A DNA stretch of 64,000 nt, from contig JAIQGK010000012.1 of the NCBI GenBank assembly GCA_020072645.1, positions 62,001 to 126,000 of the forward strand, written 5' to 3'. Source of the DNA: Terriglobia bacterium (GTDB lineage Bacteria > Acidobacteriota > Terriglobia > Terriglobales > Acidobacteriaceae). The position numbers and the translations under genes are program-made. Position 1 is the first letter of the stretch, and each line of letters starts with the position of its first letter. Of the stretch, positions 1-64,000 are shown piece by piece. The notes beneath the pieces are model-generated. The model saw nothing but the letters and a program-made list of their open reading frames with translations, had not been told where the DNA came from and made no database searches.

Positions 1-94
1 ATGCGGAGGCCGTGAAAGCGCGGTTTCACGGTTCTTCGCCAAGACCCAGGCAATAAGAACGCAGTCAGTAAAAAAGTTTCTCTGGAGTTGGGCC

Positions 95-1093
95 ATGCTT
101 TCCGTTGTAGTTCCAATTTATAACGAAGAAGAAAACATTCCTGCTTTTCACACCGCGATACGCTCCGTGATGGAGGGTATGGAAGAGCACTGGGAGGTCA
201 TTTACGTTAACGATGGCAGCCGGGACAAGTCACTCTCACTGCTGGTAGAGATTCAACAGCGCGATCCGCGCGTAAGTGTGGTGGAGTTTTCGCGCAACTT
301 TGGCCATCAGGCGGCCCTCACCGCGGGACTCCAAGTTGCCAAGGGCGACGCCATTATGCTGATGGACGGCGACTTCCAGGATCCGCCGGAAGTCCTGCCT
401 CGCATGGTCAAAGCGTGGAAAGATGGCGCGAAAGTAGTCATTGCCGAGCGTTCTAGCCGCGCGGAAACCGGACTTCGCGGCAAGCTCTTTCCCCTGTTTT
501 ACAAAGTCATGGGCCTGATCTCGGATTTCCCCATCCCTCTGAATGCGGGGATTTTTGGCCTGCTGGACCGCCAGGCAGCCGATGCAATCAATAATCTTTC
601 AGAAGGAAACCGCTATCTTCCCGGGCTGCGCGCATGGGTGGGCTTTCCGACGGCAATCGTCTATTACGAGCGCGCCGGACGGGCCGCGGGCGAAGCCAAA
701 CAAACGCTTCCCAAGCTCTTCAAGTACGCCATGGATGCGATTTTCAGCTTCAGCTATAAGCCCTTGCGGCTGGGAATGGTCCTGGGCGGAATAGTGCTGG
801 CTTTTACGCTGTTTCTCTCTCTAGTGAATTTAGGCAATACCGTTTTCCATCTGAAATATTTCGGCATAATCCCGGGAGCGGGACACATTGGCACTCTTCT
901 CGCCATTCTATTTCTGGGAAGCGTCCAGCTCATTTGCACGGGATTGCTGGGTGAATACATCGGCCGGATCTATGATGAAGTCCGCCGCCGCCCGCTTTAT
1001 CTGGTTCATAAGCTTCATCAGTCAGAGGCAGAGGGCGTGCTGGTTTACAAGACGGAGAAAGTGCTGGCGGCAGTCCAGGATTCCGCAGCGTAA
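95..1093 (+). CDS. Polyprenyl-phosphate glycosyltransferase, GT2 family (GtrB/DPM1-like)
   Basis: Membrane-associated family 2 glycosyltransferase that should move a sugar from a nucleotide donor to a polyprenyl phosphate for cell-surface glycan work. The N-terminus (SVVVPIYNEEENI) is the GT-A nucleotide-binding start. The metal-binding DGD lies at residues 91-93 followed by FQDPP, and EFSRNFGHQAALTAG is characteristic of the DPM1/GtrB/ArnC group. Two hydrophobic helices (about 225-250 and 265-290) end the protein, as in GtrB-type enzymes. The ATG at 95 has GGAG seven bases upstream. The 332-residue length is normal. The sugar and acceptor cannot be read from sequence. It appears monocistronic, since a good terminator follows. 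Confidence 0.9.
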   Translation: MLSVVVPIYNEEENIPAFHTAIRSVMEGMEEHWEVIYVNDGSRDKSLSLLVEIQQRDPRVSVVEFSRNFGHQAALTAGLQVAKGDAIMLMDGDFQDPPEVLPRMVKAWKDGAKVVIAERSSRAETGLRGKLFPLFYKVMGLISDFPIPLNAGIFGLLDRQAADAINNLSEGNRYLPGLRAWVGFPTAIVYYERAGRAAGEAKQTLPKLFKYAMDAIFSFSYKPLRLGMVLGGIVLAFTLFLSLVNLGNTVFHLKYFGIIPGAGHIGTLLAILFLGSVQLICTGLLGEYIGRIYDEVRRRPLYLVHKLHQSEAEGVLVYKTEKVLAAVQDSAA

Positions 1094-1130
1094 AGCGATA
1101 TATAGGTTTCTTCCAACATGTTTTGCACAA

Positions 1131-1159
1131 GCCGCCTCACGTCACGTGGGGCGGTTTTT
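1131..1159 (+). terminator. Rho-independent terminator after the GT2 gene
   Basis: A nine-pair stem (CCGCCTCAC at 1132-1140 with GTGGGGCGG at 1146-1154, one G-T pair) closes a five-base loop and is followed directly by TTTTT. It lies about 40 bases after the glycosyltransferase stop codon. Confidence 0.85.
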
Positions 1160-1294
1160 CATTGGAAACTTACTTAGTCCCTTTCCGTCATTTTCAGCTT
1201 CAGCCGCATTTTCAGGGGCTCTCCTCATGTTTCTCAATCGTAGTACTAAGCTAAGCGTCAAATCCTACCTAATTAAGTAGTCTCCTGATACATC

Positions 1295-1320
1295 CAGAGT
1301 AGATGCAGCCGTAACCTCTG
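1295..1320 (+). repeat. 26-nt leader element, copy 1
   Basis: This element matches 2578-2603 at 19 of 26 positions, including the first 12 bases (CAGAGTAGATGC). Its ends are complementary (CAGAG...CTCTG), so it could fold as a hairpin. It lies 40 bases before the GTG of a gene whose paralogue carries the second copy at a similar distance. Function unknown. Confidence 0.35.
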
Positions 1321-1360
1321 CTCCTCAAGCCAAGCACCCTAGCTCTGAAGGAGTACGGCA

Positions 1361-2371
1361 GTGAAAAACGCTATTCGGTTATTGATTGCGACCCTGACTC
1401 TGGCCACCGCATCCTTCGCGGGAGTCACGGTAAGTTCCCCCGCAGCTGGATCCACTTCAGGATCCCCGGTCCACTTCGTCGCCTCGGCAACATCGGCAAA
1501 TCCGATCACCGCCATGAGGATTTACGTGGACAACATCAGCGTTTATTTGATTTCGGCAAGCAAGCTTGACACATTCGTAACTATTGCGGCCGGTGGCCAC
1601 AGTGTTGTGGTCCAAGCCTGGGACTCAACTGGCGCCGTCTTCAAGGCGCCGCTGAGCCTGACCGTAAGCGGTACGACCCCCAGCCCGACTCCCACTCCAA
1701 CTCCAGCGGCCTTCCCCGCGCCCCCTTCAACCGCCGTGGTCAAAAGCAATATAGACCAGATGACAGGCTGGGCCAGTTGTACCGTATGCGCCGGCGCAAA
1801 TGCCAATGGTCCCGTGGCGACCTATTCCATGGTGGAAAACCAGGTGTCTCCTTCCCTCGACGGCGCGTCCGCCAAATTCAGTATCAGTGGCACCACGCCT
1901 TACTCTGACGCTCTCTGGTGGAAACAGCTTGGAGCTGCCGACGGCGCCACCCATCTTAAGTACGACGTGGCTTTCTACATCACCAATCCGGGCGTGTCGC
2001 AGGCCCTAGAGTTTGATAACAATCAGTCCAACGCTGTGCATAAGTTCATCTATGGCACGCAGTGCAACATCAAGGGCGGCCACTGGGACGTCTGGGGCAA
2101 CGCAGCCGGCAACTGGATTTCAACCGGGATTGCCTGTTCTGCTCCGACGGCTTTTGTGTGGCACCACCTTACATGGGAATTTCAGCGGACATCCACCAAC
2201 GTGATCTTCGTCGGCTTTACTTATGATGGCGTCACTCATTACGTGAACCGTAGTTATCCGGCACGTGCCTCTAGTGTCCATGAAATGAATGTGGCCTTCC
2301 AAATGGACGGAGACTCCGCCATGCACGCCTATTCCACGTGGCTGGACAAAGTCACTCTCACCTATTGGTAG
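1361..2371 (+). CDS. Secreted protein: Ig-like domain, Pro-Thr linker, Trp/Cys-rich C-terminal domain
   Basis: I do not recognise a named function. A signal peptide (about residues 1-20, ending ATASFA) leads into an Ig-like domain (about 21-105) with the pattern SPAAGS...ITAMRIYVD...AAGGHSVVVQAWDSTG. A TPSPTPTPTP linker follows, then a domain of about 215 residues. That domain recurs in the next gene, with four conserved cysteines (a CxxC pair near its start, GTQCNI, and GIACS) and an ending WLDKVTLTYW. The HHLTWEF...DGVTHYVNRSY pattern recalls concanavalin-like jelly-roll domains, which is inference only. The start is GTG with AAGGAG seven bases upstream. A carbohydrate-binding or surface role is possible but unproved. 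Confidence 0.8.
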   Translation: MKNAIRLLIATLTLATASFAGVTVSSPAAGSTSGSPVHFVASATSANPITAMRIYVDNISVYLISASKLDTFVTIAAGGHSVVVQAWDSTGAVFKAPLSLTVSGTTPSPTPTPTPAAFPAPPSTAVVKSNIDQMTGWASCTVCAGANANGPVATYSMVENQVSPSLDGASAKFSISGTTPYSDALWWKQLGAADGATHLKYDVAFYITNPGVSQALEFDNNQSNAVHKFIYGTQCNIKGGHWDVWGNAAGNWISTGIACSAPTAFVWHHLTWEFQRTSTNVIFVGFTYDGVTHYVNRSYPARASSVHEMNVAFQMDGDSAMHAYSTWLDKVTLTYW

Positions 2372-2462
2372 TGCTCTAGCAGTGTTAAGGCTGTTCAGTT
2401 CAGAGGGAACTCACCTCAAAAACTGTGGAGAATGTGAAGAACGATTAACATTCATGAACACG

Positions 2463-2497
2463 AAAAGGAGCGGATTTGGTTCCGCTCCTTTTGCTTT
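2463..2497 (+). terminator. Strong hairpin terminator between the two secreted paralogues
   Basis: A perfect 12-pair stem (AAAAGGAGCGGA at 2463-2474 with TCCGCTCCTTTT at 2481-2492) has a six-base loop. The right arm ends in TTTT and is followed by GCTTTT. It should stop transcription from the upstream secreted-protein gene, so the second copy probably has its own promoter in 2500-2640. Confidence 0.8.
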
Positions 2498-2577
2498 TGG
2501 GAACTAAGTAGCCGCCGTAATCACCTAGTAGTTCGCGATTTTTGGTTTCTCGCGCGGCAGCCTGAAAAGGGTTGAAG

Positions 2578-2603
2578 CAGAGTAGATGCGTCGTTACTCT
2601 CAG
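2578..2603 (+). repeat. 26-nt leader element, copy 2
   Basis: Second copy of the element at 1295-1320, with the first 12 bases identical. In this copy AGAGTA pairs with TACTCT across an eight-base gap. It lies about 50 bases before the start of the paralogous gene. Both copies precede members of the same family, so shared ancestry of the promoter/leader or a regulatory role are both possible. Confidence 0.35.
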
Positions 2604-2653
2604 TTTCGCCGTTGGAAATGGCGGCAAACAAATCCCCTGGAGTAAAAGTAGTG

Positions 2654-3373
2654 ATGGTAAAGAAAACAACCAAAAGCGTTTCCATTCTCGTAGTTGTACT
2701 GTTCCTTTTGGCGGCCGCTTCGCTTCGTTCATCCGCCCAGACAGTCAAGAGTCAGATCCAGAGAATGACTGGATGGCAAGCCTGTGTGGCCTGTGCCGGC
2801 GCCAACGCCGCAGGTCCGGGAGCCTCCATTTATACAGCGACTACCTCATCGCCCTCCATGAGCGGCGTATCCAGAGTTTTCTCTATATCCAGCAGCAACC
2901 CCTATGCCGATGCATTGTGGTGGAAGCAGCTTGGCGCCGCTAATGGCGCTTACAACCTTAAGTACGACGTCTACTTCTACCTGACTGCGCCTCAGAACGC
3001 CCAGGCGCTCGAATTTGACAGCAACCAAGCCAACGGGCACCGGCGCTGGATCTTCGGTACGCAGTGCAACATCGCCGCCGGCCAATGGGACGTTTGGGGC
3101 AATGCCAATGGCAACTGGATTCACACCGGCATCCACTGCTCCATGCCCACGGCCTACAAATGGCATCATCTGACCTGGGAATTCAAGCGCAACGGCAACT
3201 ATGTGGATTACATCGCTCTCACGATTGACGGCGTAAAGCATTACGTCAACCGCAATTACACCTCGAGAGCTTCCAGCGTGAATGAGTTGAATGTGGCGGT
3301 CCAGCTGGATTTGAAAGGCAACCACGCGGCCTACAAGGAATGGCTCGATAACGTAAAGCTCACCTATTGGTAA
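2654..3373 (+). CDS. Secreted paralogue of the Trp/Cys-rich C-terminal domain protein
   Basis: About 240 residues: a signal peptide (MVKKTTKSVSILVVV...SAQT) joined directly to the C-terminal domain of the gene at 1361, without its Ig domain and Pro-Thr linker. Similarity is high across the domain (ALWWKQLGAA, LKYDV, GTQCNI, WDVWGN, WHHLTWEF, YVNR-Y, WLDNVKLTYW), and the four cysteines are kept. I prefer ATG 2654 (or GTG 2651) to the in-frame codons at 2612 and 2618, because it puts the positive signal-peptide start first and GGAG lies at 2639-2642. Function unknown. It looks like a tandem duplicate that gained or lost the Ig-linker module. Confidence 0.8.
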   Translation: MVKKTTKSVSILVVVLFLLAAASLRSSAQTVKSQIQRMTGWQACVACAGANAAGPGASIYTATTSSPSMSGVSRVFSISSSNPYADALWWKQLGAANGAYNLKYDVYFYLTAPQNAQALEFDSNQANGHRRWIFGTQCNIAAGQWDVWGNANGNWIHTGIHCSMPTAYKWHHLTWEFKRNGNYVDYIALTIDGVKHYVNRNYTSRASSVNELNVAVQLDLKGNHAAYKEWLDNVKLTYW

Positions 3374-3395
3374 CCGGTTTGTTCCTGTCGGCTCT

Positions 3396-3426
3396 GCTCC
3401 CGGGTTTCAGGCCCGGGAGCTTTTTT
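3396..3426 (+). terminator. Rho-independent terminator upstream of recA
   Basis: A perfect nine-pair stem (GCTCCCGGG at 3396-3404 with CCCGGGAGC at 3412-3420) has a seven-base loop and is followed by six T. It ends the secreted-protein transcript and isolates recA, whose own promoter must lie in 3427-3560. Confidence 0.9.
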
Positions 3427-3572
3427 ACGTCCGATAAAAATTCCGGTTCCCTTTTTATTCGCTGCATGATAGAAATATAGAAGCGCGCCCCCGCAGCAAG
3501 GGAAAATCCACCAGCGTCGCTGAAATGCAAAGGCTCTCTTCCTTTTTAGGAAATGCCGCATGGAGAGAATGA

Positions 3573-4655
3573 ATGGCCGATGAAAGACAGGAAAAAACCA
3601 GGGCGATAGATCTTGCGCTCTCTCAAATCGAAAAGCAGTTTGGCAAAGGTTCCATCATGAGGTTGGGGAGCAAGGAAGCTATTGTCCCCATCGCGGTGAT
3701 CTCTACCGGCTCCATCTCATTTGACGCCGCCCTTGGTGTAGGCGGCTTTCCCCGCGGACGCGTGGTTGAGATTTTTGGCCCGGAATCCAGCGGCAAGACG
3801 ACCGTCGCCCTGCAGGTGATCGCCGAAGCGCAAAAGACAGGCGGCATGGCGGCCTTTGTGGATGCCGAACACGCTCTCGATCCCATTTATGCCCGCAAGC
3901 TCGGCGTGGATGTCGACAACTTGCTGGTGGCCCAGCCGGACTATGGGGAACAGGCGCTGGAAATCGCCGAAGCGCTGGTCCGTTCCAACGCCATTGATGT
4001 GCTGGTGGTCGATTCCGTGGCTGCTCTGGTACCCAAAGCCGAACTGGAAGGCGAAATGGGAGATAGCCACATGGGTCTGCAGGCCCGTTTGATGTCACAG
4101 GCGCTCCGCAAGCTGACTGGAATCGTTTCCAAGTCGCGCACCTGCCTGATCTTCATCAACCAGATCCGCGAGAAGATCGGCGTGATGTTCGGCAATCCTG
4201 AGACAACTACGGGCGGCCGCGCACTCAAGTTTTATTCGTCCGTACGTGTCGATATCCGCCGCATCGGCGCCATCAAGGATGGTGATGCGGTGGTTGGCAA
4301 CCGGACCAAAATCAAAGTCGTGAAAAATAAGACGGCGGCCCCCTTCCGTGAAGCCGAATTTGACATCATGTATGGCGAAGGCATCTCCCGCGAAGGCGAC
4401 TTGCTTGATCTGGGCGTGGCCAAGGAACTCGTGGAGAAATCCGGGGCCTGGTTCAGCTATAAAGGGGAACGCATTGGCCAGGGACGCGAGAACGTGAAGC
4501 AGTTCCTGAAAGACAATAAAGACATGATGGCAAAGCTGGAGGCTGAATTGAGGAAAGAGCTGGGCTTGCATATCGTGGCGCAGGAGCCACCAGCGCCTTC
4601 AGTCGAGCAGAAGCAGGCTGCCGCAGCTCACGCAAAGATGCCGGCAAGACGATAA
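3573..4655 (+). CDS. recA: Recombinase RecA
   Basis: Cytoplasmic RecA. It polymerises on single-stranded DNA with ATP, drives homologous strand exchange and activates LexA-type self-cleavage. The 360-residue length is normal. The Walker A motif GPESSGKTT is at 69-77, the VVDSVAAL Walker B strand and the DNA-binding loops ([36 protein letters not shown]) are all present, and the variable tail is Ala/Gln/Lys-rich. The ATG at 3573 has GGAGAG about five bases upstream. No recX follows; the next gene is an unrelated hydrolase. I could not see a convincing LexA operator in the 150 bases upstream. Confidence 0.99.
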
Positions 4656-4739
4656 GTTTTTTGCCCGCAAACGGCAACATGGATTAAAGAGATACTTTGA
4701 GGGGCGCGGGTCTTTGTAAAGACCAGCTATGGTCTGCCA

Positions 4740-5564
4740 GTGAAAAAGCTTCTTATTCGGATGCTGCTGATCCTTGCTGCTTTATACATCGGACTCGCGC
4801 TGTTCGCGTTTTTTCTCTCGGACAGCATGATCTTCCTGCCACACCCTTCTTCTTACAAGGATTCGGCGGAGATCATAAAGATCACCACGGCCAGCGGAAA
4901 GAAAATTTCCGCTGTCTATCTTCCCAATCCTTCCGCCAAATTCACTCTGCTGGTAAGCCATGGCAATGCTGAAGACCTGGGAGACGACAAGTACTGGCTG
5001 GACGGCTTGCGGCACGCAGGCTTCAGCGTCTTTGCTTATGACTATGAAGGGTACGGCACCAGCGAAGGCAAACCGACTGAGAAGGCCTGTTATGAAGATT
5101 CAGCCGCCGCTTACGAGTTTCTGGCCGTCGATCTCAAGACGCCTCCCGACAGGATCATTATCTTTGGCAGATCAGTAGGCGCAGGCCCTGCGGCCTACAT
5201 TGCGGCGAAAAGACCTTCAGCAGGAGTGATCCTGCAAAGCCCATTTGTCTCAGCCTTTCGCGTGCTTACCCGGATCCCTCTGCTGCCGTTCGATAAATTT
5301 CCCAACTACAAATACGTGCGCCACATTCACAGCCCGATCCTGGTCATGCATAGTCATGCGGACTCAGTGATTCCCTTCTGGCATGGACAAAAGTTATTCG
5401 ACTTGGCCAACCAGCCAAAACAATCATTCTGGGCACAGAATGCTGATCACAACGATATGGATCTAGCCAAAGGCTATATGGAGGCTATCCAGTTTTTGGC
5501 AGCGACCTTAGAGAAGGCGGAGCCTGCATCTCCGCCGCCGCTGCCTGCTCCCAAGGTGCCGTGA
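4740..5564 (+). CDS. Membrane-anchored alpha/beta hydrolase (ABHD13/17-like)
   Basis: A serine hydrolase of the alpha/beta fold tethered by an N-terminal helix (about residues 4-26). The oxyanion-hole HGN is in VSHGNAED (about 74-76), the nucleophile elbow is GRSVGAG with Ser145, the acid is probably Asp208 (HSHADSV), and the base is His237 (NADHNDM). This arrangement matches the Bem46/ABHD13/ABHD17 group of esterases or thioesterases. The natural substrate is unknown. The GTG start at 4740 has no clear Shine-Dalgarno. It faces the phosphoesterase gene across only 17 bases, with no obvious terminator between them. Confidence 0.85.
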   Translation: MKKLLIRMLLILAALYIGLALFAFFLSDSMIFLPHPSSYKDSAEIIKITTASGKKISAVYLPNPSAKFTLLVSHGNAEDLGDDKYWLDGLRHAGFSVFAYDYEGYGTSEGKPTEKACYEDSAAAYEFLAVDLKTPPDRIIIFGRSVGAGPAAYIAAKRPSAGVILQSPFVSAFRVLTRIPLLPFDKFPNYKYVRHIHSPILVMHSHADSVIPFWHGQKLFDLANQPKQSFWAQNADHNDMDLAKGYMEAIQFLAATLEKAEPASPPPLPAPKVP

Positions 5565-5581
5565 AAGCAGCGTCTCGATAA

Positions 5582-7534
5582 CTACTGCATCGTCGCAGGA
5601 TGGCACGTTGATCCCACGCCCGGCGGGACTGGAATTCCCGTTGGAGGCGTTGCCCAGGGCTTGCCCGTGAAATCAAAGAAGTCGAGCAAGTTGGGCTGGA
5701 CAGCATCGCGATTCGTCAACGCCGGCAGACCAAAGCGCTCTTCCACAAAGTGAATCACGGCTGTGTGGTCCATCGCTGTATGCCCCACGTAATGACGGCG
5801 AGCAAACGGTGACACGATCATGTTGGGCACGCGGAACCCCAGTTGTGCGCCAAAGCCCTGATTTCCCGCCGCAGCTGCGTCAGCCGGATGCGCTCCCGGA
5901 CTGTCAGGCCGCAGATCGCAATGATTGGTATAAACGCCCGCGGTTGTGGGCTGGCAAGGCAGGAATCCGTCTGGATTTACCGCGATCGGCGCAATATCGC
6001 CTTCCAGATCGGCCAGAGCTGCGCTGGTGTTCTGATTCGTGTGGCCCGGGACCGGCGGCACGTGGTCATACGGCCCGCCGCCCTCGTCGAACGTGAAGAA
6101 CAATGCCGAATCTCCCCATGACGGACTCGACATCAGCGCGTTGATGATGTTTGAAATCTGGGCTTGGCCGGAAAGAATCGACTGGCCTGAACCCGGGTGC
6201 TCATCGCCATGACCGAAATTGGCTTCGATATAGGCAAATTGTGGCAGCGTATTGTTCTGCACATCAGTAAAGTACTGGCTGATAGGCGCGATGTGCGTGG
6301 AGTCAACTGTCAAAACTCCGGTGGAACTTCTGAAAATGTACTTGCCGCTGTAGGTGAAATACGTAAACGTGGTTGATGGAGCGCCATTGCTGTTGGTCGT
6401 GGAGTAATAAATTTTCCAGGAGATATTGTGTTGATCTAACAACTGGAAAATCGTGGTCCCTACGAGCTGAGGCGCGTGATCGTCAAATCCGGGATCGAAC
6501 ACGTAACCCTGTGACGTGCCTCCCGACATAGTGGCGAGCCGGTTCGGGATCGTTTTGCTCGCCACTGGCGAGAACCAGCGATCTGAAAGAGCGAACTGCG
6601 AGGCCATGAAGTAGTAGTAATTCAGTTCGTCTGTGCCGGTCGTGCTGGTGTCCTGGTAATAGGCCATCGCTCGTTGTCCCGCCAGATCGGTAAATGTCCC
6701 GCTGCCACTGCCGGATTTCGCAAATCCCTCTGCCGTGTGGACAAACCCATCCATCAGGATTGGCCGCGTGGTGGTGAAATCAAAGCGGCTCACATCACCA
6801 AAGCTTTCCAGCCAGGCAGAGCTCATATCGTCAAGGCAGGTGCTCGTGGTATGGAAGAGCGGGAAGACGGCGCCTTCATCGTTTTTGTTGAAAATCGTGG
6901 TGAGCTTGTCGTCAATGCCGTCCACATCGTATTCGCGTTGGTCGTCGCCGATGTTCCAGCCATGCGCCTTGCGATAGGGATTCAGCATTCCAAAGTAGGT
7001 ATCAAAGCTCCGGTTTTCCTGCAGTACAAAAATGATGTGATTAATAGATGCGATTCCCGGCCCCGGAGTCGGTGTAGGCGTTGCCGTGGGAGTTGGCGTT
7101 GGGCTCGGTGTTGGAGTCGCGGTTGGTGTAGGCGTAGGCGTTGGGCTGGGCGTTGGAGTCGGGGTCGGCGTGGGTGATGTAGCAACGGTAATGCTCTCTG
7201 AGGATGAAAAGAAAAATCCTGTGGAATCCCACGCGCGGATTACGATGGCATGCTTTCCTGCTGCCAGAGACAGCACGGCCGTGAGCGAAGCATTCGAGCT
7301 CTGGGCCTTCTTCACTGAATCGATATACATGATCATCGCTGTGACCGGATGCTCATTGTCCCGGGCGCCTGCGGAAAAAGTTACGGGAGAAGTCACCGTG
7401 GCTCCGCTGGCGGGAGAGCAGATCTTAACTGTTTTATCCACTGTGGGAGTGCAAACCGCAGATGCCGCGCTCACGGATGCGAGAAGGAAAGTTGCAGCCA
7501 GAAAACCGCGAAGAGAGATCACCCAGGGCCCCAT
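5582..7534 (-). CDS. Secreted phosphoesterase, phospholipase C/acid phosphatase family, with Ig-like domain
   Basis: A 650-residue exported enzyme of the alkaline-phosphatase-like superfamily (phospholipase C/AcpA type) expected to cleave phosphate esters outside the cell. It has a signal peptide (to about residue 26) and an Ig-like domain of the same type as in the gene at 1361 (SPASGATV...VTAM-MYID...LAAGKHAIVIRAWDSTG). A long Pro-Thr-Ala-Ser linker (about 112-157) precedes the catalytic domain, which opens with IFVLQENRSFDTYFG, the family signature around the metal-bound nucleophile. FTFDEGGGPYDHVPP and HTAVIHFVEERFG are further hallmarks. The choice between lipid and generic phosphate substrate cannot be made from sequence. 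Confidence 0.88.
   Translation of the reverse strand: MGPWVISLRGFLAATFLLASVSAASAVCTPTVDKTVKICSPASGATVTSPVTFSAGARDNEHPVTAMIMYIDSVKKAQSSNASLTAVLSLAAGKHAIVIRAWDSTGFFFSSSESITVATSPTPTPTPTPSPTPTPTPTATPTPSPTPTPTATPTPTPGPGIASINHIIFVLQENRSFDTYFGMLNPYRKAHGWNIGDDQREYDVDGIDDKLTTIFNKNDEGAVFPLFHTTSTCLDDMSSAWLESFGDVSRFDFTTTRPILMDGFVHTAEGFAKSGSGSGTFTDLAGQRAMAYYQDTSTTGTDELNYYYFMASQFALSDRWFSPVASKTIPNRLATMSGGTSQGYVFDPGFDDHAPQLVGTTIFQLLDQHNISWKIYYSTTNSNGAPSTTFTYFTYSGKYIFRSSTGVLTVDSTHIAPISQYFTDVQNNTLPQFAYIEANFGHGDEHPGSGQSILSGQAQISNIINALMSSPSWGDSALFFTFDEGGGPYDHVPPVPGHTNQNTSAALADLEGDIAPIAVNPDGFLPCQPTTAGVYTNHCDLRPDSPGAHPADAAAAGNQGFGAQLGFRVPNMIVSPFARRHYVGHTAMDHTAVIHFVEERFGLPALTNRDAVQPNLLDFFDFTGKPWATPPTGIPVPPGVGSTCHPATMQ
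7065..7174. repeat. Low-complexity tandem repeat encoding the Pro-Thr linker
   Basis: GT/GG-rich short tandem units (GGCGTTGG, GTCGGGGTC and variants on the plus strand) encode the TPTPTPSPTPTP linker of the phosphoesterase on the minus strand. Such tracts change length easily by slippage in multiples of six bases. Confidence 0.85.
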
Positions 7535-7799
7535 TTCAGAAAAACAAAAGAATAAGAATTCGCCGAATCAATTTCCCAGTACCAGGGTCCAACATCGGGC
7601 ACATTGCAGATTGACGTGTGACGCAGCTCTGCCTTCGCAGACCCCCAAATCGTTCCTTAAGGTAGGAGAGCACCGGCTGCCCGAGGGTTGTCCCCCGAAA
7701 ACTTCTTAAGTCAGGGTTAAGTTGGAGATTGCTTTCTGCACAGGGTAGAATGGCCGGAACGGGGGTAATGCGCAGCGAATCTCAGGGGAGACGTTAACC

Positions 7800-9443
7800 A
7801 TGCCTTGGACTACACTGTGCCGTGCGGTCACGATTTCTTGTCTTTCATTGTCCTTTCTGGGCGCCCATTCCCAAACCAACAATCCCGCGAACCAGCCGCA
7901 GGACGTGATGCACTCCGATCAGACACTGCGGACGAATACGCGCCTGGTGGTAGTGGATGTTGTGGCCACCGATGGCAAGGGCCAGCCGGTGCCTGACCTT
8001 AAAGCCTCCGACTTTACTTTGCTGGAGGATGGCAAGCCACAAAAGATCAGCGGTTTCAATTTTGAGCATTCTGGCAGCAATGTGTCGCAGACAGCGCAGA
8101 TACAGCTTCCACCTTCAGTAGTAACAAACGCGCCAAAATTCCAGTCCAATAGCCTGAACGTGATCCTGTTTGATGTAGCCAATGGCGACTTTCCTGAACA
8201 GGTTTACGCCCGCGACCAGCTGCTGAAGTTTCTGAATGGTGCGCCACTCAATCGCCCCGTGGCTATCTACGCCATGCAAACCCAGCTAAAGCTGCTGCAT
8301 GATTTCAGTACAGACAACAAATCATTGAGCGCGGCGGTGGCAAAATACCGGCCTCCGGCAAAAAATAACAACAGCGAGAGTATGGAATCGCGCGCCTCCG
8401 CCTTTTCCACCCGAGGGGATTATCACACCAGCGAACGCGACATAGAGAACACGCTGAACCAGTTTAACGTGCTGGCAAAAGTTCTTGCCGGATATCCCGG
8501 ACGGAAAAACCTGATCTGGCTCTCTGAGAGCTTTCCATTAGTGCTTTTTCCCGAGACAGACAACCAGCTTCACATGGACGGCCAGAGCCTTAGAAGCGCA
8601 ATTGGAGGTGCGGCAAATTCTTCATCGACGCAGCAGAACCTGCAATCCTCACCAACATTCAAGACGTATGCGGCGCTGATAAAGAAAGTGTCAGACGCGC
8701 TCATGGCGGCGCAGGTGGCAGTGTATCCGGTGGATGCGGGCGCGGTAGGCAAAGATGATCATCTAGCTTCGCAGCACACCATGGACAACATGGCGGAGAG
8801 CACTGGAGGCAAATCGTTCAAGAACAGCAACGATCTTGTGTTGGGCCTTCGCAGCGGAATCGAGGATGGCTCAACCTATTACACGCTGACGTATTATCCG
8901 GAAAACAAAAATTGGGACGGCCAGTTCCGCAGGATCCAGGTAAAAAGCGATCACGGGAACATAAATTTGCGTTATCGCGAAGGCTACTATGCGGTTGATC
9001 CGGAAAAGATCAACAAGGAAGATTCAGACGCAGTAGCGGAAAACTTCAGCCGCCTGCTGGGGCTTGACGCGCCCGCGGCCACGCAAGTGGTTTTCCAGGC
9101 ACAGGTGCAGCCGCCTTCAGAAAAGAACAAGAAAGTTGTAGTGACCTTCCACGTTGATCCGCGAACTCTGGCCTTTGAGAAGAAGGATGGCGGCGTGGAA
9201 TTTGCCAAATTGAGCTGTACCGTGTGGGCCTACGGCAAAGACAAAGACAAACCGATAATGTCCAGTAGCACGGTGAACGCGAACCTGAATGCGAGCGAGT
9301 ATGAGCAGATAATGCAACAGCGTTTTCTACCGTGTGACCGCCAGCTTGATTTGAAACCAGGAACATATGCCTTGCGCATGGGCGTGCTGGATCGGGCTTC
9401 CAACAAGATTGGCACCGCCACGGCTCAGGTGGTAGTGCCATAG
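7800..9443 (+). CDS. VWFA-related secreted protein (acidobacterial family), copy 1
   Basis: Exported protein of the VWFA-related family abundant in Acidobacteriota; function unknown. A signal peptide (about residues 1-25) is followed by the family opening LRTNTRLVVVDVVATD and an SDFTLLEDGKPQKISGF strand. The von Willebrand A-like region is about 110-370. The first strand reads VILFDVANGD, so the DxSxS metal site of classical A-domains is not intact. The C-terminal domain of about 140 residues ends LRMGVLDRASNKIGTA. The ATG at 7800 has GGGGAG about ten bases upstream. It is adjacent to a close tandem copy and probably co-transcribed with it. Confidence 0.85.
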   Translation: MPWTTLCRAVTISCLSLSFLGAHSQTNNPANQPQDVMHSDQTLRTNTRLVVVDVVATDGKGQPVPDLKASDFTLLEDGKPQKISGFNFEHSGSNVSQTAQIQLPPSVVTNAPKFQSNSLNVILFDVANGDFPEQVYARDQLLKFLNGAPLNRPVAIYAMQTQLKLLHDFSTDNKSLSAAVAKYRPPAKNNNSESMESRASAFSTRGDYHTSERDIENTLNQFNVLAKVLAGYPGRKNLIWLSESFPLVLFPETDNQLHMDGQSLRSAIGGAANSSSTQQNLQSSPTFKTYAALIKKVSDALMAAQVAVYPVDAGAVGKDDHLASQHTMDNMAESTGGKSFKNSNDLVLGLRSGIEDGSTYYTLTYYPENKNWDGQFRRIQVKSDHGNINLRYREGYYAVDPEKINKEDSDAVAENFSRLLGLDAPAATQVVFQAQVQPPSEKNKKVVVTFHVDPRTLAFEKKDGGVEFAKLSCTVWAYGKDKDKPIMSSSTVNANLNASEYEQIMQQRFLPCDRQLDLKPGTYALRMGVLDRASNKIGTATAQVVVP

Positions 9444-9459
9444 TCGAGGAGTGAAGCTT

Positions 9460-11085
9460 ATGGGCCGCTTAGTTTTTTTCCTGGGAATTCTTACGCTGGT
9501 CCCATCCGGGATTTATGCGCAAACCGTCTCGCAGCCAACTGCGTCAGATCAGTCACCGGTTTTGCATTCTGATGAGGTCCTGCGAACAAACACGCGTCTT
9601 GTGGTGGTAGACGTGGTCGCCGCTAAAAAGGGCGTGCTGGTCCCGGGGCTGAAGGTGGAAGATTTCACTTTGCTGGAAGATGGCAAGCCGCAAAAGATCA
9701 GCGGATTTATCTTCCAGGGGGCAAATGCAGCCAAAACCACGCAGCTGCCGCAATTGCCGCAAAATGTTGTTACGAACACGCCACGGATCCAGTCGAGCAG
9801 TTTAAACGTCATCCTTTTTGACACCGTCAATGGTAACTTGCCTGAGCACGCTTACGCCAAAGATGAGCTGCTCAAGTTCCTGAACACGGCAGAGTTGAGC
9901 CGTCCTGTTGCCATTTTTGCGCTGGAATCAGAACTCAAGCTGCTGCACGATTTCACGACTGACAATAGGGTATTGAGCGCCGCTGTAGCAAAGTACCGGC
10001 CGCCAGCGCAGACCCTCAGCGGCGACAGCTTTGAGGCGCGGGCATCGGTCTACGCCACCCGGGGCGATTATCACACGAGCGAGAGAGGCATTGAGACAAC
10101 GCTCAATCAGTTGAATGTGCTGGCCAAAATACTGAAGGGTTATCCAGGACGCAAGAACCTGATCTGGCTCTCCGAAAGTTTTCCTCTCATGCTCTATCCT
10201 GAAGTGAACACGCAAAACAGTTTGAGCGCCGGGGACCTCAAGAGCCAGGAAGCTTCTACCGGGGAATCCACGTCAAAGGCCCTTCAAAAATCGTTGATTT
10301 CCAAAAGCTATGCCGCGCTGGTCATGAAGGTTACAGACGCGCTCATGGCGGCGCAGGTGGCGGTGTATCCGGTGGATGCGGGAGCAATTGGCAAAGATGA
10401 CCATCTGGCCTCTCAACACACCATGGAGAATATGGCTGAGCGTACTGGCGGCAAGGCTTTTAAAAACAGCAACAATCTGGTCCTTGGACTCAAATCCAGT
10501 ATTGAAGACGGCTCAACCTATTACACATTGGAATATTATCCCAACAACAAAAAGTGGGACGGACAATTCCGCACAATTGAAATAAAGAGCAATCAGCCCG
10601 GAATGAATCTGCGCTATCGCGAAGGCTACTATGCGCTGGATCCGGAAAAGGTAAACAAGGAAAATTCTGACGCAGTAGCTGAGAGCTTCAGCCGATCGTT
10701 ACAGCTTGACGTTCCCGCTGCCACTGGTCTGCTCTTCCAGGCACAGGTATTACCGCCTTCTGCCAAAAACGGAAAAGTGGTTGTAAATTTCCATGTTGAT
10801 CCACAGACCATTGCATTTGAGCACAAAGAAGGTGGGCTAGAATCAGCCAAGCTGAGCTGTACGGTGTGGGCCTACGGCAAAGACAAAGACAAGCCGACAA
10901 TGTCCAGCAGCACGGTGAACGCGAACCTGCCGGAAACAGAATTTAAGCAGATGCAGCAACAGCGCTTCTTGCCCTGCAACCGGGAACTAGAGTTGAAACC
11001 GGGAACATATACTCTTCGCATGGGCGTACTCGACCGCACCACCAACAAAATGGGCACAGCCAGCGCGCAGGTCGTGGTGCCATAA
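9460..11085 (+). CDS. VWFA-related secreted protein, copy 2
   Basis: Tandem paralogue of the preceding gene, similar over its whole length (LRTNTRLVVVDVVA, DFTLLEDGKPQKISGF, YPGRKNLIWLSESFPL, AVYPVDAGA-GKDDHLASQHTM, LSCTVWAYGKDKDKP). The main differences are in the low-complexity patch near residue 250. I prefer ATG 9460 to GTG 9451, because GAGGA abuts the GTG and lies nine bases before the ATG. The gap to the first copy is 16 bases with no terminator, so an operon is likely. The first A-domain strand reads VILFDTVNGN, again without the metal-site serines. Confidence 0.85.
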   Translation: MGRLVFFLGILTLVPSGIYAQTVSQPTASDQSPVLHSDEVLRTNTRLVVVDVVAAKKGVLVPGLKVEDFTLLEDGKPQKISGFIFQGANAAKTTQLPQLPQNVVTNTPRIQSSSLNVILFDTVNGNLPEHAYAKDELLKFLNTAELSRPVAIFALESELKLLHDFTTDNRVLSAAVAKYRPPAQTLSGDSFEARASVYATRGDYHTSERGIETTLNQLNVLAKILKGYPGRKNLIWLSESFPLMLYPEVNTQNSLSAGDLKSQEASTGESTSKALQKSLISKSYAALVMKVTDALMAAQVAVYPVDAGAIGKDDHLASQHTMENMAERTGGKAFKNSNNLVLGLKSSIEDGSTYYTLEYYPNNKKWDGQFRTIEIKSNQPGMNLRYREGYYALDPEKVNKENSDAVAESFSRSLQLDVPAATGLLFQAQVLPPSAKNGKVVVNFHVDPQTIAFEHKEGGLESAKLSCTVWAYGKDKDKPTMSSSTVNANLPETEFKQMQQQRFLPCNRELELKPGTYTLRMGVLDRTTNKMGTASAQVVVP

Positions 11086-11101
11086 GAATTGAACCGGGAA
11101 A

Positions 11102-13060
11102 CTAGACCTCAATGTGGGCTTCGAGCACCTGGCTCAGTTCTTCCCACTCGTTCATGGCGCTCTCAAGATCGGTCTTTGCACGATTCAGCAAGTCTGTCTG
11201 CCCCTGCGTCTCTTCCACGCTTACAAAGTTCTGCAATGCGGTTTCCGCCGTAGTAATGGCGGCTTCCAGCCGTGCGATTTCTTCTTCCAATTCCACCAGA
11301 CGTTCTTTCATCTGCTTAAGCTTGATCGGGTTCAGGCGCTTCAGCTTCGTTTCGGGCTGGGATTTTTCGGCTTCGTGATGATTTGTTTGGATCCCGGTGT
11401 TTGCCGAAATCGCTCCGCTGTTCCACGCTAGAGATACGTCGGCTGCAGCATTGTCTTTCCCCTCTTTGCGCCAGAGATAATCTTCATAATTGCCGGGAAA
11501 GACTTCCACGCGCCCCTCGCCAATTTCAAAGACGCGCGTGGCCAGCTTGTCAATGAAGTAACGGTCGTGCGAAACGAAGACGACTGTGCCGGTAAACTTC
11601 TGCAACGAATCCAGGAGGACGTCTTTGGCGCGAAGGTCAAGGTGGTTTGTTGGCTCATCGAGCAGCAGAAAGTTGGACGGATGCAGCAGCATGCGCGCCA
11701 GCGCGTAGCGATTGCGCTCGCCGCCGGAGAGCACGCCGATGGTTTTGAAAACATCGTCTTCTGAAAACAAGAAGCACCCGAGCAGACTGCGAAGCTCCGT
11801 TTGCGTGGAGCGCGGCGCGGCTTCAAAAAGATCGTCGAGCATGCGCGCGTTGGGATCCAATGCCTTGTATTGGTCCTGCGCAAAGTAATCGACATCGGCA
11901 TTGTGGCCCAGCCGCAGTTCTCCTGATGTGGACTGCTCCGAGCCGGCAAGCAGCTTGATCAGCGTAGATTTTCCAGCGCCGTTCACGCCCACCAGCGCAA
12001 TGCGGTCACCGCGCTCGATCACAAAATTCACGCCGGAAAAAACCTGCTTTGCGCCATAGCTTTTGCCCAGATCTTTAGCTTCAGCGACCATGCGTCCGCT
12101 GGGACGAGGCTGCGGAAAAGAAAAATGGATGGCTTTCTCTTCTGGAGGGACTTCAATCTTTTCCATCCGCTCCAGTTCTTTGATCCGGCTCTGCACCTGC
12201 TTTGCTTTTGTCGCCTGATATCGAAAGCGATTGATAAAAGCCTCTAGCTGGTCAATCTTTTCCTTCTGGTTGGCGTAAGCGGCCTCAAGCTGTGCGCGGC
12301 GCTCCGCTTTCTGCGCCAGATATTTCTCATAATTCCCGGAATAAAAGAAGACCTGCTTGTTCCATATTTCGGCGGTTTTCTTTACAGTTACGTCCAGAAA
12401 ATAGCGGTCGTGCGAGATCAGCACATAGGCATGCGGATAATTGACCAGATATTGTTCCAGCCAGTTGCGAGTTTCCAGATCAAGATGGTTCGTCGGCTCG
12501 TCGAGTAGCAGCAGATTGGGTTTTTGCAGCAGCAGTTTGGCCAGCGCAATGCGCATCTGCCAGCCACCGGAAAATTCTTCTGTCCGCCGCTCCCAATCTT
12601 CTTTCTTAAAGCCCAGGCCGTTCAACACCGTCCCGACTTCAGCCTCAATGGTGTAACCATCGCGGGCTTGCATCTCCGCCTGTATGCGATGGAAACGCTC
12701 GGCTATCTGCTGGTACTCCGCGCTGGCGTGATCAACTTCCGCCATGCGCCGCGCCAGATCCTCCTGCTCGCGCTGCATCTGGTGCACCTGCTCAAAAACC
12801 GAGAGACACTCGGCAAAAACGGTGCGTCCGGAAAGCGATAGGCCATCCTGCGGCAGGTAGCCGCTCTGTATGCCACGTTGCTGCGTGATCGTGCCGTAGT
12901 CCAGCGACTCCGTACCGGCAAGGATTTTCAGCAGCGTAGTCTTGCCGGTGCCGTTCGCGCCCACCAGTCCCACGCGATCATGGGGCGTGATCAGCCAGTC
13001 CAATTCCTGAAAGAGGACTTTGGGGCCAAAGCGCTTGCCGGCTGCGGTGAGCTGGATCAT
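11102..13060 (-). CDS. ABC-F family ATP-binding protein (translation factor type)
   Basis: A soluble protein with two ABC ATPase domains and no membrane segment, acting at the ribosome in characterised ABC-F relatives. Domain 1 has Walker A GANGTGKTT (about 35-43), signature FSGGWQMR and Walker B LLLLDEPTNHLD. Domain 2 has GVNGAGKST (about 355), LSGGERNR and LLLDEPTNHLD. The interdomain linker (about 245-310, Lys/Arg/Glu-rich) is the P-site tRNA interaction motif of the family. A coiled coil (about 580-645) ends the protein, as in Uup and YheS. The subfamily is not certain. It converges with the VWFA gene. Confidence 0.93.
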   Translation of the reverse strand: MIQLTAAGKRFGPKVLFQELDWLITPHDRVGLVGANGTGKTTLLKILAGTESLDYGTITQQRGIQSGYLPQDGLSLSGRTVFAECLSVFEQVHQMQREQEDLARRMAEVDHASAEYQQIAERFHRIQAEMQARDGYTIEAEVGTVLNGLGFKKEDWERRTEEFSGGWQMRIALAKLLLQKPNLLLLDEPTNHLDLETRNWLEQYLVNYPHAYVLISHDRYFLDVTVKKTAEIWNKQVFFYSGNYEKYLAQKAERRAQLEAAYANQKEKIDQLEAFINRFRYQATKAKQVQSRIKELERMEKIEVPPEEKAIHFSFPQPRPSGRMVAEAKDLGKSYGAKQVFSGVNFVIERGDRIALVGVNGAGKSTLIKLLAGSEQSTSGELRLGHNADVDYFAQDQYKALDPNARMLDDLFEAAPRSTQTELRSLLGCFLFSEDDVFKTIGVLSGGERNRYALARMLLHPSNFLLLDEPTNHLDLRAKDVLLDSLQKFTGTVVFVSHDRYFIDKLATRVFEIGEGRVEVFPGNYEDYLWRKEGKDNAAADVSLAWNSGAISANTGIQTNHHEAEKSQPETKLKRLNPIKLKQMKERLVELEEEIARLEAAITTAETALQNFVSVEETQGQTDLLNRAKTDLESAMNEWEELSQVLEAHIEV

Positions 13061-13142
13061 TACTATCTATCTAAGCACAGATTTTATAACCACGCAGAGC
13101 TAGCAAAAAGGCAGGGCGAGCACACAAGAACAAAGGCTTACT

Positions 13143-14069
13143 TCAGTATAGGTTGAATGCAATCTCAATATTCATTTCGACAGCAACCGGTTGTCCGTTG
13201 CGAATAGCGGGCTGAAAACGCCAGGTTTGAACTGTGGATTGAGCGTTTTCGTCCAACCCCATACCCAATGGACGAAGTAGGCGAACGTAGTGGACATTGC
13301 CATCCGTCCCAACAATCACATTCACCACCGCGGTACCTTGGTATCCTTCATATTTAGCAATCTCTGAGTAATCAGGTTCGGGAGTGTGTTTGGGTTTGGG
13401 AGCCTTGACCCCGGAACCCGGACCAATGGGATACGTGGCAAGTTCGTGAGAGTCCTCATGTTTGGGATCTTTGGTCGACTCTGACGGGACGTTTTGAATC
13501 GGCTTACTCGCTTTAGGAACTTCCTCACTCCAGCGGTATTCCGCTTCTTTTTTCTGAGAAGCATCGTAGTTGAAATGGTGGTCCAGCAGGTACGCGCGCC
13601 AAAAATCCGGCAAGGATTCCAGAAAGTCCTCTGTCTTCAAGGCAAATATCCGGCCCAGGACAGTGAGCCCCTGTTCGGCAGAATCAATCGGCTTGTCAAG
13701 AATCACTTCCACATTCACGGAAGGCGAAAAGGGCGGCCCCTTAAAAGCTTTGCGCCGTTTGAATTCGAATAGGGTTAATTTCTGCTTTGGGAACAGGAAA
13801 AATATTCGCTGGCCTTCAAGGCGGAGCTTGTCGGGCGTGAGAGTTACACGGTCGATCATGATACCGCCGAAGACAGTCCATGACCCATCTTTTCCGCCCT
13901 TCAGCACCTTGCCTGCTGCGTCATATTGCTGAGAGTCTGACTGCAAGGCATGGCGAAGAATCAAAGTCTTACCCTCAAACTGCTTGAGGGTCGCCTCCGC
14001 ATCCTGCGCCCAAGAGGTAGCGTTTGCCGCAAGGATTGAAAGCAGAAGAATCGTGAGTTTTACGCGCAT
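13143..14069 (-). CDS. Secreted TonB C-terminal-domain protein, copy 1
   Basis: A hydrophobic N-terminal segment (RVKLTILLLSILAANATSWA) looks like a cleavable signal peptide rather than a TonB anchor. A middle region of about 190 residues has no recognised domain. A Pro/Lys-rich stretch (KAPKPKHTPEPDY) leads into a TonB C-terminal domain (GTAVVNVIVGTDGNVHYVRLL...VQTWRFQPA). I start it at ATG 14069, where GGAAGAA lies upstream, rather than 21 bases earlier. It is homologous at the C-terminus to the gene at 29631. The role may be scaffolding or an unusual energy transducer; no ExbB/ExbD genes are nearby. Confidence 0.75.
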   Translation of the reverse strand: MRVKLTILLLSILAANATSWAQDAEATLKQFEGKTLILRHALQSDSQQYDAAGKVLKGGKDGSWTVFGGIMIDRVTLTPDKLRLEGQRIFFLFPKQKLTLFEFKRRKAFKGPPFSPSVNVEVILDKPIDSAEQGLTVLGRIFALKTEDFLESLPDFWRAYLLDHHFNYDASQKKEAEYRWSEEVPKASKPIQNVPSESTKDPKHEDSHELATYPIGPGSGVKAPKPKHTPEPDYSEIAKYEGYQGTAVVNVIVGTDGNVHYVRLLRPLGMGLDENAQSTVQTWRFQPAIRNGQPVAVEMNIEIAFNLY

Positions 14070-14170
14070 ATTTCTTCCGAATAGTATCACTTATGTATAG
14101 CAGGCTTTGATCAACAAACTCAGAGAGACGTTCCGTCACTGATTTGAAGATGTACATCATCAGGGTGGGA

Positions 14171-14602
14171 CTAGTTCGGTTTCGGCCGTTGCGCAGGATC
14201 CAGCTTGGCCTTGACCATCTTGTAGAACGACCACACGTTGTCGGCCTCGCCTTCAGTAAGGCGACGATGAATCTTCATCGAGGGAAAAAGCTTGTTGCCG
14301 GCCACCGTCAACGTCAGTGTGGCGAATTGCTTGCCGGGATAAGTGTCGATGCTCCAGTCTCCGCCAAAGCGTCGCCGCACTACCTCGCCCAGGTAGCAAC
14401 CCCACATCTTGCACACTTCTGTGAGCTCGTCAGTAGAAGGACCTCCCGGCGGCAGGTCGAGCGCGAGTTGGCCCAGAATATTTTCCAGCTCCATCAAAGA
14501 GTTCTCGCTGTAATCGAGCCGCGCATTGAACTCTTGGGCGATGATTACGGCCTTCTGAGCGTAGGCCTGGGTCATGCTACCGACTGAATCGTGGGTCTCC
14601 AT
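14171..14602 (-). CDS. Conserved hypothetical protein
   Basis: A soluble protein of about 143 residues without signal peptide or membrane segment. Notable patches are AQEFNARLDYSENSLMELENILGQL near the N-terminus and the central MWGCYLGEVVRRRFGGDW, a pattern seen in small uncharacterised bacterial domains (DUF3806-like is a weak guess). I start at ATG 14602. The in-frame ATG at 14668 lies inside a dispersed intergenic sequence (around 14655-14690, ATCCGCGCAAATCCGCGG type) and neither start has a good Shine-Dalgarno. It lies 25 or 91 bases downstream of the deoxynucleoside kinase gene on the same strand. Confidence 0.6.
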   Translation of the reverse strand: METHDSVGSMTQAYAQKAVIIAQEFNARLDYSENSLMELENILGQLALDLPPGGPSTDELTEVCKMWGCYLGEVVRRRFGGDWSIDTYPGKQFATLTLTVAGNKLFPSMKIHRRLTEGEADNVWSFYKMVKAKLDPAQRPKPN

Positions 14603-14693
14603 GCAAATCGAGTTTAACAGGGAAGCGGGATCGTTTATTTGGGCTAAAGGTTCTTGATCCGCGAGCATCCGCGCAAATCCGCGGTAGAGAGCC

Positions 14694-15359
14694 TTACACG
14701 CCGGCCGCGCCGGTAGATCCCAGCGGCAGGAAGTACTGCGTCCCGCGTATGGGTTCGCTCACGCGGCGGAGCAATTCTTGCAGATCAGTATGGCGCTCGA
14801 CAAAGTCAATGTCATTGGTGTTCACTACCAGCAGATCTGACGACGTGTAATGAAAAAAGAAGTGTTCATAGGCCTTGACCACTTCTTCAATGTAGTCATC
14901 GCTCACGGCGGTCTCGCCGGCAACGTTTTTCTTGCGCAGGCGTTTCTTCAGCACATCTGGCGACGCCTGAAGATAAATCACCAGGTCCGGGGCGGGAAGC
15001 TGCTCACGGAAGAGCTGGTAATAGCGGTTATAAACTTCCAGTTCAGGATCGCTCAGGTTGATGTACGCGAAAATCTTGTCCTTTTCAAAAATATAGTCCG
15101 CAACGACGGTCTTGCGCGATTTGGGGCCAACTTCCAGAGCGCGCAACTGCTCAAAGCGCCGGACCAGGAAAGCAAACTGCGCCTGGAAACCCGCGCCGCG
15201 CTCGCCTTCATAAAATGCCCGGAGAAAAGGATTGTCTTCCGGCTCAATCACGCGCTGGGCATTCAGCCGGTCCGCGATGATATTGGCCAGCGTGCTCTTG
15301 CCCACGCGGATGGGGCCTTCCACTGCTATATATTGTGGTGGTTCAAAAAGCTTGGCCAT
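14694..15359 (-). CDS. Deoxynucleoside kinase (dAdo/dCyd/dGuo kinase family)
   Basis: Cytoplasmic salvage kinase that phosphorylates a deoxynucleoside with ATP. The P-loop is GPIRVGKST (about 15-23). DYIFEKDKIFA is the family's substrate-site segment, and YNRYYQLFREQLPAPDLVIYL followed by KKRLRKKN forms the arginine lid region. The 221-residue length fits the dNK/Dck-Dgk family and is shorter than thymidylate kinase. The ATG at 15359 starts directly with MAKLFEPPQYIAVEG. Which deoxynucleoside it prefers cannot be told from sequence. Confidence 0.88.
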   Translation of the reverse strand: MAKLFEPPQYIAVEGPIRVGKSTLANIIADRLNAQRVIEPEDNPFLRAFYEGERGAGFQAQFAFLVRRFEQLRALEVGPKSRKTVVADYIFEKDKIFAYINLSDPELEVYNRYYQLFREQLPAPDLVIYLQASPDVLKKRLRKKNVAGETAVSDDYIEEVVKAYEHFFFHYTSSDLLVVNTNDIDFVERHTDLQELLRRVSEPIRGTQYFLPLGSTGAAGV

Positions 15360-15572
15360 GTTCTTCTGATAGACGTTTCACTGGTAAACGATTCACGAGT
15401 CAATGACAAATGCGTCACAAGTCGGCTGACTTGAACGCAGCATATATGGCAAAACGTCCGCTGGCAATGTGCAATCAGTTAACAGGCTGTGGAAAGCCGG
15501 AGCGGCGAGCAATGAAATGATTGATAGTGAAAGCCTTTCAGCGTGGGTTGCCGCATGAAAGGAGCAGATAAA

Positions 15573-15704
15573 ATTTGGTAATTGAGTAAATTGGTAATTT
15601 GGTAACTGAAAATCATCCGAGCTTGGAATGCGTTAAAGGCCATAGTTCCGGGTGGATGCTCCGAAAATTTGGTTTTCAATTACCAATTTACCCAATTACC
15701 AAAT
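15573..15704. repeat. 28-bp inverted repeat with 76-nt spacer in an otherwise empty 352-nt gap
   Basis: The arms 15573-15600 and 15677-15704 are reverse complements at 26 of 28 positions and are built from TTGGTAATT-type units, so the transcript could form a long hairpin. The whole gap 15360-15711 between the kinase and deacetylase genes shows no coding sequence. It resembles the mobile-looking intergenic repeats common in acidobacterial genomes, but I cannot check copy number here. Confidence 0.75.
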
Positions 15705-15711
15705 CTCCACG

Positions 15712-16455
15712 ATGCTCTGGCCTTACATCACGCTCGCTTCTGCTGCCGCGGCCAGCTATGCCGGATACGCCACCATGGCTCCCACGTCGCAGCTCTATGG
15801 CCGCACGCTTACGCACGGCAGCGATCCCAGTCAGATGGCGCTCACCTTCGATGATGGGCCTAACGATCCGCACACCATGCGTTTACTGGACGTGCTGGCC
15901 AGGCACAATGCCAAGGCGACGTTTTTTCTTATAGGCAAATATGTGCGCGTGCGACCGGACGTAGTTCGGGCAATTGCTGCGGCAGGCCATGAAATTGGCA
16001 ACCACACGGAGAGCCATCCCAACCTGATTCTGGTTTCGGCGGCGCGGCTGCGCCAGGAACTTGCCGACTGCGGCAAAGCGCTGGAAGATGCGATGGGAAA
16101 AAGGATCGCGCTTTTTCGGCCGCCTTTTGGCGGTCGTCGCCCCAATGTGCTGCGGACGGCCCGCGCCATGGGACTCAATCCTGTGATGTGGTCGGTGACC
16201 GGGTACGACTGGAGCGCGAAATCAGCCGCTACCATCGTGGAAAAGGTAACTGGGCAGGTGGATTCTCGGCGCCAGCCGCAAGGAGAGATTGTCCTGCTGC
16301 ACGATGGCGGGCACTTGGCCTTTGGTACAGACCGCCGCTTTACCGTCGAAGCCACTGGCAAGCTTTTGGAACGCTATGCCGCCAAGAAATTTGTCACTGT
16401 TGCGGGCCTTAGTCAAGGCAACCTTGAACTTCATAACACCAAAGGACTAGGGTAA
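15712..16455 (+). CDS. Polysaccharide deacetylase (NodB domain)
   Basis: A metal-dependent carbohydrate esterase 4 enzyme that removes N-acetyl groups from chitin- or peptidoglycan-like glycans at or outside the membrane. The N-terminal helix (ITLASAAAASYAGYA) is an export signal or anchor. Motif 1 is TFDDGPN (Asp47, Asp48), motif 2 NHTESH supplies the two metal histidines, motif 3 is RPPFGG, and the later motif IVLLHDGGH is present. I start at ATG 15712 because the upstream in-frame ATG at 15652 would translate the right arm of the inverted repeat. The exact glycan substrate is unknown. Confidence 0.88.
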   Translation: MLWPYITLASAAAASYAGYATMAPTSQLYGRTLTHGSDPSQMALTFDDGPNDPHTMRLLDVLARHNAKATFFLIGKYVRVRPDVVRAIAAAGHEIGNHTESHPNLILVSAARLRQELADCGKALEDAMGKRIALFRPPFGGRRPNVLRTARAMGLNPVMWSVTGYDWSAKSAATIVEKVTGQVDSRRQPQGEIVLLHDGGHLAFGTDRRFTVEATGKLLERYAAKKFVTVAGLSQGNLELHNTKGLG

Positions 16456-16510
16456 TTTTCCGGTCTGCGCCAATTTCTGCCATGGTCTAAGTCCTCGTAT
16501 AATAAGGGCT

Positions 16511-16819
16511 GTGCGCCGTCTAGTCTGCTCTCTCATCCTCGCGGGTGTTGCTTTAAGTTTGCAAGCTTCTGTTCCGTCGGTGAGCAGTCCTGCCACGCTG
16601 CATCAAAGCGCGAATCCCCAGTTTACAGGCTCTACGAAGTATCATGCGGCCCTGGAAATGACCTCCGCTCCAGCCGATATTTCTTTTTACGATGAATTTT
16701 TTCCGGCGATTGCAGCCCCTCAGGCGCAACCCAAGACAGGCATGTTTCATTGGGTCGGCAATCTGATCAAAAAAGGCCGCCAGAAGATCGCCCTGCTATC
16801 GCCGCAGAAACTTTTCTAG
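16511..16819 (+). CDS. Small predicted secreted protein
   Basis: A 102-residue frame with a good signal peptide (MRRLVCSLILAGVALSLQASV), a Ser/Pro-rich middle and a basic end (LIKKGRQKIALL). No known domain. It starts with GTG, with only AAGGG two bases upstream. It lies between the deacetylase and the TonB-dependent receptor on the same strand. The signal peptide favours a real gene, but length and weak start leave doubt. Confidence 0.5.
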   Translation: MRRLVCSLILAGVALSLQASVPSVSSPATLHQSANPQFTGSTKYHAALEMTSAPADISFYDEFFPAIAAPQAQPKTGMFHWVGNLIKKGRQKIALLSPQKLF

Positions 16820-16992
16820 AATACTCCGCCACTCAACCTCACTAGTTGTGAACACGGTTACGGCGATTGTGCGTTTCATCCCACCACCCAGATTTCTGTC
16901 TACTACCAGCATTTCGGCAGCCCAATCCATAGCAGCTTTTTCAGCAACTAAGGTAGAATCGAACACTGAAACCGATCCTTGTGGAGACTGTT

Positions 16993-19248
16993 TTGCGCGC
17001 GATTCGCTGGTATTTTCTGGCCTTTTTTATCTTCGCCACTAGCTTCTGCACCGCTCAATCGAGCGTGGAAGGCGTGGTGAAAACCGCTGCTGGAGCGCCC
17101 ATCAGCTCAGCGCAAGTTTCTCTCACTCACGCCGGCGCTTCCATGCCAGCACAGAAGACGGTTGCTGACGCCAATGGCCGGTTCCATTTTGCGGCAGTGA
17201 ATGCCGGTCAATATGTCGTCAAAACTGAAGCATCGGGATATTTCACCCGCGACTACCAGATGGTTCTGCCGCCGCGCGAAACGGTCTCATTAACGATCGA
17301 ACTGGCTCCCAAGACCACGGTCACTGAAAACGTGGAGGTAACGGCGCAATATCAAGCGATTGATCCGGGCAGGACAGGCAGCTCACAGACATTCAGCCAC
17401 GAACAGCTTGAGCGCCTGATGGACCCAATGGTGGAAAACACCAGCAACCTGGTTGCTAACCTGATGCCCGGCGCAAGCCAGAGCCATGACAACTTTATCA
17501 ACGTGCGCGGCAATGAATTTTCACTGCATGAATTTATTAACGGCGTTTCTTTTCTGGACAACACGCAGCCGCAGTTCAGTCCCGGCGCCAGCCCGCAGAT
17601 CTTTGAGACAGCTGATCTAATGACAGGTGGCTTCACCGCCGAATACGGCAACCGTTTTGGCGGCGTCCTGGATATTACAACTCGCTCCGGCCGCGACATG
17701 CAGGACCATGGGTCAGCAAACTTTCACGGAGCCACGCAAGACAATTACGATATGAACGCCGAATATGGCGGCGCGAAAGGCAAGTTCGGCTATTACGCGT
17801 TCGCAGACGGCTTTACTTCCGGACGTTTTCTTGACCCTCCCAACGCTATTGAGCTGCACGATTTTGGCTCTGCCCTGCGCGGCACCACGCAGCTGGATTG
17901 GGTGAGCGGAAAAAATAATTTCAAGTTGCTTTTGATGGGCAGTGGCGCAAACTTTCAGCAGCCCAATCTGCCGGAAGACCAGGACGTAGGCCGCGATCCA
18001 TCGCGCCATCTCCGCCAGCAGACAGCCATCCTCACCTGGGGACACTCGTTTTCTCCCGATACCGTTCTCTCCAGCTCCATCTATCAGCGCATCGGCTCAG
18101 ACCGCATTCTGCCGACTTCCGATCCCATCACGCCGCTTTCCATTGGATCGCGCAGCACGCTCACCGTGGGAGCAAAAAGTGACGTGGTGCACCTGTGGCA
18201 TGGGCACGTCTTTAAAGCCGGCGTGGACCTGACGCGCCTGCGTGAATTGGAAAGTTTCTTTATTGACGGCCGTGGCGACGCTGAGATTTTCAATCTTGAT
18301 GCCAGCGGAGCTTTCAACTTCCGTGGCGGAGTAAAAGGCGGCCAAGCCGGACTCTACCTGCAAGACCATTTTTCGCCATTCAAAAATCTCACTGTGGATG
18401 CGGGCGCGCGCTATGACTACTTTGACTTGGTTGACACGCACGTGCAGCTAAGCCCTCGCGTGGGCGTGGCTTATCACATCACGCGCACCAAATCAGTGGT
18501 GCACGCTTCTTACAACCGGCTTTTCTCCCCGCCCCCGATTGAATATTCCCTGCTGGCCAGCTTTATCGGCAACAACGCCGCCGATCCCGGCCAGCGCGTA
18601 GGCAACGTGCGTGCTTACACGCAAAACTATTTTGAAGTCGGCATACAGCAGGAGCTTCATCCTCAGGTGTCGCTTGAAGTGGATGCTTACACGCACACCG
18701 GGCACAACAGTTTTGAGAACCATGAAATCAGCATCTCGCGGCTGTTCCTGCCTATTAACTTCAACACGGCGCGTTCCAGCGGCGCGGATGTGATCCTGAA
18801 TGTGCGCAGCCTGGAACGGCTTGGCATAAGCGCTCGGGTGGGATATACGCTTTCTCGCACTTTCTTTTACGGTCCGGTTACCGGCGGCTTTACCGGCGAT
18901 GAGCCTCTTGATCCCGGTGAGCGTATTCAGCCCGCCTTCGATCAGACACATACGGGAACGGCCAATCTCTTCTATCGCAACAGCTGGAGAAGTTCCTGGA
19001 TCGGCACTGCTTTGCGCTACGGTAGCGGGACCATCGTTGAAAACGGACCACGGCTGGACCAGCATCTTACTGCCGACCTTGGCGCTGGATTCAACATGTG
19101 GAAGGCCGAATCCCGCCGCCTTGATCTGGAGCTGGACGCGACGAACCTGACTGACAACCGCTACAAAATATCCAAGGAAAGCGAAGAGATTCCGATTCAG
19201 TTTGCTCCGTCACGCACGCTGGGCGGGAGCCTTAAGTTTCATTTCTGA
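16993..19248 (+). CDS. TonB-dependent receptor with carboxypeptidase-regulatory-like domain
   Basis: An outer-membrane receptor of the large acidobacterial/SusC-like type that should import a ligand using TonB energy. A signal peptide (AIRWYFLAFFIFATSFCTAQ) is followed by an Ig-like CarbopepD_reg domain (about 25-115: VEGVVKTAAGAPISSAQVSL...FHFAAVNAGQYVV). A plug domain (about 130-230, with NVRGNEFSLHEFINGV and GGFTAEYGNRFGGVLDI) and a beta barrel ending in Phe (LGGSLKFHF) complete it. The barrel is shorter than many relatives (751 residues in all). I prefer TTG 16993, with GGAG seven bases before it, to GTG 16981. No SusD-like partner is adjacent, so the ligand is unknown. Confidence 0.9.
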   Translation: MRAIRWYFLAFFIFATSFCTAQSSVEGVVKTAAGAPISSAQVSLTHAGASMPAQKTVADANGRFHFAAVNAGQYVVKTEASGYFTRDYQMVLPPRETVSLTIELAPKTTVTENVEVTAQYQAIDPGRTGSSQTFSHEQLERLMDPMVENTSNLVANLMPGASQSHDNFINVRGNEFSLHEFINGVSFLDNTQPQFSPGASPQIFETADLMTGGFTAEYGNRFGGVLDITTRSGRDMQDHGSANFHGATQDNYDMNAEYGGAKGKFGYYAFADGFTSGRFLDPPNAIELHDFGSALRGTTQLDWVSGKNNFKLLLMGSGANFQQPNLPEDQDVGRDPSRHLRQQTAILTWGHSFSPDTVLSSSIYQRIGSDRILPTSDPITPLSIGSRSTLTVGAKSDVVHLWHGHVFKAGVDLTRLRELESFFIDGRGDAEIFNLDASGAFNFRGGVKGGQAGLYLQDHFSPFKNLTVDAGARYDYFDLVDTHVQLSPRVGVAYHITRTKSVVHASYNRLFSPPPIEYSLLASFIGNNAADPGQRVGNVRAYTQNYFEVGIQQELHPQVSLEVDAYTHTGHNSFENHEISISRLFLPINFNTARSSGADVILNVRSLERLGISARVGYTLSRTFFYGPVTGGFTGDEPLDPGERIQPAFDQTHTGTANLFYRNSWRSSWIGTALRYGSGTIVENGPRLDQHLTADLGAGFNMWKAESRRLDLELDATNLTDNRYKISKESEEIPIQFAPSRTLGGSLKFHF

Positions 19249-19325
19249 GGCTATTCCAACCTATGTGTGAAGACCGCGGCTCACGTAAAATATGGGGTAA
19301 GAGATTTCTTGTTGAGAGCCGGGGA

Positions 19326-20009
19326 ATGAAATTGCGCCTGAATTGGGTCTTGATCGCGGTGTTTATGCTGGCGTCAAGCGTCGCTGTGTTTGCCGTCGAT
19401 GCCTCGGTGCTTAAGCCGCCTCGCGGAGCTACAGTCGCTATCGTGATGTTTGAAGACATGCAATGCCCGGATTGTTCCAAGGCTTACCCTGCGATCTGGG
19501 AAGCCGCCAACGAGCATAAAATCCCGGTGGTGCTACGTGATTTTCCTTTGCCCATGCACAACTGGGCCTTTGATGCCGCGGTGTGGGCCCGATATTTCGA
19601 CCAGAGATCGCCCAGCACGGGAAATGAGTTCCGTAAGTTTATTTATGCCAACCAGATACAGATCACTCGGGACAATCTGCTGCAGTGGGCGCAAAAATTC
19701 GCGGGCGAGAACAAGACCGCCGTCTCCCAGGAGAAGGATCCCGATGGCAAGCTGGCGGATTTGGTGAAAGCAGATTACTTGCTCGGGCAGCGCATTGGCG
19801 TGGAACATACTCCCACAATCTGGGTTGTAAGTAATAGCGGAGCTTCTGGGCCTTTGGTGGAAGAAGTAAAAGTGCGGGAGAAGCTGGGCCAGATGATTGA
19901 AGACATGCTCAGCAAGGCGCAGCCTGTGACGGCAGCCAAAGTAAATTCCCCGGCCAAGGCCGCAGTCCGCAAGAAAAATATTGTCAAAACCCCTAAGAAG
20001 GCAGGATGA
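19326..20009 (+). CDS. Exported thioredoxin-fold protein with CPDC motif, copy 1
   Basis: A DsbA/DsbG-like periplasmic thiol protein. A signal peptide (about 1-22) is followed by VAIVMFEDMQCPDCSKAYPAIWEAA, where CPDC is the active site, and a long helical insertion. A cis-proline loop is seen in RIGVEHTPTIWVV. The C-terminal tail is rich in Lys, Ala and Pro. It probably handles disulfide chemistry or reductant transfer in the periplasm; the direction is unknown. ATG 19326 is chosen because it begins the signal peptide. It overlaps the next gene by ATGA, implying translational coupling. Confidence 0.83.
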   Translation: MKLRLNWVLIAVFMLASSVAVFAVDASVLKPPRGATVAIVMFEDMQCPDCSKAYPAIWEAANEHKIPVVLRDFPLPMHNWAFDAAVWARYFDQRSPSTGNEFRKFIYANQIQITRDNLLQWAQKFAGENKTAVSQEKDPDGKLADLVKADYLLGQRIGVEHTPTIWVVSNSGASGPLVEEVKVREKLGQMIEDMLSKAQPVTAAKVNSPAKAAVRKKNIVKTPKKAG

Positions 20010-20686
20010 CCAGCAAAATGAATATATTGGCAAAGCGTTTTATTCACATCGCCGGAGCGCTTGCTCTTGCGCTTGCTCCAGCCGCCAGCCGCGCTGCAGA
20101 CGGTTCGTCACTCAAGCCGCCGCCGGGCGCGCGCGCGGCCATTGTAATGTTTGAGGACCTGGAATGTCCTGACTGCGCCCGTGCTTATCCGGTGGTTTGG
20201 GAAGCAGCCAAGAAGCACAACATCCCCGTGGTGTTGCATGACTTCCCGCTTCAACAACATCCCTGGTCTTTTGATGCGGCAGTCTATGCCCGCTACTTTG
20301 ACACCAAATCAGAGAAGCTGGGCGACGATTTCCGGGGCTATATTTTCAAGAATCAAACACAAATTGATAAGTCCAACCTGCGCCAATATGTCGAGAAGTT
20401 TGCTAATGACAACAAGGCGCCGATTCCGTTTGTTCTGGATCCTGATGGACAGTTTAAAGCCAAGATCCTGGCCGACCGCAATATGGGCACGCAAATCGGC
20501 CTGCAACACACCCCAACCATCTTTGTCGTGGGCAGCGGCGGCGCTGCGACTCCCGCCGTTGAGGTTGAAGACCGCAGCAAGTTAGACCAGATCATTGAAG
20601 ACACGCTGCAGAAATCACCCGCTGCATCAGCGGCGAAGAAGCCCGCGGCCAAAAAGACAACCGCAAAGAAGGCTGCGAAGAAATAA
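20006..20686 (+). CDS. Exported thioredoxin-fold protein with CPDC motif, copy 2
   Basis: Paralogue of the preceding gene (SSLKPPPGARAAIVMFEDLECPDCARAYP; LQHTPTIFVV). The start ATG at 20006 overlaps the previous stop (ATGA); ATG 20018 is an alternative and would begin the same signal peptide. The C-terminal end (SAAKKPAAKKTTAKKAAKK) is a repetitive Lys/Ala tail like those of histone-H1-like proteins, odd on a periplasmic thioredoxin and possibly a charged surface anchor. Both copies are followed by a strong terminator and by a peroxiredoxin gene on the opposite strand. Confidence 0.83.
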   Translation: MTSKMNILAKRFIHIAGALALALAPAASRAADGSSLKPPPGARAAIVMFEDLECPDCARAYPVVWEAAKKHNIPVVLHDFPLQQHPWSFDAAVYARYFDTKSEKLGDDFRGYIFKNQTQIDKSNLRQYVEKFANDNKAPIPFVLDPDGQFKAKILADRNMGTQIGLQHTPTIFVVGSGGAATPAVEVEDRSKLDQIIEDTLQKSPAASAAKKPAAKKTTAKKAAKK

Positions 20687-20706
20687 CGCCCGTTCGAGAA
20701 ATAGAA

Positions 20707-20735
20707 AACGCCCTCCTTCGCCGAGGGCGTTTTTA
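20707..20735. terminator. Bidirectional terminator between the CPDC gene and the peroxiredoxin
   Basis: The stem AACGCCCTC (20707-20715) pairs with GAGGGCGTT (20723-20731) across a seven-base loop, with a T-run on the right and an A-run on the left. It therefore works in both directions and suits the convergent genes on either side. Confidence 0.85.
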
Positions 20736-20764
20736 TTTTGGTTTCTTTGCGTTGTGCCGCTTCT

Positions 20765-21253
20765 CTATTTGACCTTACCCAATTCAGTCACCAGTTCTTC
20801 GTAATCCGGCTCCTGGCCAAGTTCATAGGTCTTGGAAAATGCGATTTTGCCTTGCTTGTCCACAATGAAGATCGCACGGTCATTGATTCCGGGCAGCGGC
20901 TCGCCCAGGCGCAAAATGCCAAACTGCTGGGCCACACCGGCATGAGGCCAATAGTCGCTCAGAAGGGGATACTCAAGCCAGCCAATCGACTTCTCCTGCC
21001 AGGCGAGGTGGCTGTAAATTGAATCCGGGCTGATGCCCACGACCTGGGCATCATGTTCGGCGAACTTTGGCAAATATTTGCCGTACGCCGACATTTCATT
21101 CGTTCAAGTTGGGCTCCAATCCAACGGGTAAAACGCAAGAACCACGTTCTTTTTGCCGCGCAGATCACTGAGCTTGAATTTGTGTCTTTGTTTTCCCGTG
21201 ACCCCGGGAAGCTCAATCTCCGGGGCCATCTCTCCAACTTTCAAAGCCGCCAT
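20765..21253 (-). CDS. Peroxiredoxin with in-frame TGA at the peroxidatic cysteine: probable selenoprotein
   Basis: AhpE/BCP-type thiol peroxidase that would reduce peroxides. Reading from ATG 21253, codons 1-49 give the family N-terminus ([30 protein letters not shown]). Codon 50 (21106-21104) is TGA, then TNEMSAYGK and the rest of the fold continue in the same frame to TAG at 20765. Family members have Cys at this position (PxCT), so TGA most likely encodes selenocysteine. The 162-residue protein has no cysteine at all, so it would be a one-selenocysteine enzyme. A hairpin of SECIS type follows the TGA. A nonsense mutation or sequencing error is the alternative. Automatic calling would give only a 109-residue fragment from ATG 21094, without the active site. 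No selA, selB or selC lies in this window. Confidence 0.75.
21057..21103 (-). promoter_or_regulatory. Candidate bacterial SECIS hairpin after the TGA codon
   Basis: Two mutually exclusive folds lie just after the TGA. Fold A pairs TGTCG (21093-21089) with CGGCA (21083-21079) around a GCGTA loop whose first base is G and is the 16th base after the TGA. This fits the spacing and loop-G rule for bacterial SECIS elements. Fold B pairs TCGGCG (21091-21086) with CGCCGA (21062-21057) and, inside, GGCAA with TTGCC around an ATAT loop. Fold B is more stable by eye but lacks the loop G. Confidence 0.5.
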
Positions 21254-21461
21254 TCATCCCTCCGGGTAAACTTAACCGGGCTTATACTGCAAGCGCCGGA
21301 AACTGCTTGAGAAACCATTCATTTTATCGTGGTCAAATAATTTAAGACAGGGTAGCTTAAAGAAAACGGCAGAAGCGGCCTCGGCATCGAATAGCGTTGG
21401 CCCCTGTTTTGGAGAAGTTGCAGGACATTGCCGGCGAAAGCGCACGCTTATAGGAGTAAAA

Positions 21462-22388
21462 ATGCTGGGTTTGGGTAATTACAATTACGGGCACTTTTCC
21501 CGGGAACTCTTTCATGATCTTGCCCGCAGCTCATTCTCCGGGCCGGGACCGGGAGTGCAGGCGCCTGACTTCAAGGCCACCACCCTTGATGGCGAAACGG
21601 TCCGCTTAAGCGACTACGCCGGGAAAAAGAACGTTTTGCTGGTTTTTGGCTCGGCTACGTGCCCCATGACCGCCGCTTCCATCGGCCAGATCAATGAGCT
21701 TTATGACCGTTTTCGCGGTGATGAGATTGAATTTCTTTTTGTTTATGTGCGTGAAGCTCATCCCGGCGAAGTAATTCCCGCGCATAAATCCATGCGTGAA
21801 AAGATCGAAGCTGCGCGGCTCCTGCGTGACGAAGAAGACATGCACATGCCCATCATTGTGGACGATCTCCGCGGCACCATCCATCGCAAATACTCCAAGC
21901 TGCCCAACCCGGCATTTCTGATCGATAAATCCGGCCGGGTGGCTTTTCTTTCCCTCTGGTCCAAGCCCGCTGGACTCAGCCAGGCCATCCAGGAACTGCT
22001 GGACGCACAGGAAGAACGCGGCGTGCACCAAGCGGTGGTCAATGGCGGCCAGGACCTGGATATGCCCATGCCTTACAGCTCGCTCTATGCATATCGCGCC
22101 CTGGAGCGCGGCGGAAAAGAATCATTGAATGATTTTCGCCATGCCATGGGATTACCAGCTCGCGTGGCCATGACTGCTTCGCATATCGCGCGGCCCTTGC
22201 TGGATAATCCCGGACGCGTGATGTCCATTGCCGCTCTTGCCGCCGCTGTCCTTGCCGGCGGGCTGTATGCGGGTTTTGAATTGCGCAAGCGGCGGCTGGG
22301 CACGCAGCGAAATCCTTATCGCGCCTATGAACGCGATAAAGTGCAAGATACAGAAACGGGCAATGATTACGGGGCAGTCGGAATTTAG
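21462..22388 (+). CDS. Deiodinase-family redoxin with cysteine at the selenocysteine site
   Basis: A thioredoxin-fold redoxin of the iodothyronine-deiodinase-like family found in bacteria. The core (about 32-185) includes VQAPDFKATTLDGETVRLSDY and LLVFGSATCPMT with Cys67. Animal deiodinases have GSCTU at that point, followed by a YxxEAH motif seen here as VYVREAH. PNPAFLIDKSGRVAFL closes the fold. A C-terminal region of about 110 residues ends in a membrane helix (about 255-275) and basic tail, so the enzyme is probably membrane-tethered with the redox domain cytoplasmic. The true substrate is unknown; thyroid-hormone activity should not be assumed. It is divergent from the TGA-containing peroxiredoxin across 208 bp. 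Confidence 0.8.
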   Translation: MLGLGNYNYGHFSRELFHDLARSSFSGPGPGVQAPDFKATTLDGETVRLSDYAGKKNVLLVFGSATCPMTAASIGQINELYDRFRGDEIEFLFVYVREAHPGEVIPAHKSMREKIEAARLLRDEEDMHMPIIVDDLRGTIHRKYSKLPNPAFLIDKSGRVAFLSLWSKPAGLSQAIQELLDAQEERGVHQAVVNGGQDLDMPMPYSSLYAYRALERGGKESLNDFRHAMGLPARVAMTASHIARPLLDNPGRVMSIAALAAAVLAGGLYAGFELRKRRLGTQRNPYRAYERDKVQDTETGNDYGAVGI

Positions 22389-22409
22389 CTTTGCCGCAAG
22401 AGTCCGGCC

Positions 22410-22469
22410 GCGAATCACAGACGCGAATAAAACCAAGGTTTTGATTCGTGTTCATTTGCGTTCATTCGC
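22410..22469. repeat. Palindromic intergenic element between convergent genes
   Basis: Nested complementarity: GCGAAT (22410-22415) with ATTCGC (22464-22469), CGAAT (22424-22428) with ATTCG (22444-22448), and AAAACC with GGTTTT around a two-base loop. It lies between two convergent genes and has no T-run, so it is more like a dispersed palindrome than an intrinsic terminator. Confidence 0.5.
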
Positions 22470-22476
22470 TAAGTTG

Positions 22477-23589
22477 TTATTTCGGCAGACCATCCGGCAA
22501 ATCTCCCAGCGGTCCATCCAGTTCGCGATACGCTCGCTTCACAAAGACATTGAGGAAGTAATCTTTAAACGCGCCGGCTGTTTCCGAATCTTTGATTCCG
22601 ATTTTGGCTGCTAATTCAGCGTTCTGCTTGTTCAGGGCTTCTGTGGTCTGTTCCACGGTCATGCCGGTGGCCTTGTCGGCTCTTACCTGCTGCATAACTT
22701 CCTGGAAGAGCGCGATGTTGCCGCGAAGAAAGTCCGTGCTTGTTTCGGCATCACCATGACCGGGAATGATTAAGTTGGGCGTGAGCGCCGCAAATTTCTC
22801 CAGAGTCCTGAGCCACTCCGCCGGATAAGTGCCACCAATCGCAAAAGGATATGGGGCCAGCAAAATGTCACCAGTGATCAGAATCTTTTCTTTTGGCAGA
22901 TAGAGATAGGTATCGCCGGTAGTGATGGCCTGTGCATGCAGTAGCTGAATCTCTCGGCCGCCCAGCATGATCGTCATGGAATCGGTGAAAGTCACATTGG
23001 GATAGGTCTTATGCAGGGCAAGCTTTTGCGCCAGAAAGTCGCGATCGACGGCAAGCCGATCTTCTGCCGCTTTGACCCGCTCTGGAGGCGCATTCTTGGC
23101 TTTGGCAGCGGTGATTTGCTTTTCAAACCCATCCAAAAATTGCGGTAGATCAGCTTTCAACCCTTTTTCATTCCATCGCGGTTCGACCGTTAGCATGAGT
23201 TCGCGCGTCTTTTCGTGAGTGATGATTTGCAGTCCGGGAAAGGCCGCCTGATACGTCTGATTGCCGCCCCAGTGGTCCCAGTGCCAGTGCGAATTCACCA
23301 GGTAGCGAACAGGCTTGCTTATAAGCGTGCGGATTTCTGCCAGCACGGTCGCTGCGGTTTGCGGCGTGGCACAGGAATCAAAGACCAGAACGCCTTCGTC
23401 GGAAATGATTGCCACAGAATTTCCGCTCAGGCCGACGTCTGCGTAAGGCGTGGTGGTGAAGAGATAGACACCTTCCGCTACTTTTTGGCTGGAGACCTTG
23501 CCGAAATCCGCGGCCATGCATTTCAGCGGGACGAAATGCACGAACGCCAGCAAAATCACGAATACAAGCGGTGAGCAGATACGGCGCAT
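22477..23589 (-). CDS. Exported metallo-beta-lactamase-fold hydrolase
   Basis: A signal peptide (about 1-27) precedes an MBL fold with the metal-binding motif HWHWDH (in VNSHWHWDHWGGN) and later ligands in GDTYLYL/GDILL and IIPGHGDAE. The 370-residue length exceeds class B beta-lactamases. The insertion of helices (about 135-185) and the C-terminal extension are typical of uncharacterised periplasmic MBL hydrolases rather than antibiotic-resistance enzymes. The substrate is unknown. No close operon partner; the propeller gene upstream on the same strand is 221 bases away. Confidence 0.85.
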   Translation of the reverse strand: MRRICSPLVFVILLAFVHFVPLKCMAADFGKVSSQKVAEGVYLFTTTPYADVGLSGNSVAIISDEGVLVFDSCATPQTAATVLAEIRTLISKPVRYLVNSHWHWDHWGGNQTYQAAFPGLQIITHEKTRELMLTVEPRWNEKGLKADLPQFLDGFEKQITAAKAKNAPPERVKAAEDRLAVDRDFLAQKLALHKTYPNVTFTDSMTIMLGGREIQLLHAQAITTGDTYLYLPKEKILITGDILLAPYPFAIGGTYPAEWLRTLEKFAALTPNLIIPGHGDAETSTDFLRGNIALFQEVMQQVRADKATGMTVEQTTEALNKQNAELAAKIGIKDSETAGAFKDYFLNVFVKRAYRELDGPLGDLPDGLPK

Positions 23590-23770
23590 ACTCCTCCTGA
23601 TGAATGAGTAGTAAGACGCGCTGTGCTTGCTGACGTGAGCGAAATGTGCTTAGTCTGCCCGGCTTTACTGTCCGAACCTGAATGCCACTCCCGCGGGAGC
23701 GCGGAAGTTGTTTTGCCTGCGACCCAGAATTTCCGTCCTGCTTTTACTGTAAATCGGATGGGAAATGAGG

Positions 23771-23812
23771 CGAGGGCGGTGCCGTGCGACGGCACCGCCC
23801 TCGATTTTTTTT
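23771..23812 (+). terminator. Long perfect hairpin with T-run at the end of the propeller gene
   Basis: A perfect 15-pair stem (CGAGGGCGGTGCCGT at 23771-23785 with its complement at 23789-23803) around GCG is followed by A and eight T on the plus strand. The nearest gene end is the minus-strand propeller, for which the U-run would lie on the wrong side. It may block antisense transcription, or act on the minus transcript as a plain hairpin. Confidence 0.55.
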
Positions 23813-26378
23813 ACGGATGGATTTCCCAGACGCCGCGGCCGAAGCTGGCAACGCGAAGGAAACTTGCATCCGGTGCAATGTAAATATCGTCCACTTCCAC
23901 AAAGGGCAGGCCGGCGCCAAAGCGGCTCCAGCTTATCCCACCATTGATCGTGCGATAAACACCCAGGAACGTGGCGGCGTACAAGGTGTTCTTGTCCACC
24001 GGGCTCACGACCAGGCGTGCGACCGGAACATCTGGCAAGCCGGCACTGGCGTTGACGAAAGTGGCTCCTCCGTCCGTTGATTTGGCTACACGAGAACCGG
24101 AAACCGGGCTCTCTGATGCGATATAGAGCGTCGAATTGTCCGCCCACTCCGCATTGGAATTGAATCCCTGCCATCCCGGCACCGTGCCGATTAGCGTAGC
24201 CTGTGTCCAGGTGGCGCCGCCGTTGTGAGTTACCACCACAAAGCCGCCGTTGCAAACCACAGCTACGTGGTTTTGTCCGTCTGGCAATGGGCTCACACCA
24301 ATGCCGTGCGGCGTATCGCGGAAAATGCGAGCGGCATTAATGCCCGGCGAAGGCGGTGTTGACGGGCCCGGAGGGGTCCCACTGCCCGGAATCGTGGTGT
24401 GACCAATGTCAGTCCACAGGCCGCCGGCATTGTCAGTTCGATAGATTTCCCGGCTGGTATAGGTGTAAAACACCTGACCTGTGGGATCGGCTGCCGCGGA
24501 GGGAGACGCGTAAGCGGTAAAGAAGTTGCCGAAGCGCCGGTTAATGCCGCTGCGGGCAAAGGCCCACTTGGCCTGGATGTTAGGCGGAGTGTTCACCGCC
24601 ACCACGGTTGAGCTGCCCGGGAAGCTGGTAAATGCAACGTCCTTGTTTACAGGCGCTTTGCTCCACGCTGTACCAATCCCATCACCACCCAGGGTCTGTT
24701 CCCAGATAGCGGTGTTGGCCACGCGAGAGAAGGTGCCATTGTCCTGCGTCCCGATGATGGTAAACAGCGGATTATTGGGCGAAACAGCGATTGAATAAGC
24801 CAGTTCGGTAACGATGCCTTCGTTCTTGCCATCATCCCAGGTAGCGCCGCCGTCATTGCTGACAAACAAGCCGCCATCACTGCCGAAGAAAACCTGTTTT
24901 GTGACAGGCGAAATTGCGGCTGCGTGGTAATCCGCGTGTACGTAGGGCATCTTGAACTGGCCCAGCCAATCGGCCAGGATCCTCCACGTTGCGCCCCCGT
25001 CAACACTCTTGGCGGAAGCAAGCTGTCCGCCGATGAACACCGTATTGCGATTAGCGTCATTGGGATCCACCAGCAGCATGTGGTTATAGAAGGCCTGGCC
25101 GCCCATCAGGTTCATGTTGGGAGCGTCAGGGTTGGGATTGAGCGGAGTTTTCCCTGGCAAGCCTGTGGGCGTCCAAGTGGCGCCGCCATCGCTGGAGCGG
25201 AACAGATCAAGCTGGCTGCCGTCCCGCTGTGTCGCGGTAAACGCGTACACGCCCGCATCACCCGGAGCGCCGACTCCCAGTGTGATTCGCCCTGCTTGAA
25301 TAGTTCCAGTCGGCGGAGGGAAGGTTTCCGTTAACGCAGCTAACGCCTGCCATGTGGCGCCGTGGTCAGTGGAAACTGCCAGCTTGCCCACGCCATCGGT
25401 CGTGGCAGTCGCGGCCACACCCACGACAGGCGCCTCGGTAGAAACCACCCAGCCTCGGCTGGTATTCACGATGCTCCATTCTGGCTGCAGGAAAGCCCCA
25501 ACAGGCGTGACATAAATCAGCGGGAGGCTGAGATTCAGAGTGAATGTTGTGCCGCCATTGGCCGAGCGGAAAAGGCCTATGTCAGTTGCTGCCAGCACCA
25601 CGTCGACTGGACCGCTGGTATCCACCTTCAGATCGCGCACGCTGGTCGCTGATGTGCTTCCGAACGTCAGACGAACGGCTGGTCCCCAGGTATTTCCACC
25701 ATCGGTGCTTTTCAGCACATATGCGCCCGCAGCGGCATTGCCGTCAAACGGATCACCCAGGCCAAGATAAAGCGTGTCTGGAGTCCGGCCAAAGGCCACA
25801 GCGCCGCCGGAAGTCGTGATCACGCCATCGGTCAGTGACATCCAGTCCGGCTTGTTCTTCTGGAAATTGGTGGTCTTCCACAATCCGCCGGAAGAAGTAA
25901 GAAAGTAAACGATATTCGGGTCAGTGGGATGGGGAAGAATAGTACGGGCGCGTCCGCTATCAGTCACCGTGAGCAATACGCCATTTTGAACATGATTGCT
26001 CCTGACCGGTCCTATATTGGACCACATCGGAACTCCGGGCGCGGGAGCAAAACCAAGTACAAGCTGCGGATTCAGCGCGCGTTCCTGCTGCGCTTGAAAC
26101 ATCATGTCGCCGATGAAGTTTGGATTGCCGCTCCTCCGTTGGCGATTGGCTTCCAGGCGCAGAAAAGCATTGTCTGCATTATCGTCCGATGCAGTCCAAT
26201 CGAAATTCGATAAATACGGGCTTGTGTAGCCGGAGTCATTCGGATCGGAACCGGTAGGAATTACAGAGTTAGGAACTGGAACGGGCTGAGGGTCTGGGCT
26301 GCCGGCATTCTGCGCCTGAGTTGCGGATGTGAGTGCGAGAATGAAAGCGAAGAAGAGAAGAGAGGGTGTTACTCGCAT
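23811..26378 (-). CDS. Secreted BNR/Asp-box beta-propeller protein (sialidase-like fold)
   Basis: An 855-residue exported protein (signal peptide MRVTPSLLFFAFILALTSATQAQ) made of beta-propeller blades with repeated Asp-boxes of the S-x-D-x-G-x-T-W type: STDGGNTWGP, SSDGGATWTP, SVDGGATWRI, SNDGGATWDD, STDGGATFVN, and NHNGGATWTQ-like variants. The architecture resembles the two-propeller GH74/VPS10-type proteins. I see no diagnostic catalytic residues, so an enzymatic role (glycan hydrolysis) is only possible. The ATG has GGAGG about 11 bases upstream. It is likely cell-surface or secreted. Confidence 0.85.
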   Translation of the reverse strand: MRVTPSLLFFAFILALTSATQAQNAGSPDPQPVPVPNSVIPTGSDPNDSGYTSPYLSNFDWTASDDNADNAFLRLEANRQRRSGNPNFIGDMMFQAQQERALNPQLVLGFAPAPGVPMWSNIGPVRSNHVQNGVLLTVTDSGRARTILPHPTDPNIVYFLTSSGGLWKTTNFQKNKPDWMSLTDGVITTSGGAVAFGRTPDTLYLGLGDPFDGNAAAGAYVLKSTDGGNTWGPAVRLTFGSTSATSVRDLKVDTSGPVDVVLAATDIGLFRSANGGTTFTLNLSLPLIYVTPVGAFLQPEWSIVNTSRGWVVSTEAPVVGVAATATTDGVGKLAVSTDHGATWQALAALTETFPPPTGTIQAGRITLGVGAPGDAGVYAFTATQRDGSQLDLFRSSDGGATWTPTGLPGKTPLNPNPDAPNMNLMGGQAFYNHMLLVDPNDANRNTVFIGGQLASAKSVDGGATWRILADWLGQFKMPYVHADYHAAAISPVTKQVFFGSDGGLFVSNDGGATWDDGKNEGIVTELAYSIAVSPNNPLFTIIGTQDNGTFSRVANTAIWEQTLGGDGIGTAWSKAPVNKDVAFTSFPGSSTVVAVNTPPNIQAKWAFARSGINRRFGNFFTAYASPSAAADPTGQVFYTYTSREIYRTDNAGGLWTDIGHTTIPGSGTPPGPSTPPSPGINAARIFRDTPHGIGVSPLPDGQNHVAVVCNGGFVVVTHNGGATWTQATLIGTVPGWQGFNSNAEWADNSTLYIASESPVSGSRVAKSTDGGATFVNASAGLPDVPVARLVVSPVDKNTLYAATFLGVYRTINGGISWSRFGAGLPFVEVDDIYIAPDASFLRVASFGRGVWEIHP

Positions 26379-26531
26379 GGGACTCGTGACCTCCGTTCGG
26401 GAAAAAACGTGGGCTGGGGGAGCCTATGGAAAAACCTGGAACAACTCACATAATTCTACTCGCAAGTGAGCCGCACGTGCAGCAGGGTGACACAAAATGC
26501 ATTGCTTTCAAACCTTAGCCCGGGAACTAAG

Positions 26532-27875
26532 TTACGAAGCGGAAGGCATCTCAGGCTCCGCAAATTTGTGGCGTAACTTCTTCCATGCCCACCGCGCCGG
26601 GAAGAACAGTACCGCCACCCACAGCAGCAGGCTCGGTCCCGCCGAAAGCAGGAACAGCCCAACATCAATCAATCCCTCCACTACTGTGTTGTAGCCGTCC
26701 ACGGCGGCATTGCGGAAACGGCTTCCTGTGGAGGGTGGTGTGCCCTGTAATTTGGCGAAATATTCTTCTTTGACGGTAGTGTTCAACGTGGCAAACGCCA
26801 CGCGCTTGCTCAGCTCTTTCTTTTCCGCCTGCATCTGCTCAATCTCGCCGCGCACGCGGTCAATCTCCAGCTCAACTTTCAGCACGTCCTGAAGCTTGCC
26901 GGTGCGCGTGCGCAGGATCTCCGTGAGCCGCTGCTCGGTATGGATTCCATTGGCCAGCCGCGCTTCCAAATCGACGTATTGCTGCGTGACTTCTTCACCG
27001 CCCTGCGACTCGTCTTCCACGCGGCCCAGCTTCTTCAACTCCGCCATCGCGGCTTCAAGCTTCTGGGCGGGAATGCGCAGCGTGGCTGTTAGAGAGCGCC
27101 CTGCATCGGCCGGTGCGCTCACTTTCAACTCGCCCATATAACCGCTGTGGCGCTTCAGGATTTCTTCCAGGCTGGCGCGCGTTTTGTCGAATTCCTTGGT
27201 TGTCAGCGTGAGCCCGGCAACCCGCGCGATCATGGGGACGGTAGGAACCGGGTGGTCGCTGCTGTCCGTCTCGTCGTCCGCATATTTTTCTTCTGCAGCC
27301 TTGTTGGTTCTGTTTGCATTGCCGACAATCCCGGGCGCTATCTTTGCCAAATCGCCCATCGCGTTCGATTGGTGAAGAGAATCGTACGCGTAGATTTTCG
27401 GCGGTGGTGGGGCGACCGGAGCCGACTTGGGCATGTAACTATCATCCCGGCTATAGCCTTCCAGCTTGGCTTCCTGCCGTTGATAAAGTCGAGCCATTTG
27501 ATGGGGCCGCGGGCTGAATGTGAGATACGAGAAAATGAACAGTGCTATTGCCGTCGAGCCGCCTGCAAACACTAACTTGCGCCGTGTAAACAGCATGCTC
27601 CACGAGTCCCGTACAGAAGCGCTTTTCTTTTTTGGTTCTCTTTTCCTCTGCTCCAACGCTAACGCAAGGTCATTTGATATTTCTGTAATATCCGACTCGT
27701 CCACCTCCCACGCCATCATCTCCTGCGAAAGCTTTCTAAGATCGGCTGCCAGCTCCTGGCATTCCGCGCAATGTTCCAAATGCGCTGCTGCCGCGACCGC
27801 GCGGTTGGTCGCCAGCTCGCCGTCTAGGTAGGCCATGAGCTCTTCTTGTTCGATAGGATGATTGTGGGTGCTCAT
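26532..27875 (-). CDS. Anti-sigma zinc-finger protein fused to DUF4349
   Basis: N-terminal putative zinc-finger anti-sigma domain (about 1-60, with HLEHCAECQELAADL) that should bind the adjacent ECF sigma factor in the cytoplasm. A membrane helix lies at about 95-115 (LVFAGGSTAIALFIFSYLTF). A DUF4349 domain outside the membrane (about 210-390) includes a Glu/Lys-rich coiled coil, and a second membrane segment near 410-430 is followed by a basic tail. The ATG overlaps the sigma stop codon (ATGA), as expected for a sigma/anti-sigma operon. The DUF4349 part may sense the envelope condition that releases sigma. Fusion of the two is the informative feature. Confidence 0.88.
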   Translation of the reverse strand: MSTHNHPIEQEELMAYLDGELATNRAVAAAAHLEHCAECQELAADLRKLSQEMMAWEVDESDITEISNDLALALEQRKREPKKKSASVRDSWSMLFTRRKLVFAGGSTAIALFIFSYLTFSPRPHQMARLYQRQEAKLEGYSRDDSYMPKSAPVAPPPPKIYAYDSLHQSNAMGDLAKIAPGIVGNANRTNKAAEEKYADDETDSSDHPVPTVPMIARVAGLTLTTKEFDKTRASLEEILKRHSGYMGELKVSAPADAGRSLTATLRIPAQKLEAAMAELKKLGRVEDESQGGEEVTQQYVDLEARLANGIHTEQRLTEILRTRTGKLQDVLKVELEIDRVRGEIEQMQAEKKELSKRVAFATLNTTVKEEYFAKLQGTPPSTGSRFRNAAVDGYNTVVEGLIDVGLFLLSAGPSLLLWVAVLFFPARWAWKKLRHKFAEPEMPSAS

Positions 27876-28432
27876 GGTTTCGCCTCGCCCTCAGACGCGC
27901 CGCGCGTCCTGCTTTGTGCCTTCCGTTTCGGTTCCAGAAAATTCTTTAATGACATGCGCGACCTGAACAGCCGCGACCGGACCGTGTTCACCGACAGGCG
28001 CAGCAGCTCGGCAATCTCCGCATAGTTGAGTTGCTCATATTCCCGCAACATCAGAATCTCGCGCTCGCCTGCGTCTAACTTCTCCAGCGCCTGCCGTACC
28101 CACAGCGCTTCCGCCGATAGGCCATCTTCCGCCAGCTCATTATGTTCATCGAGTTGCGGCTCATTGCCAGAAAGTTTTCTTCGCTCGGCAGCCAGCAGCT
28201 TCAATGCGATCCCATAGAGATACGTCTTGACCAATGATCTTGGTTCGTAACGCACAGCCGCGCGAATCACGGCCAGAAAGGTTTCCTGCGCCAGGTCCTC
28301 AGCTCGGTCTTTACTGGCCAGCCTGCGCCGAAAGAAGCCGTATAGCGGCTCACGATAGCGCGCGAACAGCTCTTCAAACGCTTCGCGCGATCCGCGCTGG
28401 AACTCGAGCATCAGGGCTTCATCACTGATCAT
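27872..28432 (-). CDS. ECF RNA polymerase sigma factor
   Basis: A 186-residue group IV sigma factor. Region 2 (about 10-80) contains RYREPLYGFFRRRLASKDRAEDLAQETFLAVIRA, where the DLAQETF motif binds the -10 element and core polymerase. Region 4 (about 105-165) contains EREILMLREYEQLNYAEIAELLRLSVNTVRSRLFRSR, the -35 helix-turn-helix. It lies directly upstream of and overlaps the anti-sigma/DUF4349 gene. It probably drives its own operon and envelope genes; I could not identify a matching promoter sequence in the 272-base upstream gap. Confidence 0.94.
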   Translation of the reverse strand: MISDEALMLEFQRGSREAFEELFARYREPLYGFFRRRLASKDRAEDLAQETFLAVIRAAVRYEPRSLVKTYLYGIALKLLAAERRKLSGNEPQLDEHNELAEDGLSAEALWVRQALEKLDAGEREILMLREYEQLNYAEIAELLRLSVNTVRSRLFRSRMSLKNFLEPKRKAQSRTRGASEGEAKP

Positions 28433-28705
28433 TGGCCGTCATCACCGGTCTTTCATCACCCAGATCGTTGTCACCTGCGGTTGTCCTTTCCTTGCCGCAC
28501 CGCCCGAAGCGTCTGTTCCAAACCCTTGGTCTCTACATCCTTAATGTCTCAAGTAGAACGAAAGTTCCCGAAAATCTTTCGTGCGGAATTTTATTTATCC
28601 AGTGCCAACCGATGCCTCAGACACGGACCGTCTGGCCGAAAGCCAAAAGCCAAAGGCCAATAGCCCTCTGTTAAAATCTCTGCAGTTTTACTGAGGCTAA
28701 ACACT

Positions 28706-29623
28706 TTGAGACAACTCCCTGCAATCGTGGTCCATGGCGGCGCCTGGGCCATCCCTGACGACATGGTTGAAGCCCATACTCGTGGTGTACAAGATGCCCT
28801 GGATAAGGGCTGGCACGTTCTGGAAGGCGGCGGCTCAGCGCTGGATGCCGTGGAAGCCGCAATCGTCTGCATGGAAGACGATGAAACCTTTGACGCGGGT
28901 CGCGGCAGCTTTCTCACGCGCGACGGCCGCGTGCAACTCGACGCCCTGATGATGGATGGCGCGACTTTGCGGGCCGGTGGCGTTGGCTGCGTGGAGCGCA
29001 TTCGCAATCCCATTCGCGCGTCGCGGCTGGTGTTGGATAAAAGCCCTCATGTTTACTTTGTCGCGGAAGGCGCGGAGCGCTTTGCCCAGAAGCTTGGCAT
29101 GCCGCTTTGCCGCAATGAAGAGTTGGTCATCGAACGCGAGATCCAGCGACTGAAAGAGGCACAGGAAAAAGAAGCTGCCGGACATCCTGACCTGACTTTT
29201 GCCGGCCCCCTTTCCAGCCATGACACGGTGGGCTGCGTTGCGCTCGATGTGAATGGCAACATTGCCGCAGGAACTTCCACCGGCGGCACGCTGAATAAAG
29301 ATCCCGGACGCGTGGGCGACTCTTCGCTCATTGGCTGCGGCTGCTATGCCGATAACCTAAGCGCTGCCAGTTCCTGCACCGGTTGGGGCGAGCCCATCAT
29401 GAAATTGGTGCTGGCCAAATGGGCCGCAGACCGTGTACGCACCGGCGGAGCGCCGGATGCCGTGGCCCAGGAAGCGATGCAGTATCTGAAAAATCGGCTC
29501 AACGGACACGGCGGCATGATCCTGCTGGACCAGCGTGGCCGCTTCGGAATCGCCCACAACACGCCGCGCATGGCCTGGGCTTACAAGAATACCGAGCGCG
29601 AAAAAGTGGGAATTAACTGCTAG
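28706..29623 (+). CDS. Isoaspartyl peptidase/L-asparaginase, Ntn-hydrolase family (T2)
   Basis: A 305-residue precursor that cleaves itself before a catalytic threonine to form two subunits, then hydrolyses isoaspartyl peptides or asparagine. The N-terminal VVHGGAWAIPDD, the central GxGS...RDGRVQLDA region and the autocleavage site SSHDTVGCVALD with Thr as nucleophile are clear. AAGTSTGGTLNKDPGRVGDSSLIGCG is the substrate-binding stretch. The start is TTG at 28706 with GAGG eight bases upstream. No signal peptide, so cytoplasmic. It probably repairs or recycles damaged peptides. Confidence 0.92.
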   Translation: MRQLPAIVVHGGAWAIPDDMVEAHTRGVQDALDKGWHVLEGGGSALDAVEAAIVCMEDDETFDAGRGSFLTRDGRVQLDALMMDGATLRAGGVGCVERIRNPIRASRLVLDKSPHVYFVAEGAERFAQKLGMPLCRNEELVIEREIQRLKEAQEKEAAGHPDLTFAGPLSSHDTVGCVALDVNGNIAAGTSTGGTLNKDPGRVGDSSLIGCGCYADNLSAASSCTGWGEPIMKLVLAKWAADRVRTGGAPDAVAQEAMQYLKNRLNGHGGMILLDQRGRFGIAHNTPRMAWAYKNTEREKVGINC

Positions 29624-29630
29624 CGGTTGA

Positions 29631-30620
29631 TCAAAAGCGGTTGAAATTTACCTCTACGTTCATTTCCATTGCTATGGCACGGCCATCGCAGGTAGCGGGC
29701 TTGAACTGCCATGTGCGAACTGTTTGCTCTGCACTTTCAGAAAAGCCGTAACTATCAGGGGTAAGGCTCCGGGCCATTGGGACGGTCCCATCCTTGGCGA
29801 CAATCACATTGAGAACCACCATTCCCTTTTTTGATTCCGCGGACGCACGCTCGGGATAAGAAGGTTCAGGAGTGTGCTGAGGTTGGGGAGGTTGTTCGTT
29901 CGCGCAGCTTTCCATTGCATTCTCCTGCGGCTTAAAGAGCTCTCCGGAAAGAGTAGCCGAGGCAATATGAACGTCAGTCGCCTCAATGGGGGCCATGTGT
30001 TCGCGAACTATGGTTGCTTTTTGTGGATATTCCTGTGTGCCCAGTTGCGTATAGTCCGTGAATTCCTTCCAGCTTTTGCCAAAGCTTCTGCGCAAGAGGA
30101 CCGGTCGCGCAGTATCAAAGCAGAGCTTCTCTGTCGACGTAAATTTTGTGTACGCGGTTTTCTTGTCGAAGCACCAAGCCCGGTGTTCACCGATGTTTTT
30201 GGCGTGCGCTTTGCTCAAGTTGTACTTGGCATCGTTGTTTTCCATCCTTTTCAAATATAGTGGGTCCCAGCTTCTGTCAAAGTCAATAAGCCCGCTTGCG
30301 GCAAGCAACGTCTGGCTGGGGACAATATAGCTGGCGCGATTGCGACGAATCTGCACCTCATCTTTCCCGTTTATCTTTAGTTCCACACGGGAAAGCTCGT
30401 GATCGCGAGAGATAGTAAGCGTGCCGGCCTGCTCTCTCTTGCTGTCACCCGGATTTACGATGACCCGCGCCGTCAGGACATACGAACCGAGTTGCGAAAC
30501 GTCTGAGGCATTGTGCGCAGCATCCAACAACTGCTGCGGATCAGGAACCTTTTCGGCTGACGCTGCCATCAGCCCAAGGCAGAGCGGCAATATCCACAAG
30601 AAATTCTTCCTACTTGTCAT
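29631..30620 (-). CDS. Secreted TonB C-terminal-domain protein, copy 2
   Basis: Same arrangement as the gene at 13143: a signal-like N-terminus ([19 protein letters not shown]), a lipoprotein-carrier-like middle of about 200 residues, a Pro-rich [14 protein letters not shown] stretch and a TonB C-terminal domain ([15 protein letters not shown]...[13 protein letters not shown]). The start ATG 30620 lies inside the last codons of apt, overlapping by 11 bases, so it is translationally coupled to it. Codons further upstream would remove the signal peptide from the N-terminus. The role is unknown; no inner-membrane TonB anchor is seen. Confidence 0.78.
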
Positions 30621-31155
30621 AGTGCAGCAACGAAAACACTTCCGTTCCCGGAAACTTTTTTCGTCCATTCAAAAAATCCAGCTCCACTACAAATCCCATG
30701 CCTTCAACCTTGGCGCCCAGAGACTGCGATAGTTGCAGGCAGGCATTGGCCGTCCCGCCGGTGGCAAGAAGGTCGTCCACGATAATCACTCGCTGGCCCG
30801 GCTTGACGGCGTCTTTGTGGACTTCCAGGGTGTCCGTGCCATATTCCAGGTCGTAAGTCCACTTTACGGTTTCAGCGGGCAGCTTGCGCGGTTTGCGGAT
30901 AGGCACAAAACCGGCATTCAGCCGATACGCCAGCGCCGGCCCAAAGATGAAGCCGCGCGCCTCAATGCCCAGCACGAGGTCAATATCGTGGTTGATGTAA
31001 TGCTCGGAAAGCGCATCAATGAGCGTGGCAAAGCCGGCTTTGTCTTTTAGCAACGTTGTAATGTCATAAAACAAAATTCCCGGCTTGGGAAAGTCAGGCA
31101 CTTCGCGGACCAGCTTTTTCAAATGCTCGCAGTTCATTGCGGTCTTCGGCTCCAT
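30610..31155 (-). CDS. apt: Adenine phosphoribosyltransferase
   Basis: Purine salvage enzyme that makes AMP from adenine and PRPP in the cytoplasm. The PRPP loop [14 protein letters not shown] is diagnostic, and [30 protein letters not shown] and IRKPRKLP are typical Apt segments. The ATG at 31155 is immediately next to the acylphosphatase stop. A second ATG at 31137 would give [10 protein letters not shown] and is also possible. It is part of the leftward run efp, acyP, apt, TonB-C. Confidence 0.95.
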
Positions 31156-31434
31156 CTACCATGCTCCTTCAATGCGAAAAGTTGTAAGACCATCCACCGG
31201 CTCAGCCGGCAATTCTGTAACTTCATCCACACGCGCCGCGCGCGGCCCCTGGCGCAGTTTGCCGGCAAACGCCGCATGCTGCCGATCGCTGCCCATGGCT
31301 AGCGCTTCCACAGTGCCGTCAATGTTGTTCCTGACCCAGCCGGCCAGTCCCAGCGAGCGCGCTTCATGGTCAACAAACCAGCGGAACCCTACACCCTGCA
31401 CACGTCCGCGAACAATGTAACGTTTGGCAATCAT
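31156..31434 (-). CDS. acyP: Acylphosphatase
   Basis: A 92-residue cytoplasmic enzyme that hydrolyses carboxyl-phosphate bonds of acyl phosphates. The active-site arginine and phosphate loop are in VRGRVQGVGFRWFV, and the catalytic asparagine is in GWVRNNIDGTVEA. The length and fold pattern match the family exactly. It is followed without a gap by apt. The ATG at 31434 begins MIAKRYIVRG. Confidence 0.94.
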   Translation of the reverse strand: MIAKRYIVRGRVQGVGFRWFVDHEARSLGLAGWVRNNIDGTVEALAMGSDRQHAAFAGKLRQGPRAARVDEVTELPAEPVDGLTTFRIEGAW

Positions 31435-31557
31435 AAATTATTGCTGGTATATCACCCGTGACGCCTGCTGAAATTTTCGGGAACAGAACACGTGTCAGGG
31501 CATGACTTTGTCGTGGCGCAATGCTCCATAAAAATGGAGCTTTTAGCCCCTGAGCAA

Positions 31558-32118
31558 CTACGCTCTTGAAAGATAAGCGCCTTCAGCCGTATCCACGCGG
31601 ATCTTTTCACCTTCATTGATGAATGGCGGCACCTGTACGATCAGACCGGTCTCAGTCTTGGCCGGCTTGGTTACGCTGGATGCCGTGGCTGACTTCAACC
31701 CCGGCTCAGTCTCAACGACAGTTAATGTGACAGTCTGCGGCAGTTCGATGCCCACTGCCTTGCCGTCGTAAAACTCAACTTTAATCTGCAAATTCGGCGT
31801 CAGGTAATCGACGGAGTCGCCCAGCGTGTCTTTGCTCAGGTGTGTTTGCTCGTAATTCTCAGTGTTCATGAAGCAGTAGCTGTCGCCATCCTGGTAAAGG
31901 AATTCCATGGGGATTTCATCCACCGTGATCTTCTCAATGGGATCGCTGGAGCGGAAGCGATGCTCAAACATGGCGCCGGTGCGGATGTTCCGCAGCTTGG
32001 CCTGGATGAAGGCTCGCAGGTTGCCGGGCGTGCGGTGCTCCACGGTAAAAACGAGATGAAGGTCGTTGTTGTGTTTAATGATCATCCCCGGACGCATCTG
32101 GGTTGCTGGAATTGCCAT
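31558..32118 (-). CDS. efp: Elongation factor P with asparagine at the loop tip
   Basis: EF-P binds the ribosome E-site region and relieves stalling at polyproline stretches. Three domains: KOW-like N-terminus (MAIPATQMRPGMII...) followed by two OB folds, ending IVQVPPFINEGEKIRVDTAEGAYLSRA, which is the EF-P signature. The conserved loop reads EHRTPGNLRAF. The residue at the tip equivalent to E. coli Lys34 is Asn33, so it is neither the lysine modified by EpmA or YmfI pathways nor the arginine rhamnosylated by EarP. It may be unmodified or use another chemistry. First gene of a probable efp-acyP-apt-TonB-C run. Confidence 0.95.
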   Translation of the reverse strand: MAIPATQMRPGMIIKHNNDLHLVFTVEHRTPGNLRAFIQAKLRNIRTGAMFEHRFRSSDPIEKITVDEIPMEFLYQDGDSYCFMNTENYEQTHLSKDTLGDSVDYLTPNLQIKVEFYDGKAVGIELPQTVTLTVVETEPGLKSATASSVTKPAKTETGLIVQVPPFINEGEKIRVDTAEGAYLSRA

Positions 32119-32441
32119 GTGTTCAACTCTCTCCTAAGAACGATTGCTGATTGGTGAGTCTTGCCTGCTCTCTTGCGGGATAAAGCAAAACAGGCGGCCA
32201 AACCTGCTGTTGCGCAGCGGCCTTTAGACGAACTAAAAATTTTACCTCAAATACGTCCTTCTCTGCATGCCTCCAGCCATTCCCGGCGATTTCCGGCGTC
32301 CCAGGCCTTTAGGGACAACACCACAACGACCTCAGTTTTCTAAGTCTAAAGATAGAAGCCTTTTGCCGGTCGAAAGCCGCCGTCAACAACTCCAATGAGG
32401 AAGCATGAGAAAGTACGCGCTATGAAGGTCCGTGGTGGGAG
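32119..32441. other. Intergenic region without recognisable gene
   Basis: A 323-base gap between the divergent efp and YtxH-like genes. I see no coding sequence with support on either strand and no clear hairpin terminator or riboswitch. It must hold the promoters for both neighbours. Confidence 0.6.
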
Positions 32442-32672
32442 ATGGAGAAAGGATCTGAACGCAACCAAACCTCGAATGCGGTGGGCTGGCTCCTACTGGG
32501 AATAGGGATCGGCGCTGCCGCTGCTCTATTGCTGACTCCGTCCACGGGCCGCGAGCTGCGTAATGCGCTTGCTTTCGGCTACCGTCGAACCCTCGACGGC
32601 GTGAGCCGCGGCACGCAGCAGCTTCGCCGACATGGCTCCAACTTGATCAGATTCAGACGCCGGTCAAGCTAG
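32442..32672 (+). CDS. Small YtxH-like membrane protein
   Basis: 76 residues with one glycine-rich membrane helix (GWLLLGIGIGAAAALLLTP) followed by the TGRELR motif of YtxH/gas-vesicle-like small proteins, then a basic tail (QLRRHGSNLIRFRRRSS). ATG 32442 has a GGTGGGA sequence just upstream. Relatives are often stress-associated membrane proteins of unclear function. It stops two bases from the convergent regulator gene. Confidence 0.75.
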   Translation: MEKGSERNQTSNAVGWLLLGIGIGAAAALLLTPSTGRELRNALAFGYRRTLDGVSRGTQQLRRHGSNLIRFRRRSS

Positions 32673-32673
32673 C

Positions 32674-34602
32674 TCACCTCTCGTCAACATCAATCGCATA
32701 TATGTCCAGAGCGGAGCGACGAACGGAAGCTAGGAAGGAACCATCAGGAGCAATGCCTTCAAAGCCGCACCGGACCGCGCCTGCTCCCAACAGCTTGCTG
32801 AAATCCAGGACGCGCTCCGTAGCAAGGGTCTGGGAATCTAACCTGAATACCGCTTCCGCTGGATCAAAGATGTCTTGAAAATAGAGATAGTGTCCATCTC
32901 TTGACCATTCCATGCGTGCGACTGACTTCGCACTGGCAGCACGAATCCATTTCTGCGAAGCGGCATTGAAAAGATATAGAGTTTTTGTATCATCGGAGCT
33001 GGCAGCAAGAAACCGTCCGTCCGGCGACCAATGCATGTTGCGCATGCCCTGAGATCCCGGAAACACTGAGGTTTGCCCGCTGGTGAGATTTACGAGCGTC
33101 ATCGGTTCATCGGGCTCGGAACCGGCCAATATGTCGATGATGACGGATTTTCCATCAGGTGACCAATCGGCAAAGCTGCGATATTTTTTGTCCTCTTTGT
33201 AAACCTGGGTGGTCGCTCCTCCATTGGCAGCCACCACGAACGCTGTATAGCTCACATCTGGAAGGTCTGCTACAAACAGGATCTCTTTGCCATCATGCGA
33301 CCATCGCGGCCTAAGAGCATGCATAGGTGAAGTGGTAAGCTGCAATCGCTCGGACCCATCGGGCCTGGAGCGCCAAAGAATCAGGCCTTCGCCAATGTAG
33401 GCTATCGGGAAGATGCCTTCGGCCTCGTGCAGGACCCAGATGTCTCCACGTTTATTTTCTGCGGCCGTAAATACATAGTCCTTTCCATTGGGCATCCACA
33501 TCCCGCAACAAGCCGGCGTTTGGGGTGGCAGGCCCAGGGTTACCGGATGAGGGTCTGAACCATTGGGGGAGGCTTCCCAAAGTGAAGGTTCTGACTCTGA
33601 TCCTTCTTTCACCACGGTAAATCGAAAACGGCTTCCATCGGGGTGCCAGTGAAAATCGGCTGCACGGCCTTGGACTGAAAACAGTTCGTCGCGATTACGG
33701 CCATCCCGATCAACAGAAAAGACTTGATGACCTATGGCCGCAATGACGCGCTTGCCATCAGGAAACCAGGTGGCGGAATCCACCGTCACGTCCCCCACCC
33801 GAAGAGGAGGGCCGCCTTGAACCGGCACAATCCATAACGGCATGTTGCTGATTGAATCCGTGAAGCTGCTGACCAGCCACTCCGTCCGGTCCGGCGACAA
33901 GGCCCAAACCCTCGTCTTAGGAAATGGAGCTGTGAACGGAAGCTCCCCTCCACCGCCTATGGATGTCTGCATCAGCGGCCAGAGGCTTCCAGTTCGTTCC
34001 ATGAAGATCAGCCGAAGGCCATCGCTGTGAATTCCACCCCCTGCGTCCACCTTCCCGGAAAATGTGATTCGCGTGAGCTGGGGCGGCTTTAGTGGCGACG
34101 GTTGGGAAATAAACGTAGAGACTACGCCGACTACGGCGATCCCCAGCATCACAAAGATCAGGCGCTGGAGGTTTCGACTCCAGCGGTTCTTGGATTGCAC
34201 AGGAAGCGCAGTGGCGATAGCAGGGGCTTCTGCGGGTGGCTGAAGCGCAGCTGCTGGGGACAGTTCCGGCTCCGGTTCGACTATTCGGACTTGGACGGTG
34301 AAACGATATCCCCTCTTAGGCACAGTCTGAATAAGGACCGTCCCGCCCGTTCCGTTCCCCAAAGCCTTCCGGAGCTGGGAGATATTTTGCGCCAAAGCCT
34401 CATCACTGGCAAACGTGTCCGGCCAGAGGCGCTTCATGAACTCGTCCTTTGTCACCAGACTTCCACCGCTCTCCACCAGGATGACAAGAGTCTCAAATAC
34501 CTTGGGCTTCAATTGGATAGGTACGTTGTCGCGAAGCAAGAGCTGCTCGGCTGGATCCAATCGGAAACCACCGAACTCGTAAATCTTGCTCGCCTCGGGC
34601 AT
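32674..34602 (-). CDS. Winged-helix DNA-binding protein fused to a WD40/TolB-like propeller (CadC-like)
   Basis: A membrane-spanning regulator common in Acidobacteriota. The N-terminal OmpR/PhoB-type winged helix (about 5-105: YEFGGFRLDPAEQLL...LKPKVFETLVILVESGGSLVTKDEFMKRLWPD...QTVPKRGYRF) is cytoplasmic. A single membrane helix follows (about 150-172, LIFVMLGIAVVGVVSTFI), and the periplasmic C-terminus of about 450 residues has TolB-like beta-propeller repeats (WSPDGK, WFPDGKR, WSHDGKEILF, WSPDGRFLA, WSRDGHYLYF). ATG 34602 is preferred; a TTG at 34629 is the other start. It is divergent from the three-repeat protein at 34728, a candidate target. Confidence 0.9.
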   Translation of the reverse strand: MPEASKIYEFGGFRLDPAEQLLLRDNVPIQLKPKVFETLVILVESGGSLVTKDEFMKRLWPDTFASDEALAQNISQLRKALGNGTGGTVLIQTVPKRGYRFTVQVRIVEPEPELSPAAALQPPAEAPAIATALPVQSKNRWSRNLQRLIFVMLGIAVVGVVSTFISQPSPLKPPQLTRITFSGKVDAGGGIHSDGLRLIFMERTGSLWPLMQTSIGGGGELPFTAPFPKTRVWALSPDRTEWLVSSFTDSISNMPLWIVPVQGGPPLRVGDVTVDSATWFPDGKRVIAAIGHQVFSVDRDGRNRDELFSVQGRAADFHWHPDGSRFRFTVVKEGSESEPSLWEASPNGSDPHPVTLGLPPQTPACCGMWMPNGKDYVFTAAENKRGDIWVLHEAEGIFPIAYIGEGLILWRSRPDGSERLQLTTSPMHALRPRWSHDGKEILFVADLPDVSYTAFVVAANGGATTQVYKEDKKYRSFADWSPDGKSVIIDILAGSEPDEPMTLVNLTSGQTSVFPGSQGMRNMHWSPDGRFLAASSDDTKTLYLFNAASQKWIRAASAKSVARMEWSRDGHYLYFQDIFDPAEAVFRLDSQTLATERVLDFSKLLGAGAVRCGFEGIAPDGSFLASVRRSALDIYAIDVDER

Positions 34603-34727
34603 AGGACACTCGTAAAGGAAATGGCTCAAGATTTTATCAGGAAAAAATTAGGTTTTGATCAAGACGTATCTTCGTTCCCTGCGCGAATTTAAGCCTTGAA
34701 CTTACAAGACTTTAGAAGGAGATTTTC

Positions 34728-35441
34728 ATGGCAAACATTCAACGCCGAGAGCTTATGAAGGGTATCTTAGCAATGGCAGGCGCAATGGCAATGCCGACAG
34801 TGGCTTGGGCGGATCAGTCTATTGAAGGCCAAATGATGGATATCTATCGTCTTGCTGGGGTAGAGGCATCGCACCACCAGCTTCTCGGGGGGTTTCCCAC
34901 CTTCTGCACAACAGCCATCGGAAGCGACCCACTAACTAAAGGGGACAAAGTAATAAAAGTGTTCTTAATCAAACCTGAATTTGACGATTGGAAGGATGTT
35001 GCACTCACTGCGCTCGGCAACCCGCCTCTCAATGATTTCGCGGGCCGAATGAGGGCGGCCCATGACTACGCCACCGCGCATGGATATCTCGCGGGGTTCC
35101 CTAACTATTTCGACGCTCCGACTGGACTGAATGGGACAAGGGTCTGTGGAACAATACTAATCAAAAAACAGCCCAATCCTTCGCCAATTACATTGACCAA
35201 TCTTTCTCTAGCTGAACTTGGAGTTGCCAACATGAACGACACCCTGGGCCTCTTCACGGGCATCAGGAAATATTGTGCGCTGAGGGGCTTTGCTGCCGGA
35301 TATCCTAATATGCACCATGCGAACCTTAGCAAGACTATGAATCACGAACAAATTGTTTGTGGAGTGGTTCTTTTCAGAGAGAGTGCGGTCGCAGCTTCCA
35401 CGGTGACAGCCCGGACCTCCTTGAATATGGATGCCTGTTGA
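34728..35441 (+). CDS. Secreted protein with three internal repeats; function unknown
   Basis: 237 residues. The N-terminus has RR followed by a hydrophobic stretch (RRELMKGILAMAGAMAMPTVAWA), a Tat-like or Sec signal. Behind it are two clear repeats of about 40 residues (about 108-146: AHGYLAGFPNYF...RVCGTILIK; and about 177-217: LRGFAAGYPNMH...IVCGVVLFR) and a weaker third (about 41-83: LLGGFPTFC...KVIKVFLIK). Each has a GFP/GYP turn followed by a hydrophobic strand. I recognise no named family. AAGGAG is well placed before ATG 34728. Its base composition looks more AT-rich than its neighbours, and it lies next to a divergent sensor-regulator. Confidence 0.75.
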   Translation: MANIQRRELMKGILAMAGAMAMPTVAWADQSIEGQMMDIYRLAGVEASHHQLLGGFPTFCTTAIGSDPLTKGDKVIKVFLIKPEFDDWKDVALTALGNPPLNDFAGRMRAAHDYATAHGYLAGFPNYFDAPTGLNGTRVCGTILIKKQPNPSPITLTNLSLAELGVANMNDTLGLFTGIRKYCALRGFAAGYPNMHHANLSKTMNHEQIVCGVVLFRESAVAASTVTARTSLNMDAC

Positions 35442-35529
35442 AAAGCAATGCGATGGAATTTGCGAAATCTTAATTTCATCGACCGGAAACCGCCGCGGGC
35501 TGCTCACTCTTTGGAAAGGCCAAGCAAAT

Positions 35530-38500
35530 TTACTTTGCCTGCAGCCACGTCTGCGCCACCACCTCGGGACTCAACTCGCGCAGCAAGCCATTGATCTGGT
35601 CAATCACAGCTTCAGGCTGCGTGGACTTGATATTGAACTTGAGCACGCCTCCGGGCGAAAATTGTGCGCCCCGGGATTGCGCCACGAATCGCGCCAGCCG
35701 CTCGGGCTCAATCGACGCCTGCTCCGTGAACTTGATCGTTACTGAATCGCGCTTGCGGTCGATGGCCAGCACGCCCACTCGCTCACACAACAGCTTGAGC
35801 GCGGACGCCGCCAGCAGGTAGCGTACCGGCGCAGGCGGTTCTCCATAGCGGTCTTGCAGTTCCTTGCGGACATCGTCCAATGCGGCCTCGCTCTCAACGC
35901 CTGCGGCTCGCTTATACATGCGCAGGCGCTGGTTCTCTTCTGCGATGTACGTCGGCGGAATGCGCAGATCAATGCCGAGGTTGAGCTGTGTGCTGACCTT
36001 GTCGGACAGCTCTTCGCCTTTCAGTTCGCGGATAGCCCGGTCCAGCATGCCGGTATACATTTCAAAGCCCACGGCGTCGATGTTGCCGCTCTGCTCGCCA
36101 CCCAGCAGATTTCCCGCGCCACGCAGCTCAAGATCAAGCGCGGCGATCTTGAATCCAGCGCCCAGATCGGAAAATTCTTTGAGCGCAGCCAGCCTGCGTC
36201 GCGCCACCGGCGTAAGCTCCTGCTCCGCCGGTACCAGCAGATACGCATAGGCCCGGCGATTGGACCTGCCCACGCGCCCGCGCAGCTGGTAAAGCTCAGA
36301 GAGGCCGTGGCGGTCAGCGCGATTGATGATGATAGTGTTGCACAGCGGAATGTCGAGGCCGTTTTCAATGATCGTGGTCGCCACCAGAATGTCCGCTTCA
36401 TGCCGCACAAACGCAAACATCACCTTTTCCAGCTCGCCCTCGGACATCTGTCCGTGACCCACAATCACGCGCGCCTTCGGCAGCATCTCCTGCAGCTTGG
36501 CGGCAATTTCATAAATGGTTTCCACGCGATTGTGCACAAAATACGCCTGCCCGCCGCGCTCCAGTTCATGCTCCAGTGCTGACTTCACCAGCTTTTCATC
36601 GTAAGCCGCAACCACTGTCTGTATGGCCATGCGATCTTTCGGCGGTGTTTCAATCACGCTCATATCGCGCAGGCCGACCATCGACATGTGCAGCGTTCGC
36701 GGAATCGGCGTGGCGGACATGGTAAGCACGTCCACTTCTTTCTTCAGCGTCTTGAGCCGTTCCTTATGCCGCACGCCGAACCGCTGTTCTTCGTCGACTA
36801 TCACCAGCCCCAGGTCCTGGAACTTGATGTCCTTGGAAAGAATGCGGTGCGTGCCGACGACGATATCGACTTTCCCTTGCTCGATCCGCTCCACCGTCTC
36901 TTTCTGCTGCTTGGCGTTGCGGAAGCGGCTCATCATCTCAATCGTGATCGGAAAAGCCGCGAAGCGGCGCTTGAAGTTTTCAAAATGCTGGAAGACCAGA
37001 ACAGTCGTCGGCGCCAGCACCGCAACCTGTTTATTGTCCTGCACGGCCTTGAACGCCGCGCGCATGGCGACTTCAGTCTTGCCGTAGCCCACGTCGCCAC
37101 AGAGCAGGCGGTCCATGGGTAGTGTCGATTCCATATCACGCTTGATGTCCGCCGTGGCCGTGAGCTGATCGTCGGTCTCGTTGAACTCAAAGGCGTCTTC
37201 AAACTCTTTTTGCCATTGCGTGTCCGTGGGAAAAGCATGGCCCTGCGCGGCTTTGCGCGCGGCATAGAGCTTGAGCAGCTCGTCGGCCATGTCTTTCATC
37301 GCGCTCTTCACACGCGCTTTGGTCTTGGCCCAGGCCGTTCCACCCAGCCGGCTCAGCGGAGGATGCACGCCTTCACTCGACCGATATTTCTGAATCAGGT
37401 CCAGCCGCGTGAGCGGCACATAAAGCTTCGCAGCCTCCGCAAACTCCAGCACCATGTATTCCCCGGTGATATCGCCCTGCTCAATTTCCTTCAGCCCCTG
37501 GTACATCGCAATTCCATGTTCGATGTGTACAACAAAGTCACCCACCGCCAGATCGCGGAAGTCTGACATGAACGCCGCTGTCTTCGATTTGCGGCGCAAT
37601 GGCTGTGCGGGCTCGATCTCTGAATCGTCAAACAGATCGCGCGCGCCAAAGATCACCAGGCGCGCGTCGGAAAGCGCCACACCTTCCGGCACCGCGGCGC
37701 GGACAATTGTTGTAGTAAGAAGATCGCCGGAAAAATATGCGGTTTCGTCCAGATACGTTTCGCTGCCCGGAACGGGCGTGCGCGTGCCGAGCCGGAACGG
37801 TACTTGATACTCCGTAAAGATGTCGGCCAGCCGTTCCATCTCGCCGGTATTGGGCGCGGCAAACATCACGCGCTGGCCCTGCGCGGTAAGCTTCTTTACT
37901 TCCTCCACCATCGCCGGTACCGACCCGTGAAAGCGCGAGGTTGAGTGCGCGGGAAACTCAATTAGAGACTGGTCTGGAACCTGCGGATCAACTAGCCCCA
38001 GCTCTTCTTCCGCGTGTGCAATCCGCAAGACATTCAAGTGCTCAAGACTTCCGCCCGGCAGCCGTGTGATCAGCGCGTTCCATTCATCCGGAGGAAGATA
38101 GATATCTTCCGGCTTTGCCAGCTTGCCCACCAGGCTCTGCTCGTGTCGCTGGACAACTTTTTCCCACCAGTGTTCCTGCTCAGCCTCGATTGCCGTCGGC
38201 TCGTCCATAAAGACCACGGCATTGGGCAGCAGATCAAACAGCGTTCCCTTGGCTCCGGCGTTGGCGTAAAACTCCCAGCCGGGAAAGACAGAGACACCGG
38301 TATCTGCCAGCGCATGCCGCACCGCGTCACCTTCACCTTCCAGCCGAGCGCCGGAAAGCCGTGCATGAATCTCCGTGAGCAGTTCTTCGCGGACAGGCGT
38401 CTCAGATAACGGCAGCAGCACAACCTCATCCACGGCCGACGCAGACCGCTGCGTGCCGGGATCAAACTTGCGGATGGACTCAACCTCATCGCCAAACAAC

Positions 38501-39138
38501 TCAATGCGCAACGGCCGATCAGCCTCAGGAGGATATGCATCCAGCAACCCGCCACGTACCGCGTATTGCCCCGGCATCTCCACCACGTCAACCGCTGAAT
38601 AGCCAATGGTGTTCAGGTGCTCGACCAGTTCTTCCGGGTCCAGCATGTCCGTGCGCCGGATGATGCGCGCCAACCCGGAGTAGTGCTCTGCCGAGCGCAG
38701 CCGCATGCTGGCCGCGTTGAGCGGCACAATCACAATCGAAGCCGCGTTGGTGGAAATCTTCCACAACGCCGTCGCGCGCTCTTCCTGTATATCGGGATGC
38801 GGAGACATATTCTCAAACGGCAACACGTCATAGGCCGGCAGCTTTACTACCGACTGAGGACTGCACGCGCCGGTCAGTTCGCAGAATGACTGGATTACGG
38901 GGCAGACTGCCTCAGCCGCACGATTGTCTGCGACGATCAGGACCAGCGGCACGCCCGCAGTGCGCTGTAAATAGGGAACCAGAAGGGCTTTTGCTGTAGA
39001 GATGAGCCCGGACAGGCGAATACGCCCCGCAGGAGGTTTTGACTCCCCCCTCCGTTGCTTTAAATATGAGGCCGCCTGCTGGAACCCAGGGCTTTTTTCC
39101 ACGTCCGCCAGGACTTCGCGGACGAATGGAAGGATCAC
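35530..39138 (-). CDS. mfd: Transcription-repair coupling factor Mfd
   Basis: A 1202-residue DNA translocase that removes RNA polymerase stalled at lesions and recruits UvrA. The N-terminal UvrB-homology region (about 1-390) is followed by the RNA-polymerase-interacting domain (about 515-580, FVVHIEHGIAMYQGLKEIEQG). The RecG-like helicase has Walker A LLCGDVGYGKTEVAMRA, Walker B IVDEEQRFGV and motif VI QLRGRVGRSNRRAYAY. The C-terminal TRCF regulatory domain begins about 1040. The length is normal. It is preceded on the opposite strand by the three-repeat protein and stands alone. Confidence 0.98.
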   Translation of the reverse strand: MILPFVREVLADVEKSPGFQQAASYLKQRRGESKPPAGRIRLSGLISTAKALLVPYLQRTAGVPLVLIVADNRAAEAVCPVIQSFCELTGACSPQSVVKLPAYDVLPFENMSPHPDIQEERATALWKISTNAASIVIVPLNAASMRLRSAEHYSGLARIIRRTDMLDPEELVEHLNTIGYSAVDVVEMPGQYAVRGGLLDAYPPEADRPLRIELFGDEVESIRKFDPGTQRSASAVDEVVLLPLSETPVREELLTEIHARLSGARLEGEGDAVRHALADTGVSVFPGWEFYANAGAKGTLFDLLPNAVVFMDEPTAIEAEQEHWWEKVVQRHEQSLVGKLAKPEDIYLPPDEWNALITRLPGGSLEHLNVLRIAHAEEELGLVDPQVPDQSLIEFPAHSTSRFHGSVPAMVEEVKKLTAQGQRVMFAAPNTGEMERLADIFTEYQVPFRLGTRTPVPGSETYLDETAYFSGDLLTTTIVRAAVPEGVALSDARLVIFGARDLFDDSEIEPAQPLRRKSKTAAFMSDFRDLAVGDFVVHIEHGIAMYQGLKEIEQGDITGEYMVLEFAEAAKLYVPLTRLDLIQKYRSSEGVHPPLSRLGGTAWAKTKARVKSAMKDMADELLKLYAARKAAQGHAFPTDTQWQKEFEDAFEFNETDDQLTATADIKRDMESTLPMDRLLCGDVGYGKTEVAMRAAFKAVQDNKQVAVLAPTTVLVFQHFENFKRRFAAFPITIEMMSRFRNAKQQKETVERIEQGKVDIVVGTHRILSKDIKFQDLGLVIVDEEQRFGVRHKERLKTLKKEVDVLTMSATPIPRTLHMSMVGLRDMSVIETPPKDRMAIQTVVAAYDEKLVKSALEHELERGGQAYFVHNRVETIYEIAAKLQEMLPKARVIVGHGQMSEGELEKVMFAFVRHEADILVATTIIENGLDIPLCNTIIINRADRHGLSELYQLRGRVGRSNRRAYAYLLVPAEQELTPVARRRLAALKEFSDLGAGFKIAALDLELRGAGNLLGGEQSGNIDAVGFEMYTGMLDRAIRELKGEELSDKVSTQLNLGIDLRIPPTYIAEENQRLRMYKRAAGVESEAALDDVRKELQDRYGEPPAPVRYLLAASALKLLCERVGVLAIDRKRDSVTIKFTEQASIEPERLARFVAQSRGAQFSPGGVLKFNIKSTQPEAVIDQINGLLRELSPEVVAQTWLQAK

Positions 39139-39213
39139 TTGCCTATTCTAACAAAGCCTCTGAGTTACCCCGGATGACAGGCTGCCTCTCCCAAGAGAGG
39201 TACACGGGATGGG

Positions 39214-39663
39214 CTATTTTGCCGCTTCTGCCTGTTGCTTCTCCTGTTGCGCCGGCAAAGGATTGCCACGCAACGCCACCATCTTGTCCACGATCTCTTT
39301 AGCGATGCGGCCATAGACCGTTCCGGCCAGAGAATCCACTTTCCCGGCCATTACGATTGTCTCGGTCTCGCGGTCCGTGACGGTATAGCTGAAGTGGTTG
39401 GAAAATGGCACCCGCTTTACCCGCACAACCATGTCGGCCAGATCTTTTCTTCCGGTTACTTGCAAGTTCCAGGCTTTAAACTCCGCTTGCCCAAGCAAAG
39501 AACTTTCAAGCGCCTCCCGCTTCATATAGAAAGTATCGGTTTCAACGTAATAGCTGCGCGCCCGCGTGACCAGTTCTCTATTGTCCGGTAGCCGTGAGCC
39601 CTGCTGGGCAAAGCCGACGCTGGAAATAAATGCCATCAAAGTAAGGAAAAATAGTTTTTTCAT
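39214..39663 (-). CDS. Small secreted protein, hypothetical
   Basis: 149 residues with a good signal peptide (KKLFFLTLMAFISSVGFAQQ). The mature part has RSYYVETDTFYMKREALE and KDLADMVVRVKRVPFSNHFSYTVTDRET, a beta-rich pattern seen in small acidobacterial secreted proteins. It ends with an Ala/Gln/Glu tail. The ATG at 39663 has GGAGGA about six bases upstream. The 39139-39213 gap to mfd holds no gene. Function unknown. Confidence 0.75.
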   Translation of the reverse strand: MKKLFFLTLMAFISSVGFAQQGSRLPDNRELVTRARSYYVETDTFYMKREALESSLLGQAEFKAWNLQVTGRKDLADMVVRVKRVPFSNHFSYTVTDRETETIVMAGKVDSLAGTVYGRIAKEIVDKMVALRGNPLPAQQEKQQAEAAK

Positions 39664-39773
39664 CTTGCTCCTCCGTTGGGTCGTAACCACAGAAGCGATC
39701 TTGCCACGGCTATTGCTGGTGCGCGAGCGGCAAAGTGCGGCATAACACGGGCAAGCCACCGCAAGAAACTTAT

Positions 39774-39949
39774 AACCACAAAGGACACGAAGGAACACAA
39801 AGGGGATTTATCGAAGTTCTAAGATTTCGGCGGTGATCGGGTTGCTCTTTCGCTGAGGCTTTTCAAGCGAAGGCCTTTTCAGCACTTAGGATCCACTTAG
39901 CGAAATCTGCTTGATTTGCTCTTTGTGTCCCTTCGTGTCCTTTGTGGTT
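39774..39949. repeat. 29-bp inverted repeat of the AACCACAAAGGACACGAAGG type
   Basis: The arms 39774-39802 and 39921-39949 are reverse complements at 28 of 29 positions, with 118 bases between them. Related sequences occur inside moeA (42995-43026) and upstream of prmC (62519-62549), so this is a dispersed family in the genome. The element fills the upstream region of hemL. No coding sequence inside. Confidence 0.8.
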
Positions 39950-39982
39950 CCTCTTTTTGTTGGGGTATATTCAAGAGTCCAA

Positions 39983-41263
39983 ATGAAGCAGCGAACCAAA
40001 TCACAGGAACTGCACGCACGCGCCTCGCGGGTGATCCCCGGCGGAGTCGATTCACCAGTGCGTGCGTTCAAGTCCGTTGGCGGCGAGCCACCCTACATCG
40101 TCCGTGGCAAAGGCTCCCGCATATGGGACGCCGATGACAACGAATACATCGACTACGTCGGCTCATGGGGGCCGTTGATTCTGGGACACGCCTTCCCCAG
40201 CGTGGTGGAAGCCGTGGAGAAAGCCAACCGCGATGGCGCCAGCTTTGGCGCATGTACTCCCGCAGAAGCCGAACTTGCAGAAGCTGTGATCGAAGCCTTT
40301 CCTTCAATGGACAAAGTCCGCTTCGTCAGCTCCGGCACGGAAGCGACGATGTCCGCTATCCGCCTGGCACGGGCTTTTACCGGACGTAAATACATCGTAA
40401 AGTTTGAAGGCTGCTATCACGGACACGCTGATTCCCTGCTGGTGAAAGCCGGCTCCGGCGTTGCGACGCTGGGCATTCCCGGCTCTGCCGGCGTGCTCGA
40501 CGAGCAGGCTAAGTTTACTCTGGCGCTGCCATTCAACAATAAGCAAGCGCTGCAAGAGGCGTTCGCCAAGTTCAAAGAACAGATCGCTTGCGTCATCGTT
40601 GAGCCGGTCGTTGGCAATATGGGTTGTGTTCCTCCGCATGAGGGCTACCTTGAGTTTCTGCGGTCGATCACTGAACAGCAAGGCGCTGTATTGATCTTGG
40701 ATGAAGTGATGACCGGCTTTCGTCTGAGCTTTGGCGGCGCGCAGGCCCTGTACAAGATTAAGCCTGACCTTACCACGCTGGGAAAGATCATCGGCGGTGG
40801 ATTGCCAGTGGGCGCTTACGGCGGCCGCGCAGAACTCATGGACATGATCGCGCCGCTTGGGCCCGTATATCAGGCAGGGACACTTTCTGGAAATCCGCTG
40901 GCCATGGCTGCCGGAATCGCAACATTGCGCGAGTTGAAGCAACATCCTGAGATTTATCGGCAGCTTGAGCAGCGCAGCGCCGCCTTAGTGGATGGCGTGC
41001 TGGACGCGGCAAAAAAGAAAGGCGTGCCGCTCACCGCAAATCGCGTGGGCTCGATGTTCACATGGTTCTTCCAGCCCGGCACGATCCATGACTGGGACAC
41101 CGCCGCGAAATCAGACACGAAGGCCTTCGGCAAGTTCCATGGCGCAATGCTGGAACATGGCATTTACCTGCCGCCATCGCAATATGAAGCCATGTTCATG
41201 AGCGCGGCGCATTCAGAATCCGACATCCAGCAGACGATTGCGGCAGCCGCTGACGCGCTCTGA
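39983..41263 (+). CDS. hemL: Glutamate-1-semialdehyde 2,1-aminomutase
   Basis: A PLP enzyme that makes 5-aminolevulinate for tetrapyrrole synthesis in the glutamyl-tRNA route. About 426 residues. [39 protein letters not shown] and the PLP-lysine segment [18 protein letters not shown] are diagnostic. LDEVMTGFR holds the cofactor-binding aspartate. The start is ATG 39983; earlier in-frame codons would read through the inverted-repeat element. It stands alone, with no other hem gene adjacent. Confidence 0.96.
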
Positions 41264-41452
41264 TCAGCGCAAGGGCATGCGTTAGGAGCCAACACATTTG
41301 TGCGGACCAACGCCTGTTGTCCACGTACTTGGCGACGCTTATATCTTTTGAGCAGACACTTTTCACAGGACCTACGCAGACTTTGACCATTCCTCAATCG
41401 CGGAGCTTCCAATCCATGTCGAACCAGTAAAATGGAAGGGGAGATTTCTGCG

Positions 41453-42427
41453 ATGAAAAAGCGCCAACTGGGACAATCGTCAATCGAAGTAGCGCCCCTT
41501 ATGCTGGGCGGCAACGTGTTTGGCTGGACCGCCGACGAAGCAACGTCATTCAAGATCCTGGATGCGTTCGTAGCCGCAGGCCTGAACTTTATTGACACCG
41601 CGGACACCTATTCCACCTGGGTGCCGGGGCATCAGGGCGGGGAGAGCGAAACGATTATCGGCAACTGGTTCAAGCGCAGCGGCAAGCGTGACAAGGTTGT
41701 GATCGCCACCAAGGTGGGAGCGGAAATCCCAGGACAGGGAAAAGGACTGAGTAAGACGTGGATCATGCGCCAGGTGGAAGCTTCGCTCAATAGATTGCAG
41801 ACCGATCACATTGATCTTTACCAGTCGCATCGCGACGATCCGGCAACGCCGGTTGAGGAAACTCTGGAAACATACGCGCAGTTGATTCAGCAGGGAAAAG
41901 TGCGGGTGATTGGCTGCTCGAACTTTACGGCGGAGCGGACTCGCGAGTCCCTGGCAGCTAGCCGCAAGCATGGCTGGCCCCGCTACGAGAGCCTGCAACC
42001 GCATTACAACCTGTATGAGCGCGCCGCTTATGAAACCACGCTGGAACCTCTGGCGTTGCAGGAAAAGCTCGGCGTGATCCCTTACTATTCTCTGGCCAGC
42101 GGCTTTCTTACAGGCAAGTACCGGTCAGAGGACGACTTGAAAAAAAGCCAGCGCGGCCGGACGACGAAGAAGTATCTGAATGATCGTGGCTTCAGCATTT
42201 TGCAGGCGCTGGACCAGGTGGCGGAACGCTACCAGAGCAAGCCGGCGCAGGTGGCATTGGCGTGGCTGATGGCGCGTCCGAGTATTACGGCGCCGATTTC
42301 CAGCGCGACCAGCGTGGAACAGCTAAATGAACTGGCGCAGGCAATGAGACTTGAACTTGATCGCGAGTCGATGGAGAAGCTGAATCAGGCAAGCTCGTAT
42401 GACGAGGAGGCTGAGCGGATCGCATAA
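41453..42427 (+). CDS. Aldo/keto reductase
   Basis: A 324-residue NADPH-dependent oxidoreductase of the AKR family (YajO/Tas/GpdB-like). N-terminal LGQSSIEVAPLMLGGNVFGW, the catalytic Asp and Tyr in FIDTADTY, the lysine in VVIATKVG, and the His in DLYQSHRDD. The cofactor end of the barrel is AWLMARPSITAPISSATSVEQL. ATG 41453 is preferred over 41432 because AGGGGAG lies about nine bases upstream of it. The substrate is unknown. Preceded by 189 bases without a gene. Confidence 0.92.
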   Translation: MKKRQLGQSSIEVAPLMLGGNVFGWTADEATSFKILDAFVAAGLNFIDTADTYSTWVPGHQGGESETIIGNWFKRSGKRDKVVIATKVGAEIPGQGKGLSKTWIMRQVEASLNRLQTDHIDLYQSHRDDPATPVEETLETYAQLIQQGKVRVIGCSNFTAERTRESLAASRKHGWPRYESLQPHYNLYERAAYETTLEPLALQEKLGVIPYYSLASGFLTGKYRSEDDLKKSQRGRTTKKYLNDRGFSILQALDQVAERYQSKPAQVALAWLMARPSITAPISSATSVEQLNELAQAMRLELDRESMEKLNQASSYDEEAERIA

Positions 42428-42595
42428 GAAGTTTTCGCCACAGATTTTCGCTGATCTCCGCAGAGGCCGATCTGCCGCGGAGAAAAGGCGCGAATCGAAC
42501 AGAGGTTGCGACAACGCCCTGGAACGAACCAACCTGAAGCCGCCAGGACCACGAAGTCCCCGTGAGTTCTGAGCTTCTCAAGCTAAAATCATCTT

Positions 42596-43963
42596 ATGAA
42601 TACGGCTGTACAGTCCGCGGGTGTGCTGAACTTTGAAGACGCTTACGAGGTGGTGCGCGAGCATTGCCAACAGATCTTAAAGGCCGGGGGGCGCCCGAGC
42701 GAAGAAGTCTTGTTGATGCAGGCCGTAGGTCGGGTCTTGGCGGAGCCGATCACGGCTGATCGGGATTTTCCTCCGTTCCCAAGGGCCACGCGGGATGGTT
42801 TTGCCGTCCGGGCAGATGATTTGGCGCGCGGAGTAATACTTCTTCGCGTGGTGGGGCAGGTGAGGGCTGGCGACAGTTACGATCTTCCGCTGGATTCGGG
42901 CGAAGCCGTAGAAATCATGACTGGAGCGGCTGTCCCTGCGGGCTCTGATGCCGTAGTGATGGTGGAATACACGGAGCGCAAAAGCCGGGAAATCAGCCAC
43001 GAAGAGCGCGAAGGAACGCAAAAGGAATCGGAGAATCGCGGGAGCATCACGGACGACGATCATATTCTGGACATTGCAGGACATGCTGAACCAGAGACGG
43101 TAGAGAAGAGAACCGAAGACTTGGTCGAGATACAGCGCCCTGTGGTGGCGGGTGAAAACGTTGTGCCGGCCGGAGCAGAAGCCAAGGTAGGACAGGAGCT
43201 TTTACCATATGGCGTGCGCCTGGGATCGGCGCAGATTGCGTTGGCGGCCGCCGCGGGCAAAGCCAGTGTGAAGCTATATCGCAAGCCGAAAGTTGCGATT
43301 CTCTCCACCGGAGACGAACTGGTGGAGGTTGCGGAGAAGCCGGGGCCAAGCCAGATCCGCAACAGCAACAGCTATTCCCTGGCGGCTCTGGTGGCGGAAT
43401 GCGGCGGTGAGCCGGTGCAGCTACCCATTGCGCCGGACGAAGAGGGCAAGCTCACGGAGTTGATCCAGGAAGGGCTCAAGGCGGACATGCTTCTGCTGTC
43501 CGGTGGCGTTTCCATGGGAAAGTTTGATCTGGTGGAGCAGGCGCTCAAGGCTTTGGGAGCAAAGTTCTTTTTTACCGGAGCCTTGATTCAGCCGGGAAAG
43601 CCGGTGGTGTTTGGCGAGGTCGGAGCAGTTCCTTTCTTTGGGCTGCCGGGGAATCCTGTTTCAGTAATGGTAACGTTTGAGCTATTCGCGCGGCAGATGG
43701 TGGAAGCTCTTAGCGGCGCTGAGCCTGAGCGAATGAAGTCGGCCAAGGCGAAACTGAAGAAAGATTTCAAAACCAAAACAGGTCTAACAAGATTTCTGCC
43801 GGCGAGACTTGATGGCGCGTTAGACGATCCTGAAGTCGAAATGATGCCGTGGCAGGGATCCGGCGATATGCTGGCGGCGGCGCGGGCAAACTGCTATCTT
43901 GTGGTGCCCCCGGACAGGGAGAAGCTGGCGAAAGGCGAGATGGTAACGGTGGTGATGCGGTGA
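42596..43963 (+). CDS. moeA: Molybdopterin molybdenumtransferase MoeA with a 48-residue insertion
   Basis: Inserts molybdate into adenylated molybdopterin. The MoeA fold is clear: FPPFPRATRDGFAVRADD, GEAVEIMTGAAVPAGSDAVVMVEYTE, VAILSTGDELVE, LLLSGGVSMGKFD and FFGLPGNPVSVMVTFE. At 455 residues it is about 45 longer than E. coli MoeA. The excess lies between VEYTE (about 125) and EIQRPVVAGENVV, a charged Glu/Lys/Arg-rich block (about residues 128-176) that is partly encoded by a sequence resembling the intergenic repeat at 39774. The protein still looks in frame and complete. It opens the molybdenum-cofactor gene group. Confidence 0.95.
   Translation: MNTAVQSAGVLNFEDAYEVVREHCQQILKAGGRPSEEVLLMQAVGRVLAEPITADRDFPPFPRATRDGFAVRADDLARGVILLRVVGQVRAGDSYDLPLDSGEAVEIMTGAAVPAGSDAVVMVEYTERKSREISHEEREGTQKESENRGSITDDDHILDIAGHAEPETVEKRTEDLVEIQRPVVAGENVVPAGAEAKVGQELLPYGVRLGSAQIALAAAAGKASVKLYRKPKVAILSTGDELVEVAEKPGPSQIRNSNSYSLAALVAECGGEPVQLPIAPDEEGKLTELIQEGLKADMLLLSGGVSMGKFDLVEQALKALGAKFFFTGALIQPGKPVVFGEVGAVPFFGLPGNPVSVMVTFELFARQMVEALSGAEPERMKSAKAKLKKDFKTKTGLTRFLPARLDGALDDPEVEMMPWQGSGDMLAAARANCYLVVPPDREKLAKGEMVTVVMR
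42995..43026 (+). repeat. Copy of the dispersed AACCACAAAGG repeat inside moeA
   Basis: The segment GCCACGAAGAGCGCGAAGG continuing AACGCAAAAGGA aligns with the left arm at 39774-39802 over about 29 bases with roughly seven mismatches. It sits in the moeA region encoding the extra block, in frame (ISHEEREGTQKESE), so an intergenic repeat has apparently been domesticated into coding sequence. Confidence 0.5.
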
Positions 43964-44142
43964 GGTTTCAGGAGAGGACGAGCGTACCGGAGTTCCTCGT
44001 GAGAACTCCCTGATGCGGCATGGCAAAGGATACGTTGTCGGGGTCCTTCGACTTTACCTCGCTCCTTTCGTCGCGGAGTGCCGCTCAGGATGACAGGGTT
44101 GGACGGTGTCGTGAAGTAAAAGATTGTCGCAATGTAAATGTC

Positions 44143-44676
44143 ATGAGCAAAAAGACTTCAACTCGGGCAGATGATCGTAAACAATCGACTGGCAAGCTGT
44201 CGCACTATGACTCTGCCGGGCGCGCCAAGATGGTGGACGTGTCGGGGAAAACGGCCAGCCGTCGCGAAGCGGAAGCGTCTGCGTTTATTGAGATGTCGCA
44301 AGAAGTCCTCAAGGCTCTGCCGCAAAATCCCAAGGGAAATCCACTGGAAGTAGCCAGATTTGCCGGGATTGCGGCGGCTAAGCGAACGAGCGACTTGATA
44401 CCAATGTGCCATCCGCTGCCGCTCTCATTCATTGATGTGACCACTGAGGTGTGCGAAAATGGCGTTCAGGTCAACTCCAAAGCCGCCACAACCGCCCAGA
44501 CCGGAGTGGAGATGGAGGCGCTGATGGCAGCCACCGTCGCTGCGCTAACCGTATATGACATGTGCAAAGCCCTGGATAAAGGAATCGCCATCCGTGAAAT
44601 AGTTTTGCAGCGTAAATCAGGTGGAAAAAGCGGAGACTATCAGCGGAAGTCGTCCAGCCATCGCCTGAAGAAATAG
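44143..44676 (+). CDS. moaC: Cyclic pyranopterin monophosphate synthase MoaC
   Basis: Second half of the first molybdenum-cofactor step: closes the pyranopterin ring after MoaA. The core (about 25-165) has KMVDVSGKTASRREAEA, AKRTSDLIPMCHPLPLS, and TTAQTGVEMEALMAATVAALTVYDMCKA with the catalytic lysine in DMCKALDK. The basic Ser/Lys-rich tail is unusual but typical of related species. Start at ATG 44143; longer frames would translate a dispersed GCTCAGGATGACA-type repeat (about 44030-44095). Precedes the receiver gene by five bases. Confidence 0.95.
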   Translation: MSKKTSTRADDRKQSTGKLSHYDSAGRAKMVDVSGKTASRREAEASAFIEMSQEVLKALPQNPKGNPLEVARFAGIAAAKRTSDLIPMCHPLPLSFIDVTTEVCENGVQVNSKAATTAQTGVEMEALMAATVAALTVYDMCKALDKGIAIREIVLQRKSGGKSGDYQRKSSSHRLKK

Positions 44677-44681
44677 GTCTC

Positions 44682-45431
44682 ATGCCGAGCAATATTAAGG
44701 TCCTGCTGGTCGATGACAATCCCATGGTTTTGGAGATGTTGCGGCAGGCCCTTGCGCATTTTTCAACCGTACAGCCGATGACCGATGCCGCCGATGCGCT
44801 GCTGAAAGCCATTGAAGACAAGCCCGACCTGATCATTGCCGACTACGCCATGAACGGCATGGATGGCCGCCAGTTGCTGCAAAAGATCAAGAGCCGCAAC
44901 GCCAGCGCTGGGATTCCGGTGATCCTGATGGCCAGCAAGGTTGATATTAATGAGAAGCTCAAGACCGTCCAGGATACGGTGGAAGATTTTATTGAGAAGC
45001 CTTTTTTCCTGAAGGAAGCTGCGGCCCGAATCAAGAAGGTAGTGGACAAGATTTCTTTGGAGAAGATGGCGCGCGAAGCTCCGGGAGAATCTGTGCTGCG
45101 CGGAAGCCTGGCGCAGATGAACGTGCTGGACCTATTGCAGTCGCTGGATATGGGCCGCAAAACCTGCGCGCTCACGCTCACCAACAGCGGCGAGAAGTGC
45201 AAGATGTATTTCACTGAAGGGCAGATCAATCACGCCGTCTATGGCGATCTGAAAGGCGATCCTGCGGTGTACAAGGTGCTCACCTGGACTGCCGGAACTT
45301 TTGAGATTGACTTTGCCGGCAGCAGCAGCGAGCAGACGATTACCCAGTCGTCGCAAGGCATTTTGCTGGAAGGCCTGCGGCTGCTGGACGAAGCCAATCG
45401 CGACACCGAAGAAAACGTTCTGGAAGCTTAG
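44682..45431 (+). CDS. Response regulator receiver fused to DUF4388 (PATAN-like) domain
   Basis: N-terminal CheY-like receiver (about 5-125) with acidic pocket Asp11/Asp12, phosphoacceptor Asp54 (LIIADYAMNGMDG) and conserved Lys in IEKPFF. The DUF4388 domain (about 140-235: VLRGSLAQMNVLDLLQSLDMGRKTCALTL...GQINHAVYGDLKGDPAVYKVLTW) is a PATAN-type module of signalling proteins. There is no DNA-binding domain, so output is protein interaction. It lies between moaC and mog with gaps of five and three bases, so it is probably co-transcribed with molybdenum-cofactor genes. No sensor kinase is adjacent. Confidence 0.9.
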   Translation: MPSNIKVLLVDDNPMVLEMLRQALAHFSTVQPMTDAADALLKAIEDKPDLIIADYAMNGMDGRQLLQKIKSRNASAGIPVILMASKVDINEKLKTVQDTVEDFIEKPFFLKEAAARIKKVVDKISLEKMAREAPGESVLRGSLAQMNVLDLLQSLDMGRKTCALTLTNSGEKCKMYFTEGQINHAVYGDLKGDPAVYKVLTWTAGTFEIDFAGSSSEQTITQSSQGILLEGLRLLDEANRDTEENVLEA

Positions 45432-45434
45432 CCG

Positions 45435-45923
45435 GTGACCGCCGCATCCGCCAAAACCGCCGCCGTGCTGACCATCAGCGACTCGTCGTACATCGGGAAA
45501 CGTGAAGATGCATCCGGGCCGGCGATTGTGCGCGAACTTGAGGCCGCTGGCTTCAAGGTGATTCACACGTCTGTGCTGCCCGATGAAAAAGATGCGATTG
45601 CCGCGCGCCTGATCGAGTGCAGCGAACTTACGCGCCTGGTGGTGACAACCGGCGGAACAGGTATCGCCATGCGCGATGTCACTCCGGAAGGCACGCTTGC
45701 CGTGATTGAGCGACGGATCGTTGGCGTGGAAGAAAAGATGCGGCAGGAAGGCGCAAAGAAGACACCGTTTGCGGCGTTGAGTCGCGGGGTCTGCGGCGTG
45801 CGGGGAAGAACGCTGTTTCTCAACTTGCCCGGGAGTCCTTCAGCGGCGGTGGAATCATTGCAGGCAGTGATCGGAATCCTGCCGCACGCGCTGGAGCTGC
45901 TGGATGGGAAAACAGAGCATTAG
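45435..45923 (+). CDS. mog: Molybdopterin adenylyltransferase (Mog/MoaB family)
   Basis: Activates molybdopterin by adenylation before MoeA inserts molybdenum. 162 residues with VVTTGGTGIAMRDVTPEGT (substrate loop), TPFAALSRGVCGVRG and the NLPGSPSAAVESL motif shared with MoeA. The GTG start at 45435 lies three bases after the receiver stop. The family includes MoaB proteins of unknown role in some bacteria; position beside moeA and moaC supports Mog function. Confidence 0.9.
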   Translation: MTAASAKTAAVLTISDSSYIGKREDASGPAIVRELEAAGFKVIHTSVLPDEKDAIAARLIECSELTRLVVTTGGTGIAMRDVTPEGTLAVIERRIVGVEEKMRQEGAKKTPFAALSRGVCGVRGRTLFLNLPGSPSAAVESLQAVIGILPHALELLDGKTEH

Positions 45924-46011
45924 CGATCCGAAGTCCCGAGCGTCAGCGAGGGAACCCTATTTCCGGATTGAACTCGTGGGTAAAACGGTATCCGGCAAGC
46001 TGCATTGCATC

Positions 46012-46039
46012 AAAAAGGCAGGCTGATTAGGCCTGCCTT
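46012..46039 (-). terminator. Rho-independent terminator for carD
   Basis: The stem AAGGCAGGC (46015-46023) pairs with GCCTGCCTT (46031-46039). Read on the minus strand, the hairpin is followed by a T-run, as expected after the carD stop at 46106. It cannot serve mog, because the plus side has no T-run. Confidence 0.75.
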
Positions 46040-46105
46040 AAACGTCAATAATCTGTTGGTAGGGATCTCTCCCCTTCGGCAAGCTCAGGGTCGAGACTTC
46101 AGAAC

Positions 46106-46636
46106 CTAGGCGTCAGCCGTCACTTCAGGGAACTTCAGCTTGCTCTTGCTAAGCGCTTTGTTGAGCATGTCTTCGATTTCCACTTCTTCCACGTTCTTTG
46201 ACATGGCCAGTTCGGTCACCAGCAGATAGCGTGCGCGGTCCAGCATTTTCTTTTCGCGGAAGGAGAGCGGCTTGTCTTTGGCCAAAAGCAGAAGGCTTTT
46301 CAGCACCACGGCCACTTCCAGTAGCGAACCGGTACGCATTTTGTCGGAGTTTTCTTTGAAGCGGAACTTCCAGTCCGTATGGTTATCGCACTTGCCGTCG
46401 ACCAGGAAGGTGATAATCTTCATGACTTCACCATTCTTGACCACGGGGCGCAGTCCTACCATGCCAACATTGTTGAAAGGCACTTCCACTTTCAGGCTGC
46501 TGGCCTTGATTTTGAGAAGATAAAACTTGTGGACGTTCGGGCCTATTGTGCGGCTGCTGATCTGTTCTATTACCCCGACTCCATGATTCGGATAAACTAC
46601 CTTGTCGCCTATTGCAAAGTTCAGTTGACCATTCAT
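46106..46636 (-). CDS. carD: CarD family RNA-polymerase-binding regulator
   Basis: A 176-residue transcription factor that binds the RNA polymerase beta subunit and stabilises the open complex. N-terminal Tudor-like RID domain (FAIGDKVVYPNHGVGVIEQI ... FYLLKI) and a helical C-terminus (about 65-165: SLLEVAVVLKSLLLLAKDKPLSFREKKMLDRAR) with the DNA-contact region. This matches the CarD/CdnL group; the Mfd-type RID in this window is in mfd. It is divergent from greA, another polymerase factor. Confidence 0.92.
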   Translation of the reverse strand: MNGQLNFAIGDKVVYPNHGVGVIEQISSRTIGPNVHKFYLLKIKASSLKVEVPFNNVGMVGLRPVVKNGEVMKIITFLVDGKCDNHTDWKFRFKENSDKMRTGSLLEVAVVLKSLLLLAKDKPLSFREKKMLDRARYLLVTELAMSKNVEEVEIEDMLNKALSKSKLKFPEVTADA

Positions 46637-46857
46637 TGAACACCTAGATGGGACATATTGCGGGGGAACTCCAGACAGAAAACATTATAAACTTTTTAAC
46701 AACATTTAGCAACAATCATTCTGTTCAGCAGCTGCTTGGCCGGAAAAAAATCAGACGCGACCCCTTTTGGGCTGTTAACGTATTCAGGCTGAAAGGTTTA
46801 TAATGGGCCTTCGCAACCCGCCGATTTTGCGCCAGAGGGGAGTAATCTTCCGCTACT

Positions 46858-47331
46858 ATGCCGGAACATATCAAGAAGAAGCTGGAAGAAGAGATCCGAC
46901 TTCTGGAGCATGAGCTCACGCACGAGCTGCCCAAAGAGATCAAAAAGGCCGTTGCCATGGGCGACCTGAGCGAAAACGCCGAATACCACATGGCCAAGCA
47001 GCGCCAGGAGTTCGTAAACGCCCGTCTTGGACAGCTGAAAAAACGCATGTCTGAGCTCGCTCTGGTGAACCTTACCAACATCCCCAAGGACCGTGTCGCG
47101 TTTGGTTCCAAGGTAAAGGTTTTCGACAATACCAAGGAAGAAGAGATTGTTTATACTTTGGTAACGAGCGAGGAATCGGACGTGACCAAAGGGCTGATCT
47201 CCACAACTTCACCGATCGGAAAATCCCTGATGGGTAAAAAGGTAGGCGACATGGCCACCGTGGTTACCCCGAACGGCAAGCGCGAACTGGAGGTCCTGCA
47301 GTTGACCACCATTCACGACGAGGCTTCATGA
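46858..47331 (+). CDS. greA: Transcription elongation factor GreA family
   Basis: Rescues backtracked RNA polymerase by stimulating transcript cleavage. The N-terminal antiparallel coiled coil (about 1-75) has its acidic tip in GDLSENAEYHMAKQRQ. The C-terminal FKBP-like domain has KDRVAFGSKVKVFD...SPIGKSLMGKKVGDMATV. The 157-residue length is normal. The ATG is in the context CCGCTACTATG. The stop overlaps the next ATG by ATGA, so it is coupled with the phosphatidyltransferase gene. Confidence 0.95.
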   Translation: MPEHIKKKLEEEIRLLEHELTHELPKEIKKAVAMGDLSENAEYHMAKQRQEFVNARLGQLKKRMSELALVNLTNIPKDRVAFGSKVKVFDNTKEEEIVYTLVTSEESDVTKGLISTTSPIGKSLMGKKVGDMATVVTPNGKRELEVLQLTTIHDEAS

Positions 47332-48059
47332 CCTGGACCGGCGCTTTTGGACGAGCTTGCCGCGTTCTGCTGTACGCGATCGTTCGCGGCCTTGCGCTTA
47401 CCCGCATCTCCCCCAATGTGCTCACCTTTCTTGGACTGGTCATCAACACCATCGCCGCCATTCTTTTCGGCTACGCCAACACTTCAAACTATGGCCGGCT
47501 GTTTCCGTATGCCGGACTGGTGATCATCGGCGCCGGAATCTTTGACATGGTCGATGGCCGCGTTGCGCGCGCCACTGGACAGGTCACAACCTTCGGCGCG
47601 TTCTTTGATTCCGTCATCGACCGCTACAGTGACGTCGCGCTCTTCTTCGGACTGCTGGTTTTCTACGCCCGCGGCAATCATTTCTTTTATCTCGTGCTGG
47701 TCGCGTTCGTCATGGTCAGCTCCGTCATGGTCAGTTACACGCGCGCGCGCGCTGAATCGCTCATTGGTTCCTGCAAGGTCGGATTCATGGAGCGTCCTGA
47801 GCGCGTGGTGCTGGTCATTATCGGCGCGTTGTTTGCCCGTTTTGGGGCCATGGCGCCCGTGCTCTGGGTTCTGGCCGTGCTTTCCACCATCACCATCATT
47901 CACCGCATCGCATACACCTACCAGCAAACGCGCATCCTTGACGCCCAGGCCGCTGAGGCCGCCGCCCAACAGCAGGCCGTCGCCGCTTCCAAACCAGACG
48001 CCAACAAGCCCCAACCAGCAAAAGGCAAAGGCCCGCAGCAGATCCCGTCGTTCAACTAA
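47328..48059 (+). CDS. CDP-alcohol phosphatidyltransferase family membrane enzyme
   Basis: Integral membrane enzyme of phospholipid synthesis that joins a CDP-activated donor to an alcohol. The complete catalytic motif is present: DG-x2-AR-x8-G-x3-D-x3-D in DMVDGRVARATGQVTTFGAFFDSVID. There are about six membrane segments, with IGSCKVGFMERPERVVL a family-typical loop. The Gln/Ala/Lys-rich C-terminal tail is low-complexity. Which alcohol (glycerol-phosphate, inositol-phosphate or other) cannot be decided from sequence. Confidence 0.9.
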   Translation: MTWTGAFGRACRVLLYAIVRGLALTRISPNVLTFLGLVINTIAAILFGYANTSNYGRLFPYAGLVIIGAGIFDMVDGRVARATGQVTTFGAFFDSVIDRYSDVALFFGLLVFYARGNHFFYLVLVAFVMVSSVMVSYTRARAESLIGSCKVGFMERPERVVLVIIGALFARFGAMAPVLWVLAVLSTITIIHRIAYTYQQTRILDAQAAEAAAQQQAVAASKPDANKPQPAKGKGPQQIPSFN

Positions 48060-48237
48060 TTTGCCTTTTCCGATCTCGGGCGATGACGCGCGACTGCATC
48101 CTTACCGTGCGCGATCCTCCCGGCTTTCGTCCGCGTTCCATGGGACGCATTCTTAACGGCGGTCCTTCTGGGAGTCTCCCACCACGTTGCGGTCCGTCGC
48201 AGGCGCAGACGCGCACACGCGATTTAAGCAATGGTAA

Positions 48238-48560
48238 GTGGCAAGCGCCTCTGCGGAAAGCTATCAGGATCTCATCTCTGAAGCGTTGCACATTGCCGCC
48301 GCAATGGGCATGTCCCCGGTGGCAAAGTTTTTACTGGAAAAGGCGTTGACATCAATTGTCGCGGCTTCTTCGGCGCTCCTGGCCTGCACTGGGCCGCCAT
48401 CCATGGTTACAGCAGATGGTCGAGTTTCTGATCGGCCACGGCGCAGACTTCACTCTTCGTAACCAGCAATTCAACTCCACGGCGCTCGCCTGGGTGCTGG
48501 AAGGCAAGCAGACGGAGATCGCGGAACTGCTGCGGCTCGGGGGCGTAGAAAATAATGCAC
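48238..48560 (+). pseudogene. Ankyrin-repeat gene remnant with two frameshifts
   Basis: Ankyrin-type sequence in three frames. The first part reads LISEALHIAAAMGMSPVAKFLLEK. After one lost base near 48343 the sense continues in another frame as GVDINCRGFFGAPGLHWAAIHGYSR. After a second loss near 48413 it continues MVEFLIGHGADF...STALAWVLEGKQTEIAELLRLGG. One base restored at each site would make a continuous ankyrin series. No start with a plausible leader is seen in 48060-48237, where I find nothing else. Sequencing error is possible but two shifts in 80 bases favour decay. Confidence 0.65.
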
Positions 48561-48567
48561 ATGGGGG

Positions 48568-48598
48568 TTGGATATTCGAATGTATTACGTTGTATACT
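48568..48598 (+). promoter_or_regulatory. Putative promoter/operator of the toxin-antitoxin pair
   Basis: TATACT (48593-48598) is a good -10 with TTGGAT (48568-48573) 19 bases upstream as a weak -35. Only ten bases separate the -10 from the antitoxin ATG at 48609, so the transcript may be leaderless. The palindromes ATTCGAAT and GTATAC overlap the promoter and could be binding sites for the ribbon-helix-helix antitoxin. Confidence 0.45.
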
Positions 48599-48608
48599 TT
48601 GTATTGCC

Positions 48609-48854
48609 ATGAGTACAACAATTTTGACCCTTCGGCTGGATGCTGGTTTAAAGAAGCAGTTGGACAAGCTAGCTTCCTCTACTCAGCGCAGCCGATCGTT
48701 CCTGGCAGCCGAAGCCATTCGCGACTACATAGCGCTCAATGATTGGCAGATTGACGAGATCAAAAAGGCCGTCAAAGAGGCAGACAGCGGCGATTTTGCT
48801 GCCGAACGAGACGTGAAAAAGGTTATGAAGAAGTGGACCCGGAATGCGGGTTAG
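48609..48854 (+). CDS. Ribbon-helix-helix antitoxin
   Basis: 81 residues. The N-terminal TTILTLRLDAGLKKQLDKLASSTQRSRSFLAAEAIRDYI is a MetJ/Arc/CopG-type DNA-binding domain. The acidic/basic C-terminus (AERDVKKVMKKW) should wrap the toxin. ATG 48609 is chosen because it starts the beta strand. It overlaps the toxin gene by 11 bases, the usual arrangement. It should repress its own promoter. Confidence 0.88.
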   Translation: MSTTILTLRLDAGLKKQLDKLASSTQRSRSFLAAEAIRDYIALNDWQIDEIKKAVKEADSGDFAAERDVKKVMKKWTRNAG

Positions 48855-49140
48855 GTGGCTACGCGCGGCATTGGCGGAACTCGACGCTGAGGCGGAATAT
48901 ATCGCGCGCGACAATCCAAGGGCTGCAGCGAAGATCGTAGCTTCAATTGCCACGGCCGTGGATCGCCTTACCAGGCATCCTGCGATGGGCCGACCTGGCC
49001 GCGTTGCCGGAACGCGAGAGCTGGTCGTACCCAGCACTCCTTACATCATTCCCTATCGCGTCCGCGGTGACTCTGTTGAGGTTCTCCGTGTCTTCCACGC
49101 GGCACGTAAATGGCCCAGGAGCTTTGACGAGGCTGAATAG
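48844..49140 (+). CDS. RelE/ParE-family toxin
   Basis: 98 residues: VRWLRAALAELDAEAEYIARDNPRAA, RLTRHPAMGRPGRVAGTRELVVPSTPYIIPYRV and VEVLRVFHAARKWP form the RelE/ParE fold. The final RVFHAARKWP motif with Arg and His is typical of the ParE branch. Whether it targets gyrase or mRNA cannot be told. It pairs with the upstream antitoxin, overlapping by 11 bases. Confidence 0.88.
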   Translation: MRVRWLRAALAELDAEAEYIARDNPRAAAKIVASIATAVDRLTRHPAMGRPGRVAGTRELVVPSTPYIIPYRVRGDSVEVLRVFHAARKWPRSFDEAE

Positions 49141-49182
49141 AACTACCCCACGGCCTACCGGAGCGCTTGGCTCTAGCCTACC

Positions 49183-49251
49183 TTACGCCGCTGACAAGCT
49201 CCCTGACACCTACTTGGCTTCCAGCAAATCGAACGCCGGAATCACCGTCAT
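49183..49251 (-). pseudogene. Degenerate copy of the 3' end of the thymidylate-kinase-like gene
   Basis: Read on the minus strand, this stretch gives MTVIPAFDLLEAK, a stop, then VSGSLSAA and a stop. The adjacent intact gene has MTIIPALSLPDAK, about 20 more residues, then VSGSLSAA at its end. It looks like a tandem duplicate of the gene tail that lost the middle. It sits 110 bases from the matching stretch of the intact gene. Confidence 0.55.
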
Positions 49252-49292
49252 ACTAGAAAGTGATAGGGATCTCTCGCTGCGCTCGAGAGGGA

Positions 49293-50027
49293 TTACGCCG
49301 CTGACAAGCTTCCAGACACCAGATCCTTCGAGCGCCCCTGGGCTGCCAGTTCGCGTTCGGCGGCACGCAGCACGGCCGATTTGGCGTCCGGCAGGCTCAG
49401 AGCTGGGATTATGGTCATGGTCTTTAGGATCCCGGCCAGTTCATAGTAGGCGCGCCGGCACTTCTTCATGAAGTCCACAGGATACTCAGGCTTGCGCGCA
49501 TAGGCGGCGACCGGGTCAGCGTCGAGCAGGTAGGCGATATCTGGCCGGGGCACAAAGCCGTGGACAAACTTCACGAACGTCCTGCTCAGCGGGTTATGCA
49601 GGTTCAGGTTGGAAAGCTCGTCGTAAATATAGCGGTCCAGGATCACGATGTCCGCACCGCTCTTTTTGGCGCGGGCCACCACGCGGCAGAGGTGGATGGC
49701 GTCGAGAAGATAAAGGAAATGACGGGCCAGCGTAAGGTGCCAGCCGCGGACGTTTTTATCCCGGCGGTTTACCGGCTTGCCCGGAGCGCCAATGCCACGC
49801 TCACTCTTATAGACCTTATGGACGAAGCCCTCGCGGTATTTCACGCCGACGACCACGTTGTCCCAGAAGGCCAGCAACGTGGTCTTGAGTCCGGCGGCGT
49901 GCAGCGCTGAGCGCAGGCTCTCAATCTGCGTGGATTTACCTGAGCCATCCACGCCAGAGAAAGAGATGAGCAAGGGGGTGCTGAAAGTACTGGAAGCGCT
50001 ATGAGTCATTGGATTCGGCCCGTCCAT
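49293..50027 (-). CDS. Thymidylate-kinase-like P-loop kinase
   Basis: 244 residues with a P-loop SFSGVDGSGKSTQ (about 22-34), a middle DIVILDRYIYDELSNL segment like the DR(Y/S) motif of dTMP kinase, and RPDIAYLLDADPVAAYARKPEY. It lacks the full dTMP-kinase lid, and sits in a polysaccharide-type gene run, where such proteins often phosphorylate sugar-nucleotide or lipid-linked intermediates. It may therefore not be tmk. The start is 50027 or 50009 (MTHSASS); neither has a Shine-Dalgarno. Its tail is partly duplicated downstream. Confidence 0.8.
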   Translation of the reverse strand: MDGPNPMTHSASSTFSTPLLISFSGVDGSGKSTQIESLRSALHAAGLKTTLLAFWDNVVVGVKYREGFVHKVYKSERGIGAPGKPVNRRDKNVRGWHLTLARHFLYLLDAIHLCRVVARAKKSGADIVILDRYIYDELSNLNLHNPLSRTFVKFVHGFVPRPDIAYLLDADPVAAYARKPEYPVDFMKKCRRAYYELAGILKTMTIIPALSLPDAKSAVLRAAERELAAQGRSKDLVSGSLSAA

Positions 50028-50062
50028 ATCAGTTGTGCTGCATAAGCTCTTGCCGTTACAAA

Positions 50063-50755
50063 CTATCTTCCCGTAACCCCGGCTACGCCTGTGCCCGGAG
50101 GAATCGACGAGGTGCTGTGGCTGAGCGCATAGACCGTTCCTAAAGCTGCGCCTGCGGCCACCACTGCGCCGATCTTGATCAGCAATGAGCGTGTCTGGTG
50201 CTGCTTGGCTGGAGCAATGGCGATACCGGCCGGCTTGGCTGCCGCGCCTCCCGCCGTCGGAACGCTTTCAGCGGTCGCGGCGCCCACGGGCTCAGACTGC
50301 GGCTTGGGCTTTGGCGCTTCTGGAACCGTGGTGGTTGTTTGTGGCTCTGCGTTGGGCGATGTCTGGTCCTGCTGCGCCCCTGACGCGTCTGGATACGTGG
50401 TAACGGGCGCAAGCGGCGCTTGCGATGGGTTCACGCTTGTTCCCGGCGTCAGCGGCTGCTGCTGTTGTTGTGGCTGCTGCTGCGGCTGGTTCTGGTTTGC
50501 CGGAGCCACGGGCTGCGTATTCTGTGCCGGAGACGTTGCCGGCGCGGCATTGGCAGGCTGCGCCTGGTCCGTCGTCGCGGGCGGGATTGCCTGCGCCGGC
50601 TGCGTTGCGCCGGGCTGCTGCGGTTGCTGGCTGGTTTCCGGCGCCTGTTGCGGTGTAGCAGGGTTCGTCTGCTGCGCGCGGAGCAACGGCGCGGAGCACA
50701 GTCCGGCAAGCAACAGGGTACTCAGGATTCTCGTGATTCGGTATTGCACTGTCAT
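50063..50755 (-). CDS. Secreted or membrane-anchored Pro/Gln/Ala-rich protein
   Basis: 230 residues. A signal-like N-terminus (ILSTLLLAGLCSAPLLRA) is followed by about 150 residues of Gln, Pro, Ala and Thr low complexity. One hydrophobic helix (LLIKIGAVVAAGAALGTVYAL) sits near the C-terminus. No recognisable domain. Its place in the polysaccharide run suggests a cell-surface or periplasmic spacer role. The reading frame is maintained despite repetitive DNA, and it starts normally, so I call it real. Confidence 0.65.
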   Translation of the reverse strand: MTVQYRITRILSTLLLAGLCSAPLLRAQQTNPATPQQAPETSQQPQQPGATQPAQAIPPATTDQAQPANAAPATSPAQNTQPVAPANQNQPQQQPQQQQQPLTPGTSVNPSQAPLAPVTTYPDASGAQQDQTSPNAEPQTTTTVPEAPKPKPQSEPVGAATAESVPTAGGAAAKPAGIAIAPAKQHQTRSLLIKIGAVVAAGAALGTVYALSHSTSSIPPGTGVAGVTGR

Positions 50756-50827
50756 AAAAACCTCGGGGAACTTTGGTTTCTGAACTTATTTGAACGTCAT
50801 TATTCGAACGTCATCTTTTCAACGTCG

Positions 50828-51559
50828 TTACTTGAACTTCAGGGGACGAGTGTTTCCGGCAAACGCGCCCAGGTTCTCTGTTCCGGCAGTTGCCGCCAGC
50901 AGCCGGGCCAAATCAGTGTCTCTGTCCCAATGATGTTGGATGCGGTTTTTGAGGCAGCGGGCTAGTGTCTTGAGGTTGGTTTTATACCAGCAGCACTTTT
51001 CCATATGAGGGGAGAAAACGGCCACCATTCTGGCGTTTCTAAGGTGCTGCGGGCCGCCGGCCAGCAAAGCGGCTATAAAGCGATGGTTGCCTTCCAGCAG
51101 CGTGACCGGGCGCTCTTCGTCAATGCCCAGGAAGATGACCATCCCCTGCGGCAGATCGGAGGAAAGATTGGAGCAGATATCGGAAATCTTTTTGACGAAC
51201 TCGTTCGGCTCGGTCTCTTTGAGCTGCCGGATGCGAGCCGCCACGTCCAAGGCCCTGAAGTTGCCGCGCGCGATCTTTCTCCAGTGCGCTCGCGGAAAAA
51301 CGCTGACCAGCTCCACGTCTTCCGGCTCAAACTCAATCTCCCACCACTGCCGGTCTTCAGGAAGCTCCCACCACATGGTGTCTCGGCGGCGGAAGAGCAG
51401 GATGCGGCGGATTTCGTTTTCCTGGGCGTCGGTAAGGTTCGGCTGTTCGACCAGCGACGCAAAGCGATCGCGGTCCGCGTCATATTCCTTATGGAAAAAC
51501 TCGCCGCGAAGGAACTCCGCGATGATCTCAGCTTCAGTTAGACGACGCAGCTTTCTCAT
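50828..51559 (-). CDS. Hypothetical protein with ParB-like EGNHRFIAA segment
   Basis: 243 soluble residues with no signal. The central MVIFLGIDEERPVTLLEGNHRFIAALLAGG resembles the G-x-HR pocket of ParB/Srx-type domains. The N-terminal LTEAEIIAEFLRGEFFHKEY and a Trp-rich middle (MWWELPEDRQWWEIEF) are distinctive. Its ATG overlaps the flippase stop by four bases, so the two are coupled. A small-molecule or nucleotide role within surface-glycan synthesis is inference. Confidence 0.7.
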   Translation of the reverse strand: MRKLRRLTEAEIIAEFLRGEFFHKEYDADRDRFASLVEQPNLTDAQENEIRRILLFRRRDTMWWELPEDRQWWEIEFEPEDVELVSVFPRAHWRKIARGNFRALDVAARIRQLKETEPNEFVKKISDICSNLSSDLPQGMVIFLGIDEERPVTLLEGNHRFIAALLAGGPQHLRNARMVAVFSPHMEKCCWYKTNLKTLARCLKNRIQHHWDRDTDLARLLAATAGTENLGAFAGNTRPLKFK

Positions 51560-52866
51560 ATGGCCTCAACCAGCTCCGGCTTGTTATGGCGGCGCAGAAA
51601 CGGCAGCGCGACGAGCGCCAGCATCGCAGCCATCAAGACGACCCGCACCATGATGACTTCATGCAACGAACCGTGGAACAGTCCGATGCCCAGCACCAGA
51701 GCGCCGCTGAAGATCAGTTGCAGCCAGCCCGTGTTGGCGATGCGCCGCGACATTTCATAGGCGATGAACACAACGCTCAGCGAATACAGCGCCGTGGCAG
51801 CGGCATAGAGAGCCAGCAGCCAGCCGATTTCAATAAAGCGCGAACCAAAGATCACACCCATGATCAAGTGTGGAAAGAGCGCGGCAGCGGCAATGAATAT
51901 CAATGAAAGGCCCAGCACCAGCAGCAAGGGCAGGCCAATGCCGTGGGCTTTCTTGTGCTCCGGGCTGGCAGCCGCGGCCACAGGAAACATGGCGTTGACC
52001 ACACCGAACCACGAAGCGAAATAGAGCAGCCGGCCAATCTGTGAGATGGCAGCGTAAACACCCGCAGGATCCGAGGGAAAGAAATGCTTTACCAACAAAA
52101 TATCAATATTGTTGATGATGACCTGGCCCACAAAGAACACAATCGCCTGCACAGCCTCTGCATACGATGGCGGCTCAGCCGTGCTGGCCTTTACACGCAG
52201 TTGCGCCGGGATTCGCGGAATAAAACATGCCGCGATGACCGAAGCCGAAATCGCGCCAACTGCCCCGAGAACTCCATAGCCGGCCACCACCAATCCCGCG
52301 CCCAGAAAGAAGCGGATACCTGCTTCAAGAACAAAGTTCGTGCCCAACCGTGGGAACGCGCAGACGCCCTGCATCGCGCCACGCTTGACGCCCAGCGGCG
52401 CATAGGCCGCAATGCCAATCGCGAGAAGGCCAATGATCCATGGACTGGGAACGTTCAGATACGTTGCAACGGGTTTCTGTGCCAGAAAAAGTACACCGCC
52501 CAGAGCAAGACTGGCCATCCACGCTTTGCCGAGCAGGCTGTGGACCACCGCCGCCTTGCTGGAATCAGCATGATTTCTGGCCACGAACTTGGCGCATACC
52601 AACTGGAACGCCAGACTGATGCACGAAGCAAGCAGAAGCAGCGTAACGGCGGCATTGATATTGCCAAACGCGCCCGGGCCCAGCATGCGGGCCATGACCA
52701 TGTTGTAGGCGAAGTTGAAAATGTTCACCAGCATCATGGCAACAAGCATGATGGCGCTGCCATTCAGCATGGTGGAGCGGTCGCTGCGCTGCGGACGCGC
52801 TTGGGCGGCTGCAACGCTGGCGTCGGCCGGTGTGAGAGTGATAACGCTTTCAGATTGCGGCATCAC
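51556..52866 (-). CDS. Polysaccharide flippase-like membrane protein (Wzx/MATE fold)
   Basis: 436 residues with about twelve membrane segments (for example MLVAMMLVNIFNFAYNMVMARMLG and VIINNIDILLVKHFFPS), the pattern of MVF-superfamily lipid-linked oligosaccharide flippases. Residues such as AYNMVMARMLGPGAFG near the N-terminus are common in the Wzx branch. It should move a lipid-linked glycan across the inner membrane. It follows the STAS gene by nine bases and overlaps the ParB-like gene. Confidence 0.85.
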   Translation of the reverse strand: MMPQSESVITLTPADASVAAAQARPQRSDRSTMLNGSAIMLVAMMLVNIFNFAYNMVMARMLGPGAFGNINAAVTLLLLASCISLAFQLVCAKFVARNHADSSKAAVVHSLLGKAWMASLALGGVLFLAQKPVATYLNVPSPWIIGLLAIGIAAYAPLGVKRGAMQGVCAFPRLGTNFVLEAGIRFFLGAGLVVAGYGVLGAVGAISASVIAACFIPRIPAQLRVKASTAEPPSYAEAVQAIVFFVGQVIINNIDILLVKHFFPSDPAGVYAAISQIGRLLYFASWFGVVNAMFPVAAAASPEHKKAHGIGLPLLLVLGLSLIFIAAAALFPHLIMGVIFGSRFIEIGWLLALYAAATALYSLSVVFIAYEMSRRIANTGWLQLIFSGALVLGIGLFHGSLHEVIMVRVVLMAAMLALVALPFLRRHNKPELVEAI

Positions 52867-52875
52867 GCTGTATCT

Positions 52876-53268
52876 CTATGCTGCAAGAGGTTGGGGACGT
52901 TTGTTGTGTAGAAGTTGCTGCCGCATGGCGTTGGGCAGAAATCCGCTGAAGCTGCGGGCCGCCTCGGTTGATGTTTCATAGATTTCAAAGAGTCGCTCCG
53001 TGCGTGTGAGCTCCAGCACAACAGCGGCCTGGTCAGAGAGCGAAGCAAGCTTCACGTCGCCATCGCGCTTGTGCGCCTCAGACATGCATTTCAACAGCAT
53101 CTCCACACCGGAAGCGTCAATCTGCGCTACCAGCGAAAGGTCGAAAACCAGTTGCGGACGGTCAGCCGCAAGAAAAGGACGCACGTCACGAAGAAACTCT
53201 CGCGCTGTGCGCGAGTTCAGGCGCTCCGGCATTCTTTTTACGACGACAGGTCTGCTATTGATGTCCAT
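52876..53268 (-). CDS. STAS-domain protein
   Basis: 130 residues. The STAS core runs about 1-100: SRPVVVKRMPERLNSRTAREFLRDVRPFL...LVFDLSLVAQIDASGVEMLLKCM. Its IDASGVEML is the anti-sigma-factor-antagonist-type loop, with a conserved serine in the place that is phosphorylated in SpoIIAA-like proteins. I start at ATG 53268 (MDINSRPVVV); AGGAGA lies three bases upstream. It overlaps the preceding gene by 14 bases. It may regulate the polysaccharide genes around it. Confidence 0.85.
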   Translation of the reverse strand: MDINSRPVVVKRMPERLNSRTAREFLRDVRPFLAADRPQLVFDLSLVAQIDASGVEMLLKCMSEAHKRDGDVKLASLSDQAAVVLELTRTERLFEIYETSTEAARSFSGFLPNAMRQQLLHNKRPQPLAA

Positions 53269-54415
53269 ATCTCCTCGCGACAACCATGTTAGGGAACTTG
53301 TGGGATGCTTCAGTGTCACAGGCGGAAGTTTCAAATCCGGCGGCCGTACCCAACGCGGGCGACGTCTTCCGCAATGTAGTGTGAAGGTCAGTTTTCTCTG
53401 TTTTCCTGCTGGCGAACATGCCCTGGAAAGCCAGTTTCGGCAGGTAGGTAAGCGCTTCAGCCGCACTGGTCACAAATCTTTTTCCTGATGCCACCGACAT
53501 CGACGCGACAAGCTTGGGATCAATGATGTCCACTGTCACGTCGCGATGCAAGTTGACGATGCGGCCCACGCCGGCAATCGAATGCGCCAGATCGAGCCCT
53601 GCTCCCACGTAAGAAAATGGCAGGACGGTGGAGTTTTCAATCACGGTGCCGCAGTCAACTTCCGCGTGCCGCTCCACAGAACTGCACCGCGTAATAACCG
53701 CGCCGGAGCGAATACGAGCCAGCGATCCAACAAATGCGGGCGCAAGAACACGCGCGCCTTTTTCAATCATGGCGCCGGGCGCGGTCCATACTCCGGGCTT
53801 GATTTCTTTTCCGGCCGGGCACGTTTGCGTCTGCCGGGTAAGGATGTCAATGGCAAGTTGCCGCAAATCGCGCGCAGTGGCCAGCGGATTCAGGTAGCCA
53901 TCATGCTGTAGGGCGGGACATTCACTGCGGCAGTGCGCCAGCTGAGTCCGGAAGAGCGAAGCAGCGTCATTCCTGCGCGAGGCGCTGATGCAGAAGATTT
54001 CCAGCATCTGATCGTCCGATGCCATGCGCGTAACGCGTTCCTTGCGGTCAATGTGGAACTGGACCAGCTTCTCAAAATCGACTTCAGCATAACCTCCAAG
54101 CCGGATCAGGATTACCAGTTCCGCGCCGCTCTGGGCCATGTCATTGAACACAGACTCAGCGGTTCTCCAGAAACGGTCGAGAGCAGCAGGCATGCAGGTT
54201 ACATCTGAGGTGAGACCAAAGTTACGTATACCTGAAGGGGCTGTAGCTTCCACAACTGCGCTCACTTGCGAGATCCCGTATTGCTGTAGCCGCTCAGCCA
54301 TCCGCTGGAGCGTGCTCTTGCCCGCCACATCCAGAGTTGACAGGGGAGCATCCAGCGCCTGGTTTCCTGTTGCATTCTGCTCTGAGTTGGCCAGCAATAT
54401 ACCGCGGATATCCAT
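53255..54415 (-). CDS. Sugar-nucleotidyltransferase-like protein with left-handed beta-helix
   Basis: About 386 residues. The N-terminal half (about 1-200) has the shape of an NTP-transferase, but the usual GxGxRLxPLT signature is not there (ILLANSEQNATGNQ). The C-terminal half has hexapeptide-like turns (GVWTAPGAMIEKGARVLAPAFVGSLARIRSGAVITRCSSVERHAEVDCGTVIENSTVLPFSYVGAG), a beta-helix as in mannose-1-phosphate guanylyltransferases. The enzyme may be inactive or act on a different substrate. Start at ATG 54415 (MDIRGILLANS). It heads the leftward surface-glycan run. Confidence 0.78.
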   Translation of the reverse strand: MDIRGILLANSEQNATGNQALDAPLSTLDVAGKSTLQRMAERLQQYGISQVSAVVEATAPSGIRNFGLTSDVTCMPAALDRFWRTAESVFNDMAQSGAELVILIRLGGYAEVDFEKLVQFHIDRKERVTRMASDDQMLEIFCISASRRNDAASLFRTQLAHCRSECPALQHDGYLNPLATARDLRQLAIDILTRQTQTCPAGKEIKPGVWTAPGAMIEKGARVLAPAFVGSLARIRSGAVITRCSSVERHAEVDCGTVIENSTVLPFSYVGAGLDLAHSIAGVGRIVNLHRDVTVDIIDPKLVASMSVASGKRFVTSAAEALTYLPKLAFQGMFASRKTEKTDLHTTLRKTSPALGTAAGFETSACDTEASHKFPNMVVARRYGHQ

Positions 54416-54436
54416 GGTTCCCTTGGTTCCCTTCAC

Positions 54437-54753
54437 CTGTCAATGTTCTGAGGAAGCTCTCGGATGGCGTAGAGAAATCAGCGAGGAGGGAGCCCAAAAC
54501 TTGAAGTAACGAGGCCGCAAACGACTGTCGGTACTACCTGACCCTGGGAACCCTCTGGCCTGAAATCCGTGCAAACCACTCGTTTACTGCACGCAGCCAG
54601 CAGAACACTGCTTGAAATTACTTTCAAAATGAAACACAGCCACCGTATTAGCAGCAGTGTTGAAATAGATGTGATTGAGTCATCCCGTGTTGTAAGGTCA
54701 GAGCACCTGCTGGAATTTTTATTTCGCATGCCGTGCGCTGCTAAACTTCTCAT
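54437..54753. other. Divergent intergenic region
   Basis: 317 bases between the divergent nucleotidyltransferase-like gene and ogt. It must hold both promoters. I see no gene, tRNA or strong hairpin in it; it is somewhat AT-rich around 54600-54730. Confidence 0.6.
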
Positions 54754-55329
54754 ATGCCGGAATTAAGAACTGTTTATTTCACCCGGATTGATTCCTTGGT
54801 AGTAGGGCCCTTGCTGCTCGCCGCCACCTCAAAAGGCCTGCGCTGTGTGCAGTTCTACAAAGGCAAGCTGCCGCCTCCCGCCGAGGATGAAACATGGGTC
54901 GAATCACCAGAACATCTCCAGCCTTATGTTTCGCAATTGGAAGCGTATTTTCACGGAGAGCTGCGTGAATTCACCTTCGCTCTCGACCTGGTTGGAACGC
55001 AGTTCCAGAAAGACTGCTGGCAGGCGCTGCTGCGTATTCCTTACGGTCAGACCTGTTCTTATGCCGATATCGCTTCCGCCATTGGCCGCCCCAATGCCTT
55101 CCGAGCTGTGGGCCAGGCAAATCATGACAATCCCATCGCCATCATCGTTCCCTGCCACAGGGTTTTGGGAGCAGACGGAACGCTCACGGGTTACGGCGGC
55201 GGTCTTAGCACAAAGGAGAAACTGCTTCGCCTGGAAGGAGCTAAGTTTCGTCTCAAAGCTAAATCGGCAGCAAATGCATCTACTGGCAACACTGCTGCCG
55301 ATCCGCCGCAGGCAAGTTTTCCTTACTGA
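54754..55329 (+). CDS. ogt: Methylated-DNA-protein-cysteine S-methyltransferase
   Basis: Suicidal repair protein that removes O6-methyl from guanine in DNA. The active-site motif is IIVPCHRVLG with Cys as acceptor. The DNA-binding helix region RAVGQANHDNPIA is upstream and GGLSTKEKLLRLEG follows. 191 residues including a non-conserved tail (SAANASTGNTAADPP). N-terminal domain is short. Start at ATG 54754 with no clear Shine-Dalgarno. No ada or alkylation genes adjacent. Confidence 0.95.
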   Translation: MPELRTVYFTRIDSLVVGPLLLAATSKGLRCVQFYKGKLPPPAEDETWVESPEHLQPYVSQLEAYFHGELREFTFALDLVGTQFQKDCWQALLRIPYGQTCSYADIASAIGRPNAFRAVGQANHDNPIAIIVPCHRVLGADGTLTGYGGGLSTKEKLLRLEGAKFRLKAKSAANASTGNTAADPPQASFPY

Positions 55330-55348
55330 TTGTTTCCGACCGTCTCCT

Positions 55349-55948
55349 CTATCTGAGAGGCGGCTTAGAGCTCGAAGGCGGCGTACCCTTATTGGGCTCA
55401 GGATTGTTCGCGGGATTAGCTGTACTGCCCGGATTTTCCGTTGACGCCGGCGACGATTTCTCACTTCGCGGGCTGATCGTGAGTTTGTTGACCAGCTTCT
55501 TGCTGCCGGTATAGGACTGAACGATTCTCGTCGCGGTGATCTTCTCTTTGTTGGTACCCACATTGCCCGCCAATTCCACCGTGTCTCCGGAGACATTTAC
55601 GCGCGGGCTGTCGCCTGTGAGCGTGGGCTCCTTGCTTAGGGCGTTCTGGATCTGGCTTTGCAGATCTGAGTCAGTCATGTTGCTTATGCCGCCAGCAGAA
55701 TCTTGTACGTCCGGCGTCTGCGCAGTGCTGGAATTTGCTGCCCCTGCTACGCCTCCCGAGGTTGAAGGAGCGGTTGTGGTGGGCTGCACCGGGGTTCCTG
55801 CCTTACTCTGGGCGCCATCGCCGACGTGGGTAGCCGGAGTGCTCGGGCTCACCGGGGTTGCCGGCTGCTGTGGTTGCGCGGTCTGCGCGGTCAATGCGGC
55901 AACGGACAATACAAATCCAAAACCTAGAACGTAAATCGGAATTTTCAT
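55349..55948 (-). CDS. Secreted BON-domain protein
   Basis: About 199 residues: signal peptide (KIPIYVLGFGFVLSVAALTAQ), a Pro/Thr/Ser-rich linker (to about 85), a BON domain (about 90-150: TDSDLQSQIQNALSKEPTLTG...VNVSGDTVELAGNVGTNKEKITATRIVQSYTG) and a Pro/Ser-rich tail. BON domains bind lipid or envelope polymers, so it is likely periplasmic or surface. ATG 55948 is chosen because GGGAG lies seven bases upstream. Convergent with ogt. Confidence 0.82.
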   Translation of the reverse strand: MKIPIYVLGFGFVLSVAALTAQTAQPQQPATPVSPSTPATHVGDGAQSKAGTPVQPTTTAPSTSGGVAGAANSSTAQTPDVQDSAGGISNMTDSDLQSQIQNALSKEPTLTGDSPRVNVSGDTVELAGNVGTNKEKITATRIVQSYTGSKKLVNKLTISPRSEKSSPASTENPGSTANPANNPEPNKGTPPSSSKPPLR

Positions 55949-56247
55949 CTGCATGCTCCCAATCAGGTGGTCGAATGTTGGGGATTTTCCCGGAATGAAC
56001 ACACCAACCCTATGCTAATCTGATGCACTTTTCGGGCAATGCGGATGGCAGCGCATATTACTATTGGCGTTGTAACCCGTTAAAAGGTATAGCTTTGGCG
56101 GACGAGCTGCATAAGAATCGCTCGACGCAGAAAGAGCAAATTGCGCGAAGTACCCAAAATGAGTATCTGCGTACGTAAGTGTGGATTCAGGTTCTCACAC
56201 TGCAGATAAGCTCGAATCCCGCATCATTCGGCGGTAAACTGGAAGTT

Positions 56248-57192
56248 ATGGCCCATACGCACTCGCATCCGCACGCACCGCTGAGCTCCAGAGCTCTGCG
56301 CTATTCGCTTGCGGCCACTTTTGCGTATGTGCTGATCACTCTGTTTGCCGGAATTCGCGCCCACAGTCTGGCGCTGCTCTCTGAATCCGGTCACAACGTA
56401 ACTGACCTGCTGGCGCTATTGCTGTCATGGGTCGCGGTTTTCATCCAAACGCGCCCGCCCAGCGCGACCAAAACGTTCGGTTATCACCGCGCTGGCGTGC
56501 TGGCGGCCTTCGTGAATGCCCTTACGCTGGTGGCTATCGCCTTTTACATCTTTTATGAAGCCTTTCTTAGAATGAGGCACCCGGTCCTGGTCCATCCGGG
56601 CATCATGATCTGGGTTGCCGTGGTTGGCGTGCTGATGAACGGAGCCATCTCATGGGTGCTGTTCCGCGCCGCGCATGACGTAAACATCCGCAGCGCCTTC
56701 ATTCACCAGCTGGGTGACACCCTTTCCACCGCCGCAGTGATCGTCGGCGGCTGGATCATTATGTTGACTGGAAGGACCTGGGTCGATCCGGCGCTTTCCG
56801 TCGGGATTGCCTGCCTGATCCTTTGGTCATCCTTCGGCATCATTCGTGAAACCCTGAATATTCTTCTGGAAGGAGCACCGCAAGGACTTTCCGCTGAGCG
56901 CATTACCGCCAGCCTGACAGAAGTTGCCGGGGTGCGCGACGTTCACGACGTCCACGTCTGGAGCATTGGGTCAGATACTCACGCGCTATCCTGCCATGTG
57001 CGAATCGATGACATGACGCTTTCCGAAAGCGAAATCATCCTGCGCCGGGTAAAAGATCTGCTGAACCTTGAATACCACATCATGCACACGACCATTCAAT
57101 TTGAGAATGGCGACTGCGAAATTGCCCATGGTTGCGTGATTCCCATCGGCAGCAGCAAAAGCATGCATGAACCGCTCAAGCTCCGCCGCTAG
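56248..57192 (+). CDS. CDF-family cation efflux transporter (CzcD/ZnT-like)
   Basis: 314 residues with six membrane helices. The His-rich N-terminus (HTHSHPH) is typical of zinc exporters. The metal site on helices 2 and 5 is visible as HNVTD and HQLGD, giving the His/Asp set expected for zinc. The cytosolic C-terminal domain (VRDVHDVHVWSIGSDTHALSCHVRI) is the CDF dimerisation fold with extra His and Asp ligands. Start ATG 56248. It removes zinc or related metals using the proton gradient. Its stop overlaps the convergent ligase stop by the shared CTAG. Confidence 0.92.
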   Translation: MAHTHSHPHAPLSSRALRYSLAATFAYVLITLFAGIRAHSLALLSESGHNVTDLLALLLSWVAVFIQTRPPSATKTFGYHRAGVLAAFVNALTLVAIAFYIFYEAFLRMRHPVLVHPGIMIWVAVVGVLMNGAISWVLFRAAHDVNIRSAFIHQLGDTLSTAAVIVGGWIIMLTGRTWVDPALSVGIACLILWSSFGIIRETLNILLEGAPQGLSAERITASLTEVAGVRDVHDVHVWSIGSDTHALSCHVRIDDMTLSESEIILRRVKDLLNLEYHIMHTTIQFENGDCEIAHGCVIPIGSSKSMHEPLKLRR

Positions 57193-58952
57193 CCAACTTC
57201 CTTCTGCTTCGCGCCGCTCGCCTGCCGGGCAAATATTCCTTTTACTGTCTCCAGCGTATCAATCTCGTCTGCTGATTTGTCTGTGCGAAGGCGCAAGATG
57301 CGCGGAAAACGCAGCGCGTAGCCGCTCTCATGCCGGCTGGAGCGCATCATGTTATTGAAAGCCACTTCAAGCACAATCTTCGGCTCAACCGTCCGCCGGA
57401 AGCCCTGGTCATCAATCGTATGGGCCTTGAACCATTCGGTCATCTCGGCGATCTCAGCATCGGTCAACCCGGAATAGGCTTTGCCCACATTCAACAGCTT
57501 GTCGCCATCACGCACTGCGAACGTATAGTCGCTCAGCACCTTGTTGCGCTTGCCGTGGCCCCACTCCACGGCTGTAACGACGACATCCAGTGTGGCCAGC
57601 TCTTTCTTCAGCTTCAGCCATGACTTGCCGCGCCGTCCCGGTGTGTAAGGAGATGTCAGGTCCTTGATCATCAGGCCTTCATTGCCGCGGGCCTGCGCGG
57701 CTGAAAATATTTCTTCCAGATTTTCCGGCGATTCCGCCGTTACAGCGGGCGCAAGGACCACGCGCGGCGCTCCGCTTCTTGTTCCGGTCGTTGATTCAAA
57801 AAACGCCGGCTCAAAGACGAGCCTGCCCTGCGGATTCTCCGTGGCCATGTCATGTTCCACGATGAAGCCATCTTTTGGCGCCGATGCAAAGCTTTGCTCA
57901 AGAATCTTTCTTCTTTCTTCCAGCGGTTTCTCGATCAGCAGTTCCCCACGGGCGTAAAGGACATCGAATGCCATGTAAACCACGGGGACCCGGCGCAACA
58001 TGTCTTCAGAGACTTTTTTGCGACCTAACCGCTTTTGCAACTCCGAGAAGGGCAGCGCCTGCGCCGTGTCAGGACCCCAGGCCAGGATCTCCCCGTCAAG
58101 GATCAAAGGCTCGGGAAAAGCTCGCAGAGCCGGAGGCAGTTCAGGAAATGCCAGGCTGATTTCGTCCAATGTCCGCGAAAACAGTCGCACGCGCGGATCG
58201 TCTTTGCCTCCCACGTGCGCCTGCGCGCGTATACCGTCATATTTGTCTTCCACCGCTGCGCGATCAAAGTAGGAAAGCGCTTCTTCGGCGTCCTGCGCCG
58301 GGCTGGCCAGCATGAAGCCAATGGGATGGAATAACCGCATCCGCGCCTGATCAAGCTCGTGCTCGGCCGCCAGCCGCAAAGCTTCACGTATGTCGCCCAG
58401 CAGCATGTTGGCCCGTTGAACCGCCTTGACGTTTTCATCGAAAGCTTTGGCTATCGCTTCTTCCACCAGGCTTTCCCGGAGCCCAAGGCGCAGATCGCCA
58501 CTGATGATTTTGATCACGTATTTGGCTTCGACCGCCGTAGCCCGCCGCAGCAGATCCTGAAGCAAACTAAGCTTGTGCGCCGATGCGGATGTTCGAGCCA
58601 ACTCATCGAACGCGGAAGCCAGCTCCGCAACCGACAATGAACTCCGCGCCGGAGTGCTGCCTTCCAAAATTTCTTGCGTCGTTGCCCCCAGATCGCCATG
58701 CCGACGATAAGCCGCCGTTAGCGCCACCTCTCCCTTGCCGGATATTTCTCCTACGGCACGCCACAACAAAGTTCCGCCAACCTGCAATGTCCGCTCTTCC
58801 CAGGCGGGAAAAGCGCGACCGGAAAGAAATACCGCAGCCTGTGCGGCCTCATCCACCGAGCGCGAACGGAAGTATTCTGCGACCAGCCGGACCTTCTCCA
58901 GCTTCTTGGTGGTGGCGGCCACGGCGTCGGCGGTTTGGGCAAAAGCCTGCAT
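57189..58952 (-). CDS. ATP-dependent DNA ligase
   Basis: 587 residues of the LigB/eukaryotic-type ligase: DNA-binding N-domain (about 1-210), adenylation domain with the catalytic lysine in motif I EDKYDGIRA (about 236), ARGELLIEKPLEER (motif IIIa region), RGNEGLMIKDL (motif IV/V) and the OB-fold with GKSWLKLKKEL. This is the archaeal-like accessory ligase of bacteria, additional to NAD-dependent LigA, and may serve repair. No Ku or LigD gene is adjacent. ATG 58952. Confidence 0.94.
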   Translation of the reverse strand: MQAFAQTADAVAATTKKLEKVRLVAEYFRSRSVDEAAQAAVFLSGRAFPAWEERTLQVGGTLLWRAVGEISGKGEVALTAAYRRHGDLGATTQEILEGSTPARSSLSVAELASAFDELARTSASAHKLSLLQDLLRRATAVEAKYVIKIISGDLRLGLRESLVEEAIAKAFDENVKAVQRANMLLGDIREALRLAAEHELDQARMRLFHPIGFMLASPAQDAEEALSYFDRAAVEDKYDGIRAQAHVGGKDDPRVRLFSRTLDEISLAFPELPPALRAFPEPLILDGEILAWGPDTAQALPFSELQKRLGRKKVSEDMLRRVPVVYMAFDVLYARGELLIEKPLEERRKILEQSFASAPKDGFIVEHDMATENPQGRLVFEPAFFESTTGTRSGAPRVVLAPAVTAESPENLEEIFSAAQARGNEGLMIKDLTSPYTPGRRGKSWLKLKKELATLDVVVTAVEWGHGKRNKVLSDYTFAVRDGDKLLNVGKAYSGLTDAEIAEMTEWFKAHTIDDQGFRRTVEPKIVLEVAFNNMMRSSRHESGYALRFPRILRLRTDKSADEIDTLETVKGIFARQASGAKQKEVG

Positions 58953-59088
58953 TACTATGAGGATAGCAATTGCCGTTTCTCCTGTCCTTTTCTCCAGTAT
59001 TCCCGTAAAATACTGTTTTAGAAGGCACTTTTAGCCCCTGCGCCAGTCTCTTGGAGCTGCGGCTTGTTGCGGATCATCTAATAAACCA

Positions 59089-60075
59089 ATGAGATACTGG
59101 CGTCCATTCCTGCGTTTTCTTGCTGCTTTGCAATTGCTTCCCGCCCTTGAAAGCGGAGAGGAGACCCTCGTCGGCGGCCAGGCCGTGATGGAAGGCGTAA
59201 TGATGCGCTCACCGCATGCGTGGGGCATTGCCATCCGCAAGCCCGGCGGAGAAATCACCACGCACAGCGAGACCTTGCAGCGGCCATCAGAAAAGCACCC
59301 ATGGATGGGATGGCCTTTTGTCCGTGGACTGGCAACACTCGGACAGGCCATGCGTCTGGGCTTTGTTGCCTCAAAATTTTCTTTGAACGTCGGCTTGGAA
59401 GAAATCGCCAAAGAAGAAGGCGAGAAGAAGCCCGAGATCGGCTCCTGGGCCATGATCGGCAGCATGGTCGTCTCGATCGGCTTTTTCATCTTCATGTACA
59501 AGTTTGTTCCACTGGCTGCCGCCACTGGCATCAAGTCGCACTGGCACACGTTGAACAATAATTTCGCCTTTACGCTGGTCGATGGCCTGATCCGCATCGC
59601 TTTGTTCCTGCTATTCATCTGGGGAATCTCTTTGTGGGCCGACATCAGGCGCGTCTATCGCTACCACGGCGCGGAGCATAAAACCGTTTTTGCTTTTGAG
59701 GACAGCGGCATGCCCTCCATTGCCGACGCACAAAAATATTCCACGTACCATCCGCGCTGCGGCACCAGCTTCCTGATGACGATCATGCTGCTTTCGATTT
59801 TTGTCTACGCCGCGTTTCCGGTTCAGGGATTCTGGGCCAAGTTTGCTCTTCGCGTCGTGTTCCTCCCGGTCATCGCCTCCGTTTCGTACGAAATGATTCG
59901 CTTCTCCGCCAAGCATGGAAAATCATTCTTCGCCCTGCTCACCAAGCCGGGCTTGTGGCTCCAGCGCATCACTACCCAGCCGCCCACAGACGATCAGGTA
60001 GAATGCGCCATCAAAGCCCTTGATCTTGCGATGGAATTAGAAAAAAAGAATGGCGGCGAGTTAGTCATCGCCTAG
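59089..60075 (+). CDS. DUF1385 integral membrane protein
   Basis: 328 residues of the DUF1385 (YqhQ-like) family. The hallmark VGGQAVMEGVMMRSP lies at about 27-41, with HPWMGWPFVRG and YHGAEHKTVFAFE(D) further on, the second being the conserved histidine/glutamate cluster. Several membrane helices in the middle. Role unknown; often next to prfA/prmC, as here. Start at ATG 59089. Its neighbour downstream is a hydrolase, then prfA. Confidence 0.9.
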   Translation: MRYWRPFLRFLAALQLLPALESGEETLVGGQAVMEGVMMRSPHAWGIAIRKPGGEITTHSETLQRPSEKHPWMGWPFVRGLATLGQAMRLGFVASKFSLNVGLEEIAKEEGEKKPEIGSWAMIGSMVVSIGFFIFMYKFVPLAAATGIKSHWHTLNNNFAFTLVDGLIRIALFLLFIWGISLWADIRRVYRYHGAEHKTVFAFEDSGMPSIADAQKYSTYHPRCGTSFLMTIMLLSIFVYAAFPVQGFWAKFALRVVFLPVIASVSYEMIRFSAKHGKSFFALLTKPGLWLQRITTQPPTDDQVECAIKALDLAMELEKKNGGELVIA

Positions 60076-60156
60076 AATTTCGACGTAGAGACGTGGCATG
60101 CCACGTCTTGTTGCGCAGTCGTGTGTTCGCGACAGCATTTGAGCGGGAGGAAAATC

Positions 60157-61032
60157 ATGGCAAATTTAGCGACCATGCTGATCGGCCTGGAACGCTTTAC
60201 CTGCGGACTGAAGCGCCGTGTAATCCAAGTCGGCGACCATCGCGTTGTTTATTCCGAAGGTGGCCACGGAGAACCGGTGGTGCTGCTGCATGGATTTGGC
60301 GCATCGGCCGATAGCTGGAACCGTTTTGCCAAGCCATTGACGAAGCGTTATCGCGTGATAGCGCCCGACCAGCCGGGTTGGGGCGCAAGCACACGGATAG
60401 ACAGTGCTTCTTATGGCTATATAGCCCAGATAGAGCGCCTGCATCAATTCCTGTCTGCCCTCGGGTTGAAGCGGGTGCATCTAGTCGGGCATTCCATGGG
60501 CGGCTTTATCTCGTCGGCCTATGCTGCGCGTTATCCGGATGAAATCATTACGCTGGGACTAATCGCTCCGCATGGCATGGTTGAGCCGGAGCCAAGCGAG
60601 CTTTTTCGCGACGTAGCCAAAGGCGACAACTGGCTGGTGGCCACCACGCGCCCGGAATTTGATCGCCTGTTGAACAACGTATTTGCCAAACGGCCCTATG
60701 CGCCAAAAGCCGTATTGAATTACCTGGCCGATCATGCCATCCGCAATTCAGCCAAGTCGGCAAAGATTTTCGCGGAGATGCAGGCGAACGACCCGCCTCT
60801 CGCAGAACGGTTGGTCAACGTCACAGCGCCGGCATGGATCGTTTGGGGTGACCAGGACCGTGTTCTGCATGTTTCCAGCGCCGATCTGTTCCGCAAGGGC
60901 ATCAAGAACTCTGAAGTCATGATCATCCCCGGCTCCGGGCACATGCCGCTGGTGGAAAATGCGGGCGCATGCTCTAAGGCATGGTTGGCTTTTGTCGATA
61001 AATCACGCCAGGCACGTGGAGCCGCGGCCTAA
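60157..61032 (+). CDS. Alpha/beta hydrolase
   Basis: 291 residues. LLHGFGASADSW (oxyanion region), VGHSMGGFISS with Ser113 as nucleophile, WGDQDRVLH with the acid and GSGHMPLVENA with the His. Typical of soluble esterase, lactonase or MhpC-like hydrolases; the substrate is not known. ATG 60157 is chosen because GGGAGG lies nine bases upstream. The 81-base gap from DUF1385 has no gene. Confidence 0.88.
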   Translation: MANLATMLIGLERFTCGLKRRVIQVGDHRVVYSEGGHGEPVVLLHGFGASADSWNRFAKPLTKRYRVIAPDQPGWGASTRIDSASYGYIAQIERLHQFLSALGLKRVHLVGHSMGGFISSAYAARYPDEIITLGLIAPHGMVEPEPSELFRDVAKGDNWLVATTRPEFDRLLNNVFAKRPYAPKAVLNYLADHAIRNSAKSAKIFAEMQANDPPLAERLVNVTAPAWIVWGDQDRVLHVSSADLFRKGIKNSEVMIIPGSGHMPLVENAGACSKAWLAFVDKSRQARGAAA

Positions 61033-61071
61033 CCGAGGCTATCTTAAAAGGAAGTAGTAAAATCTTACTGG

Positions 61072-61266
61072 CGAGGCCGACTAGCGCGCCGAGCCAGCTG
61101 CGATAGGAGCCTTGGAAATCCTGAGGCGGTCAAGCTCCGGAGCGGTTGGGAGCGCAGCGACAGAATGAAAGCCACGAGGCCAGTGGCCGCCGAGCGGCGT
61201 GATGCAGGGCGGAAAGCTTTTTCAAGGAAGACGCTCTTAAAGCGGTTTGGAGCGAAGCGACAAAAT
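61072..61266 (+). repeat. Degenerate ~100-nt tandem duplication upstream of prfA
   Basis: The stretch 61141-61166 and the stretch 61241-61266 match at 23 of 26 bases exactly 100 bases apart, and the sequence before each (from CGAGGCC, 61072 and 61175) also aligns with gaps. The second copy ends just before the prfA ATG. No coding frame inside. It could be a duplicated leader or a small RNA/regulatory element. Confidence 0.5.
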
Positions 61267-61268
61267 AT

Positions 61269-62351
61269 ATGTTCGAAAGACTAAACCAAATCGAAGCCAA
61301 ATACGACGAACTTACCAAGGCGCTCTCGTCGCCAGAGGTGATCGGCGATTCGTCGCGTTACCAGAAGACCGCCAAGGCCCACAGCGAGGTAGCAGAGATC
61401 GTTGAGAAGTATCGCGAGTATAAAGACCTGACGCGCGGGATCGAGGAAAGCAAGGCCATGGTAGCCGAGGAGTCCGATGCCGAACTGCGCGCTTATGCGC
61501 AGGAAGAGCTGACACGTCTGGGCGAGCGGCTTACTCAGGTCGAAAATGATCTGAAGGCCCTGCTGGTGCCCAAAGATCCCAATGACGAAAAGAACGTAGT
61601 GCTGGAAATCCGCGCCGGCACTGGTGGCGACGAAGCCACGCTCTTTGCCGCGGAAATGTTCCGCATGTACACCCGCTATGCTGAAACTCAGCGCTGGAAG
61701 GTGGAAGTGCTGTCAACATCGGAATCTGGCGTGGGCGGCCTGAAAGAAGTTATCGCCATTATTGAAGGCAAAGGCGTGTATTCGCGCCTGAAGTATGAAA
61801 GCGGCGTGCATCGCGTACAGCGCGTTCCCGCAACCGAGCAGCAAGGCCGCGTACATACTTCTGCCGTAACAGTTGCCGTGCTGCCGGAAGCTGAAGACGT
61901 GGACATCAAAATTGAAGCCAAAGATCTGCGCATCGATACGTTCTGCTCCTCAGGACCGGGCGGTCAGTCGGTAAACACAACTTACTCTGCCGTTCGCATT
62001 ACTCACCTGCCGACCAATACGGTAGTCAGCTGCCAGGACGAAAAATCGCAGATCAAGAACCGCGAAAAAGGTATGCGCGTGCTCCGCGCCCGTCTCTATG
62101 AGCAGGAGATGGAACGGCAGCAACAGGCGCTGGCCAAGGAACGGAAAGCGCAAGTAGGCAGCGGCGATCGCAGCGAAAAGATCCGCACTTACAATTTTCC
62201 CCAGAACCGCATGACCGACCATCGCATCGGCCTCACGCTGCACCAGCTTTCTGACGTAATGGACGGCAAGCTCCAGCCCGTTCTGGACGCGCTGACCACG
62301 CATTACCAGGCAGAGAAGCTGAAGAACGAGTCGGCGGGCGTAGTCGCTTAG
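61269..62351 (+). CDS. prfA: Peptide chain release factor 1
   Basis: Terminates translation at UAA and UAG. 360 residues. The stop-codon-recognition tripeptide is PAT (187-189, [14 protein letters not shown]), as in RF1 and not RF2. The peptidyl-transferase GGQ is at 231-233 ([10 protein letters not shown]). Followed by prmC, which methylates the GGQ glutamine; this is the conserved gene order. ATG 61269 is preceded by a repeat-containing leader without a well-placed Shine-Dalgarno. Confidence 0.97.
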
Positions 62352-62518
62352 GGGACAGCATGGCCGTGCCTGTGGGACGATGCCACGTGATCTGTTTCAG
62401 AAATTCCGAACGCAGCGAGGCCCCCCTATTGTCATTGGCGCATCGGGTCCACCATTTTTTCGGCTTCAACCATTTCCAGCGAGTAAGGACCTCTCACATC
62501 GTTCGAGATTTCAGAAAG

Positions 62519-62549
62519 CTCCTTTGCGTCATTAACGTCCTTTGCGGTA
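62519..62549 (-). repeat. Dispersed AACCACAAAGG-type repeat before prmC
   Basis: On the minus strand the segment reads ACCGCAAAGGACG continuing to GACGCAAAGGAG, matching the consensus of the arms at 39774-39949 with several differences. It lies just upstream of prmC. Confidence 0.4.
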
Positions 62550-62561
62550 CAGTTCCCCGGC

Positions 62562-63428
62562 ATGCAACTCAAACAGGCCGTTGATTCCGCGTACCAGATC
62601 TTCATTGAGAATGACGTTCCTTCTCCGCGCCTGAATGCCGAGTTGTTGCTCTTGTTTGTCCTCAACCGCGAACGCGCGTATCTCTACGCCCATCCTGAGC
62701 GCGAGCTGGACGAAGACGACCAATCTCGCTACGACGAAGTCATTCGCGAGCGGGCCCGCGGCTGTCCCACGCAGTACATCACCGGACATCAGGAGTTCTG
62801 GGGGCTTGATCTGCTGGTTTCGCCCGCGGTACTGATCCCTCGCCCGGAAACCGAGCACGTGGTTGAAACTGTGCTTGAGCTGGTGAAGGAATATCAGTTC
62901 GACGGCCCCGGCCGCCTGAAGCTCTTAGACGTGGGCACGGGCTCCGGATGCATTGCCCTGGCGCTGGCCAGTGAGCTGCCGCACGCAGAAATCCATGCCT
63001 GCGATATCTCTGACGACGCGCTGGAAATGGCACGGACCAACGCTGCCCGCCTCGCTCTGGGCGGGAAAGTGCTTTTCCGTAAGTCCGACCTTCTGGCCGT
63101 CTATGCAGGCGAAAAGTTCGACTTTATCATTTCCAACCCACCCTATGTGGGCGAAGCCGATGCCGACAAGGTTCAGAAGCAGGTACGCGAATTCGAGCCC
63201 AAAATCGCAGTCTTTTCCGGTCGTGAAGGAATGGAAATCTATCGACGGTTGATCCCACAAGCGCATGCCGCTCTGCGGCTCGGCGGCTGGTTCGTTGCAG
63301 AAATCGGCTACTCAGAAGAAGAAAAGGTGCGTAGTCTGCTTGCGGGGTGGCAAGACATTCAGGTCACGGCGGACTTACAGGGAATCCCCAGGGTGGTGGC
63401 AGCGAGGAAGGCTCAAGAGATCGGGTGA
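62562..63428 (+). CDS. prmC: Release factor glutamine methyltransferase PrmC
   Basis: Uses S-adenosylmethionine to methylate the glutamine of the GGQ motif in release factors. 288 residues: an N-terminal helical domain (about 1-90), the SAM-binding motif LLDVGTGSGCIALAL (about 121-135), and the catalytic NPPY at 192-195 (ISNPPYVGE). Start at ATG 62562. Directly after prfA, its substrate gene. Confidence 0.95.
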   Translation: MQLKQAVDSAYQIFIENDVPSPRLNAELLLLFVLNRERAYLYAHPERELDEDDQSRYDEVIRERARGCPTQYITGHQEFWGLDLLVSPAVLIPRPETEHVVETVLELVKEYQFDGPGRLKLLDVGTGSGCIALALASELPHAEIHACDISDDALEMARTNAARLALGGKVLFRKSDLLAVYAGEKFDFIISNPPYVGEADADKVQKQVREFEPKIAVFSGREGMEIYRRLIPQAHAALRLGGWFVAEIGYSEEEKVRSLLAGWQDIQVTADLQGIPRVVAARKAQEIG

Positions 63429-63644
63429 GCGTTTTTCTACGATCCCGAGCGCAGCCCTATAAGCGCGGCGATCTTTAGGCGCACTAATTTTTTCATTTCC
63501 GCACTGCCACGGGTACTTTTCAATCCGTAGCTGCCGTTCCTTGTCACGATAGGGCTCCCTCTCCCGCTGCGCGGGAATCGGGATGTTAGAACAAGCCTCA
63601 TTTGCTACACTAATCAGTTTTCAATTCACCCTTGGAGGTGAAGT

Positions 63645-64000
63645 TTGGCAGAAAGAAGCTCTGCTGTGCCGGTCGGCCTGGGCCGCACGTTGCGCCGCGA
63701 CGCCTGGTGGATGGAGAACATCCCCGTCATCATACTTCTTGGTGGATTCGGCCTGTACGCCACTTGGCGCGCCTTCGAAGGAAAATTTTATTGGTCAGAT
63801 CCATATCTCTCGCCCTTTTACTCTCCGTTGCTTAACATTTCATGGTGGCATCTGTCGCCGGCGCTTCTGATCCTGGCATTCCCTCTCGGGTTCCGCGTCA
63901 CCTGTTACTACTATCGCAAGGCTTATTACCGCGCGTTCTTCATGGACCCACCGGGCTGCGCCGTGGGCGAACCGGCAAACCGCAACTATCGCGGCGAAAC
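63645..64000 (+). CDS. Probable succinate dehydrogenase cytochrome b/membrane subunit (partial, runs off the window)
   Basis: TTG start at 63645 with GGAGG six bases upstream. At least 118 residues are visible before the window ends. It has membrane helices in NIPVIILLGGFGLYATWRAF and WWHLSPALLILAFPLGFRV, followed by TCYYYRKAYYRAFFMDPPGCAVGEP. This resembles the acidobacterial membrane-anchor protein that precedes succinate dehydrogenase subunits, but I cannot confirm it without the next genes. The 3' end lies outside the window. Confidence 0.6.
   Translation, partial: MAERSSAVPVGLGRTLRRDAWWMENIPVIILLGGFGLYATWRAFEGKFYWSDPYLSPFYSPLLNISWWHLSPALLILAFPLGFRVTCYYYRKAYYRAFFMDPPGCAVGEPANRNYRGE

Follow-up and report, generated by a model that had tools for sequence, protein, structure and literature searches.

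A predicted AhpE-like selenocysteine peroxiredoxin in a Terriglobia bacterium

Peroxiredoxins that carry selenocysteine (Sec) in a TxxU motif are, in the accessible text of three earlier studies, an established family, and a 2006 table within the same material credits Acidobacteria with four selenoproteins of three families (PMC1794560, PMC1088965, PMC13188914). The known Sec peroxiredoxins of bacteria (TxxU motif, PF00578; PrxU, NF040737) share with the gene described here, which lies in a window of 64,000 nucleotides (the whole stretch of DNA analysed), the TGA/Sec codon at the peroxidatic position, the AhpC-TSA domain, the existence of Cys homologues and the accompanying Sec machinery; unlike them, the window protein has SxxU and no Cys, and against the PrxU model it scores 61.8 bits, the cut-off being 270. 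Two other groups belong to the same superfamily, but the protein likewise lies below their thresholds: the thiol peroxidase Prx-SUH (NF045827; 41.1 against 298), which the accessible part of PMC13188914 lists as a Sec family, and BCP/PrxQ (NF006960; 54.3 against 140). It matches 12 NCBIfam models in all, these three included, and reaches the cut-off of none.

AhpE of Mycobacterium tuberculosis (Rv2238c; 4x0x, 5id2) has segments, SDFWPH and GIANR, that match SDYWPH and GINDR here, and is a 1-Cys peroxiredoxin by the title of entry 1xxu; the window protein likewise has no resolving Cys, but where AhpE has Cys at the catalytic site it has a predicted Sec. An AhpE-type selenoprotein is not named in the accessible portions of PMC1794560, PMC13188914, PMC1088965, PMC5029168 and PMC9312934, most of the subscription literature lying outside this scope, and full-text literature searches, judged by title, gave no survey of bacterial selenoproteins among papers that join selenoproteins, peroxiredoxins and AhpE, and nothing on this set among papers on acidobacterial selenoproteins. 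Such absence is weak evidence of newness; the gene is a further predicted Sec peroxiredoxin, AhpE-like, among selenium peroxiredoxins that are already known.

A peroxiredoxin frame with TGA at the catalytic codon

Translation on the minus strand from ATG 21253, which a GGAGGG precedes by four bases, gives a frame of 162 residues that closes with a TAG ending at 20765 and contains a single internal TGA, at codon 50. With this codon translated as Sec/Cys, residues 6-139 match Pfam AhpC-TSA at 1.5e-32, and codon 50 aligns with the catalytic Cys of M. tuberculosis AhpE; an AhpC-TSA domain is thus combined with a T/SxxU motif, here SPTU, in a protein devoid of Cys. The observation made in the first-pass annotation, a peroxiredoxin frame open except for a TGA replacing the catalytic Cys, is confirmed by frame, Pfam match and AhpE alignment, and the standard-code list of open reading frames bears out its statement that standard-code calling yields only a 109-residue piece from ATG 21094. 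An open frame with one TGA is by itself cheap, since the window holds 79 frames in which one TGA is flanked by open runs of at least 40 codons on one side and 60 on the other; what speaks for a real gene is the match to the family, the catalytic site at which the TGA falls and its recurrence in relatives. Over the 64-kb window, Rfam gave no match at gathering scores and ARAGORN returned none.

The AlphaFold model, built on 25 aligned sequences including the protein's own, has a pLDDT of 95.8. All 50 chains shown in the fold comparison are peroxiredoxins, with AhpE (4x0x, TM 0.88) at rank 7; by sequence score, the 2-Cys BAS1 chain 5zte (2.1e-22) and 2ywn (4e-21) are slightly closer than AhpE (8.7e-21 to 1.5e-20). 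The label AhpE-like is used as a judgement that draws on the shared segments and the absence of an own Cys, not as the result of a tree. The active-site residues Pro43, Ser47, Sec50 and Arg126 are all present, and among the 25 aligned sequences Pro43 is conserved in 21 and Arg126, which we take to be the catalytic Arg of the peroxiredoxin active site, in every one. This complete set speaks against a protein that receives Sec but whose main work is not peroxide reduction, being instead redox sensing or chaperoning, for instance, a role that would suit the adjoining thiol oxidoreductase-like genes and a gene whose peroxidase activity is read from sequence; we regard such a role as improbable and retain peroxide reduction as the predicted function.

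Features of the window, numbered from its first letter
Feature	Position	Strand	Remarks
Second DsbA-like protein, CPDC	19263..20009	+	Neighbour kept in some relatives
DsbA-like protein, CPDC (Thioredoxin_4)	20006..20686	+	Neighbour kept in some relatives
AhpE-like peroxiredoxin gene, predicted selenoprotein	20765..21253	-	162 residues, Sec at 50, stop TAG; frame, Pfam, relatives
Hairpin, putative bacterial SECIS element	21053..21094	-	Loop predicted to lie 26 bases past the TGA; stronger than codon-preserving redraws
TGA codon 50, read as selenocysteine, peroxidatic position	21104..21106	-	Frame and orthologues
GGAGGG, likely ribosome binding site (inferred)	21258..21263	-	Sequence
Deiodinase/AhpC-TSA-like thioredoxin-fold protein, Cys form GSATCP	21462..22388	+	Neighbour kept in some relatives

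Codon 50 and the selenocysteine machinery among relatives

In 118 of 300 genomes searched from the same bacterial family, matches at E <= 1e-25 were obtained, and the family set drawn from the first 93 rows comprises 90 loci, including the window's own, after three end fragments (one with a TGA, two without a stop) were left out. Codon 50 is TGA in 67 of these loci, Cys in 17 (14 TGC, 3 TGT) and Ser in six (5 AGC, 1 AGT). Each of the 67 has exactly one TGA in its matched stretch; among the matches listed, a match contains either one TGA or no stop, the lower rows being stop-free, and none contains a TAA or TAG. A scan of named genomes, queried with an alignment of TGA forms, contributed 80 loci (64 TGA, 14 Cys, 2 Ser), the top-ranking ones among at least 558, a selection and a query that bias the TGA share of this set upward; the two sets overlap, their 170 loci reducing to 162 distinct rows. 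TGA forms occur in Acidobacteriota, Chloroflexota, Bacillota, Nitrospirota, Binatota and other phyla, and the window gene belongs to what appears to be a mostly-Sec branch spanning Acidobacteriota, Chloroflexota, Bacillota and others.

The distribution bears on two explanations that would make the TGA accidental. A sequencing or assembly error for TGT or TGC, each one base away from TGA, was conceivable as long as a single genome was in view; the 66 other family loci with the same TGA, at 46 to 97% identity, and the named strains with the TGA form, Neobacillus and Anaerobacillus among them, make a read error untenable, its probability being practically nil. A pseudogene, that is an ordinary Cys peroxiredoxin struck by a nonsense mutation, with its downstream half dead or surviving as the 109-residue fragment, would agree with a standard-code list in which the fragment alone appears, but conflicts with the recurrence of the TGA in both sets, with the lack of TAA and TAG inside the listed matches and with the pattern of substitutions. 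In an ungapped comparison with seven same-genus relatives, covering 44 codons upstream of the TGA and up to 108 downstream, dN is 0.030-0.157 upstream and 0.008-0.166 downstream, against a dS of 0.25 to saturated, so that dN lies far below dS on both sides and no decay is seen past the TGA. Purifying selection keeps both halves of the peroxiredoxin gene, and a pseudogene is exceedingly improbable. The remark of the first-pass annotation that a TGA falling on the catalytic codon is unlikely to be chance holds across the family set, and its reading of the gene as a selenoprotein is supported by the TGA in orthologues, by selection on both halves and by the machinery.

The source genome (6.4 Mb, judged 99% complete) contains a tRNA-Sec with anticodon TCA (73.9 bits, cut-off 47), SelA (550.5 bits, cut-off 268), SelB (387.9 bits, cut-off 242) and SelD, all above curated cut-offs. 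The SelD gene (L022, on contig C12 near 254514) has an in-frame TGA of its own, within AAGUASKL; SelD proteins are known with either Sec or Cys at this site. Two more peroxiredoxins of the genome (L002 and L003) have TGA at the catalytic place, in TPGUTAEM and TPGUTIEACGF; one of them has a leader-like N-terminus and one is BCP-like. Elsewhere in the genus, one genome (G198) carries two full-length SelA genes, of 541.9 and 540.3 bits.

Across the family, SelA exceeds its cut-off in 151 of 300 genomes (152 at E < 1e-60), and at the latter threshold it is found in 62 of the 64 genomes that hold the 67 TGA loci, against 152 of 300 overall. The remaining two TGA genomes, G120 and G185, have a tRNA-Sec above cut-off; of the five genomes in which this tRNA was sought, G184 also has it; none above the cut-off came up in G107, a Cys-form genome judged 69% complete, or in G094, a TGA-form genome with SelA judged 76% complete. 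Among 14 genomes of the named set tried for SelA, the protein is above cut-off in all ten with the TGA form, which are Bacillota and Anaerolineae, and in two of four with the Cys form. Since 16 of the 17 Cys-form family loci also lie in genomes with SelA, and hence in Sec-capable ones, Sec is not forced on the peroxiredoxin gene. Nor need the absence of a resolving Cys hold throughout the branch, as 47 of the 67 TGA family loci have at least one Cys in the matched stretch, the other 20 having none beside the Sec.

A quick tree of the 162 rows was built with the trait column masked, the root not inferred and AhpE outside it. TGA against all other states requires 12 changes on the best tree (34 by shuffling), of which starred branches force four. 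Several Cys rows are nested inside TGA branches, which, the root not being inferred, would suit loss of Sec. The eight Ser rows form one side of a starred branch labelled 99. In this Ser paralogue (L102, L106, L111-L114, L148, L188) the catalytic Thr is mostly replaced by Glu or Asp, as in LNWEPVS, and all six family genomes in which it was seen also have the TGA form; it is possibly a non-enzymatic partner or regulator.

A hairpin behind the TGA

The 60 bases from codon 50 were folded and compared with codon-preserving redraws, with a control place 180 bases further on. The hairpin of the window was equalled in only 2 of 500 redraws. Among family loci the mean z is -1.54 for TGA forms (49/67 below -1), against -0.20 for Cys forms (5/17 below -1; a first run gave 4/17, and again 49/67 for TGA), -0.20 for Ser forms (2/6) and -0.04 at the control place (12/67). 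The named loci behave alike, with -2.09 for TGA (57/64 below -1), 0.20 for Cys (0/14), 0.32 for Ser (0/2) and -0.26 at the control place (12/64). The hairpin accompanies TGA forms and is absent in Cys forms and further down the gene.

Pair counts, based on a structure chosen from single folds and with Cys forms as control, give 70.8% of positions paired in TGA forms (28-49% when slid) and a covariation of 0.182 against 0.093 after shuffling; in Cys forms 48.4% are paired and covariation is at chance. In TGA forms the number of pairs changed on both sides does not exceed that of shuffles, 52 of 500 of which reach it, and RNAalifold, run on the alignment of all 67 stretches, predicted no common structure. 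When hairpin and TGA state were compared over phylogenetically independent pairs, the four pairs on starred branches were too few for a significant result. The predicted loop of the window gene, AUAU, lacks the G that the SECIS consensus usually has in its small apical loop; a G occurs anywhere in the loop in 53/67 family and 53/64 named TGA loci, and is one of the first two loop bases in 39 and 37, respectively. The accessible text of one study describes SECIS elements of some known selenoproteins that depart from the consensus (PMC9312934). For the two TGA paralogues and SelD, the hairpins are not clearly above redraws (z -1.42, -0.48 and -0.86).

The association of the hairpin with the TGA state, together with the complete Sec set of the genome and the exchange of TGA with Cys across the tree, counts against decoding of the TGA as Trp, Cys or Ser through suppression or a changed code. 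Nothing directly favours such decoding, apart from the existence of the Ser paralogue branch, and we hold it to be very improbable next to Sec insertion.

Predicted mechanism, neighbours and implications

Alongside the codon and its conservation, the machinery, the selection, the fold model and the hairpin signal, Sec insertion, peroxidase activity and the nature of the donor are what we infer, and we are highly confident that the gene encodes an AhpE-like, peroxide-reducing Sec peroxiredoxin whose Sec enters at the UGA through SelB and the hairpin. SelB carrying Sec-tRNA-Sec would bind the hairpin behind the UGA, so that the ribosome would place Sec at residue 50 instead of terminating; Sec50, aided by Pro43, Ser47 and Arg126, would then attack the peroxide. 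Because the protein has no Cys, a thiol or redoxin from elsewhere would have to reduce the resulting selenenic acid; such a one-Sec mechanism, dependent on an external donor, is likely from the composition of the protein. For AhpE the donor is mycothiol/mycoredoxin.

When the neighbours were compared by blast with 109 relative loci, matches spread over several genera turned up for the first DsbA-like protein in 19 loci, for the second in 18 and for the deiodinase-like protein in 16; many of the 109 loci are too short to reveal neighbours, and one DsbA match (L040) is only 29% identical. By eye, the N-termini of the DsbA-like proteins resemble signal peptides, so that these proteins may work outside the cytoplasm; that they partner the peroxiredoxin directly is only a guess. 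A membrane-like stretch, also recognised by eye, lies near the C-terminus of the deiodinase-like protein. Considered as further selenoproteins, the DsbA-like and deiodinase-like neighbours were rejected, since the stretches matched in their relatives contain no TGA.

A wider picture, to which we give even chances, would be an AhpE-like branch ruled by Sec, perhaps originally so, and extending over several phyla, in which Cys came back on several occasions and a Ser paralogue lacking the catalytic groups emerged a single time; with the TGA-containing SelD and the two other TGA peroxiredoxins, it would point to soil acidobacteria that fight peroxide in a selenium-dependent manner. Some genera with strains in this branch are presumably aerobic. 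With its natural sets of TGA, Cys and Ser forms, the branch lends itself to the question of why some lineages retain Sec and others give it up, and its TGA forms in named Bacillaceae strains can be used at the bench. As standard-code calling of such genes yields a fragment without the active site, current counts of both peroxide defence and selenium use in soil Acidobacteriota are probably too low.
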